From positions 1 to 33,368 of IMG/VR virus record IMGVR_UViG_3300042863_000429: a DNA stretch of 33,368 bases. One strand, 5' to 3'. Positions 1 through 33,368 of the stretch are shown here, one piece after another. The notes below the pieces were generated by a model. The model searched no databases. It was not told where the DNA came from and worked only from the letters and a program-made list of their open reading frames with translations. Each line of letters begins with the position of its first letter. The first letter of the stretch is position 1. Source of the stretch: a virus. The position numbers and the translations under genes were made by a program.

Positions 1-199
1 TCTGGCAAATCGGTTATATTTTGGGATAACACAAATAATTATTTTCAAATTCAATCAACTCCGGCATCCTCAAAAATCAGGGTTGTTGCTCAAACAAACG
101 GAGTTGAACTTGCAAATGGTGGGACTTCATGGAGTTCATTGTCTGATATTCGGGAGAAAACAATAATCAGACCGATTCAGGATGCATTAACAACTTTGA
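1..199. repeat. Terminal overlap, left copy
   Basis: Bases 1-199 match 33170-33368 over their full length with three differences (18 a/c, 30 c/t, 72 a/t, left/right). All three fall on third codon positions of the fibre gene and leave the protein unchanged. This is the overlap expected when a circular or circularly permuted genome is assembled as a linear contig; the mismatches suggest strain variation. Confidence 0.9.
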
Positions 200-438
200 A
201 AGATTATAGAACAGTTATCGGGAGGTATAATACAGATCTTGAAACAGTTGAAAGAGCGTTTTTAATTGCTCAAGATGTTCAGATGACATACCCTTATGCA
301 GTCACAGAGGATGATGATGAAGATCAAAGATTAAGGCTATCTTATACCGAGTTAATACCTTTGCTTGTGAAGTCTATTCAAGAATTAAAAGCAGAAATAG
401 ACATTTTAAAAAATACACAAACACAAGGCAATAATTAA
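1..438 (+). CDS. Tail fibre, C-terminal part with S74 intramolecular chaperone
   Basis: Frame 1 is open from base 1 to the stop at 436-438. It is the 3' end of the fibre gene that begins at 31403: joining 31403-33169 to 1-438 gives one uninterrupted protein of about 734 residues. The end has the hallmarks of the peptidase S74 / endosialidase chaperone family: a Ser-Asp start (SDIREK, Ser and Lys five residues apart, as in the family's Ser-Lys dyad), then a helical region, the family-like AQDV segment, an acidic loop (EDDDED) and a final coiled coil (SIQELKAEIDILK). In this family the domain trimerises the fibre and then cuts itself off. The fibre would bind the host surface. The fold assignment is from motif recognition; cleavage is inferred from the intact dyad. 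Confidence 0.85.
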   Translation, partial: SGKSVIFWDNTNNYFQIQSTPASSKIRVVAQTNGVELANGGTSWSSLSDIREKTIIRPIQDALTTLKDYRTVIGRYNTDLETVERAFLIAQDVQMTYPYAVTEDDDEDQRLRLSYTELIPLLVKSIQELKAEIDILKNTQTQGNN

Positions 439-463
439 CCATATTTGACATAAAATCAACCCT

Positions 464-646
464 ATGAAAACTGAAAAAGAAGAACAAACAACAGAAGTAC
501 AAAAGTTAACAGTAGAATTAACTGCGATTGAATGGAATGCAGTATTGGCAGTCATTGAGGAATCAACTGCACCACACATTCAAGTTAAGGCAGTAGCAGC
601 AGAATTAGTTAAACAATTACAACCTCAGATTAAAGATGACAAATAA
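464..646 (+). CDS. Small helical phage protein, unknown function
   Basis: 60 residues, starting 25 bases after the fibre stop. It has a charged N-terminus, then an amphipathic helical stretch around ELTAIEWNAVLAVIEE and a Gln-rich end. The pattern (ELxxxEWNxxLxxI...QL) resembles short conserved proteins often seen near lysis genes of Bacteroidota phages, but I know no function for them. No signal peptide or membrane segment. Its 3' end overlaps the next small gene by 11 bases, which supports translation of both. Confidence 0.6.
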   Translation: MKTEKEEQTTEVQKLTVELTAIEWNAVLAVIEESTAPHIQVKAVAAELVKQLQPQIKDDK

Positions 647-803
647 TAACGCTGATTTGGCGACTGTAGTAAGTGTAACAGGGGCAATGCTTAGTATTGC
701 AAATGTGCAACCGATAGTTACATTAATAGCTTCTATTGTTGCTATAATTAGTGGAGTATTTGCCATTAGGTATTACATTAAAGCAACAAACAAAATAAAA
801 TGA
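636..803 (+). CDS. Small single-membrane-span protein (holin-like candidate)
   Basis: 55 residues. The ATG lies inside the end of the upstream gene and the stop overlaps the next start as ATGA (800-803), the usual coupling in this genome. A soluble Asn-rich N-terminus is followed by a long hydrophobic segment at about residues 26-47 (QPIVTLIASIVAIISGVFAI) and a short basic tail. One membrane span in a lysis cluster suggests a holin, antiholin or pinholin role, but nothing specific proves it; the gene at 1964 is the stronger holin candidate. Confidence 0.6.
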   Translation: MTNNNADLATVVSVTGAMLSIANVQPIVTLIASIVAIISGVFAIRYYIKATNKIK

Positions 804-1330
804 TTAAGAACGCAATAATATTTATTTTGGTTTTAGTGTGTTTGTTTTTGTTTGAACTTAGGATTCCAACAAGGACAGTTACTAAAACTAAAATAGATAC
901 CGTTTTTACTGTGAAAACTTTCACAAAGCATACAAAAGGCGATAAAATACCTTTTAAGATTTTAGATACTATTTATAAGCAAAATTATGATACTACCTAC
1001 ATTGTTAAAGATTATAACCAGGCTAAAGAGTTTACTGATAGCATCAGACAAGATAGTAACCTCTACGTTATCAAAGATACCATCAGCCAAAACAGAATCA
1101 TCGGCAGGTCATTCCAAGCCAAAATCCAAGAAAAAACAATCACAATAACAAACAATATAGAATCCAAGAGCAAAGCGGCTTTGTATTTAGGCATAAGAAG
1201 CGATATAACGAGAGATTTAGGTAAAGTGAATCACAACATCACATTAAGTCTAAAGACACGTAAGAAAGGCTTATTTAATGTTGGTTATGGAATGAGTGGT
1301 TATTCAGTAGGTTATTCATTAAAATTATAA
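800..1330 (+). CDS. Membrane-anchored periplasmic protein of the lysis block, unknown function
   Basis: 176 residues. An N-terminal hydrophobic helix (about residues 4-20, rich in Ile, Leu, Val and Phe) reads as an uncleaved inner-membrane anchor. It is followed by a polar Thr/Lys/Asp-rich region with repeated DT-I/T-Y type strands (DTIYKQNYDTTYIVKD) and an extended region. The last 20 or so residues are Gly/Tyr rich and alternate (VGYGMSGYSVGYSLKL), like an outer-membrane beta-strand signal. Sitting between lysis genes, it may span the periplasm, which makes a spanin-like role possible but unproven. Overlaps the previous gene by four bases. Confidence 0.65.
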   Translation: MIKNAIIFILVLVCLFLFELRIPTRTVTKTKIDTVFTVKTFTKHTKGDKIPFKILDTIYKQNYDTTYIVKDYNQAKEFTDSIRQDSNLYVIKDTISQNRIIGRSFQAKIQEKTITITNNIESKSKAALYLGIRSDITRDLGKVNHNITLSLKTRKKGLFNVGYGMSGYSVGYSLKL

Positions 1331-1332
1331 TT

Positions 1333-1632
1333 ATGGCAATCAAAGAAAAAGTAAATTTAACAAATCCTTTACCAATAAATTTTAAGGATTTTAGTAAAAA
1401 CCCAGTGGTGGGTACAATGTTCTTAGTAATCATTGGCATTAGTGCTTTATACATTGATATTAGAAGCACGTTTCATGAGCAAATTGATAATCAAGGAGCA
1501 AAAATCGAGAAACTTGAAGCTAAAATGGATGCTATGAGTCAATCATTAATTAAGTGCGAGGGTGCAATGAGTGGAGCATCTGCAAAGTTAAGCACATTGG
1601 AATCATTAGGTAAAATTCAGAAAATCAAATGA
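1333..1632 (+). CDS. Candidate inner-membrane spanin (i-spanin-like)
   Basis: 99 residues. A short cytoplasmic N-terminus is followed by one membrane span at about residues 27-42 (VGTMFLVIIGISALYI) and then a heptad-like coiled coil (about residues 48-98, with HEQIDNQGAKIEKLEAKMD) that would lie in the periplasm. That is the layout of Rz-type inner-membrane spanins. The next gene, overlapping by four bases (ATGA, 1629-1632), encodes a small lipoprotein, the expected partner. Spanins have little sequence conservation, so this call rests on topology and neighbours. Confidence 0.5.
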   Translation: MAIKEKVNLTNPLPINFKDFSKNPVVGTMFLVIIGISALYIDIRSTFHEQIDNQGAKIEKLEAKMDAMSQSLIKCEGAMSGASAKLSTLESLGKIQKIK

Positions 1633-1967
1633 GATATTTAGTATTCATACTTTTCATAAGTTCGTGTACAACAACTGAACCCGAGCAGGTAAACAAATAC
1701 GATACTTTACTATTAAAAGTTGCTAAAAGTCAATTAAAGATGGATAGTAGTATTGTTGAGGCTACAAAGAAAGAAGCTAAAATAATTAACAAAACTGTCG
1801 AAAGTATTATTGAGGATAAAAAACAGATTAAACAATTGTTTAGTGAGGTAGCTGAAATAAAAGCAAATCCAAGAGTACAAATTCAAATTGATACTGTTAG
1901 GGATACTGTTTTTGTTACAGAAAAGAAAAACTTTTGGGGTAAAAGTAAAAAAGACACAGTACAATGA
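1629..1967 (+). CDS. Candidate outer-membrane lipoprotein (o-spanin-like)
   Basis: 112 residues. The N-terminus MRYLVFILFISSC is a very short lipoprotein signal peptide with a lipobox (ISSC, Cys at residue 13) followed by a TTTEPEQ spacer. The mature part is mostly charged helix with coiled-coil character (about residues 40-80) and ends in a Thr/Asp-rich segment. A small lipoprotein directly behind a single-span coiled-coil protein, between holin-like genes and the endolysin, fits a two-component spanin. In Bacteroidota it could instead be another surface lipoprotein. Overlaps the previous gene (ATGA) and the next gene (ATGA at 1964). Confidence 0.55.
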   Translation: MRYLVFILFISSCTTTEPEQVNKYDTLLLKVAKSQLKMDSSIVEATKKEAKIINKTVESIIEDKKQIKQLFSEVAEIKANPRVQIQIDTVRDTVFVTEKKNFWGKSKKDTVQ

Positions 1968-2188
1968 AACAGTTTTTTTGTGATGAAAATGGAAATCTAA
2001 GCATGAAGCGTTTATGCGGGTTGCTTTGTGTTATTGCCTTATGTGTGACTATGTATCATAACTCGTTTAGCGAGGAACACGTAGCACCATCGGCAATACT
2101 TGTTGAATCAGTAGCTTTGTTGGCTTTTGGTTGTTTAGGATTAACATCAGCAGAGAAAATATTTAAGAAGAAAAATGAAACTATCTGA
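1964..2188 (+). CDS. Putative holin (two membrane spans)
   Basis: 74 residues. Begins with the pattern MKQFFCDENGNLSMKRLCG, which resembles the Bacteroidota phage holin-like proteins (DENG followed by S-KR-xG). Two hydrophobic segments follow, about residues 17-32 and 42-61, separated by a short loop with charged residues, and a Lys-rich C-terminus. It overlaps the endolysin start by 14 bases, the normal place for a holin. Expected role: timed membrane permeabilisation at lysis. Placement and topology are direct; the family assignment is from memory of similar proteins. Confidence 0.7.
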   Translation: MKQFFCDENGNLSMKRLCGLLCVIALCVTMYHNSFSEEHVAPSAILVESVALLAFGCLGLTSAEKIFKKKNETI

Positions 2189-2636
2189 ACACCTTTCACT
2201 AAGCGAAGTTACTCGCAGCGAATCAGCAAAACGTAACCAGATTTCGAATATGCCAACTGGAGAGCATATAGCTAATTTTATGCTATTGGCTGAAAAGATA
2301 TTCGAGCCTATCAGAGAACACTTTGGCGTTCCAATTCATATATCATCCGGGTACAGAAGCAAAGAGTTAAACGCTAAGATTGGAGGAAGTGCAACCAGTC
2401 AGCATTGCAAAGGTCAAGCCATTGACATTGATATGGATGGCAGTACCAATGGAGTTACAAATGCTGATGTGTTTAATTACATTAAAGATAATTTACCATT
2501 TGATCAGTTAATCTGGGAGTTTGGAACAGACAATAACCCAGATTGGGTGCATGTTTCCTACGATGCAAAGCAAAGAGGCCAAATATTAAAGGCAGTCAAA
2601 GTAAAAGGGCAGACAAATTATTTGCCTTATTCATGA
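2175..2636 (+). CDS. Endolysin, peptidase M15 family
   Basis: 153 residues, full length for a single-domain M15_3 peptidase. N-terminal MKLSEHLSLSEVTRSE is the typical opening of phage M15 endolysins. Zinc-site motifs are in place: SQHCKGQAIDID (His about 76, Asp about 83) and PDWVHVSY (His about 125). The upstream SGYRS segment is also typical. The enzyme would cut peptide cross-links (D-Ala-D-Ala or L-Ala-D-Glu type) in the cell wall. No signal peptide, so it depends on a holin, here probably the overlapping upstream gene. Confidence 0.9.
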   Translation: MKLSEHLSLSEVTRSESAKRNQISNMPTGEHIANFMLLAEKIFEPIREHFGVPIHISSGYRSKELNAKIGGSATSQHCKGQAIDIDMDGSTNGVTNADVFNYIKDNLPFDQLIWEFGTDNNPDWVHVSYDAKQRGQILKAVKVKGQTNYLPYS

Positions 2637-2664
2637 TATGACAAGTGCGGGTTTATTATAGTCT

Positions 2665-2841
2665 ATGAAAGTACAAATCAAGATAGGAAGAAAAAACAGT
2701 TGGTATGATGGCCTTGAAGGAGAAATATTTGATGTGGAAGAAATACCCAACGGCTATGGAGATCACAAGCTGATTGAATGCTCTGATGGATATAACCGAT
2801 GGATAAATCAGCATGATTTTATAAGTGTTTTTCACAAATAA
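2665..2841 (+). CDS. Small conserved-looking protein, unknown function
   Basis: 58 residues, ATG at 2665, stop at 2839-2841. The sequence MKVQIKIGRKNSWYDGLEGE and then IFDVEE, followed by YGDHKLIECSDGYNRWINQHDF, alternates short strands and looks like a small SH3-like beta barrel of the kind found in several phage genomes. No membrane segment. It is the last plus-strand gene before the oppositely oriented accessory block. No function can be assigned. Confidence 0.6.
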   Translation: MKVQIKIGRKNSWYDGLEGEIFDVEEIPNGYGDHKLIECSDGYNRWINQHDFISVFHK

Positions 2842-2854
2842 TAAGTGTTTTTCA
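2821..2854. repeat. Short tandem repeat at the convergent gene boundary
   Basis: The 14-mer ataagtgtttttca occurs at 2821-2834 and again at 2841-2854 (20-base period). The first copy is the end of the 58-residue gene, the second is just after its stop. It lies between convergent genes; no clear terminator hairpin is visible there. Confidence 0.6.
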
Positions 2855-2876
2855 AAGCGGGAAGTTAGCGGAAACC

Positions 2877-3164
2877 CTAAATAAACTCCTCAATCTTATG
2901 GGTATCTAAGCCAGTATAGGTATGGATTAAACTTCTTAATGCAAAACCACAACTTTCAGCCATCTTCATTCTATCATCAATATCCATTTTATCGTAATCT
3001 TGATTGTCATACATCTTATCCATCAATGCGGTTTGAAAAATAATTGTAGCATTTATAAAATCTCTTTTGGAATAATTTGGCTTATTCTCATCACCTTTTG
3101 CATCAGCGTTTTGATTTAACAAATCGTTGGCGATTAATTTTAATTCTTTTTTATAACTTCTCAT
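2877..3164 (-). CDS. Hypothetical protein at the end of the minus-strand block
   Basis: 95 residues, mostly alpha-helical and charged, with no signal peptide or membrane segment. The N-terminus is basic (MRSYKKELKLIANDLLNQN); the middle (FINATIIFQTALMDKMYDN) and the end (SCGFALRSLIHTYTGLDT) contain conserved-looking hydrophobic helices. Similar short proteins occur in Bacteroidota and their phages, but I cannot name a family. It is the most promoter-distal gene of the minus-strand run and follows an eroded attC-like half-site, so it may once have been a cassette. Confidence 0.6.
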   Translation of the reverse strand: MRSYKKELKLIANDLLNQNADAKGDENKPNYSKRDFINATIIFQTALMDKMYDNQDYDKMDIDDRMKMAESCGFALRSLIHTYTGLDTHKIEEFI

Positions 3165-3211
3165 TTTATTTATTTTGATTTAATTAGATTCCAAACTAAC
3201 TTGTAATACGA

Positions 3212-3244
3212 AACAAACATTCGTTTAGCCATTAGTTATGTGCC
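3212..3244 (-). other. Eroded attC-like half-site (cassette end)
   Basis: On the minus strand, right after the stop of the gene at 3246, comes GGCACATAAC followed by TAATGGCTAAACG. This is the left core box (ending in AAC) plus a partial arm resembling those of the full sites at 3482-3583 and 5034-5136. The 10 bases (plus-strand gttatgtgcc, 3235-3244) are the exact reverse complement of 3482-3491 at the other end of the same gene. The second arm that would complete the palindrome is missing. Confidence 0.6.
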
Positions 3245-3245
3245 A

Positions 3246-3464
3246 TTAATCGGACGACTGAATTACATCAATAACGTCTGACAATTTCACATAGTAATCA
3301 TCTTCTATGTAATCACCTTTTAATCTGTTTACTTGCCTTTCAATAATATTTTTCAGACGTTCTTTTATTTCGTCAGTCTTATTTACTTTGTCAAATTCAT
3401 TTTGTTCTTCTAATGAGTGAAAGCTCCTTGTACAAGCTCCACGTCCGCAAATTTCACATCCCAT
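3246..3464 (-). CDS. Cassette-borne protein with N-terminal Cys cluster
   Basis: 72 residues. The N-terminus MGCEICGRGACTRSFHSLEEQ holds C-x2-C-x4-C followed by His, which looks like a small zinc-binding knuckle. The rest is a charged helix with coiled-coil character. Function unknown. The gene is enclosed by a perfect 10-base inverted repeat (3235-3244 and 3482-3491), the arrangement of an integron cassette: core site, gene, attC. Its reading direction relative to the attC also fits. The product may be a small regulator or counter-defence protein, but that is speculation. Confidence 0.65.
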   Translation of the reverse strand: MGCEICGRGACTRSFHSLEEQNEFDKVNKTDEIKERLKNIIERQVNRLKGDYIEDDYYVKLSDVIDVIQSSD

Positions 3465-3481
3465 TTGTTTGATAATTTAAC

Positions 3482-3583
3482 GGCACATAACAAGGGTTTT
3501 GCGTAATAGCCCTATCAAGTGTCGTGGTTAATTTTAAGTTTTCACTAAGGGCTACTACGCAAAGCCCCGATACGTTATAACTC
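3482..3583 (-). other. Integron attC-like recombination site A
   Basis: On the minus strand it reads GAGTTATAAC, spacer GTATC, GGGCTTTGCGTAGTAGCCC, a loop of about 36 bases, GGGCTATTACGCAAAACCC, spacer TT, GTTATGTGCC. The 19-base arms (plus 3549-3567 and 3494-3512) are complementary at 17 of 19 positions, with the remaining two able to form G-U pairs. Outer boxes end in AAC and start with GTT, as in attC sites, and the two spacers differ in length, also typical. It begins at the stop codon of the gene at 3582. Recognition is by pattern; a covariance-model search has not been run. Confidence 0.8.
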
Positions 3584-3797
3584 ATTTTACCAAAGGCGGT
3601 GTAAATTCAGAGTTTTCAGTTTTTTCACAAAACCATTTAACTTCATCTTTGGTTGCTTTTCTTTGAATTAAAGCAACGTGTATCAATTCTTTTCGGCAAT
3701 GTATATCTTGTACAATTGCTCCGTTATCCATTTCTTTTCCTAAATATTGTACTACTTTGTCTTTTAAAGCTACAATATCAAATTTATCTATATTCAT
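3582..3797 (-). CDS. Cassette-borne hypothetical protein
   Basis: 71 residues, soluble, alpha/beta pattern: MNIDKFDIVALKDKVVQYL, then a strand-like IVQDIHCRKELIHVALIQRK and an acidic C-terminus containing WFCEKTENSEF. No family recognised. It is a textbook-sized cassette: the gene fills nearly all the space between GTTATAACTC (plus 3808-3817) and its exact complement at 3574-3583, which overlaps its stop codon and opens attC site A. Probably made from a transcript entering from upstream, since no promoter of its own is seen. Confidence 0.65.
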   Translation of the reverse strand: MNIDKFDIVALKDKVVQYLGKEMDNGAIVQDIHCRKELIHVALIQRKATKDEVKWFCEKTENSEFTPPLVK

Positions 3798-4014
3798 AAA
3801 AAAAACGAGTTATAACATTGGTTTAGCAAAAAAGCGGTTTTAAGCTTACTTTAATGTTGGTTTTGTATTTGTTTTTTTGGGTTTTATAACTCCGCCCAGA
3901 AGTTTTATTGTTTAAAAACTGCAACCACTAACCCCCAAACCAACCTACACCCCCAAACCAAAGCGGAGAGGGTTATGTAAATTGTCAGAGTGATGAATAT
4001 GAAGGCGGTGAGGA
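3798..4014. other. Gap with an attC-like half-site and C-rich repeats
   Basis: No gene fits in these 217 bases. The right-hand core and one arm of an attC-like site lie at 3808-3839 (gagttataac, spacer, ggtttagcaaaaaagcgg), closely like the corresponding arm of site B. The complementary arm is not found at the usual distance. Further along there is a near-direct repeat, cccccaaaccaa, at about 3932 and 3950, and an isolated gttatg at about 3973-3978. I read this as a degraded or rearranged attC. Confidence 0.5.
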
Positions 4015-4170
4015 TCATTTTTCTTTATTGCTTAATTGTTTATTCTTTTGTCGTTCAACCATCAATGCATTTTGAAGTTTAAATATTTCCTTTATAAGAC
4101 TTTCATTCTCTGCTAAGAGATCCAGATACTTGTCGTTGTATTCTGCGAGTAGTTTAAGGAGTTTTTCCAT
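4015..4170 (-). CDS. Small coiled-coil protein
   Basis: 51 residues, entirely helical and charged with leucine heptads (MEKLLKLLAEYNDKYLDLLA, ENESLIKEIFKLQNAL). The start overlaps the stop of the upstream membrane-protein gene (TAATG, sharing base 4170), so the two are translationally coupled. Could be a partner or cytoplasmic adaptor of that membrane protein. Function unknown. Confidence 0.6.
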   Translation of the reverse strand: MEKLLKLLAEYNDKYLDLLAENESLIKEIFKLQNALMVERQKNKQLSNKEK

Positions 4171-4532
4171 TAGTTATTCCTTTTAAATATCTTTTTACGT
4201 TTATCAGTATCAATTGTTTCTGAGTAAAATAATATAGTTATGGGAATGATTAATGATATTACATTCATAGCTACAAACTGTTGGGTGAATCCAAAATCAA
4301 ACCAATAATACAGTAGATTAATCGTCCATGAAATTAGCGCAAAGAAAACTGCGGTATTTCTTTTGCCGATTAAGGTGAATATTAAGATAGAACATTCTAA
4401 AGAAAATGCAAAGATCCAGCTAATTATGTAATCTAATTCCGTTTTCTTGCTAATCATATAAAAAACCTCTGATGCGTGTGTTATTTGGGTTAATAGGGCA
4501 AAACCTATTGTAACTAATATAAATTTTTTCAT
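4170..4532 (-). CDS. Four-span membrane protein of the accessory block
   Basis: 120 residues. Hydrophobic segments at about 3-19, 35-56, 60-78 and 86-106, ending in a basic tail (DKRKKIFKRNN). A Glu in the second segment (SLECSILIFTLIGKRNT) and aromatic residues in the third (INLLYYWFDF) stand out. The first segment is followed by THASE and could alternatively be a cleaved signal peptide. The gene overlaps both neighbours (ATGA with the upstream RHH-like gene, TAATG with the downstream coiled-coil gene). A small phage membrane protein outside the lysis block may exclude superinfecting phages, but this is inference. Confidence 0.65.
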   Translation of the reverse strand: MKKFILVTIGFALLTQITHASEVFYMISKKTELDYIISWIFAFSLECSILIFTLIGKRNTAVFFALISWTINLLYYWFDFGFTQQFVAMNVISLIIPITILFYSETIDTDKRKKIFKRNN

Positions 4533-4681
4533 AACTTAAACCCCTCTCTTTTTAATAACTTGTCAATCTCTTGCTCAATCAGTCGCGTTTGGGCAATGCG
4601 TTTACTTTTGCTAATAGTTTTTAAAGCTGCTCGCTTTTCATCGGTCAAGTATACCGGTATTGATTTTAGTTTTTCAGTCAT
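4529..4681 (-). CDS. Small RHH-like DNA-binding protein candidate
   Basis: 50 residues, ATG at 4681 on the minus strand, stop overlapping the next ATG (ATGA). MTEKLKSIPVYLTDEKRAAL has the strand-then-helix pattern of ribbon-helix-helix (CopG/Arc-type) proteins, followed by a helical QTRLIEQEIDKLLKREG. This would make a plausible autoregulator of its three-gene operon (RHH, membrane protein, coiled coil). The family call is by pattern only. Confidence 0.55.
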   Translation of the reverse strand: MTEKLKSIPVYLTDEKRAALKTISKSKRIAQTRLIEQEIDKLLKREGFKL

Positions 4682-4721
4682 GTGTTTTTTATTTGCGATA
4701 TAAAGTTTCGGGTAGCGATTA

Positions 4722-4731
4722 GTTATAAGAC
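4722..4731 (-). other. Cassette core box at the end of the 4735 gene
   Basis: Plus-strand gttataagac here matches, as an inverted repeat at 9 of 10 positions, ggcttataac at 5034-5043 on the other side of the gene. On the minus strand it is a left core box ending in AAC. No palindromic arms follow towards 4682, so the attC is truncated. Confidence 0.5.
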
Positions 4732-4734
4732 ATT

Positions 4735-4992
4735 TTAGGACACCGCTACGAAAACACGATGCTGACCTGCAACATTCTCTTTTGTGATTTCTCGAATTTC
4801 TTTAAGTTCGACAAGCCTATCCACACAAGCCAAATGCAACCAACTATCGCCAGTTACTCCACTAATAGCATTTTGCATCATTACAGCACCACTTTGTTTT
4901 AAAAGTTGTTGCACTTTGTCACGGATTTTTAAGAATGTTTCTTGACCATCTTCCGTAAAGATTTTTGATTTTTCAGTTGGATAATTGTACAT
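4735..4992 (-). CDS. Conserved-looking hypothetical protein in a cassette
   Basis: 85 residues. The sequence pattern (NYPTEKSKIFTEDGQETFLK, then AVMMQNAISGVTGDSWLHLA, CVDRLVELKEIREIT, AGQHRVFVAV) is one I recognise as a recurring small bacterial protein, with a likely winged-helix fold (helix, helix, VDRLVELGEI-type recognition segment, beta wing). That would suggest nucleic-acid binding, but no function is established to my knowledge. It is enclosed by near-perfect inverted core boxes (4722-4731 and 5034-5043), so it looks like a mobile cassette. Confidence 0.7.
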   Translation of the reverse strand: MYNYPTEKSKIFTEDGQETFLKIRDKVQQLLKQSGAVMMQNAISGVTGDSWLHLACVDRLVELKEIREITKENVAGQHRVFVAVS

Positions 4993-5033
4993 TGTTTTTA
5001 AATTAAATTGTTAAGCCAAACACGAATAAAAAC

Positions 5034-5136
5034 GGCTTATAACAGTGGTTTGGCAAAATACCGCCACAAGCCTTTGCACTATAATTCAACATTTGTGAAA
5101 GGCGGTACTTCGCCAAGCCCCCAAACGTTATACAAC
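5034..5136 (-). other. Integron attC-like recombination site B
   Basis: On the minus strand: GTTGTATAAC, spacer GTTTGGG, GGCTTGGCGAAGTACCGCC, a loop of about 35 bases, GGCGGTATTTTGCCAAACC, spacer ACT, GTTATAAGCC. The 19-base arms (plus 5101-5119 and 5047-5065) pair at 16 of 19 positions, the other three being possible G-U pairs. The left box overlaps the stop codon of the gene at 5128. The layout is the same as site A although the arm sequences differ, which is how attC sites behave: structure conserved, sequence variable. Confidence 0.8.
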
Positions 5137-5346
5137 TTTTAACCAGTTGATAAATTCTTGCTCTGTTAAGTTATTTAAAAACTCTTTCATTGAGTTATCG
5201 GTGCTTTGGCCTTTTAATACACAAGCTAAATTTACATTGTGTCTAACTCTAACTGGAAGTACTGTTAATCTTCTAAATCCTAAAGAATATTCTGATGGTT
5301 GAGCGTTTACTTTAGCTAATGTTTTTGTAATTGTTGAAGTTGTCAT
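5128..5346 (-). CDS. Hypothetical protein, first gene of the minus-strand block
   Basis: 72 residues from the ATG at 5346; the nine residues upstream are in frame but lie in the leader. Soluble; a Thr/Lys-rich N-terminus, a basic middle (GFRRLTVLPVRVRHNVNLAC) and an acidic helical end (MKEFLNNLTEQEFINWLKVV). Its stop overlaps the left box of attC site B. Unlike the other cassettes, no matching core box is visible upstream of it, so it may be a resident phage gene with an attC joined on, or a cassette that has lost its left end. A promoter box is found 25 bases upstream. Confidence 0.6.
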   Translation of the reverse strand: MTTSTITKTLAKVNAQPSEYSLGFRRLTVLPVRVRHNVNLACVLKGQSTDNSMKEFLNNLTEQEFINWLKVV

Positions 5347-5370
5347 TTGTGTTTGTTTTAATTGCTGATA

Positions 5371-5378
5371 CAAATATA
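5371..5378 (-). promoter_or_regulatory. Promoter -7 box for the minus-strand block
   Basis: Reverse strand TATATTTG, exact match to the Bacteroidota -7 consensus TAnnTTTG, about 25 bases before the ATG of the first minus-strand gene. No clear TTG -33 box at the usual spacing; the upstream DNA is very AT-rich. Confidence 0.55.
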
Positions 5379-5448
5379 ATAAATTTTATTAGAATTAAAA
5401 TAAATAAAAAAAAATATCAAAATAATTTTTTTATATCAAAACTATTAG

Positions 5449-5456
5449 TATATTTG
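5449..5456 (+). promoter_or_regulatory. Promoter -7 box for the plus-strand early operon
   Basis: TATATTTG (TAnnTTTG consensus) 33 bases before the ATG at 5490. It faces away from the box at 5371-5378, so the 5347-5489 gap is a divergent promoter region. The -33 TTG is not obvious; the region upstream is almost pure A/T. Confidence 0.55.
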
Positions 5457-5489
5457 TTATGTCAATACAGACAAACAAAACTTGCAAAC

Positions 5490-5708
5490 ATGAAAGTATC
5501 AAAAAACAACTCAGGAATATCAGGCTATTACAAAGGGTTTATAGTTACTGTTGATACAGTACAAGACTTTAAAGAATTAACAAACGAGCAAATAATATCT
5601 GAGGTTAGCAAACATAAATTATACAATGAGTATAAAAATGCTAATCAAGGTTTTGCAATAACTATAAAAGTAAAAGGATTTCCCTGGTTTAAACGAACAA
5701 TCAACTAA
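5490..5708 (+). CDS. Small early protein, unknown function
   Basis: 72 residues from the ATG at 5490; the in-frame codons before it run through the promoter and are not counted. Starts MKVSKNNSGISGYYKGFIVT and ends with FPWFKRTIN; mixed strands and one helix, basic, soluble. First gene behind the rightward promoter, so probably expressed early. No family recognised. Confidence 0.6.
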   Translation: MKVSKNNSGISGYYKGFIVTVDTVQDFKELTNEQIISEVSKHKLYNEYKNANQGFAITIKVKGFPWFKRTIN

Positions 5709-5790
5709 CATTCCAGTTCCAGCAAGTCTGGAATTTGCCGCCTCGCTTGATCAGTCAAGCGGGGATTTGGCAGTACCGGGATGTTCCGGA
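5707..5790 (+). other. Densely folded intergenic RNA element
   Basis: Nested or adjacent inverted repeats: TTCCAG 5711-5716 with CTGGAA 5728-5733; CGCTTGA 5744-5750 with TCAAGCG 5755-5761 (perfect, loop TCAG); outer TGCC/GGCA around it (5736-5739, 5769-5772); CCGG 5776-5779 with CCGG 5786-5789; and AACATTCC 5707-5714 can pair with GGGATGTT 5778-5785 (7 of 8). No T-run follows, so it is not a standard terminator. It may be an attenuator, processing site or small RNA. Confidence 0.5.
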
Positions 5791-5807
5791 TTAAAAACTT
5801 GCATAGA

Positions 5808-5963
5808 ATGAAAAAGTACACAATCGCATTTATGGACAATGATTACAACGATCTAATTGTTAAGAAAGTCCAGTTCAACAACTTAAAGGAAGCTAAAGCA
5901 TTTGCTAAAGTCTACTTAGCTAACCTTTGTGATAATGACATCGTAACATTTAGAATTTACTAA
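5808..5963 (+). CDS. Small early protein, unknown function
   Basis: 51 residues from ATG 5808 (an in-frame ATG at 5781 would overlap the folded element and add nine atypical residues). MKKYTIAFMDNDYNDLIVKK, then FNNLKEAKAFAKVYLANL: a beta-strand, turn, then an amphipathic helix, reminiscent of small phage proteins with a ferredoxin-like half fold. No catalytic motif. Followed after one base by a tiny membrane-protein gene. Confidence 0.6.
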   Translation: MKKYTIAFMDNDYNDLIVKKVQFNNLKEAKAFAKVYLANLCDNDIVTFRIY

Positions 5964-5964
5964 A

Positions 5965-6054
5965 ATGGAAATTTTCATCTTTTTTATTATTATGGTGGCA
6001 GTCCTGATTGGGCTTGCTGGAATTTGTGACTATTTAACTAAGAAATTAAAATGA
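5965..6054 (+). CDS. Very small membrane peptide
   Basis: 29 residues: MEIFIFFIIMVAVLIGLAGI followed by CDYLTKKLK. One hydrophobic span of about 20 residues and a basic tail. It starts one base after the previous stop and its stop overlaps the next start as ATGA (6051-6054). This tight fit on both sides is the best evidence that it is translated. Role unknown; inner-membrane peptide. Confidence 0.5.
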   Translation: MEIFIFFIIMVAVLIGLAGICDYLTKKLK

Positions 6055-6332
6055 ACTTTGACGAATACTATGAAAGATTGCACGAGGCGCAATTTGACAG
6101 AAACGAAAACATTAGCATTAAGGACTGTGAATGTTGCTATGGCTCAGGTAAGATTGAATTTTCTAAATGCTGCGATGTTGAAGTTATTGATGAAGTCTGC
6201 AAGGAGTGCCTTAAGACTTGCAATATTTATACAGAAACTTGCGATGAATGTAAAGGCGAAGGAGAGATTGAAATCGAAAGTAACCACGAACTTGAAGATT
6301 ACGATCGCAGGAGGGATGAAGAAAATGAGTAA
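6051..6332 (+). CDS. Small Cys-rich protein with two DnaJ-type zinc motifs
   Basis: 93 residues, very acidic. It has CECCYGSGK (about residues 26-34) and CDECKGEGE (about 64-72), both C-x2-C-x-G-x-G as in the DnaJ zinc-finger repeats, plus further Cys pairs between them (KCC, CKECLKTC). These would bind one or two zinc ions. No J domain is present, so it is not a DnaJ; small phage proteins with such motifs are known but mostly uncharacterised. Starts by ATGA overlap with the membrane peptide. Confidence 0.7.
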   Translation: MNFDEYYERLHEAQFDRNENISIKDCECCYGSGKIEFSKCCDVEVIDEVCKECLKTCNIYTETCDECKGEGEIEIESNHELEDYDRRRDEENE

Positions 6333-6543
6333 TCTATTTGACCGATTAAAGCCTGAGTATAAGGCTTTATTACAAGATCAAGCCGAGTTTTATCCAAATG
6401 CTATTCCGGCAATTATTGAGGAACTTAAGCAAGAAAGTTCTATTCTTGATTTACGCTATGGAACTGTGCGTTCTTTGGCATTGTATCTGAATCTTTTAAA
6501 TTCAGGATTTACCGAAATTTTAAACCTATTTAAAGAAAAATGA
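6325..6543 (+). CDS. Small helical early protein, unknown function
   Basis: 72 residues from ATG 6325, which has AGGAGG at 6309-6314, ten bases upstream; the in-frame ATG at 6316 is too close to that RBS. Helical and soluble: MSNLFDRLKPEYKALLQDQ, then FYPNAIPAIIEELKQES. Overlaps the stop of the Cys-rich gene (ATGAGTAA) and its own stop overlaps the next ATG. A longer reading in the same frame from 6058 would run through the Cys-rich gene and is not supported. Confidence 0.6.
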   Translation: MSNLFDRLKPEYKALLQDQAEFYPNAIPAIIEELKQESSILDLRYGTVRSLALYLNLLNSGFTEILNLFKEK

Positions 6544-6743
6544 AAACATTATTAATTAAAACAACAACCCTTCCAAGTGGTGAGCGTATCACTTGGAAGG
6601 ATGGTATGCCGGTTCACAAGACCAGGGAGATACACTCCGATCAGTTTAATCAATGGCATTTTTATATTCAGAACGAAATTATAAAAATGCGAATGTGGAC
6701 TAAGATCATTCGTAAAATTTCAACTAAGGAGATTTTAACATGA
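6540..6743 (+). CDS. Small early protein, unknown function
   Basis: 67 residues, basic, starting by ATGA overlap. The N-terminus MKTLLIKTTTLPSGERITWK and PVHKTREIHSDQFNQWHFYI suggest a beta-hairpin then a helix; the end is very basic (MRMWTKIIRKISTK), so nucleic-acid binding is conceivable. Codons for residues 10-20 also encode an 11-bp perfect hairpin (6569-6600). No family recognised. Confidence 0.55.
   Translation: MKTLLIKTTTLPSGERITWKDGMPVHKTREIHSDQFNQWHFYIQNEIIKMRMWTKIIRKISTKEILT
6569..6600 (+). other. Perfect 11-bp hairpin inside a coding sequence
   Basis: CCTTCCAAGTG (6569-6579) and CACTTGGAAGG (6590-6600) with a 10-base loop GTGAGCGTAT, starting 30 bases into the gene at 6540. An uninterrupted 11-bp stem is uncommon in coding DNA. 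It could slow or regulate translation or mark RNA processing; it is also a possible protein-binding palindrome. Confidence 0.6.
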
Positions 6744-6871
6744 TGCACTTTCACGAAGACGAGGATCCAAAGAAAAATCGGACGTTCTGGGCGATTATGT
6801 TTCTCATGATTTTACTGGCGATGCTTTTCGTGATGGATACTTTTGTAAAGTTTTATTTGCAGGTAACATAA
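6740..6871 (+). CDS. Small single-span membrane protein
   Basis: 43 residues, start by ATGA overlap at 6740-6743. Charged N-terminus (MMHFHEDEDPKKNRT) then a Met/Leu-rich hydrophobic span (FWAIMFLMILLAMLFVMDTF, about residues 16-35) and a short tail. Inner-membrane location likely. Function unknown; it closes the run of tiny overlapping early genes. Confidence 0.55.
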   Translation: MMHFHEDEDPKKNRTFWAIMFLMILLAMLFVMDTFVKFYLQVT

Positions 6872-6894
6872 TAATTTTTTAATTTAGATAAACC

Positions 6895-6972
6895 GACTGG
6901 AAGCGGTATTTAAAAACATTTTAACAGCCTTATTTCGGGGGCGGATCTTCCAGTCCAAACCCGGTATAAGGC
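6895..6972 (+). promoter_or_regulatory. Leader with two interleaved stems (pseudoknot or attenuator)
   Basis: GACTGGAAG (6895-6903) pairs with CTTCCAGTC (6947-6955), 9 bp. GCCTTAT (6927-6933) pairs with ATAAGGC (6966-6972), 7 bp, extended by CGGG/CCCG (6936-6939/6960-6963) after one mismatch and one wobble. The two stems interleave, so they form a pseudoknot or exclude each other. The second stem is followed by ATTTTTATTTAT, a weak terminator-like tail, just before the ATG at 6986. Reads like a switch or autoregulatory site. Confidence 0.5.
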
Positions 6973-6985
6973 ATTTTTATTTATA

Positions 6986-7453
6986 ATGAACACAGAAATA
7001 GAAGAATTTGACATTAAGCTAAATAGTTTAATATCAACAACAAAAACCCAAAGAATTGATCTTGCAAAATGGATTGTAGAAGATGTAACTAATGGGAATC
7101 AGGATGCTTTAAAAACATTTATCTATGCAGCCAAAGGAGAGGAGTTTTTTAAAGAATTAGTCAATAACATTAGACCTTTGATTGCAGCCAAACAAATTCA
7201 AAAGGGTGGACTGACAATGCATGAAGCGCAAATTATTGAACGTAAAAATCCTGACAAATATGATTTTAGCGCTTGTAATGACTCTGAATGGTTTCGTCTT
7301 AATAATTTGCTTAATCATACTAAAGAATTGATTAAAGAGCGCGAAACGTTTCTTAAATCATTAATTGATCCTATCTCTACATTGGAAGGCGAAATAATTA
7401 ATAAACCTGAAATAATACATGGCGCGCAAAATGTCGCTATTAAACTTCTTTAA
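6986..7453 (+). CDS. Hypothetical protein of the replication module
   Basis: 155 residues, alpha-helical and charged, no membrane segment. Contains TKTQRIDLAKWIVEDVTNGN and LKTFIYAAKGEEFFKELV near the N-terminus and an RLNNLLNHTKELIKERETFL coiled-coil-like helix later. This type of protein commonly precedes an SSB- or recombination-related gene in Bacteroidota phages, which hints at a replication accessory role, but I cannot name a function. Preceded by the structured leader at 6895-6972 and followed by a pseudoknot. Confidence 0.6.
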   Translation: MNTEIEEFDIKLNSLISTTKTQRIDLAKWIVEDVTNGNQDALKTFIYAAKGEEFFKELVNNIRPLIAAKQIQKGGLTMHEAQIIERKNPDKYDFSACNDSEWFRLNNLLNHTKELIKERETFLKSLIDPISTLEGEIINKPEIIHGAQNVAIKLL

Positions 7454-7485
7454 GATGCAAGGGCGGGGCATCGTAATTCCCGCTC
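7454..7485 (+). promoter_or_regulatory. Compact H-type RNA pseudoknot before the SSB-like gene
   Basis: Stem 1: GATGC (7454-7458) with GCATC (7468-7472). Stem 2: GGGCGGG (7461-7467) with CCCGCTC (7479-7485), seven pairs including one G-U. Loop 1 is two bases (AA), there is no base between the stems, loop 3 is six bases (GTAATT). These are ideal H-type pseudoknot dimensions (2-nt loop across a 7-bp deep groove, 6-nt loop across a 5-bp stem). It begins right after the upstream stop and ends 22 bases before the ATG at 7508. T4 gene 32 mRNA has an autoregulatory pseudoknot in the same position. Confidence 0.65.
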
Positions 7486-7507
7486 ATAACTTAAATTAAT
7501 TCCAAAA

Positions 7508-8176
7508 ATGGAAACTCAATCAAATCGCAAACAAGCGTTTGCACAACCGCAATCTAACCCTTCACAAAAGTTTTTGAAATGGAAATCAAATGACAAATGT
7601 TTTGAGTACTGGGACAAAGAGGAAAAGAAAAACGTTACAGTTTCTCTACCTTTTAAATTCTTAGTGCTTGATGAAATGCACACTATCTCAGGTTGGAACG
7701 ATGCTACATCTTCCGGGATCTATTCTAATGAGGTAAAATACATCTCAAAGGAAGTGATGACCGTTAAGCCATTTAAAGGGAATGAGATTGCCAGAGGTTT
7801 ATACAAAGACATTAAAGAGAAAGTCAATGCAGCTGGTGGGCATTACATGAAGTCAATCTATATTATGCTTGAGGATGGAACTATTGCAAACATTCAGCTT
7901 AAAGGATCTGCTGTTCAAGCATGGGGAGAGTTTACCCAAAAGAGCAGGGCAAGACTCTCTGATGAATGGGTAGAAGTATCATCTGCAAGAGAGGGTAAGA
8001 AGGGAGCCGTTAAATTTTACGTTCCTGAGTTTAAATACAATAAATCCTTAACTGAAAAGGAGTCAGGGCAGGCAGATTTAGTGTTCAATGTGCTTGAAGC
8101 GTATCTTAAGGCATATTTAGTCAAAGATTCGGCACCTGTTGAGGCCGAAGAAGTAGAGGATGACCTTGATTTTTAG
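7508..8176 (+). CDS. Single-stranded DNA-binding-like protein
   Basis: 222 residues. The core alternates strands and short helices (LPFKFLVLDEMHTISGW, SGIYSNEVKYISKEVMTVK, KSIYIMLEDGTIANIQLKG), compatible with an OB-type fold. It ends in a strongly acidic tail with terminal aromatic residue (VEAEEVEDDLDF), the hallmark of SSB proteins used to recruit replication partners. Position before the primase-helicase fits. I do not recognise a named family with certainty, so the SSB role is an inference from tail, strand pattern and context. The leader carries an H-type pseudoknot that could serve autoregulation. Confidence 0.6.
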   Translation: METQSNRKQAFAQPQSNPSQKFLKWKSNDKCFEYWDKEEKKNVTVSLPFKFLVLDEMHTISGWNDATSSGIYSNEVKYISKEVMTVKPFKGNEIARGLYKDIKEKVNAAGGHYMKSIYIMLEDGTIANIQLKGSAVQAWGEFTQKSRARLSDEWVEVSSAREGKKGAVKFYVPEFKYNKSLTEKESGQADLVFNVLEAYLKAYLVKDSAPVEAEEVEDDLDF

Positions 8177-8200
8177 TGCGCGTTTTTAGGGGTTTTCCTA

Positions 8201-8241
8201 GGGGGGGTAGAAACATTTTTAAATTTTACCCCCCCCCCCCC
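8201..8241. repeat. G7/C13 homopolymer inverted repeat
   Basis: Seven G (8201-8207) and 13 C (8229-8241), with GGGGGGGTA able to pair with TACCCCCCC around an A/T-rich loop. Lies 25 bases after the SSB-like stop. Extremely unusual base use in this low-GC genome. Could act as a terminator-like structure, a slippage-prone tract or part of an origin; homopolymer length may also contain sequencing error. Confidence 0.7.
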
Positions 8242-8262
8242 TGAATTAGTCAAAAAAATGTG

Positions 8263-8321
8263 AAAATGTGTTGCGGAGTGCCTTTAATATAGTTTAAACG
8301 ATGATTCCCGCAACACATTTT
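8263..8321. other. Long perfect inverted repeat (14 bp arms)
   Basis: AAAATGTGTTGCGG (8263-8276) and CCGCAACACATTTT (8308-8321) are perfect complements, separated by 31 bases that include the palindrome GTTTAAAC. The right arm runs into TTTT, so an RNA hairpin would be terminator-like; as DNA it could be a cruciform or operator/origin site. Together with the G/C tracts and the hairpin at 8411 it fills the 285-base gap 8177-8461, the longest gene-free stretch, which otherwise holds only TTTA repeats (about 8354-8378). Confidence 0.65.
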
Positions 8322-8410
8322 TAAAACAGTAAAAAAACGTGGTGTAATATTGATTTTATTTATTTATTTATTAATTTAGTACTTAGTATTAGCGGATACC
8401 ATCAAAGAAC

Positions 8411-8459
8411 TTAAAGCATTAGGGAGTAGCCGCCGCTACGGTGAAACCTAATTGCTTAA
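8411..8459 (+). promoter_or_regulatory. Leader hairpin of the primase-helicase mRNA
   Basis: TTAAAGCATTAGG (8411-8423) pairs with CCTAATTGCTTAA (8447-8459) with two single-base bulges. Inside is a perfect GTAGC-CGCC-GCTAC hairpin (8426-8439). The structure ends two bases before the ATG at 8462, so it would cover the ribosome-binding region and could control translation of the primase-helicase. It could alternatively be an origin element. Confidence 0.6.
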
Positions 8460-8461
8460 TC

Positions 8462-10792
8462 ATGGAAATATCAGTATTTAAAGACTTATTCAAATCTCAA
8501 GACGTCCCCTTTCACGTTCCACTTGCCAAAGTGATTGAACGAATTAGAAGGGGAGCATCTAAAGATATTCTCGATAAGATACGGTCGGGAGATAAAACAC
8601 TAAAAAATAAACTACCTTGTATTCTCTTTGCAGGGATATTTAATGAAAGAAACTCCAAATCATTAAAGAAGCATTCAGGTCTTATGGTTGTTGATTTTGA
8701 TAAATATCCAGATCAGCAGACAATGGCAATGCATTTGGAATTTCTTAAACAAAACCCACATTTTGTATTACTATTTATTTCACCATCTGGAAATGGACTT
8801 AAGGGAGTTGTAAGAGTATCAGACAATTTAACAAAGGAAACACATCCTTTAATATTTAAGGCTTTTCAGAAGGAGTTTGATTTTGAATACTTTGATATAT
8901 CAAACTCTAATGTTGACCGGGTATGTTTTGAATCTTACGATCCTAATATTTATGTAAATTTAGAAGCAGAGATATTTAATCCTGAAATAAAGGATGAAGG
9001 GTTTATGGTACAAGATAAAGTACCAATGGTTCCCATTACAGATCAGGATCTAATCATTAAGAAAATATTAGAATGGAATTGGAAACGTGATTTTATTGAA
9101 GGGGAGCGTAACACATACATCTTTGATCTGGCAGGAGCCTTTTGTGAGTATGGAATAACATTAGAAAATGCAATAGGATATATTGTCAACAATGTTATTC
9201 ATTCAGGATTTACAGAATTAGAAGCAACAACAGCCATAAAGAGTGCATACAAAAAGAGATCGTTTGAAAGCAAATATTTTGAGGATTATACCAAAATTAA
9301 TCGAATAAAGACTGATCTAAAAAATGGTAAAAAAGAGGTTTTAACAAAGCATAATATTGATGAGGATATTTATAACCAAATCAAAGAGGTTGCAGACATT
9401 GAAGATTTTTGGTATTTTGAAAAGGATAAGTCCGGTAATGATAAAATTAAGATTGATGCTTTTAAATATAAATTATTCTTAGAGCGTAATGGATTTAAAA
9501 AATACTTTCCAAATGAAACCCAAAAGCCTACCTGGGTAAAAATCGAAAGCAATAAGGTCTCTGAAACATCCATAGAAAAGATTAAGGATTTTGTTTTAGA
9601 CTACCTTCTTAAAAACGGAGAGCATAATGTTTGGGGATTTTGTGCTAATTACATGACTCTTTTTAGTGAGAATTATTTGCTCATGCTTAATACAATTGAT
9701 TTAATGCTATTAAAAGACTTAAAGGATAAATCATTTATTGCCTTTAAAAACGGTATTTTAGAGGTTACTAAATCAACTGCCAAACTTATTGATTACATTG
9801 ATGTTAATGGGTATGTATGGGAATCACAGATTATACAGCGTGACTTTGCAAAGAGCGATTATATTGAAAATGATTATAAGGTTTTTGTAAATAATATATC
9901 AAACTCAAACCCAATGCCTATTGAATGTACTATTGGATACCTTCTATCGACTTACAAGAATAAAATGAATAATAAGGCTATAATCTTAAATGATGAGGTT
10001 ATAAGCGAAAACCCAGAAGGGGGAACAGGCAAAGGGTTACTTGTTCAAGGACTCCGGCAGATCAGGCGTGTGTCAATTTTGGATGGCAAGACCTTTGATG
10101 ATAAGAAGTCGTTCCCGTATCAGACAGTAAACCCTGAAACGCAAATATTAGTATTTGATGATGTTAAAAAGAATTTTGACTTTGAGAGCAAATTCAGCAT
10201 CGTTACTGAAGGCATGACATTAGAACGTAAGAATAAGGATGCTATAAAAATAAAGGTTGAGGACAGTCCCAAGATGATGATCAGCACAAACTATGCGATA
10301 AAAGGAGAGGGTAATAGTCATGATAGACGTAGGCATGAGATTGAAATATCACAGTACTATGGCAGGAAATTAACCCCTTATGATGAATTTAATAAACAAC
10401 TTTTTGATGACTGGGATTTATCAGAGTTTGAACGCTTTGACAATTACATGGTCTTATGCTTACAATTATATCTTAATAATGGATTAATCAAACAGGATGC
10501 TAAGAATATTAAACTTAGGAAATTTATTGCTGAAACTTCGATGGAGTTCTATGAATGGATTAGGGATACCGAAAATGTGGCATTAAACACAAGACATGAT
10601 AAGGTCACCTATTTCAATAATTTTATTGATGAGTACCAAGACTTTAAGAAGTGGCTAACCCGCAAGAAATTTAATATCTGGATACAGAAATATTGCACCT
10701 TTGCAGATTTTGATTATAATGATGGCAATTCAAATGGAATGAAATGGTTTAGCATAGGAAAGGAGGTTGACGATGATCCAATCCCTTTTTAA
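8462..10792 (+). CDS. Primase-helicase (VirE_N/BT4734-like primase fused to SF3 helicase)
   Basis: 776 residues from ATG 8462; a GTG at 8441 is in frame but lies within the leader hairpin. N-terminal part resembles the BT4734/VirE_N primase-polymerase region: SGLMVVDFDKYPD (about 70-82), FISPSGNGLKGVVRV (about 104-118) and DISNSNVDRVCFESYDPN (about 147-164). A helical linker follows. The C-terminal SF3-type ATPase has Walker A (EGGTGKGLL, about 518-526), Walker B (ILVFDDV, about 561-567), sensor-like MMISTNYAI (about 605-613) and an Arg cluster SHDRRRHE. The protein would prime and unwind phage DNA at the fork. The next gene overlaps it by 20 bases. Confidence 0.85.
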   Translation: MEISVFKDLFKSQDVPFHVPLAKVIERIRRGASKDILDKIRSGDKTLKNKLPCILFAGIFNERNSKSLKKHSGLMVVDFDKYPDQQTMAMHLEFLKQNPHFVLLFISPSGNGLKGVVRVSDNLTKETHPLIFKAFQKEFDFEYFDISNSNVDRVCFESYDPNIYVNLEAEIFNPEIKDEGFMVQDKVPMVPITDQDLIIKKILEWNWKRDFIEGERNTYIFDLAGAFCEYGITLENAIGYIVNNVIHSGFTELEATTAIKSAYKKRSFESKYFEDYTKINRIKTDLKNGKKEVLTKHNIDEDIYNQIKEVADIEDFWYFEKDKSGNDKIKIDAFKYKLFLERNGFKKYFPNETQKPTWVKIESNKVSETSIEKIKDFVLDYLLKNGEHNVWGFCANYMTLFSENYLLMLNTIDLMLLKDLKDKSFIAFKNGILEVTKSTAKLIDYIDVNGYVWESQIIQRDFAKSDYIENDYKVFVNNISNSNPMPIECTIGYLLSTYKNKMNNKAIILNDEVISENPEGGTGKGLLVQGLRQIRRVSILDGKTFDDKKSFPYQTVNPETQILVFDDVKKNFDFESKFSIVTEGMTLERKNKDAIKIKVEDSPKMMISTNYAIKGEGNSHDRRRHEIEISQYYGRKLTPYDEFNKQLFDDWDLSEFERFDNYMVLCLQLYLNNGLIKQDAKNIKLRKFIAETSMEFYEWIRDTENVALNTRHDKVTYFNNFIDEYQDFKKWLTRKKFNIWIQKYCTFADFDYNDGNSNGMKWFSIGKEVDDDPIPF

Positions 10793-12074
10793 ACTGCGAG
10801 ATTATCAGCAGGATTTATCAGATAAAGCCTGCACGATATTGAGTCAAAACAGAATGGTTTACTTTTCAATCGAGGTTCGATGCGGAAAGACTCTTATAGC
10901 CTTAGAAACTTGCAAAAAATTTGGTGCCAGTTCTGTTTTGTTTATTACTAAAATCAAGGCATTTCAGTCTATACAGTCAGACTATGATAATTTTGGATAT
11001 ACTTTTGATATTAAAATAATCAATAAGGAATCAATACATAAGATTGAAAGCAATAAATTTGATGTTGTAATCTATGATGAAGCGCACCAGTACGGAGCGT
11101 TCCCGAAGGCAGGAACAAACCAAAAGATTATGGTTAAACGATTTGCAAATATACCCTGCATCCTTATGACAGGCACAAGCACCCCGGAATCATTTTCACA
11201 AATCTATCACCAGCTTCAGCTTTCAAGCAATAGCCCCTACAAAAATTATAAAAACTTTTATCAATGGGCAAAGGACTATGTTCAGGTCAAGCAAAGGAAT
11301 TTAGGCTACGCCGTTGTATCTGATTATAACGATGCGGATTCTGTCCGAATTATGGCAGACATGAATGCATTTACTTTACGTTTTACACAAAAAGAATCAG
11401 GATTTGTCAGCAAGGTAAATGAAATAGTATTAAGCGTAAAGATGCAGCACAGAACCTATGAGATTATTAAAAAATTAAAGCGCGATTTTGTTGTAACTGG
11501 ATCAAAAGGTATAATTTTAGCAGATACAGGAGTCAAACTCATGCAGAAAGAACACCAGCTTACAAGCGGAACTGTTAAGCTTGAAGATGGGACATCTATT
11601 ATTTTGGATGACACTAAGGCAAGGTTTATTTTGAACAAATTTAAGGATGATAAAATAGCAATATTTTATAAGTATGTCGCTCAATTACAAAACCTAAAGA
11701 ATGTTATTGGTGATAGACTTACAACTGATTTGGAAGAGTTTAACACAACTGATAAATGGATTGCGTTGCAGTTTGTGTCCGGAAGGGAAGGTATTAATCT
11801 TTCTAAGGCTGATTTTCTTGTGATGGCTGAAATAGATTTTTCAGCAGTTACCTACTGGCAGGCACGTGATAGAATGACAACCAAATACAGAACAGAAAAT
11901 TATGTCTACTGGGTTTTTGCTGAAGGAGGTATGGAGTCTAAGATTTATAAACTTATTCAAAAAAAGAAAAATTTCACATTAGCGCACTATGAAAGAACAA
12001 CAGGTACAAAGCAAGATTATCAAGCGATTAGAGGATCAGGGGTGGTACGTAATAAAATTAATCAAAACCAATAA
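10773..12074 (+). CDS. SF2 DNA helicase (DEAH-type, SNF2-like)
   Basis: 433 residues from ATG 10773, preceded by AGGAGG at 10761-10766, six bases upstream, one of few good Shine-Dalgarno sites here. Motifs in order: Q-like LRDYQQDL near the N-terminus, motif I VRCGKTLIALE (about 35-45), motif II YDEAHQYG (about 101-108), motif III MTGTSTPES (about 131-139), motif V FVSGREGINLSKAD (about 335-348) and motif VI as QARDRMTT (about 363-370), where Asp replaces the usual Gly of QxxGR. About the size of phage SNF2/UvsW-like helicases. Likely role: replication-fork or recombination-intermediate remodelling, with the nuclease gene that overlaps its 3' end by 86 bases. Confidence 0.85.
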   Translation: MIQSLFKLRDYQQDLSDKACTILSQNRMVYFSIEVRCGKTLIALETCKKFGASSVLFITKIKAFQSIQSDYDNFGYTFDIKIINKESIHKIESNKFDVVIYDEAHQYGAFPKAGTNQKIMVKRFANIPCILMTGTSTPESFSQIYHQLQLSSNSPYKNYKNFYQWAKDYVQVKQRNLGYAVVSDYNDADSVRIMADMNAFTLRFTQKESGFVSKVNEIVLSVKMQHRTYEIIKKLKRDFVVTGSKGIILADTGVKLMQKEHQLTSGTVKLEDGTSIILDDTKARFILNKFKDDKIAIFYKYVAQLQNLKNVIGDRLTTDLEEFNTTDKWIALQFVSGREGINLSKADFLVMAEIDFSAVTYWQARDRMTTKYRTENYVYWVFAEGGMESKIYKLIQKKKNFTLAHYERTTGTKQDYQAIRGSGVVRNKINQNQ

Positions 12075-12225
12075 AAATGGCATACCTGATCTCGTTGCAT
12101 TTAAAGATAATGACTTTCAATTTATTGAGGTTAAGACAGAGACAGGAAAATTATCAGAGTTGCAAAAGTTTAGAATAGAGGAATTAAAAAGTAAAGGATT
12201 TAAAGTATATGAATTGCGAAACTGA
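11989..12225 (+). CDS. VRR-NUC domain nuclease
   Basis: 78 residues, near the minimal stand-alone VRR-NUC length. Motifs: MKEQQVQSKIIKRLEDQGW helix, then GIPDLVAFK (catalytic Asp) and FIEVKTETGKLSELQKFRI (E-x-K), the PD-(D/E)xK core. Phage VRR-NUC proteins act as structure-specific nucleases, probably as Holliday-junction resolvases or flap nucleases during replication and packaging. The ATG at 11989 is supported because the first helix is part of the family; it lies 86 bases inside the helicase gene in another frame. Confidence 0.85.
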   Translation: MKEQQVQSKIIKRLEDQGWYVIKLIKTNKNGIPDLVAFKDNDFQFIEVKTETGKLSELQKFRIEELKSKGFKVYELRN

Positions 12226-12454
12226 ACTATTACCATTGAATATCGGTGGCAGGGGTAAACGATACGGCAATCGGCATGAAAAAAAAATAATTGCTGAAGC
12301 ATTAGAGTATTGCATTGGTAATAACATACCTCCGACCGAAGCTGGCAGATTGCTTAATTTACCAATGGCAACCGTTGCTGATTGGATGACTAAGTACTGG
12401 TTTTACAAAAAAATAGATAATCCGATAATATTAACACTACAATCCAATGTTTAA
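12209..12454 (+). CDS. Small helix-turn-helix protein
   Basis: 81 residues. Basic N-terminal loop (GGRGKRYGNRHEKK) and then a helix-turn-helix-like region: IAEALEYCIGNNIPPTEAGR then LLNLPMATVADWMTKYW, where PPTEAGRLLNLPMATVADWM fits two helices of an HTH. A likely DNA-binding regulator, perhaps controlling the switch to late genes, as it ends the replication module. Overlaps the nuclease gene by 17 bases. Confidence 0.65.
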   Translation: MNCETELLPLNIGGRGKRYGNRHEKKIIAEALEYCIGNNIPPTEAGRLLNLPMATVADWMTKYWFYKKIDNPIILTLQSNV

Positions 12455-12563
12455 TCATTTACACCAATGCATATTAATGGACTTTTTTAGAAAAAGGTCA
12501 TTAATGAAGTATAAGATTGAAGATATTTGTGAGGCTATTATGTCTTACTATGAAAAGCAATAA
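12447..12563 (+). CDS. Very small hypothetical protein
   Basis: 38 residues: MFNHLHQCILMDFFRKRSLM then KYKIEDICEAIMSYYEKQ. Starts within the last bases of the HTH gene (8-base overlap), consistent with coupling. Helical, no membrane span. Could be a chance open frame; only the tight spacing on both sides supports it. Confidence 0.4.
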   Translation: MFNHLHQCILMDFFRKRSLMKYKIEDICEAIMSYYEKQ

Positions 12564-12572
12564 ATATAAAGT

Positions 12573-12791
12573 ATGATAGCGGACAAAGATTTAGCAAAGG
12601 CTTTCCTGATAGTTGATAATATGAAGCAAGGAGAAATAATTAGTATAAACAACATTTTAGAAGAACGCCGCGACCTATTCATCCGCTGCATCAAACAACG
12701 GATAGATACTTTGAATGATTGTGAATTTAATCCAGATTATACAAAAATTAGGAAGTTATCAGATTTTTGTAACTTTGATTTGAATAATTAG
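12573..12791 (+). CDS. Hypothetical protein
   Basis: 72 residues, helical: MIADKDLAKAFLIVDNMKQG, ISINNILEERRDLFIRCIKQ and a C-terminal segment with two Cys. Soluble. Ten-base gap from the gene upstream and 27 bases to the small terminase gene. No family recognised. Confidence 0.55.
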   Translation: MIADKDLAKAFLIVDNMKQGEIISINNILEERRDLFIRCIKQRIDTLNDCEFNPDYTKIRKLSDFCNFDLNN

Positions 12792-12818
12792 TTAACTGAT
12801 TTAAACTAAATAATTTGT

Positions 12819-13124
12819 ATGGCAGATGGTAGAAAAAATAATACTGGCAAGATAGGTAATAATGGAGGCAGACCGCCTAAATCAGATGAGATAGCATTAA
12901 TTGCAAGATTATCACCTATGGATGATCTGGCGTTAAAATTGCTAAATGATAAGTTAGAGGAGGGCGATATGGCAGCGCTTAAAATGTTTATGGAATACAG
13001 ATGGAGCAAACCAAAGCAAGAAGTTTCCGTAGATGGTGATTTGTTGTTAAGCATCCCTGCCCCAATAATTTACAATACTGCTCCGCCATTAGCCAATAAT
13101 GAAAATGAGATAGAAGATGTTTAA
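12819..13124 (+). CDS. Terminase small subunit (putative)
   Basis: 101 residues. N-terminal basic, Gly/Asn-rich segment with NNGGRPPKSDEI (AT-hook-like GRPPK), then helices (LSPMDDLALKLLNDKLEEGD, MAALKMFMEYRWSKPKQ) and a Pro-rich tail. The pattern and its place directly before the large terminase (8-base overlap) match small terminases of Bacteroidota phages, which bind the packaging start site. The 27-base upstream gap holds a small inverted repeat (TTAGTT 12788-12793, AACTAA 12804-12809) that may be regulatory. Confidence 0.7.
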   Translation: MADGRKNNTGKIGNNGGRPPKSDEIALIARLSPMDDLALKLLNDKLEEGDMAALKMFMEYRWSKPKQEVSVDGDLLLSIPAPIIYNTAPPLANNENEIEDV

Positions 13125-14283
13125 ATGCTCTCCTGTCTTTTATGAGAATTATAAGGCGAAAGAAAAGGTCTTAATTAATCAAGGCGGCACATCTTCCAGC
13201 AAGACCTACTCAATCATGCAACTGCTATTTTATAAAGCAGTCACAGAGCAAAGGTCAGTCATTACAGTAGCTGGGGAATCATTGCCAAACTTGCGTAAAG
13301 GTGCGTACCGGGATGCAGAGAATATCTTTGCAGATAACAAATATTTACAGTCCCAGTTAAAATTTTGGAATAGAACCGAAAGAATTATCTATTTTAAGAA
13401 TGGTTCTTTGATTGAGTTTGTATCTTTCGAAAATGAGCAGTCTGCTAAGAATGGTAAGCGTGACTATCTTTTTGTGAATGAGGCTAATGGTATAAGCTAC
13501 CAGATCTATTGGCAGTTAGCTATTAGGACTAAGAATCAAATTTACATAGACTACAACCCGACTAATGAGTTCTGGGCGCATACTAAGTTAATCGGTCAGC
13601 CAGATACTAAGCTAATTATCTCAGATCACAGGCATAATCCATTTATATCTCAAGAGGATCATCAAAGGATTGAGGATATTAAGGAATTAGACTTAGAACT
13701 ATGGCGAGTTTATGCCAGAGGTTTGACAGGTAAAATTGAGGGCGTTATTTTTAGAAACTGGGCCATTTGTGAACGGATCCCAGAGGATGCGGAACTAATC
13801 AGCTATGGCATTGACTTTGGTTTCACGAATGATCCGACAGGCATAATAGAAGTTTACAAATCAGGCGGCGAGTTATGGGTAAATGAGATGTGTTATGAGA
13901 CTAGGCTAACTAACATGGATATTTGTCGTAAGCTGCGAGAATTTGGAGTTACTGAAGATCAAGAGATTATTGCGGATAGCGCAGAGCCTAAGTCAATACA
14001 AGAAATCTATGCCGAAGGTTTTAACATACATGGCGCGATGAAAGGGCCCGACAGTATCAAGCAAGGCATTGACATTCTTAAAAGATATAAGATAAATGTT
14101 ACCGCAAATAGCCATAATCTAAAAAAGGAATTATTTAGCTATATTTGGAAAAAAGATAAAACAGGCAGGATGCTGAATGAGCCTATTGATTCTTTTAATC
14201 ACCTCATTGATCCGTTGAGGTATGTGGCATTGAATAAGTTAGCATCTAAAATTAAACAAGAATATTCATTTGATTGGAATTAA
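13117..14283 (+). CDS. terL: Terminase large subunit
   Basis: 388 residues. ATPase half: Walker A NQGGTSSSKTYS (about 21-32), then Walker B with catalytic Glu DYLFVNEAN (about 115-123). Nuclease half (RNase H fold): SYGIDFGFTNDPTG (about 228-241), IIADSAEPKSI (about 284-294) and DSFNHLIDPLRYV (about 357-369), supplying the acidic metal ligands. This is the Terminase_3/XtmB-like type common in siphoviruses. It pumps DNA into the prohead and cuts it. A slightly short but complete protein. Confidence 0.95.
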   Translation: MFKCSPVFYENYKAKEKVLINQGGTSSSKTYSIMQLLFYKAVTEQRSVITVAGESLPNLRKGAYRDAENIFADNKYLQSQLKFWNRTERIIYFKNGSLIEFVSFENEQSAKNGKRDYLFVNEANGISYQIYWQLAIRTKNQIYIDYNPTNEFWAHTKLIGQPDTKLIISDHRHNPFISQEDHQRIEDIKELDLELWRVYARGLTGKIEGVIFRNWAICERIPEDAELISYGIDFGFTNDPTGIIEVYKSGGELWVNEMCYETRLTNMDICRKLREFGVTEDQEIIADSAEPKSIQEIYAEGFNIHGAMKGPDSIKQGIDILKRYKINVTANSHNLKKELFSYIWKKDKTGRMLNEPIDSFNHLIDPLRYVALNKLASKIKQEYSFDWN

Positions 14284-14284
14284 C

Positions 14285-15727
14285 ATGGGCGTATTTTCTA
14301 AGATATTCAAAGCTGACATTGAGAAGGCAGCTACTACTCAACTTGAGGCGTTAATGCCTGGACTTCAGCAACAGATAACCGCTAACCTTTATAATCAAAA
14401 TGTATTTGGCTGGATTGGCAATAATCAGGTCATAGTTGACTTTGAAGATAAGGTAAAGTTTGTTGAGGAAGGATTCAAGAAAAACGCAGACATATATACC
14501 TGCATTGATATTATCTCTAAGAAAATAGCAGAGTGCGCTTATTGCCTATACGAAGTAAAAGAAGGCGTTACTAAAAAGCATTTAAAGGTTTTTGAGAACA
14601 TGTCAATGGCTGAGGGCCCAACTGCTAAGATGCGGACTTTGCAACTTAAAGAGCAGATGTTTAATCAGGTTGAAAGCAATCCTATTCTTGACCTATTAGC
14701 CAAGCCTAATCCGCAACAGACTTACGAGGAATGGATGACTGATTTAGCTGGGTTCTTTTTATGTACTGGCGATGGTTACATTTTTGGAAATGGCAAGGAT
14801 CCTGCAATGACCGAGAAACAAATCTGGTCACAACTTTACTCTTTGCCTAGTCAGTTTATTGAAATTATCTCTGGAGGTATGTTTGAGCCTATCAAAGGTT
14901 ATCAGATGCGATCGGTTTATATGACCGAAGTTCCAATACCGGCTCACCAAGTTGTGCATTTTAAATCATTTAACCCTGACTTTACGCTAACAGGAGCGCA
15001 GTTATACGGACAATCACCAATCAAAGCTATTTACAGAAACGTATTAAAAGAGAATGAGGGTGATAACGAGTTATTAAAGCAGATACGTAATGGAGGCGCT
15101 TATGGTTTTATCTCACCAGATGGCCCGGGCGCAAGTTTGACTAAAGACCAAATGAATGTGCTGAAAGAAAAGTTTGTAGAGGCAAAGCGTGGCGAGACTT
15201 TGATGGATAGGATCTTCCCAAGTTCAGGCCCTTTGAAATGGACACAGATAGGAATGCCATCTACTGATTTGCAGTTAATTGAATCGCTAAATATTGACAC
15301 TAAAAAGATATATGCAGCTTTTCACGTGCCAATCCAATTCTCTGGTAGTGAGTCCGCATCAACAGACAATAATATGGGTTGGGCATCTAAGCAGTTGATC
15401 TATAACGCAACCGCTCCACTATCTCGCAAAATCAGAGATGCTATCAATAAGTTTGTGTGCGAACCATACGCCAAAGCCTACGGTAAGAAATATTACTTTG
15501 ATTTTGATTTCAGTAGTTATCCGGAAATGCAAGAGGATATGGCAAAGCTGACTGCATGGCTAAATCAGTCCTATTGGATTACTCCTGATGAGAAACGTAT
15601 TGCTCAAGGCTATGATAAAATCAGCACTAAAGAGATGGGTAATATTTACGTACCGGCTAATCTAGTTCCGATTGAGGAACTCTCGCTAGATGCGGCGTAT
15701 AACAATGCTACAATCAATGGCAAGTAG
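14285..15727 (+). CDS. Portal protein (HK97-type)
   Basis: 480 residues from the ATG at 14285, one base after the terminase stop. Family-like segments: IYTCIDIISKKIAECAYCLYE (near 80), YGQSPIKAIYRNVL in the stem region (about 240), and late NNMGWASKQLIYNATAPL and FDFDFSSYPEMQED, as in HK97-family portals. A dodecamer of this protein would form the DNA entry channel at one capsid vertex. Context (TerL before, MuF after) fits. Confidence 0.9.
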   Translation: MGVFSKIFKADIEKAATTQLEALMPGLQQQITANLYNQNVFGWIGNNQVIVDFEDKVKFVEEGFKKNADIYTCIDIISKKIAECAYCLYEVKEGVTKKHLKVFENMSMAEGPTAKMRTLQLKEQMFNQVESNPILDLLAKPNPQQTYEEWMTDLAGFFLCTGDGYIFGNGKDPAMTEKQIWSQLYSLPSQFIEIISGGMFEPIKGYQMRSVYMTEVPIPAHQVVHFKSFNPDFTLTGAQLYGQSPIKAIYRNVLKENEGDNELLKQIRNGGAYGFISPDGPGASLTKDQMNVLKEKFVEAKRGETLMDRIFPSSGPLKWTQIGMPSTDLQLIESLNIDTKKIYAAFHVPIQFSGSESASTDNNMGWASKQLIYNATAPLSRKIRDAINKFVCEPYAKAYGKKYYFDFDFSSYPEMQEDMAKLTAWLNQSYWITPDEKRIAQGYDKISTKEMGNIYVPANLVPIEELSLDAAYNNATINGK

Positions 15728-16847
15728 TGTTAAATATCATAAAACATATTTAAAGCTACATAAGGAGTATGAGGCTTATGCTTATCCTATCATTAAGAAG
15801 GCATTAGATGATCAGACAGGTGCAGTTGCTGACTTTGTCAATGAGGACAACTTTGACAATATAGAATTATACATTGAGTTCCTTGTCCAACAGAAACCTT
15901 TGTATTCTGGCTTAGAAAAGATATACACAAAGGTTGGCGTATCAGCTGCGACATTTTCCTATGACTGGATTCGTAACTCAGTACCAAAAAACAAAAAGGA
16001 TTTTATAATAGATTTCTTTAATGCCGCTTGGTATGAGGAAATGGTAAACTATTTTAGACTAATCGGAGGTACTAAGGTTACAGGCATTGATGATACAACT
16101 AGAAATATTGTCAAAAACTTATTAGCTAATATTTTAGGACAAAATTTGTCCAGACGAGATCAGGCAAAGCTATTTGAGGAATCATTAAACGATCCTGCAT
16201 TTAACAGAGCAAGGTCATTGGTTATAGCAAGAACAGAATCAACAACTGCTGCAAACTTTGGTATAAACATGGGTGCTGAGAGTTCCGATTATGAGGTGCA
16301 AAAGTTTTGGATAAACACAAAGGATAAGCGCACAAGGAGAAGTCATTTGCTAATGACGCAAGATAGAATAGCCATAAATCAGCCTTTTATAGTTGGTGGC
16401 GTTCCAATGATGTATCCAGGTGAGGTTGGCGCACCTGCTGCGGAGGTTGTTAATTGCCGGTGCGTAATGGCTACCGAAGCTATAAAGGATGCAGATGGAT
16501 TGCCGATATTAAAACCGAGAACTGCACCTTATCTAAAGAAAGCTAAAACCTATACTGACTACCCACAGGCAGCAACTAATAACGCAAAAAGAGCCTTAAA
16601 ATGGGTTGAAGCAAACGGATGGGGCGAATGTGGTACACCTGTCGGCAAAGCTAGGGCCCGACAGTTAGCTAATAGAGAACCTTTGTCTAGAGATACGATT
16701 GCTAGAATGGCATCATTTAAAAGACATCAACAACATGCAGATGTTCCATATTCTGAGGGATGCGGTGGTTTAATGTGGGATGCATGGGGCGGTACGGCAG
16801 GTGTTGAATGGGCAATTAGAAAATTAAATGAAATTGATAATGAATAA
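15717..16847 (+). CDS. MuF-like head morphogenesis protein with extra C-terminal domain
   Basis: 376 residues from ATG 15717 (in-frame ATGs at 15690 and 15705 would overlap the portal gene more). The middle carries the Phage_Mu_F pattern: IARTESTTAANFGINMGAES, FWINTKDKRTRRSHLLM and a VVNCRCVM end. After about residue 265 there is a separate domain: YPQAATNNAKRALKWVEANG, GKARARQLANREPLSRDTIA, RMASFKRH and GCGGLMWDAWGGTAGVEWA. I recognise it as a module attached to various phage head proteins (proteases, MuF proteins); its role is unknown to me. MuF proteins bind the portal and are packaged in the capsid. Confidence 0.85.
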   Translation: MASSVKYHKTYLKLHKEYEAYAYPIIKKALDDQTGAVADFVNEDNFDNIELYIEFLVQQKPLYSGLEKIYTKVGVSAATFSYDWIRNSVPKNKKDFIIDFFNAAWYEEMVNYFRLIGGTKVTGIDDTTRNIVKNLLANILGQNLSRRDQAKLFEESLNDPAFNRARSLVIARTESTTAANFGINMGAESSDYEVQKFWINTKDKRTRRSHLLMTQDRIAINQPFIVGGVPMMYPGEVGAPAAEVVNCRCVMATEAIKDADGLPILKPRTAPYLKKAKTYTDYPQAATNNAKRALKWVEANGWGECGTPVGKARARQLANREPLSRDTIARMASFKRHQQHADVPYSEGCGGLMWDAWGGTAGVEWAIRKLNEIDNE

Positions 16848-16873
16848 AAGTATATTTACATAAATTTTCAATT

Positions 16874-17581
16874 ATGAAAGGATTATTGGAATATAAAAAC
16901 TTTAAAGCCGAAATTAAGGACATGGATTCTGAAAGGATGACTGTTACCGGCTACTTTGCGAGTTTTGGGAATATGGATTATGATGATGATATCATCATGC
17001 CCGGCGCAGCGAATAAGACAATTGCAGAACGTGGTCCAATGGGATCTAATGAGATATTCTTTTTAAATCAGCATAACTGGTCACAACCTCATGGAAAGCC
17101 AATGGTATTAGAGGCTCAGGAAAAAGGAATTTACTTTGAAAGTAAGGTAGCGCCTACAAGCTACGGCAGGGATGCAATGATTCTTTATGCAGAAGGTATT
17201 GTAGTTCAGCACTCTATTGGGTTTAGTACGATTAAGTCAGACTATGATCAGCAAACAGGAATGCGAATGATTAAAGAGATTAAATTATATGAAGGATCTA
17301 ACGTAACTTTGGGTGCTAATCCAGAAACTCCATTTACAGGATTTAAATCTTTGACAATGGCAGAGATTAACGATCAGATTGGTAAAATGATTAAGCTACT
17401 AAAAGATGGTAGCTTAACGGATGAAGGCTTTGGTAGATTAGAAATTGCATTAAAGCAGTTTCAGTTGGAAGCCTTCAATTTAGGTAAAAATTCACTATTA
17501 GATAAAGAGCCGGTAAAGTCCACTCCTAAAACTGATGAGCCGAATATATTAACAAGTTTAATTAACGTCTTAAAAAATTAG
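16874..17581 (+). CDS. Prohead protease (HK97 family, U35)
   Basis: 235 residues. Herpesvirus-type serine protease pattern: MTVTGYFASFGNMDYDDDII at the N-terminus, catalytic His in FFLNQHNWSQPHGKP (about 62-76), catalytic Ser in VVQHSIGFST (about 110-119), and EGSNVTLGANPETP near 140. The C-terminal third is a helical scaffold-like tail. It trims the capsid delta domain during maturation. Sits directly ahead of the capsid gene, three bases away, as usual. Confidence 0.9.
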   Translation: MKGLLEYKNFKAEIKDMDSERMTVTGYFASFGNMDYDDDIIMPGAANKTIAERGPMGSNEIFFLNQHNWSQPHGKPMVLEAQEKGIYFESKVAPTSYGRDAMILYAEGIVVQHSIGFSTIKSDYDQQTGMRMIKEIKLYEGSNVTLGANPETPFTGFKSLTMAEINDQIGKMIKLLKDGSLTDEGFGRLEIALKQFQLEAFNLGKNSLLDKEPVKSTPKTDEPNILTSLINVLKN

Positions 17582-17583
17582 AA

Positions 17584-18786
17584 ATGGACAATTTAGAATT
17601 AAAGGCTCAGGAGTTGCTAGATGCAAACAAAGCCAAAACATTAGATGAAGCAAAGACTATCATTGCAAACGCTATCAGCGAAGCTACTAAGGCAGCTGAT
17701 TTAAAGCTAGAAGATTTACAAAAATCTACAAGTGTTAGAATTGATGCAATGGACAAAGCATTGCTTGAAGCGCAATCAGAGGCTAACAGAATGAAAATTG
17801 AAGCTAAAGAAGCAAAACCAATTTCTTTCAATCAAGCATTCGCTACTGCAATGGATGAGAACTCTGATAACTTGGAGAAATTCAAAAGAAAAGAGATCAA
17901 GCAGTTTTCTATGGAGTTAAAGACTGTTGGCGATATGTCATTGTCTAACATTACTGATCTTGCTGCTGCAAACGTTCAGATGCTACCGGGTATCATTCCT
18001 GCTGCGCCACGTAAGTTGCACATCAGATCATTACTTCCAACTGGCGTAATGACTACATCTGCAATTCACTACTTGCAAGAAACAGGTTCTGAAGGATCAG
18101 TTGCTGCATGGGCAGATAATTCAGGAAGCAAGTCTCAAATTGATTACGATTTGACAGAAGAGGTTGCACCATCTGAGTTCATTGCAGGTTATCTTCGCAT
18201 AACTCGCAAGGCGCTTGATGATATCTCTGCTATGCGTTCTTATCTTCAAAGCCGCTTACTTGAGCAGTATCTTGATGCTGAGGATAATCAATTACTTAAC
18301 GGATCTGGAGTATCTCCAAATTTAGGTGGTTTGATTACCAATGCTGAGGCTTACTCAGGATTCCGTACTATTCAAGTTGAGAAATTAGTTGATTCAATTG
18401 CACAAATTGATGGAAACAATCACTCTGCAAATGGTATCTTGTTAAGTCCAGAGCAGTATTATGCTCTATTGCTTACCAGAGGAACTACCAATGATTACAC
18501 ATTGCCAGGGCTAGGAACTGTAACCTCTGTGAATGGTCAAATGTTTATCTCAGGTGTTCCAGTATTCAAGTCTACTGCAATGAGCGATTCTAAGTACTTA
18601 GTTGGTGACTGGTCAAAAGGTGCGCAGCTATATGTTCGTGAGAATCCAATTGTAAGATTCTTTGAGGAAGATGGTACTAACGTTCGTGAGAACAAGATTA
18701 CAGTTCGTGTTGAAGGTAGAATTGCTTTACCTATCTACTATACTGATGCATTTGTGACTGGTTCACTCAATGCAAATCCAAGCTAA
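17584..18786 (+). CDS. Major capsid protein (HK97 fold)
   Basis: 400 residues. Residues 1-100 are an Ala/Lys/Glu-rich coiled coil (delta domain, acts as internal scaffold and is cleaved). The mature part has the phage_capsid pattern: LPTGVMTTSAIHYLQETGSE (E-loop side), FIAGYLRITRKALDDISAM (spine helix), NQLLNGSGVSPNLGGLI, then DWSKGAQLYVRENPIVRFF near the end. Followed immediately by a strong terminator, in line with high, separate expression. Confidence 0.92.
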   Translation: MDNLELKAQELLDANKAKTLDEAKTIIANAISEATKAADLKLEDLQKSTSVRIDAMDKALLEAQSEANRMKIEAKEAKPISFNQAFATAMDENSDNLEKFKRKEIKQFSMELKTVGDMSLSNITDLAAANVQMLPGIIPAAPRKLHIRSLLPTGVMTTSAIHYLQETGSEGSVAAWADNSGSKSQIDYDLTEEVAPSEFIAGYLRITRKALDDISAMRSYLQSRLLEQYLDAEDNQLLNGSGVSPNLGGLITNAEAYSGFRTIQVEKLVDSIAQIDGNNHSANGILLSPEQYYALLLTRGTTNDYTLPGLGTVTSVNGQMFISGVPVFKSTAMSDSKYLVGDWSKGAQLYVRENPIVRFFEEDGTNVRENKITVRVEGRIALPIYYTDAFVTGSLNANPS

Positions 18787-18809
18787 CTTTTTTAGTGTTT
18801 ATGGGGAAG

Positions 18810-18837
18810 CCTGTCGAGAAATCGGCAGGTTTTTTTT
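18810..18837 (+). terminator. Rho-independent terminator after the capsid gene
   Basis: CCTGTCGA (18810-18817) and TCGGCAGG (18822-18829) form an 8-bp stem (one T-G wobble) closed by a GAAA tetraloop and followed by eight T (18830-18837). It is 24 bases after the capsid stop. Likely a partial or full stop for head-module transcripts. Confidence 0.9.
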
Positions 18838-18862
18838 GTTTCATTAAGTTATTAAAATAAAT

Positions 18863-18870
18863 TATATTTG
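18863..18870 (+). promoter_or_regulatory. Promoter of the glycosylation cassette
   Basis: TATATTTG fits TAnnTTTG; a TTTTG at 18834-18838 lies 24 bases upstream, close to the 17-23 spacing of Bacteroidota -33 boxes. Located between the terminator and the ATG at 18875, although this leaves a very short leader (transcription would start near or inside the first codons), so the small gene may be translated from a leaderless message. Confidence 0.45.
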
Positions 18871-18874
18871 TTTT

Positions 18875-19051
18875 ATGTTTAAAGCCAACTTTATCGGTGA
18901 AGCAGGATTATACAAGAATGAAGAGTATAAAATCTGTATTGGCGTTATAAATGGTTGGATTCATGTCCGAAGAAAGTGCGGTGCAGGTCGCGTAAATTAC
19001 CCATCAATATTAGAGTTCCTAAGAGATTGGGATAACATCCGTAAAATATGA
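18875..19051 (+). CDS. Small hypothetical protein heading the glycosylation cassette
   Basis: 58 residues: MFKANFIGEAGLYKNEEYKI, CIGVINGWIHVRRKCGAGRV, then NYPSILEFLRDWDNIRKI. A beta-rich start (small barrel-like, KIxIGVxNGWIxVRR) and a final helix. Stop overlaps the next ATG (ATGA at 19048). Function unknown; tightly coupled to the glycosyltransferase gene. Confidence 0.6.
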   Translation: MFKANFIGEAGLYKNEEYKICIGVINGWIHVRRKCGAGRVNYPSILEFLRDWDNIRKI

Positions 19052-19965
19052 GAATTTTCCATTTAGGATTAATGGTTGCGCCACCTCCTAATGATTCGGC
19101 ACGTAAAGCCTTTATTGCAAATTGCGATGATTACATCGAACTATCAACAGGCGCAAATGATGTAAACCAAGAGGCGATTAGAATAGCCAGAGAGTTTTTG
19201 CCTGATATAATCTTTATGCAGATACAAAGTCCTAACATTATACATATAGAAACTGTAAAGGCTATGCGGGAAACAGGCGCATGGATTTGTAACTGGAATG
19301 GTGACATCAGGGATCAAACACCAGCATGGATGATTGAAATGTCTCCTTACATTGATAAGACTTTGTTTTCCAATATGCGCGATGTTGCTAATGTAGTAAA
19401 TGGAGGATATTTAGAAATAGGATACGATCCTGAGATATACAAGCCAGAGGGCGAGATAGGCAATTGCAGAGAGATTTCATTCTTTGGCAATAATTACGGA
19501 CAGGCTCAATTTCCGTTAAGCAAATTGCGAATTGAAATGAATATGATGTTGCATAAACACTTCGGTAATAGGTATGGCGTTTACGGAAATAATTGGTTTA
19601 ATTCATCCGGTAACTATAATCATTCACAGGCAGAGGAATCAAAAGCATATAGGGCCACTAAAATAGCAATCAATCTTAGCCATTACGATGTAGATTCTTA
19701 TACTTCGGACAGAATATACAGAATCTTAGGCTCAGGGGCGTTTTGCTTATGCAAGGCTTATCCTAATATGCCTTTTATTGATGGCGTTCATGTTAAAGTA
19801 TGGAATACTTTACCTGAGTTGCTAAATTTAATTAACTATTATCTGGATGACAAGAATGAAGATGAGCGCAAAGCAATAGCCAAGCAGGGCAATGAGTTTG
19901 TTAAGGCTAATTATACATTTGATAACATGATAAAGAATTTAATTAAGATATATGAGCAAAATTAA
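19048..19965 (+). CDS. Glycosyltransferase, CgeB/GT1-like
   Basis: 305 residues. GT-B-like: N-terminal Rossmann-type half with MRIFHLGLMVAPPPND and LPDIIFMQIQSP, and a C-terminal half with KIAINLSHYDVDSYTSDRIY, RILGSGAFCLCKAYPNM and a late NYTFDNMI segment. The C-terminal pattern is that of the Glyco_trans_1_2/CgeB family, in which R(IF)xIxGxGAF is the donor-binding region. It would transfer a nucleotide sugar to an unknown acceptor, probably a virion or host-surface component. Overlaps the next gene by 14 bases. Confidence 0.75.
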   Translation: MRIFHLGLMVAPPPNDSARKAFIANCDDYIELSTGANDVNQEAIRIAREFLPDIIFMQIQSPNIIHIETVKAMRETGAWICNWNGDIRDQTPAWMIEMSPYIDKTLFSNMRDVANVVNGGYLEIGYDPEIYKPEGEIGNCREISFFGNNYGQAQFPLSKLRIEMNMMLHKHFGNRYGVYGNNWFNSSGNYNHSQAEESKAYRATKIAINLSHYDVDSYTSDRIYRILGSGAFCLCKAYPNMPFIDGVHVKVWNTLPELLNLINYYLDDKNEDERKAIAKQGNEFVKANYTFDNMIKNLIKIYEQN

Positions 19966-20701
19966 GGTGTTGGGTTTTATGACTATTCATTACGCAGGTG
20001 ATTACTTGCGTGAGGCTTTGATGTCTGTTGTAGAGCATGTGGATAAAATGGTTATTGCTTATAGCATGATGCCAAGTCAAGGTCATGGAACGTTATTAAC
20101 ATGCCCTGATTCTGAGGGTTATATATTTAGCATTTGTCAGGATGTATTAAAAGATAAATTAATCTGGGACAGAGCCGATAGATACGGAGCTGAGAATGAG
20201 CATAGATCGGTCAAGTATAGATACTCTGAGGGTTATGATTTGGTATTCACAGTAGATTCAGATGAGGTTTATAAAACGGATGAATTGCAGAAGTCTTTTA
20301 AATATGCTTATTGGGGCGTAGATCGGTTTTATGGAGTCGATGGATTTGTAAACTTTTGGCGCTCTTTTGACTATGCTTGTTATGATGGTTTTAGACCCAT
20401 TAGATTAGAAAACCTGCATAGAAAAGAGCATACGCAAGATTTAAACCTAAAGCAGACTATTTATCATTTTAGCACCTGTCAGCCAGAGCCAATCATGCGA
20501 TACAAGTATAATGTATTTGGACATGCTCACGAAGTTAGAAAAGACTGGCTAAATGATATTTACTATAAATGGAAACCTAATAACCAATTTGATGATGTGC
20601 ATTGTGTGGCGTTTAATCTTTGGAATCCTGTACCATTTGACAAATCAGTTTTACCTAGCTATTTAAAAAGCCATCACAATTATAACAAAGTTTTAGTATG
20701 A
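19952..20701 (+). CDS. Glycosyltransferase-like protein (GT-A fold)
   Basis: 249 residues. MSKIKVLGFMTIHYAGDYLR, then ALMSVVEHVDKMVIAY resembles the first strand-helix units of GT2-type enzymes. YDLVFTVDSDEVYKTDEL (about 93-110) supplies a DSD metal-binding motif. C-terminal half has HFSTCQPEPIMRYKYNVFGH and a His-rich end. A sugar-transfer role is likely; substrate unknown. Overlaps both neighbours by a few bases (14 and 4). Confidence 0.7.
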   Translation: MSKIKVLGFMTIHYAGDYLREALMSVVEHVDKMVIAYSMMPSQGHGTLLTCPDSEGYIFSICQDVLKDKLIWDRADRYGAENEHRSVKYRYSEGYDLVFTVDSDEVYKTDELQKSFKYAYWGVDRFYGVDGFVNFWRSFDYACYDGFRPIRLENLHRKEHTQDLNLKQTIYHFSTCQPEPIMRYKYNVFGHAHEVRKDWLNDIYYKWKPNNQFDDVHCVAFNLWNPVPFDKSVLPSYLKSHHNYNKVLV

Positions 20702-21264
20702 ACGCAGCTATTATTATTGATGACAGGGAAGATGTGGCTCAGGGGGCAATCGCAAGGCATAAAAGGTTTATACCAAAGTCTTGGGATATCTTTCACATTC
20801 AACCGCCTTATGCTGGAGGTATCTATTCTTTAAAGTCTGCCAAGGATTACAATGCAGTTTTAACAAATCCATCTTTGTGGAAGGGATGCCGCTATGATCG
20901 GGTGCTAATCTTTCAGCATGATTCTGGGTTGCTTAAAGAAGGCATTGAGGAGTTTTTAGAATGGGATTTTATAGGATCGTGGATTAAGAACATACCGGGT
21001 TGCATGAATGGCGGTTTAAGTATTCGCAATCCTAAAGTTATGCATGAGATATGCTTAAATCATCGTTATAAAGGAATGGCAGAGCATGGCAATGAAGATA
21101 TTTACTTTTGCAATAAGATGCGAGAGTTAGGATATAAGTTACCAGATAAAGAAACTTGCAATCAATTTGCCGTAGAGACTGAGTTTGCTTATGGCTCAGT
21201 AGGCTATCACGCCATAGATAAGTATCATAAAAATTATAACCTTTTACTAAATCAATATGATTGA
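20698..21264 (+). CDS. DUF5672-like putative glycosyltransferase
   Basis: 188 residues. Matches the DUF5672 pattern: YDRVLIFQHDSGLLKEGIEE (about 62-81, DxG in place of DxD), WDFIGSWIKNIPG and CMNGGLSIRNPKVMHEI, HGNEDIYFCNKMRELG, and FAVETEFAYGSVGYHAID. These are the order and spacing expected for this GT-A-type family often found next to other glycosyltransferases. Acceptor unknown. Confidence 0.75.
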   Translation: MNAAIIIDDREDVAQGAIARHKRFIPKSWDIFHIQPPYAGGIYSLKSAKDYNAVLTNPSLWKGCRYDRVLIFQHDSGLLKEGIEEFLEWDFIGSWIKNIPGCMNGGLSIRNPKVMHEICLNHRYKGMAEHGNEDIYFCNKMRELGYKLPDKETCNQFAVETEFAYGSVGYHAIDKYHKNYNLLLNQYD

Positions 21265-21811
21265 TAAAATATTAAAAGTAAGCGCAGAGGAGTTAAATGC
21301 AATTAATCTGTCTAAGTATCTAAAAAGTACCGATGATTTAGGATTCCCAAAAGGCTGGTTTTACATGGATGCAGGTTTAGAGCATTATAGATTACTATCT
21401 TATATCAGCACTTTATATAACGGAGCTACTCTGTTAGACATTGGAAGCTATCAGGGAAGCTCTGCCATAGCTTTGTCGTTTAATAAAAAAAACAAAGTTA
21501 TCAGCTATGACATTAAGCATCAGCCAGAGATAGCTGATATTAAAATACCTAACATTCAATTTATTAAAGGCAATGTTTTAATGCATGAGATTGCAAGTCC
21601 TTTTATCATGCTAGATACTTACCATAACGGCGAGTTTGAGCAAAAGTTTGCTAATCATTTGCTAAAGATTAATTACAAAGGCTTAGTCATGTTTGATGAC
21701 ATCCATTTGAACAATGAAATGAGTAATTTTTGGAATGGATTAAAGAACGAAAAATACGATTTAACACATATAGGACATCATACAGGTACAGGCATAGCTA
21801 TTTATGATTAA
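21257..21811 (+). CDS. SAM-dependent methyltransferase (class I)
   Basis: 184 residues. Motif I NGATLLDIGSYQGSSAIAL (about 55-73), acidic strand KVISYDIKH (motif II, about 79-87), then LVMFDDIHL and HTGTGIAIYD near the end. This is the Methyltransf_24-like type seen in sugar or cell-surface modification clusters. It probably methylates a sugar added by the neighbouring transferases. Overlaps both neighbours by 8 bases. Confidence 0.75.
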   Translation: MIDKILKVSAEELNAINLSKYLKSTDDLGFPKGWFYMDAGLEHYRLLSYISTLYNGATLLDIGSYQGSSAIALSFNKKNKVISYDIKHQPEIADIKIPNIQFIKGNVLMHEIASPFIMLDTYHNGEFEQKFANHLLKINYKGLVMFDDIHLNNEMSNFWNGLKNEKYDLTHIGHHTGTGIAIYD

Positions 21812-22409
21812 TTTATTTACATCAATTTATACCGATAAAAGTCCGATAAGGCAAAAAGAATTAATCTACTGCCTGAATAAAAACATAGAGAATCAGCTTA
21901 TAGATAAAATTTATCTTTTTGTTGATGGATTTGTAGAGCTGCCAGAATCTGATAAGCTAGTTACAATAGAATTTCAGCGACCTACTTATAGGGATTTTTT
22001 TAATCTGATTGACAGAACAGTCACAAGCAGAAATGATATATCAATGGTCGCAAATACAGATATTTATTTTAACCATACGCTTAGCCAGTTGACATTAAAT
22101 GAACGGCAATGCATAGCCTTAAGCAGGTGGGATGATAAGATTGGTGGCTTAAAGTTACATAATGAGCGGTTTAGTCAGGATGTTTGGATTTTTAGAGGAA
22201 AGATGCGGAATGTAAATTTTTGCGATTTCTATTTAGGTATACCGGGTTGTGATAATCGGATTGCTTATGAATTACATAGCGCAGGTTATGCGCTTTATAA
22301 TCCTGCTACAAGAATTCAAGCTATTCACTATCATAGAAGCGATCTGCATAATTACGATGGCAGAACATTAAAGATACAAAGACCATATCTGTTTATACCT
22401 GTAACATGA
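21804..22409 (+). CDS. Glycosyltransferase-like protein
   Basis: 201 residues. MINLFTSIYTDKSPIRQKEL start, an ISMVANTDIYFNHTL segment (about 76-90) with a possible DxY/DxD-like metal site, QDVWIFRGK, YLGIPGCDNRIAYELHSAGY and AIHYHRSDLHNYDGR. The series of segments resembles sugar-transfer proteins of unnamed GT-A families in Bacteroidota. Less certain than its neighbours but same operon and overlaps. Confidence 0.6.
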   Translation: MINLFTSIYTDKSPIRQKELIYCLNKNIENQLIDKIYLFVDGFVELPESDKLVTIEFQRPTYRDFFNLIDRTVTSRNDISMVANTDIYFNHTLSQLTLNERQCIALSRWDDKIGGLKLHNERFSQDVWIFRGKMRNVNFCDFYLGIPGCDNRIAYELHSAGYALYNPATRIQAIHYHRSDLHNYDGRTLKIQRPYLFIPVT

Positions 22410-23350
22410 ACATATTACTTAGCCCAGGCATTTACTTACCTCACCAGAGAGCAGGATCAGAAATCTATTTGCATCGGGTTGTAACTTATCTAATGAGCAA
22501 AGGGCATCAGGTTAAGGCAGTAACTAGATGCCCTGAAAATTACAGTTATGAGGGCATACAGATTTATAAGGCTAAAGACAATTACAAGCAATGCCATAAT
22601 GATTTATGGGATTGGGCAGATTTGGTGTTCTGCCAACTATCAGGCACTTATTATGCCATGAATAAACAAAGGCTGAACCCTAAAAAGGTTATAAACTTTG
22701 CTCACAATAACGTAGGCTATCCGCAGGTTAATATTAGACCAAATACTTATACAGTTTATAACTGCGAGAACACTAAAAGGGAATTAAACTACAATCAGGA
22801 AACCTATACTTTGTATGCACCAATAGATTACAGGGATTACTCAACTAATAGACCAGAAGCTGAGTATGTAACGCTAATAAACCATAACGAAAACAAAGGC
22901 GGTCAGATATTAATAGAGATTGCAAAGCGGATGCCTAAAACAAAGTTTTTAGCAGTACAAGGCGGTTACTATCATCAGATCAAAGATGAAAAGGTTAGGA
23001 ATATAAAATATGTACCTTTAATTGATGATGTGCGGAAGTATTTAGCGATGACAAAGGTTCTAATTGCGCCAAGCGAGTATGAGAGTTACGGGATGGCTCA
23101 AATAGAGGCTCTGTGTTGCAATATTCCTGTTATTGCATCTGATATACTAGGATTCAGAGATAGTCTTGGAGATGCAGGGATATTTGTCAACAGAAACGAT
23201 ATACAAGCGTGGGTGGATGCGATTACTAATATTGATACCATTAAGACAAAAAAAACTCCTCTGCAAAGAGCAAAACAATTAGATCCTGCGGAGGAATTAC
23301 CCAAGTTTGAAAATTGGTTAAATAAAATATGTAATTTAGCATTATCGTAA
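22406..23350 (+). CDS. Glycosyltransferase family 4
   Basis: 314 residues, GT-B fold. N-terminal PGIYLPHQRAGSEIYLHRVV, where AGSE-Y/H is the typical first loop, then the C-terminal half with NHNENKGGQILIEIAKRMP, FLAVQGGYYHQ, PSEYESYGMAQIEALCCNIP (E-x7-E, about 222-241) and SDILGFRDSLGDAGIFV. Transfers a sugar with retention from a nucleotide donor. Last gene of the cassette; the head-tail connector follows after 45 bases with no terminator seen. Confidence 0.85.
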   Translation: MNILLSPGIYLPHQRAGSEIYLHRVVTYLMSKGHQVKAVTRCPENYSYEGIQIYKAKDNYKQCHNDLWDWADLVFCQLSGTYYAMNKQRLNPKKVINFAHNNVGYPQVNIRPNTYTVYNCENTKRELNYNQETYTLYAPIDYRDYSTNRPEAEYVTLINHNENKGGQILIEIAKRMPKTKFLAVQGGYYHQIKDEKVRNIKYVPLIDDVRKYLAMTKVLIAPSEYESYGMAQIEALCCNIPVIASDILGFRDSLGDAGIFVNRNDIQAWVDAITNIDTIKTKKTPLQRAKQLDPAEELPKFENWLNKICNLALS

Positions 23351-23395
23351 TGGAAAAAAAAGAGTATTTAAAACAACCCTTTAAACCTAAACAGA

Positions 23396-23896
23396 ATGAA
23401 CCAGTTAAATGTAGTGAGCCTAGCGGATGCCAAGATGTACCTGAGATTAGACCTAGACTATACAATAGAAGATGGCTTAATAACATCATTAATAAAATCT
23501 GCGGTAAATCAAGCCGAGCAGTTTACTTTGCAGGTATTATGGCAGAGGCAAATGAGTTTGATTACGCCTGTTTCTGGTGCAGTTAAAATATATGAGTATC
23601 CTTTGATCTCGGTTGAAACTGTGGTTGATCCTGATATGGCTCTGCTAACATTTGAAACAATCGAAACGCAAGGCTATACAGAGGTCATTTCAGATACGGC
23701 AGGGTTTAATACAGTTACGTTTGTAGCAGGTTACGGATGGAATTATGAGGGCGGATCTGAGGTGCCAGATGATATTGAAACTGCAATTAAAGAAATGATT
23801 ACTTTTTATTACGAAAACAGAGATAATCCAGTTGTAGGTATGCCTACGATTGCAACTTTGTTACTATCTCCTTACAGACGCATAACACTATTCTAA
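23396..23896 (+). CDS. Head-tail connector (gp6-like)
   Basis: 166 residues. N-terminal VVSLADAKMYLRLDLDYTIE and DGLITSLIKSAVNQAEQFT are the helical signature of HK97 gp6/Phage_connector proteins (L-E-A-K-x-L-R-x-D-x-x-x-D-D-x-I). The second half has strands (PLISVETVVD, NTVTFVAGYGW) and ends in a helix (IETAIKEMITFYYENRDNP). It docks on the portal as a ring. Start ATG 23396 gives the complete N-terminus. Confidence 0.85.
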   Translation: MNQLNVVSLADAKMYLRLDLDYTIEDGLITSLIKSAVNQAEQFTLQVLWQRQMSLITPVSGAVKIYEYPLISVETVVDPDMALLTFETIETQGYTEVISDTAGFNTVTFVAGYGWNYEGGSEVPDDIETAIKEMITFYYENRDNPVVGMPTIATLLLSPYRRITLF

Positions 23897-24234
23897 TGAA
23901 TCCGGGCAAGTTAGATAAGCGCATTACATTTGGCACGTTTACATCAGTTGAAAATGCCTATCAGGATTACGTGATTACGTTTGTGCCTGTTTTGGCTACA
24001 TGGTCAAATATTAAACCTTACGATGGTAATAGACAGTTACAAGCGCAAGAACAGGTCATAAATCAGGTCTTTAGATTTACAATACGGTATAGAAAAGACT
24101 TTGCACCAACAAAGGACATGCGGATTCTTTATGAGTTAAATCTTTTTACTATTCATTCGATTAGGAATGTAGATGATACATTCAGGTTTTACGAGATAAT
24201 GGCATCGGTAACGGATGATAATAATGGCTTCTAA
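23896..24234 (+). CDS. Head-closure / head-tail joining protein
   Basis: 112 residues, start overlapping the connector stop (TAATG). MNPGKLDKRITFGTFTSVEN, ATWSNIKPYDGNRQLQAQ and FRFTIRYRKDFAPTKDMRIL, then FTIHSIRNVDDTFRFYEIMA are the beta-barrel signature of the Phage_H_T_join family (SPP1 gp16 / HK97 gp9-like stopper). Closes the head after packaging. Confidence 0.85.
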   Translation: MNPGKLDKRITFGTFTSVENAYQDYVITFVPVLATWSNIKPYDGNRQLQAQEQVINQVFRFTIRYRKDFAPTKDMRILYELNLFTIHSIRNVDDTFRFYEIMASVTDDNNGF

Positions 24235-24664
24235 AATAAACATTTCTAAACTTTTATCTCAGATTGATTCGTTTGGCCATGATGCTAATAGGTTAGCGGT
24301 TGCAGTAACTAACGAAACTACGCAAGGCATGGTTACTCAGGCTCAGTTAAGAGTAGTAGTTGATTTGGGACAGTTAAGACAGTCAATAGGAAAAACAACT
24401 GCCAGAGTAGGTTTTAATAGATCATTCTTTTTTGCTAACGCTCCTTATGCTGCTTACGTTGAGTTTGGAACTGGAAGCGGAGTTATTATACCAAATGGCT
24501 TTTCAGACATGGCTGCACCTTTTAAGGGCAAAGGAATAAGGATAAGAAATTATCCGGCTAAGCCTTTTTTTATTCCTAGCTACCTAGAGGGCATCCAACA
24601 ATATCCTAAAACTTTAAGAAAAGTATTGGAAGTTCAAACTCGAAAATATAATGCAAAAAAATAA
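24224..24664 (+). CDS. HK97 gp10-like tail completion protein
   Basis: 146 residues from ATG 24224 (ATG at 24215 is in frame and possible). Pattern QLRVVVDLGQLRQSIGK, PYAAYVEFGTGSG and YPAKPFFIPSYLEG is characteristic: D-x-G-x-L-R-x-S-I, AxYVExGTG and PxPFxxPA of HK97-gp10 proteins. It joins neck and tail. Overlaps the closure gene by 11 bases. Confidence 0.85.
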   Translation: MASKINISKLLSQIDSFGHDANRLAVAVTNETTQGMVTQAQLRVVVDLGQLRQSIGKTTARVGFNRSFFFANAPYAAYVEFGTGSGVIIPNGFSDMAAPFKGKGIRIRNYPAKPFFIPSYLEGIQQYPKTLRKVLEVQTRKYNAKK

Positions 24665-24677
24665 TTACATTTGAGAA

Positions 24678-25100
24678 ATGAAAGATGCTAATTTATCAAT
24701 ACTGAATGCATATAAGAGCGCTCTAGCCAATTTAATAGTCGGTAGCGTTACTATTCCAGTATATAGTAAGTCAGCACCTTTAAAAAATGTACCAGCAAAA
24801 TATGTAATTTTATCTAGCCAGACCAGATTACAAGAACAAACAAAGTGCGGATATTGGTATCTTTGCACAATTAACGTGCAGATAGTAACCAAATACCCTA
24901 ATGGAACAGGCGATTTAAGTTTTGCAATGGTAATCGCAGAGGAAATACAAAACAGAATACAAGTTACTAACTTAACTTTAAGTAACTTTATAAATGTTGA
25001 AACCTTACAACTATTAACAAATGAAGTGATACTAGAAACAGAAACAGAAAACATATTTCAATACATATTAACTTTTCAACACAAATTAAATAGAAACTAA
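24678..25100 (+). CDS. Tail terminator-like protein (DUF3168-like)
   Basis: 140 residues. Helical start (ILNAYKSALANLIV) then strands: VTIPVYSKSAPLKNVPAKYV, CTINVQIVTKYPNGTGD, then a helix MVIAEEIQNRI and a final strand IFQYILTFQHKL. Size, fold pattern and position between the gp10-like and tail-tube genes match tail terminators that cap the tail tube. The family match is approximate. Confidence 0.65.
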   Translation: MKDANLSILNAYKSALANLIVGSVTIPVYSKSAPLKNVPAKYVILSSQTRLQEQTKCGYWYLCTINVQIVTKYPNGTGDLSFAMVIAEEIQNRIQVTNLTLSNFINVETLQLLTNEVILETETENIFQYILTFQHKLNRN

Positions 25101-25102
25101 AA

Positions 25103-25573
25103 ATGGCAGACGAGCAATTTTATTCAGGCAGTTTATTCATGCTATATATCAGGACAGGCGGCGCCTGGAAACCTGTAGCGTGTTTAACATCAAACGGAAT
25201 TTCCGAAAGCTGGGATTTCGCAGAAACAGTAACCAAATGCGATCCTGGAGTAACCAGACGCAAACCGACAACCTATTCTTTTGAGATACCTTTTGAGGGT
25301 GTTTTTACAGATACGTCGGGTGCTGGTGGTGATAACGCTAAAGCATCATGGGATCGTATATCAACTATTGCAAGGGCAAAGACTTTAACCGAGTTTCAAG
25401 TAGCTTTACTTAAAACAGATGGCACAGAAGAGCCTAATTTTTCAGCGCAATATGGCTATGCTTACTTTAGTGCTTTAGAGATTACAGGCGCAGAGGGTGA
25501 TTTTATTACCTTTACAGGCACTTTGTTAGGTGATGGCGATATTACGACTACTGATCCATATCCTGGTTATTAA
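25103..25573 (+). CDS. Major tail protein (tube subunit)
   Basis: 156 residues, beta-rich. Segments FMLYIRTGGAWKPVACLTSN, TVTKCDPGVTRRKPTTYSFE, IPFEGVFTDT, then YFSALEITGAEGDFITFTGT fit TP901-1-type tail-tube proteins. The same ladder of motifs recurs in the genes at 30605 and 30942, which appear to be paralogues. Stacked hexamers would form the tail tube around the tape measure. Precedes the chaperone genes, as expected. Confidence 0.85.
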   Translation: MADEQFYSGSLFMLYIRTGGAWKPVACLTSNGISESWDFAETVTKCDPGVTRRKPTTYSFEIPFEGVFTDTSGAGGDNAKASWDRISTIARAKTLTEFQVALLKTDGTEEPNFSAQYGYAYFSALEITGAEGDFITFTGTLLGDGDITTTDPYPGY

Positions 25574-25926
25574 TGGAGGGACATTTAACGTACAAAATAG
25601 GTGAGCTAGATAGGCAGATGTTCTTTGGCAATTATGCTCTAGAGCAAACGCTTACTCACTTTAATGCATCGGTGACTGATTTATCAGATTTGTTAGGTAA
25701 GCAATTACTGCCCTTTTTAAGAGTTTTTATTTATCATGCATCGGCTTACCCTATACTAAAGAAAGGCGAGATCGTAGACTTCACAGAGTTTGATGTTCAC
25801 GATTGGATTGATAACTCTGGAGGATCAGGCGGTGAGTTTATCCTGACAGTTTCTAAAGAAGTATTTAGAGTGTTAGGTTTAAACACAGAGGTAACCGAGC
25901 AAAAAAAAAGCAAACAGGAAAGTTAA
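25573..25926 (+). CDS. Tail assembly chaperone, short form (G-like)
   Basis: 117 residues. MEGHLTYKIGELDRQMFFGN, a helical middle and an acidic VDFTEFDVHDWIDNSGG stretch; ends EQKKSKQES. Located between tail tube and tape measure with an A9 tract at 25901-25909 near its end, this is the G protein of the conserved G/GT chaperone pair that binds the tape measure before tail assembly. Start overlaps the tube gene stop (TAATG). Confidence 0.85.
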   Translation: MEGHLTYKIGELDRQMFFGNYALEQTLTHFNASVTDLSDLLGKQLLPFLRVFIYHASAYPILKKGEIVDFTEFDVHDWIDNSGGSGGEFILTVSKEVFRVLGLNTEVTEQKKSKQES

Positions 25927-26234
25927 ATTGGAATAAAGATGTGTTGACTTTTGCTTTTGGAGAACTCGGTTTGATGCCTGATGACTTTTATGCCTTGACA
26001 TGGAATCAATATATATTGAAATGTCAAGGCTTTTTTAATAAAGAAAAAAAGGACTGGGAGCGGGTTGGTTGGTCAACGTGGAACGGAATGAGAGTTCACG
26101 TTAATAAAGGGATGCCTAGTTTTAAAAAGTTCATGGCTTTTATCTATGAAAATGATGAGATAGCAGACATGGATATAATTAAAGAACAAATGAATAAGGC
26201 GATGCTTAAATACTTAGAAGATGCAAGGAATTGA
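25573..26234 (+). CDS. Tail assembly chaperone, frameshifted long form (GT-like)
   Basis: A -1 slip on the heptamer A AAA AAA (25902-25908) moves ribosomes from the G frame into an open frame that runs without stop to 26234, giving about 220 residues. The T part reads KQTGKLNWNKDVLTFAFGEL, then MPDDFYALTWNQYILKCQGF and WSTWNGMRVHVNKGMPSFKK. It has no ATG at its beginning (first in-frame candidate is GTG at 25941, not preceded by an RBS), so frameshifting is the natural way to make it. This follows the known conserved tail-gene frameshift; efficiency cannot be told from sequence. It overlaps the tape-measure start by 14 bases. Confidence 0.85.
25901..25909 (+). promoter_or_regulatory. Slippery A9 tract for -1 frameshift
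   Basis: Nine A; in the zero frame CAA AAA AAA AGC, containing the X XXY YYZ heptamer A AAA AAA (25902-25908). The G frame stops 15 bases later (24-26 of 259xx), and the -1 frame is open. No strong stem directly downstream is seen. Confidence 0.8.
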
Positions 26235-28161
26235 GATACCTATTGGCGCTGATTTAAGTCAATTAAAAGCTGCGCAGAAGGAAATAAAAGACAGATTAAA
26301 ACAATTAGCCGACGATGCAGGTAAAGCTGGTGCCGGGTTAGGAGATAAATTAGTAAAAGGATCTAACTCTGCTGCATTTGCCTTAACTAACTTAGGCAGG
26401 GTTGCTCAGGATGCTCCTTTTGGGTTTATAGGTATTCAAAACAACTTAAACCCATTATTAGAATCATTCCAAAGGTTAAAAGCAGAAACAGGCGGTACTG
26501 GCTCTGCATTAAAAGCATTAGGTCAATCTTTAATTGGCCCTGCCGGGTTAGGTATTGCTTTATCAGTTGTATCAGCAGGTATTCTATTTTATCAGCAATA
26601 TCAGCAAAAGGCAAATAGGGAAACCAAGGTTGCAACTGATTTAAACAAAGAACTTGCTGATAGTATATTAACAATTGCAGGTGTAGAACAAGAAGGTAGA
26701 AAAAATGCAGCAAAAGATTTATCAAATCTTCAAACACTTTACAATGCAACTCAAAATCTTACTATACCACAAAAAGAAAGATTAAAAATTGCTCAAGAAT
26801 TAATTAAGCAAAATCCTGAATATTTAAAAGGTTTTTCTGCCGAAGAAGTACTTGCAGGGAAAGCTACAATAGCCTATCAACAACTTACAACCGCTATTTT
26901 AGCAAAAGGTCTTGCAGAAGCAGGTGCAGCAAATAGACAAAAATTAATTAACCAAAGACTTGAGCAAGGGGTAGAATTAACGAAAGCACAACAGGATTTA
27001 ACTTTAGCTACTTCAAAAGTTAAAACTAAAGGACAAGCGTTGCCAGGTCTTGCTGCTGCTTTTGAATCATCTCAAATATCAAAGAACTTTACACAAGCAA
27101 ATAATGCAGTTATAAAATTAAATAACGATATAAAAGAAACTGAAAAACAAATCAGTTTAGTTGATTCTGTTGTAACTGATTTAATAAACAAAAATGGTGG
27201 TAATATTTTATTTGATCCAGAAAACCCCAAAAATTTAAACAAAGAAGTAAAAACAACATCCGACATACTTAAAGCTTTAAGCGTTGATTTTAAGCAGATT
27301 GGAGCGGATTTTTCTATAACTTTTGGCAAAGGTAATGAGGAAAGAGTAGCGGCATTAAAAAAAGCAATTAATGACTTAATCAGTATTGGATTTACTGCTG
27401 ATAGCAGTATTATTAAGAAACTACAAACTCAATTATTAGCTATTAGCCCAGATCAAATAAAGGCTCAAGGCAAGGAAGTTGGCGTAAATGCAGCAGTTGG
27501 AATAGGTGAGGGATTAGCAGCTACATCGCCAGTAATTGCAAAAGATTTTGGCAATACCTTAAAATTAGGATTAACCGATTTTCAGATATATGTCAATGAG
27601 CAATTATTGCCTAAATTACAGACTAACTTTGAAACTTTCTTTAATGATATATTAATGAATGGTAAGCTATCATTTGATAGTTTAGGCAAAGCATTATTAA
27701 ATACTTTACTTTCAGTAATTGCTAGTGATGCAGCAAGGCAAGTAACAAGTTTATTAAAGACTAGCTCTGGTAAAGATTTTACCGATAGCAAAAAAACTGG
27801 AGGCGGTGGAATATTAGGTGGCATTGGCACATTGCTAGGTATAGGCAAAAAAGTTGCGCCAGTTGTAACTACTGCTGCTACTACAACGGCAGCTACCACA
27901 ACTGCTGCATTAGCTCCGGCTGCTGCTGCTAGTCCATTGTTACCTATCTTAGCTGGAGTTGCTGCAATAGCAGGGATTGCATCTTTATTTAAAAAGAAAC
28001 AACAGGCACCTATACCACAAGCATCATCTACAATCAGCACAAGTGCGGCAGGATCTGCTCAGGATTTTGGCGGTGGTCGTGTTGTATTTGAGATTTCAGG
28101 TACTAACTTAATCGGTGTGTTAAACAGAGCAGGTGCTAAATTACAGAGATTCGGACCATGA
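26221..28161 (+). CDS. Tape measure protein
   Basis: 646 residues. MQGIEIPIGADLSQLKAAQK opening is typical of tape measures (Ig-like/beta start then long helices). Residues 20-300 are mostly helical with Gln/Ala/Lys coiled coil; hydrophobic segments at about 100-122 (SLIGPAGLGIALSVVSAGIL) and near 555-590 (Ala/Thr run, then LLPILAGVAAIAGIASLF) could insert into the host membrane. Using about 0.15 nm per residue, tail length is roughly 95-100 nm (inference). Follows the chaperone pair. Confidence 0.92.
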   Translation: MQGIEIPIGADLSQLKAAQKEIKDRLKQLADDAGKAGAGLGDKLVKGSNSAAFALTNLGRVAQDAPFGFIGIQNNLNPLLESFQRLKAETGGTGSALKALGQSLIGPAGLGIALSVVSAGILFYQQYQQKANRETKVATDLNKELADSILTIAGVEQEGRKNAAKDLSNLQTLYNATQNLTIPQKERLKIAQELIKQNPEYLKGFSAEEVLAGKATIAYQQLTTAILAKGLAEAGAANRQKLINQRLEQGVELTKAQQDLTLATSKVKTKGQALPGLAAAFESSQISKNFTQANNAVIKLNNDIKETEKQISLVDSVVTDLINKNGGNILFDPENPKNLNKEVKTTSDILKALSVDFKQIGADFSITFGKGNEERVAALKKAINDLISIGFTADSSIIKKLQTQLLAISPDQIKAQGKEVGVNAAVGIGEGLAATSPVIAKDFGNTLKLGLTDFQIYVNEQLLPKLQTNFETFFNDILMNGKLSFDSLGKALLNTLLSVIASDAARQVTSLLKTSSGKDFTDSKKTGGGGILGGIGTLLGIGKKVAPVVTTAATTTAATTTAALAPAAAASPLLPILAGVAAIAGIASLFKKKQQAPIPQASSTISTSAAGSAQDFGGGRVVFEISGTNLIGVLNRAGAKLQRFGP

Positions 28162-30608
28162 GTTATTCCCAAAAATATTATTTTACCTTTTATAGCGACA
28201 GAGATACTCGGATTGTTGATGGGTTGCCAGATGAATATTTGTGCAGTATCTCGCAGTTAGATTATGCAGGGGCAGCTACTGAAATACAGGCTCAACAAAA
28301 CCCTATACAGATTAACTATCAGAATACATCAAGTAATAAGCTAGAGCCTATTATCGGATCTGAATGTACGTTAAATTTAATAGCAACTGAGGACTTTGAG
28401 CTAGAGGATTTGTATACCGAGAATGAGCGTGAGTTCATGGTGCAAATTTATCGCAAAGAAACTCCGAATACATTAATTATTAACTGGGAATTAGAAGAAG
28501 ATATATCAGGAGTTGATGCAAACTTAGAGATATTGGTAAATGGTGTTCAGATAGTCAATCAGTTTAATAGTGCATCCGGATCATTTAATATTAATCGTGG
28601 CGATACTGTTTTAATTAAATCATTTAGTTACACATCGACATCAGGTAATAATGGTGTTAATTTAGAAATTACAGGAATACCAACTAAAAGGTCTGTCATA
28701 TTCCCTTTTGCAATGGATACAACTGTTATACCTACAACTGATATAAATGTTTTTTTGCAAAGTACTCATTCAGCTACAGAATATACCGCTATCCGTTCAG
28801 CGGTTTTTGAAACATCATGCGCATCTGGTGAGGGTTCTTTAGAGGTCTTTACTAAAAATTACAATAGCGTAACAAGTCAGGCAGCAGCTCAGGCTCTAGC
28901 AGATGCTGATAGCGGATTTACGGCAGAGGGACAAGCGTATGCAAATGCAAATGGTGTTTGTTATGTTAGTCCTGGAGGCTTTGAGGATTTAATCTGGCAA
29001 GGCTTTATTATTCCAGATGGATGTCAGGAGTCTTTTACATTTCCGCCTTATGTTATCTCTGTGAATGCGGTTGATGGAATAGGGTTGCTAAAAAATCTGT
29101 CTTATGTACAGAATGATGGAAATTTCTATCTAGGTAAACAAACTTTTATAGAAGTCATACAGGCTTGTTTGGTAAGGTTAGAAGCACCTGCATTGTATCT
29201 AAATACTTGTGTTAATATCTTTGAAGATAGCATGACGCAAGGCGATACCTACGATCCGCTAGATCAATGCTATGTAAATAGTGAAAGGTTTTTAAAGGAT
29301 GACCAGTTTAACCCTATGAGTTGCGAGGAGGTTCTTAGATCTGTTTTAGAGTTATGGACTGCCGTATTAGTACAAAGTTCTGGCGAGTGGTTTATTTATA
29401 GACCAACGGAGTTAGCCGTAGATGGCAGTTTGACTTTTAGAAGATATTTAGAGGGTTACAGGGTTTATGATCAATCTACATTAACAGAGAATTTAGATTT
29501 AGTTTTAGGTGGTGAAAGTGAGGGCGTAATTGCAGCTCCTTATTTTCATATCAATACAGATCAGATGAAAATGATAGACAGACCTTATAAAAATGCGTCA
29601 ATGTCATTTCTTTATGGTTTTGTAACCTCTTTGATTGTAAATCCAGAATTTGTTGGATGGAATGGCATAACTTTTACAGATTGGGCAAAGAGTAATGTTT
29701 TATTACCACTTACAGAAGATTCTGCCGGTGGCGCTAAATTGGGCAATGTAACTGCATCGCCTGGTCCTTATGAGTATATTGAAAACATTACACCTGCGCC
29801 AATTACAGAGGGCGATATGGTGGTGTTTAAGATGAGTTATTATAACTATATATCAGACGGACCAAGTGCTAGAGTTATGCTAACTGATGGATCAACAACA
29901 TGGTATTTAGACCAGACTGGCGAATGGGGTGTAAATGATACTAGAATAAACGGCTTGACTTTACAATACTATGAGGGCGCTATGAGTATTACTGCACGTA
30001 GAGCGCCAATTACAGGAAACCTAACTATTAGACTATACGAAGCACGTGAGGATTTAATACCTCCATCTATTGATTTATTTATTACTTATAGATCAGCAAG
30101 TATAATTCCTAACATAGGCACAGAGGATCCTATTGGTGAAATGCATACGGCTACACAAACAGGCAAGTTTACTTTTGTGCCACAAACTGTTAATCTGTTT
30201 AATGGCGATACAACATCAAATTTATATCTAAGCGGAATTTATCAAGCAAACCAAACGACGCTAACAAGTTTATGGAATCGCAGAGGAATATCTGAGAGTA
30301 TTTTAGCTACTCCATATGAAAGTAGTAAAGCATTTTTACGCATAGCAGTTGAAGAAAAACAAAGGCTATATGCAGGACCATTTGTTAGATTTGAAGGTTC
30401 TATATTTGGATATTTTAATCCTGTTCAGAGGTGGTCAATTAATTTAATAGAGGGTTACTTTATGAATTTAAGCCTTAACTATGACTTGCAGCAGAACATC
30501 TGTAAAGCAGTTTTAGGTAGAATAGTAGATGACGAAATTGCTCTGGATTATACGCTAACGCCAGATTATGGTGCGACAACAAAAGTAACAGTAAAAGGAA
30601 CGCCATGA
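28158..30608 (+). CDS. Tail-tip / baseplate protein with inserted domains
   Basis: 816 residues. N-terminal YYFTFYSDRDTRIV and LCSISQLDYAGAATEIQAQQ with PIQINYQN reads like the distal-tail/hub start common in Bacteroidota siphoviruses. Two apparent insertions: an Ig-like piece at about 107-175 (NLEILVNGVQIVNQ, then LEITGIPTKRSV) and a DUF5977-like piece at about 215-270 (VTSQAAAQALADADSGF, EGQAYANANGVCYV). The remainder returns to hub-like sequence (CEEVLRSVLELWTAVLVQS, GEWFIYRP). It probably caps the tube and carries receptor contacts. Overlaps the tape measure by four bases. Confidence 0.75.
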   Translation: MSYSQKYYFTFYSDRDTRIVDGLPDEYLCSISQLDYAGAATEIQAQQNPIQINYQNTSSNKLEPIIGSECTLNLIATEDFELEDLYTENEREFMVQIYRKETPNTLIINWELEEDISGVDANLEILVNGVQIVNQFNSASGSFNINRGDTVLIKSFSYTSTSGNNGVNLEITGIPTKRSVIFPFAMDTTVIPTTDINVFLQSTHSATEYTAIRSAVFETSCASGEGSLEVFTKNYNSVTSQAAAQALADADSGFTAEGQAYANANGVCYVSPGGFEDLIWQGFIIPDGCQESFTFPPYVISVNAVDGIGLLKNLSYVQNDGNFYLGKQTFIEVIQACLVRLEAPALYLNTCVNIFEDSMTQGDTYDPLDQCYVNSERFLKDDQFNPMSCEEVLRSVLELWTAVLVQSSGEWFIYRPTELAVDGSLTFRRYLEGYRVYDQSTLTENLDLVLGGESEGVIAAPYFHINTDQMKMIDRPYKNASMSFLYGFVTSLIVNPEFVGWNGITFTDWAKSNVLLPLTEDSAGGAKLGNVTASPGPYEYIENITPAPITEGDMVVFKMSYYNYISDGPSARVMLTDGSTTWYLDQTGEWGVNDTRINGLTLQYYEGAMSITARRAPITGNLTIRLYEAREDLIPPSIDLFITYRSASIIPNIGTEDPIGEMHTATQTGKFTFVPQTVNLFNGDTTSNLYLSGIYQANQTTLTSLWNRRGISESILATPYESSKAFLRIAVEEKQRLYAGPFVRFEGSIFGYFNPVQRWSINLIEGYFMNLSLNYDLQQNICKAVLGRIVDDEIALDYTLTPDYGATTKVTVKGTP

Positions 30609-30949
30609 TGTTATTTATAAACAATATTCCTGTAGGTTGTTTAATCTCTGTAAGTAAATCTGAGCAGATTTCTTTTCTAGCAACGTGCAAGACTTCACAG
30701 TCAGGCGGACTAACTCAATTAGGTAGGATCTACACTTACTCAATACCCTTTGAGGGTGTTATGACTACCGAAAATAATATAATGTCGTGGACAGGCTTAA
30801 AATCGCTTGAAAGAGTTAAGATAGATTGGGAAATTACAGGCGATGGCATAGAGGGTGAGCAAGGGCAAGGATTTATAGAGAATTTAGAGATAGTAGGGGA
30901 GGTGCAAGATTTTATTAAATTTAGTGGTAATATTACAGGCTATGACTGA
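30605..30949 (+). CDS. Tail-tube-like paralogue 1
   Basis: 114 residues, ATGA overlap with the tail-tip gene. MLFINNIPVGCLISVSKS, FLATCKTSQSGG, YSIPFEGVMTTE, SWTGLKSLERVKIDW, QGFIENLEIVGE and DFIKFSGNITGYD align one by one with the major tail protein (VACLTSN, TVTKCDP, FEIPFEGVFTD, SWDRISTIAR, FSALEITGAE, DFITFTGTLLGDG). Likely a tail-tip adapter or a decoration subunit with the tube fold. Function inferred from homology and position. Confidence 0.7.
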   Translation: MMLFINNIPVGCLISVSKSEQISFLATCKTSQSGGLTQLGRIYTYSIPFEGVMTTENNIMSWTGLKSLERVKIDWEITGDGIEGEQGQGFIENLEIVGEVQDFIKFSGNITGYD

Positions 30950-31397
30950 TTTAATGCTTTATATAAATGATACGCCAGTCGGGTGTTTGCTGAGTAATAA
31001 TTTAGCTGAGAGTATTAGCTTTATTAAGACCTGCAAATCTACGCAAGACATGGCTCAAAAGCAGTTACCTCAGTTGCATTCTTATTCTATAAGTTTTGAG
31101 GCTGTTTATTCGACAGATCAAGCTATAATAGGATGGGATCAGTTAAAAGATTTAGGCAGGTCAAGACAGATTATGGACTGGTCAATGCTAAACACAGATA
31201 CGAATGAGGGCGATGCAGGTGAGGGATTTTTGGAATCTTTAGAGATTAGCGGAACATCAGAGGATTTTGTTAAATTTACAGGAGTTATTACCGGATATGG
31301 AGCAATAGTAAATGCAGCTCTAGATTATAATGTCTGGGCGCAGGATGAGGATGTTTATGTTGATAATGGTGGTGGATTGTATGTATTTGTAAATTAA
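30942..31397 (+). CDS. Tail-tube-like paralogue 2
   Basis: 151 residues from ATG 30942 (overlap of 8 bases with the previous gene). DLMLYINDTPVGCLLSNNLA, FIKTCKSTQDM, YSISFEAVYSTD, GWDQLKDLGRSRQIMDW, EGFLESLEISGTSED and FVKFTGVITGYG show the same motif ladder as the tube protein and paralogue 1. It has a longer C-terminal extension (NAALDYNVWAQDEDVYVDNG) that could connect to the fibre encoded next. Confidence 0.7.
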   Translation: MTDLMLYINDTPVGCLLSNNLAESISFIKTCKSTQDMAQKQLPQLHSYSISFEAVYSTDQAIIGWDQLKDLGRSRQIMDWSMLNTDTNEGDAGEGFLESLEISGTSEDFVKFTGVITGYGAIVNAALDYNVWAQDEDVYVDNGGGLYVFVN

Positions 31398-31402
31398 AAG
31401 AT

Positions 31403-33368
31403 ATGCCAGTAATTAATGGAGTTTATTTAAAGGATTTTACGGCATTACCGAGTTCGGTAACGGATGCTAATATAATACCTATTGCCATTACAGGCAATCA
31501 AATAGCGTATAGAACAACTGTCGGAGGTATTGTGACAGATGCTAGAGTGACTAGTAAACTATTGACAGGCTTATCGGTCACAGGAGGCGCTATTGCGTCA
31601 ACCGATACCATATTACAAGCATTTGGCAAAGTGCAGAATCAGCTAAATGGTAAGGTTAGCTCTGTTGGTTTAACAATGCCATCGGCTTTTAACGTAGCTA
31701 ATTCACCTATAACAAGTTCAGGCACTTTAGCAGTAACCGCAGCGGGTGTTGCATCTCAATACATTCGTGGTGATGGACAGTTAGCTGATTTCCCAACAGG
31801 CGGAGGAGGCGGTGGTTCTTCGGTATCTTATTATCTTAATGGTTCAATTAATCAGGGAACATTTGTAGGTAATACCTACTACGAAATGAATAAAACACCT
31901 GTATTTGGTGCAGGTACAGATTTTAGTATTGGTGCTGATGGTTACATTGCTCAATTCATAACTGATGCGAATGACCCTAATGCCTTATTAATTCCTGCTG
32001 GTAATTGGAACTTTGAAACTTATTTTAGTGCTTCTTCTGGTGGTGGTTCTCCTTCGTTTTATATTGAACTATACAAATACAATGGAACTACATTTACTTT
32101 AATTGCGAGTAGTTCGGCAACGCCTGAGTTGATTGCTTTTGGCACAACTATAAATCCATACTTTTCAAGTTTAGCAGTTCCCGAAACAGTTTTAGCGGCT
32201 ACCGATAGACTTGCAATAAGAATTTATGTTACTCATTCAGGTAGAACAATCACGTTACATACCGAGAATAGTCATCTATGTCAAGTCATTACTACGTTCA
32301 CCACAGGAATACAGGCATTAAACGGACTAACCAAACAAACACAATATTTTGCGGTTGGCACAAGTGGAACTGACTTTAATATTTCAAGCGCAACAGATAC
32401 GCATACGTTTAATATTCCGAGTGCAAGTGCAACTGCTAGAGGTTTAATAACAACAGGAACGCAGACTATTGCGGGACAAAAAACATTCTCAACAGGTTTA
32501 ACTGGTACATTAACAGGTAGTGCATCTTTATTAAATGGGTTTGCTTCGGATGTTACTGAGGTATCTAATACAATACCAAGGAGAGATGCTAATGCCGATA
32601 TAGTAGCACGAACCTACTTTATGAATACTGTCTACGGTGATTTTGCCCCAAATAAATTAGTCGGCACGTCTTCAACTGGTCAAATACGAGAGATGTCACA
32701 AGCACAGGCTTTAACCTATTTAGGTATTTCGTCAAGTTACCTAGCATTAACAGGAGGTACGCTTACTGGAGCATTATCAGGCACAAGTGCAACCTTTACA
32801 GGAACAACTTTATCTGGTGTTGTAAAAGGAATAGCTACAAGCGGATTTGGTGTATCAGGAGAAGCAACAAGCGGAAATGCAGTTACTGGAAATGCTACTA
32901 CTGGAGTTGGTGGTATTTTTATTGCTAATAACACAGGTGGAGTTGGATTAATTGCTGATTCCTATACAGGAGTTATTGCTAAATTTCAGGCATCTGGAAC
33001 TGATAAAGTTACAATTGCAAATACAGGAGCATTAACAGGTACAAGTGCTACCTTTAGTGGAGCGGTGACAATAAATGATGCTGCAAGAATAGATGCAGCC
33101 AACGGAAATCAATTAATATTAGACAATGCAGGGGAGCGATTCACGCAAATAGATTGGTATAATAACAATTCTGGCAAATCGGTTATCTTTTGGGATAATA
33201 CAAATAATTATTTTCAAATTCAATCAACTCCGGCATCCTCTAAAATCAGGGTTGTTGCTCAAACAAACGGAGTTGAACTTGCAAATGGTGGGACTTCATG
33301 GAGTTCATTGTCTGATATTCGGGAGAAAACAATAATCAGACCGATTCAGGATGCATTAACAACTTTGA
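31403..33368 (+). CDS. Tail fibre, N-terminal and central part (continues at base 1)
   Basis: ATG 31403, open to the end of the window and continuing in frame at base 1 (33170-33368 equals 1-199); full protein about 734 residues. N-terminal MPVINGVYLKDFTALPSSVT attachment part, a Gly-rich hinge (FPTGGGGGGSS, about 132-142), a beta-sandwich-like region with DFSIGADGYIAQFITD and SGRTITLHTENS, then repeats of the type LTGTSATFSGAV/ LSGTSATFTG (about 450-560) that form trimeric beta structure, and the S74 chaperone. Probable receptor-binding fibre. Confidence 0.85.
   Translation, partial: MPVINGVYLKDFTALPSSVTDANIIPIAITGNQIAYRTTVGGIVTDARVTSKLLTGLSVTGGAIASTDTILQAFGKVQNQLNGKVSSVGLTMPSAFNVANSPITSSGTLAVTAAGVASQYIRGDGQLADFPTGGGGGGSSVSYYLNGSINQGTFVGNTYYEMNKTPVFGAGTDFSIGADGYIAQFITDANDPNALLIPAGNWNFETYFSASSGGGSPSFYIELYKYNGTTFTLIASSSATPELIAFGTTINPYFSSLAVPETVLAATDRLAIRIYVTHSGRTITLHTENSHLCQVITTFTTGIQALNGLTKQTQYFAVGTSGTDFNISSATDTHTFNIPSASATARGLITTGTQTIAGQKTFSTGLTGTLTGSASLLNGFASDVTEVSNTIPRRDANADIVARTYFMNTVYGDFAPNKLVGTSSTGQIREMSQAQALTYLGISSSYLALTGGTLTGALSGTSATFTGTTLSGVVKGIATSGFGVSGEATSGNAVTGNATTGVGGIFIANNTGGVGLIADSYTGVIAKFQASGTDKVTIANTGALTGTSATFSGAVTINDAARIDAANGNQLILDNAGERFTQIDWYNNNSGKSVIFWDNTNNYFQIQSTPASSKIRVVAQTNGVELANGGTSWSSLSDIREKTIIRPIQDALTTL
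33170..33368. repeat. Terminal overlap, right copy
   Basis: Same 199 bases as 1-199, with three differences at 33187, 33199 and 33241, all at third codon positions and silent. Removing one copy leaves a circular unit of 33,169 bases. Confidence 0.9.

Follow-up and report, generated by a model that had tools for sequence, protein, structure and literature searches.

Arrays of attC-like sites without an integrase have been described in lytic phages, among them a Polaribacter phage, by Qi et al. 2023 (PMC9892861), who report that five of six tested phage sites recombine with IntI1. The main text of that article makes no mention of Flavobacterium phages, some of which may be listed in its supplement. 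In Bacteroidota, surveys have found hardly any integrons, and IntegronFinder 2.0 found only one complete integron in Bacteroidetes proper (PMC9024848). Flavobacterium phages of the hemulen, sniff and lillamy type, which are relevant below, were isolated from the Baltic Sea and are described as virulent (Nilsson et al. 2020, PMC7077304).

The headline of a first-pass annotation of the DNA studied here was that integron-type cassettes lie inside a phage genome. As phage arrays of this kind (CALINs) are already published (PMC9892861), this headline alone is not new. Here we compare the locus with related viruses and with bacterial chromosomes, and we conclude that it probably carries mobile cassettes of an integron-like recombination system that is specific to Bacteroidota, in a tailed phage without a recombinase of its own.

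The phage and the setting of the sites

The window, i.e. the whole stretch of DNA that was analysed, is 33,368 bases long and spans all of virus record IMGVR_UViG_3300042863_000429. Genes for head morphogenesis and a protease are present, and because virion and lysis genes (terminase, portal, major capsid, tape-measure, endolysin) are present as well, we regard the record as a tailed phage. Cellulophaga phage phi17:1 has a capsid protein with about 33% identity to the one encoded here. Both attC-like sites are on the minus strand, between the endolysin/lysis genes and the early genes (Table 1). An Rfam search of the window gave zero matches, a comparison of the cassette block with plasmid records likewise gave zero, and the integron integrase family (TIGR02249) has no match in the window. 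Elsewhere, a 783-aa protein (8441-10792, plus strand) matches phrog_28855 over its full length (E 2e-152); it lies immediately before a helicase gene and is probably part of the replication module.

For the resident phage gene that precedes site 1, homology to 17 viral relatives extends as far as the stop codon or breaks off there, and in the 12 relatives listed no attC lies directly behind it. One of the resident genes between the two inserts encodes a ribbon-helix-helix protein, with an RHH_3 match above cut-off.

Table 1. Positions of the features discussed, numbered from the first base of the window
Feature	Position	Strand	Remarks
attC-like site 1	5036..5133	-	core AAC 5129-5127, hairpin, core G/TT at 5043
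attC-like site 2	3484..3580	-	core AAC 3576-3574, hairpin, core G/TT at 3491
Mobile unit A	4723..5127	-	hairpin 1 + 85-aa gene; AA/C at both ends
85-aa cassette protein	4735..4992	-	98% identical in two other viral contigs
Lone core TTATAAC/TAATCG	4717..4729	-	closes unit A; attI-like position
Mobile unit B	3236..3574	-	hairpin 2 + 72-aa gene; AA/C at both ends
72-aa cassette protein	3246..3464	-	94% identical in viral contigs L153/L154
Lone core ACATAAC/TAATGG	3230..3242	-	closes unit B; attI-like position
71-aa cassette protein	3582..3797	-	89% identical in phages hemulen6-1 and sniff9-1
95-aa protein	2877..3164	-	homologue of a unit at differing positions in lillamy9-1, lillamy9-3 and sniff9-1
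Resident phage gene	5128..5346	-	stop codon TAA inside first core
Resident genes between the two inserts	4015..4694	-	ribbon-helix-helix 4529-4681; 120-aa 4170-4532; 4015-4170
Bacteroidota-type promoter element TATATTTG	5371..5378	-	retained in cassette-free relative L159

Structure of the attC-like sites

In each site, paired cores (ending in AAC on one side and beginning with GTT on the other) surround an imperfect stem with a variable loop, as in attC. The arms pair at 16 of 19 positions in site 1 (5119-5101 with 5065-5047) and at 17 of 19 in site 2 (3567-3549 with 3512-3494), the loops are about 35 nt long, and the stop codon of the preceding gene marks the start of each site. The first-pass annotation had described the sites in these terms, and its description is borne out by the coordinates and the pairing. 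Folding of the minus strand as DNA, a check that it had proposed, gave z-scores of -2.1 and -3.9 for the two sites. The whole window has no more than four inverted repeats of this kind; locally shuffled sequence yields a mean of 0.3 registers and a maximum of 3. Two further strong repeats, at 8258-8326 and 818-900 (16-17 of 19 pairs), are not attC-like by the covariance model described next and are possibly terminators.

The attC covariance model, another check proposed at the outset, was built from 16 sites of other contigs and none from the record; one of these sites belongs to another virus record (L013), and a contig of an archaeal MAG (L032) supplied one more. Candidate sites came from 16 viral contigs and from 15 genome contigs that, with few exceptions, belong to Bacteroidota. 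They were collected by a left-arm motif that was derived from the record itself, which does not apply to the cores, to the covariation or to the right arm. Applied to the window, the model finds exactly two sites and nothing else: site 1 with 68.4 bits (E 1.4e-16) and site 2 with 71.1 bits (E 2.5e-17). Among the model sites, compensatory changes occur at 10 of 18 stem pairs, which is above all shuffled and all slid controls. Two full sites are thus clustered in a record without a TIGR02249 match, which corresponds to the definition of a CALIN (at least two clustered attC sites, no integrase nearby), and the claim of integron-type cassettes in a phage lacking an integron integrase stands.

Site 2 is a member of a near-identical 93-nt hairpin family that stands behind different genes in 13 of the 16 viral contigs. 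The idea that this family is confined to phages was dropped, as it is also found in two of the 15 genome contigs, whose viral origin is not established. The archaeal contig mentioned above is 44 kb long, was binned with a Nitrosotalea MAG and has at least eight attC sites of the same type; misbinning of DNA from Bacteroidota or a phage is the probable cause.

An integron cassette opens with bases that pair with the core at the cassette's own end. The record has two 15-nt inverted repeats (3235-3249/3477-3491 and 3574-3588/3802-3816, 93%) in which the start of a cassette complements its own end, and when cassette starts and ends are compared, the own-start/own-end pairs of the record match at 8, 9 and 9 of 10 positions. 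The same holds for isolated phages, in which 23 distinct cassettes reach 6.30 of 7 with their own end (versus 3.39 with the next cassette and 3.21 +/- 0.28 when shuffled), and for 42 chromosomal cassettes (5.90 versus 3.00 and 2.85 +/- 0.21). Thus, in the phages and in the record, a cassette's start complements its own terminal core and not that of the next cassette. This relationship, which the first-pass annotation had missed, is a stronger sign than the hairpins alone.

Cassettes move as whole units

A search for the same cassettes elsewhere, also among the checks proposed, found them in other viral contigs and in isolated Flavobacterium phages. Unit A occurs at 93-94% DNA identity in viral contigs L157 and L158, with homology from 5130 to 4721-4723 and none beyond. 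Unit B occurs at 95% identity in L154, where homology runs from 3580 to 3235 and ends at the cores. The lone cores at 4724 and 3237 had been considered as truncated attC sites, a reading that was rejected, since they are the ends of the units. A similar sequence, AACTAATSGCTAMMCGAA, lies behind both lone cores (4729-4711 and 3242-3224, minus strand) and could be an attI-like target or the remnant of a hairpin.

The cassettes of the record encode small proteins, and the 85-, 72- and 71-aa products are conserved at 89-98% identity in unrelated phages. In hemulen6-1 and sniff9-1, the 71-aa gene is part of a cassette with a full hairpin; in the record this hairpin is degraded, as it has lost the left arm and retains the right one (about 3835-3817) together with a core (3816-3810). 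The 95-aa gene has 76% DNA identity to a sniff9-1 cassette and has no hairpin before it in the record.

Conversely, a relative with a 94% identical lysis region (L159) has the resident genes and lacks both inserts. There, 4168-4694 is uninterrupted at 88% identity, and the promoter reads directly into the ribbon-helix-helix gene. Ten isolated Flavobacterium phage genomes (hemulen, sniff, lillamy and others) have 11-15 sites each, essentially all on one strand and at about 1.9 to 10.2 kb, in a block corresponding to that of the record, and their arrays differ by whole units. The clearest case is that of lillamy9-1 and lillamy9-3, both of 38,268 bases, which are collinear except for one identical unit of 439-444 bases that lies at 5642-6080 in one phage and at 2037-2475 in the other, cut exactly at the cores. 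Because about 130 substitutions separate the two phages, it is possible that the unit was gained twice instead of having moved. Both of its ends are at ATAA/C, with about 5 nt shared at the junctions, and the site lacks hairpin homology, so homologous recombination does not explain the difference.

These comparisons bear on the possibility that the hairpins serve phages as transcription terminators or belong to a REP-like repeat, and that the mosaic arose by homologous or illegitimate recombination. The hairpins are indeed intergenic, and a 93-nt family that is near-identical in many phages offers homology that could pair. However, the junctions share only the five or so nucleotides of ATAAC, the lillamy unit sits where there is no hairpin homology, cassette-specific complementarity of the cores is unexpected for terminators, and none of 47 loci of the record's own phage family carries a site. 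Unit boundaries and core complementarity largely refute this explanation, which we consider most improbable. The fixed-position terminator or REP family that would have spoken against the first-pass annotation was therefore not seen. Rather, whole units are gained, lost and relocated, with their ends at cores; the cassettes of the record are real mobile units, and related cassettes have been exchanged between phages with exact ends at the cores.

Crossover side and gene orientation

An initial idea, in which a unit consists of a gene and the attC that follows it, was rejected by the lillamy comparison and the homology ends. Judging from aligned sequences, the mobile unit is instead a hairpin with the gene behind it, with a predicted cut on the AAC side (G/TT on the opposite strand). 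We place the crossover there because the lillamy hairpin stays with the gene behind it, the homology ends agree, and the upstream hairpin is kept more often than the downstream one: a gene has on average 1.12 different upstream hairpins versus 1.53 downstream ones.

As each hairpin moves together with the gene that follows it, genes in phages have a flipped orientation with respect to attC. This is the case for 80 of 81 cassettes in phages, versus two of 37 on chromosomes. Expressed by the strand of the model, the gene is opposite in 35 of 37 chromosomal cassettes, in one of 57 in virus records and in none of 24 in isolates. Phage genes thereby face the array end that bears the lone core. It is a plausible inference that the flip reflects phage arrays being read from an upstream phage promoter and not from a promoter beside attI.

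Given the opposite orientations, a free flow of cassettes from the phage pool to the host pool and back is not supported. Cassette movement by way of phages, as envisaged in the first-pass annotation, is accordingly upheld for transfer between phages, which share units, and not for a common phage-host pool. They also raise the alternative of a closed phage system, in which gene-flipped cassettes are moved by a recombinase encoded by a phage or satellite and the chromosomal arrays are distant cousins. The nearly uniform flip (56:1 in virus records, 24:0 in isolates) fits such a system, as do three virus records (G006, G014 and G016) in which the recombinase type described below occurs together with these hairpins; in G006, the recombinase follows immediately upon the lone core that ends a 44-hit array. 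However, no such recombinase was found in the record by search or in Lillamyvirus by record annotation, and G006 may be no phage, as the eight large ORFs scanned have no clear virion hallmark; for the same reason it was not accepted as a proven phage with its own integron. On balance, we regard a closed phage system as unlikely.

Two observations concern recombinases in virus records. Record IMGVR_UViG_3300043411_001575 (169.7 kb; L044-L046, 77-117 kb) has about 44 attC hits in one array, with phage-like gene orientation and a XerA-like recombinase directly behind the closing lone core; the scan of eight large ORFs gave no clear virion hallmark for it. In two near-related 8-kb virus records (L015 and L017), an attC of the 93-nt family and a XerA-like recombinase lie within a few kb.

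A recombinase at the ends of chromosomal arrays

Chromosomal arrays built of this kind of site often close with a lone core adjoining a tyrosine recombinase. In six Bacteroidota genomes of a first set with sites, a tyrosine recombinase near the array scores above 95 bits yet below the cut-off of the integrase family. The sample used for testing the resulting prediction comprised 60 Flavobacteriales genomes, 13 of which have sites (47 have none), despite the near-absence of integrons in surveys of Bacteroidota. In the array-bearing genomes searched, each of the five recombinases of this type is separated from sites by no more than about 1-5 kb and is on the predicted side; over both sets, the recombinase is on the AAC side in all 11 linked loci. 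Three Flavobacteriales genomes without sites gave matches of XerC/D grade only. The association has exceptions, in that of 13 high-scoring recombinases, two are on contigs without an attC, and no recombinase of the XerA-like type was found in at least two array-bearing genomes (G026 and G124). The recombinase has a lone core beside it that complements the first cassette in Nubsella, Chryseobacterium and G006. Among four more arrays, such a core is present in L207, L208 and probably L210; in L209, none was found.

The recombinases examined are closest to XerA/XerC (NF040815, PDB 5hxy and 4a8e) and share an SPLD/SPFD end with IntI. In an alignment with IntI4, one array-linked enzyme has 21 residues where IntI4 has 64, i.e. 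about 43 are missing, so the IntI-specific domain is absent. A canonical IntI in these loci was therefore rejected for the recombinases examined, and the Bacteroidota IntI assumed in the first-pass annotation gives way to a XerA-like enzyme. Since an IntI with its domain was looked for and not found, the platform is not an integron by the strict definition, although it seems to work like one.

These results also weigh on the view that the locus is an ordinary CALIN, with attC sites from a chromosomal integron and a true IntI acting in trans, as in Qi et al. 2023. The site architecture and the cassette complementarity are as in attC, and the published phage CALINs include one of a Polaribacter phage with an attC that IntI1 recombines (PMC9892861). 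However, none of the 41 genomes or records searched has an IntI above the curated cut-off (TIGR02249), the recombinases next to the arrays lack the IntI-specific domain, and phage genes are flipped relative to chromosomal cassettes. Moreover, the sites of Polaribacter phage P12002L are of another type: their best covariance-model match has an E of 0.017, so that assigning them to the type studied here is unsupported. We consider an ordinary CALIN improbable.

Proposed mechanism and cargo

Under the integron-like, Bacteroidota-specific system that we favour, a unit would consist of an attC-like hairpin and the small gene behind it, bounded by ATAA/C cores. During infection, the single-stranded hairpin would be cut at its core by a XerA-like recombinase encoded by the chromosome or by one from another element, and the released unit would be rejoined at another core or ATAAC-like site of the phage. 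That a XerA-like enzyme moves phage cassettes is suggested by its co-localisation with the arrays. The outcome would be that small accessory genes, in relatives often DNA methyltransferases, form a block open to exchange, situated between lysis genes and early operon.

Several cassettes of the Flavobacterium phages encode DNA methyltransferases. Phages hemulen, snork and sniff have one such cassette, hemulen6-1 gp014 (L192 6657-7499), which lillamy and morran lack. According to Nilsson et al., the LMO9 phages that plate poorly on LMO6 all lack one particular methyltransferase, and lillamy9-1 and morran9-1 were used to study this plating defect (PMC7077304). The distribution of gp014 agrees with these plating differences, and we infer that gp014 may be the methyltransferase in question. 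A broader proposal, for and against which we see equal weight, is that Bacteroidota and their phages have in common an IntI-independent system in which attC-like hairpins are recombined by a XerA-like enzyme, and that virulent phages reshuffle their own gene-flipped pool during infection, including methyltransferases that may decide escape from restriction.

If a recombinase without the IntI domain serves these sites, integron-like capture extends beyond what IntI-based searches can detect. Interchangeable accessory genes in lytic phages would directly explain the fast turnover of small phage genes and anti-restriction methyltransferases. As Lillamyvirus strains have been isolated, the system can be tested in the laboratory.

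Comparison with known systems

The interpretation given in the first-pass annotation is, overall, partly supported, and the locus can be placed among described systems as follows. Lillamyvirus and Muminvirus (Nilsson et al. 2020, PMC7077304) are virulent isolates with the same cassettes, in a matching block after the lysis genes. The accessible part of that article reports variable methyltransferase genes and plating differences; a link to integrons or attC was found neither there nor in a partial literature search without preprints. The phage CALINs of Qi et al. 2023 (PMC9892861) are alike in being integrase-less arrays with methyltransferase cassettes, and differ in that the accessible part of the article describes no shuffling from isolate to isolate and proposes no recombinase other than IntI.

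Sedentary chromosomal integrons (Vibrio, Treponema and others) are alike in their near-identical hairpins, in core complementarity within the cassette and in an end recombinase by a lone core. Unlike them, the present system has a recombinase without the IntI-specific domain, and its phage genes are flipped relative to the site. XerA/XerC-like tyrosine recombinases are the closest family of the array-linked enzyme; whereas Xer proteins act on dif, the array-linked enzymes sit at the ends of cassette arrays and have an IntI-like SPLD/SPFD terminus. A partial search that left preprints outside found no prior literature on the Bacteroidota recombinase, the flipped cassettes or natural shuffling. 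The non-IntI recombinase platform of Bacteroidota, the flipped cassettes and the unit-wise shuffling among isolated lytic phages thus appear to be new and set this system apart from its closest relatives.
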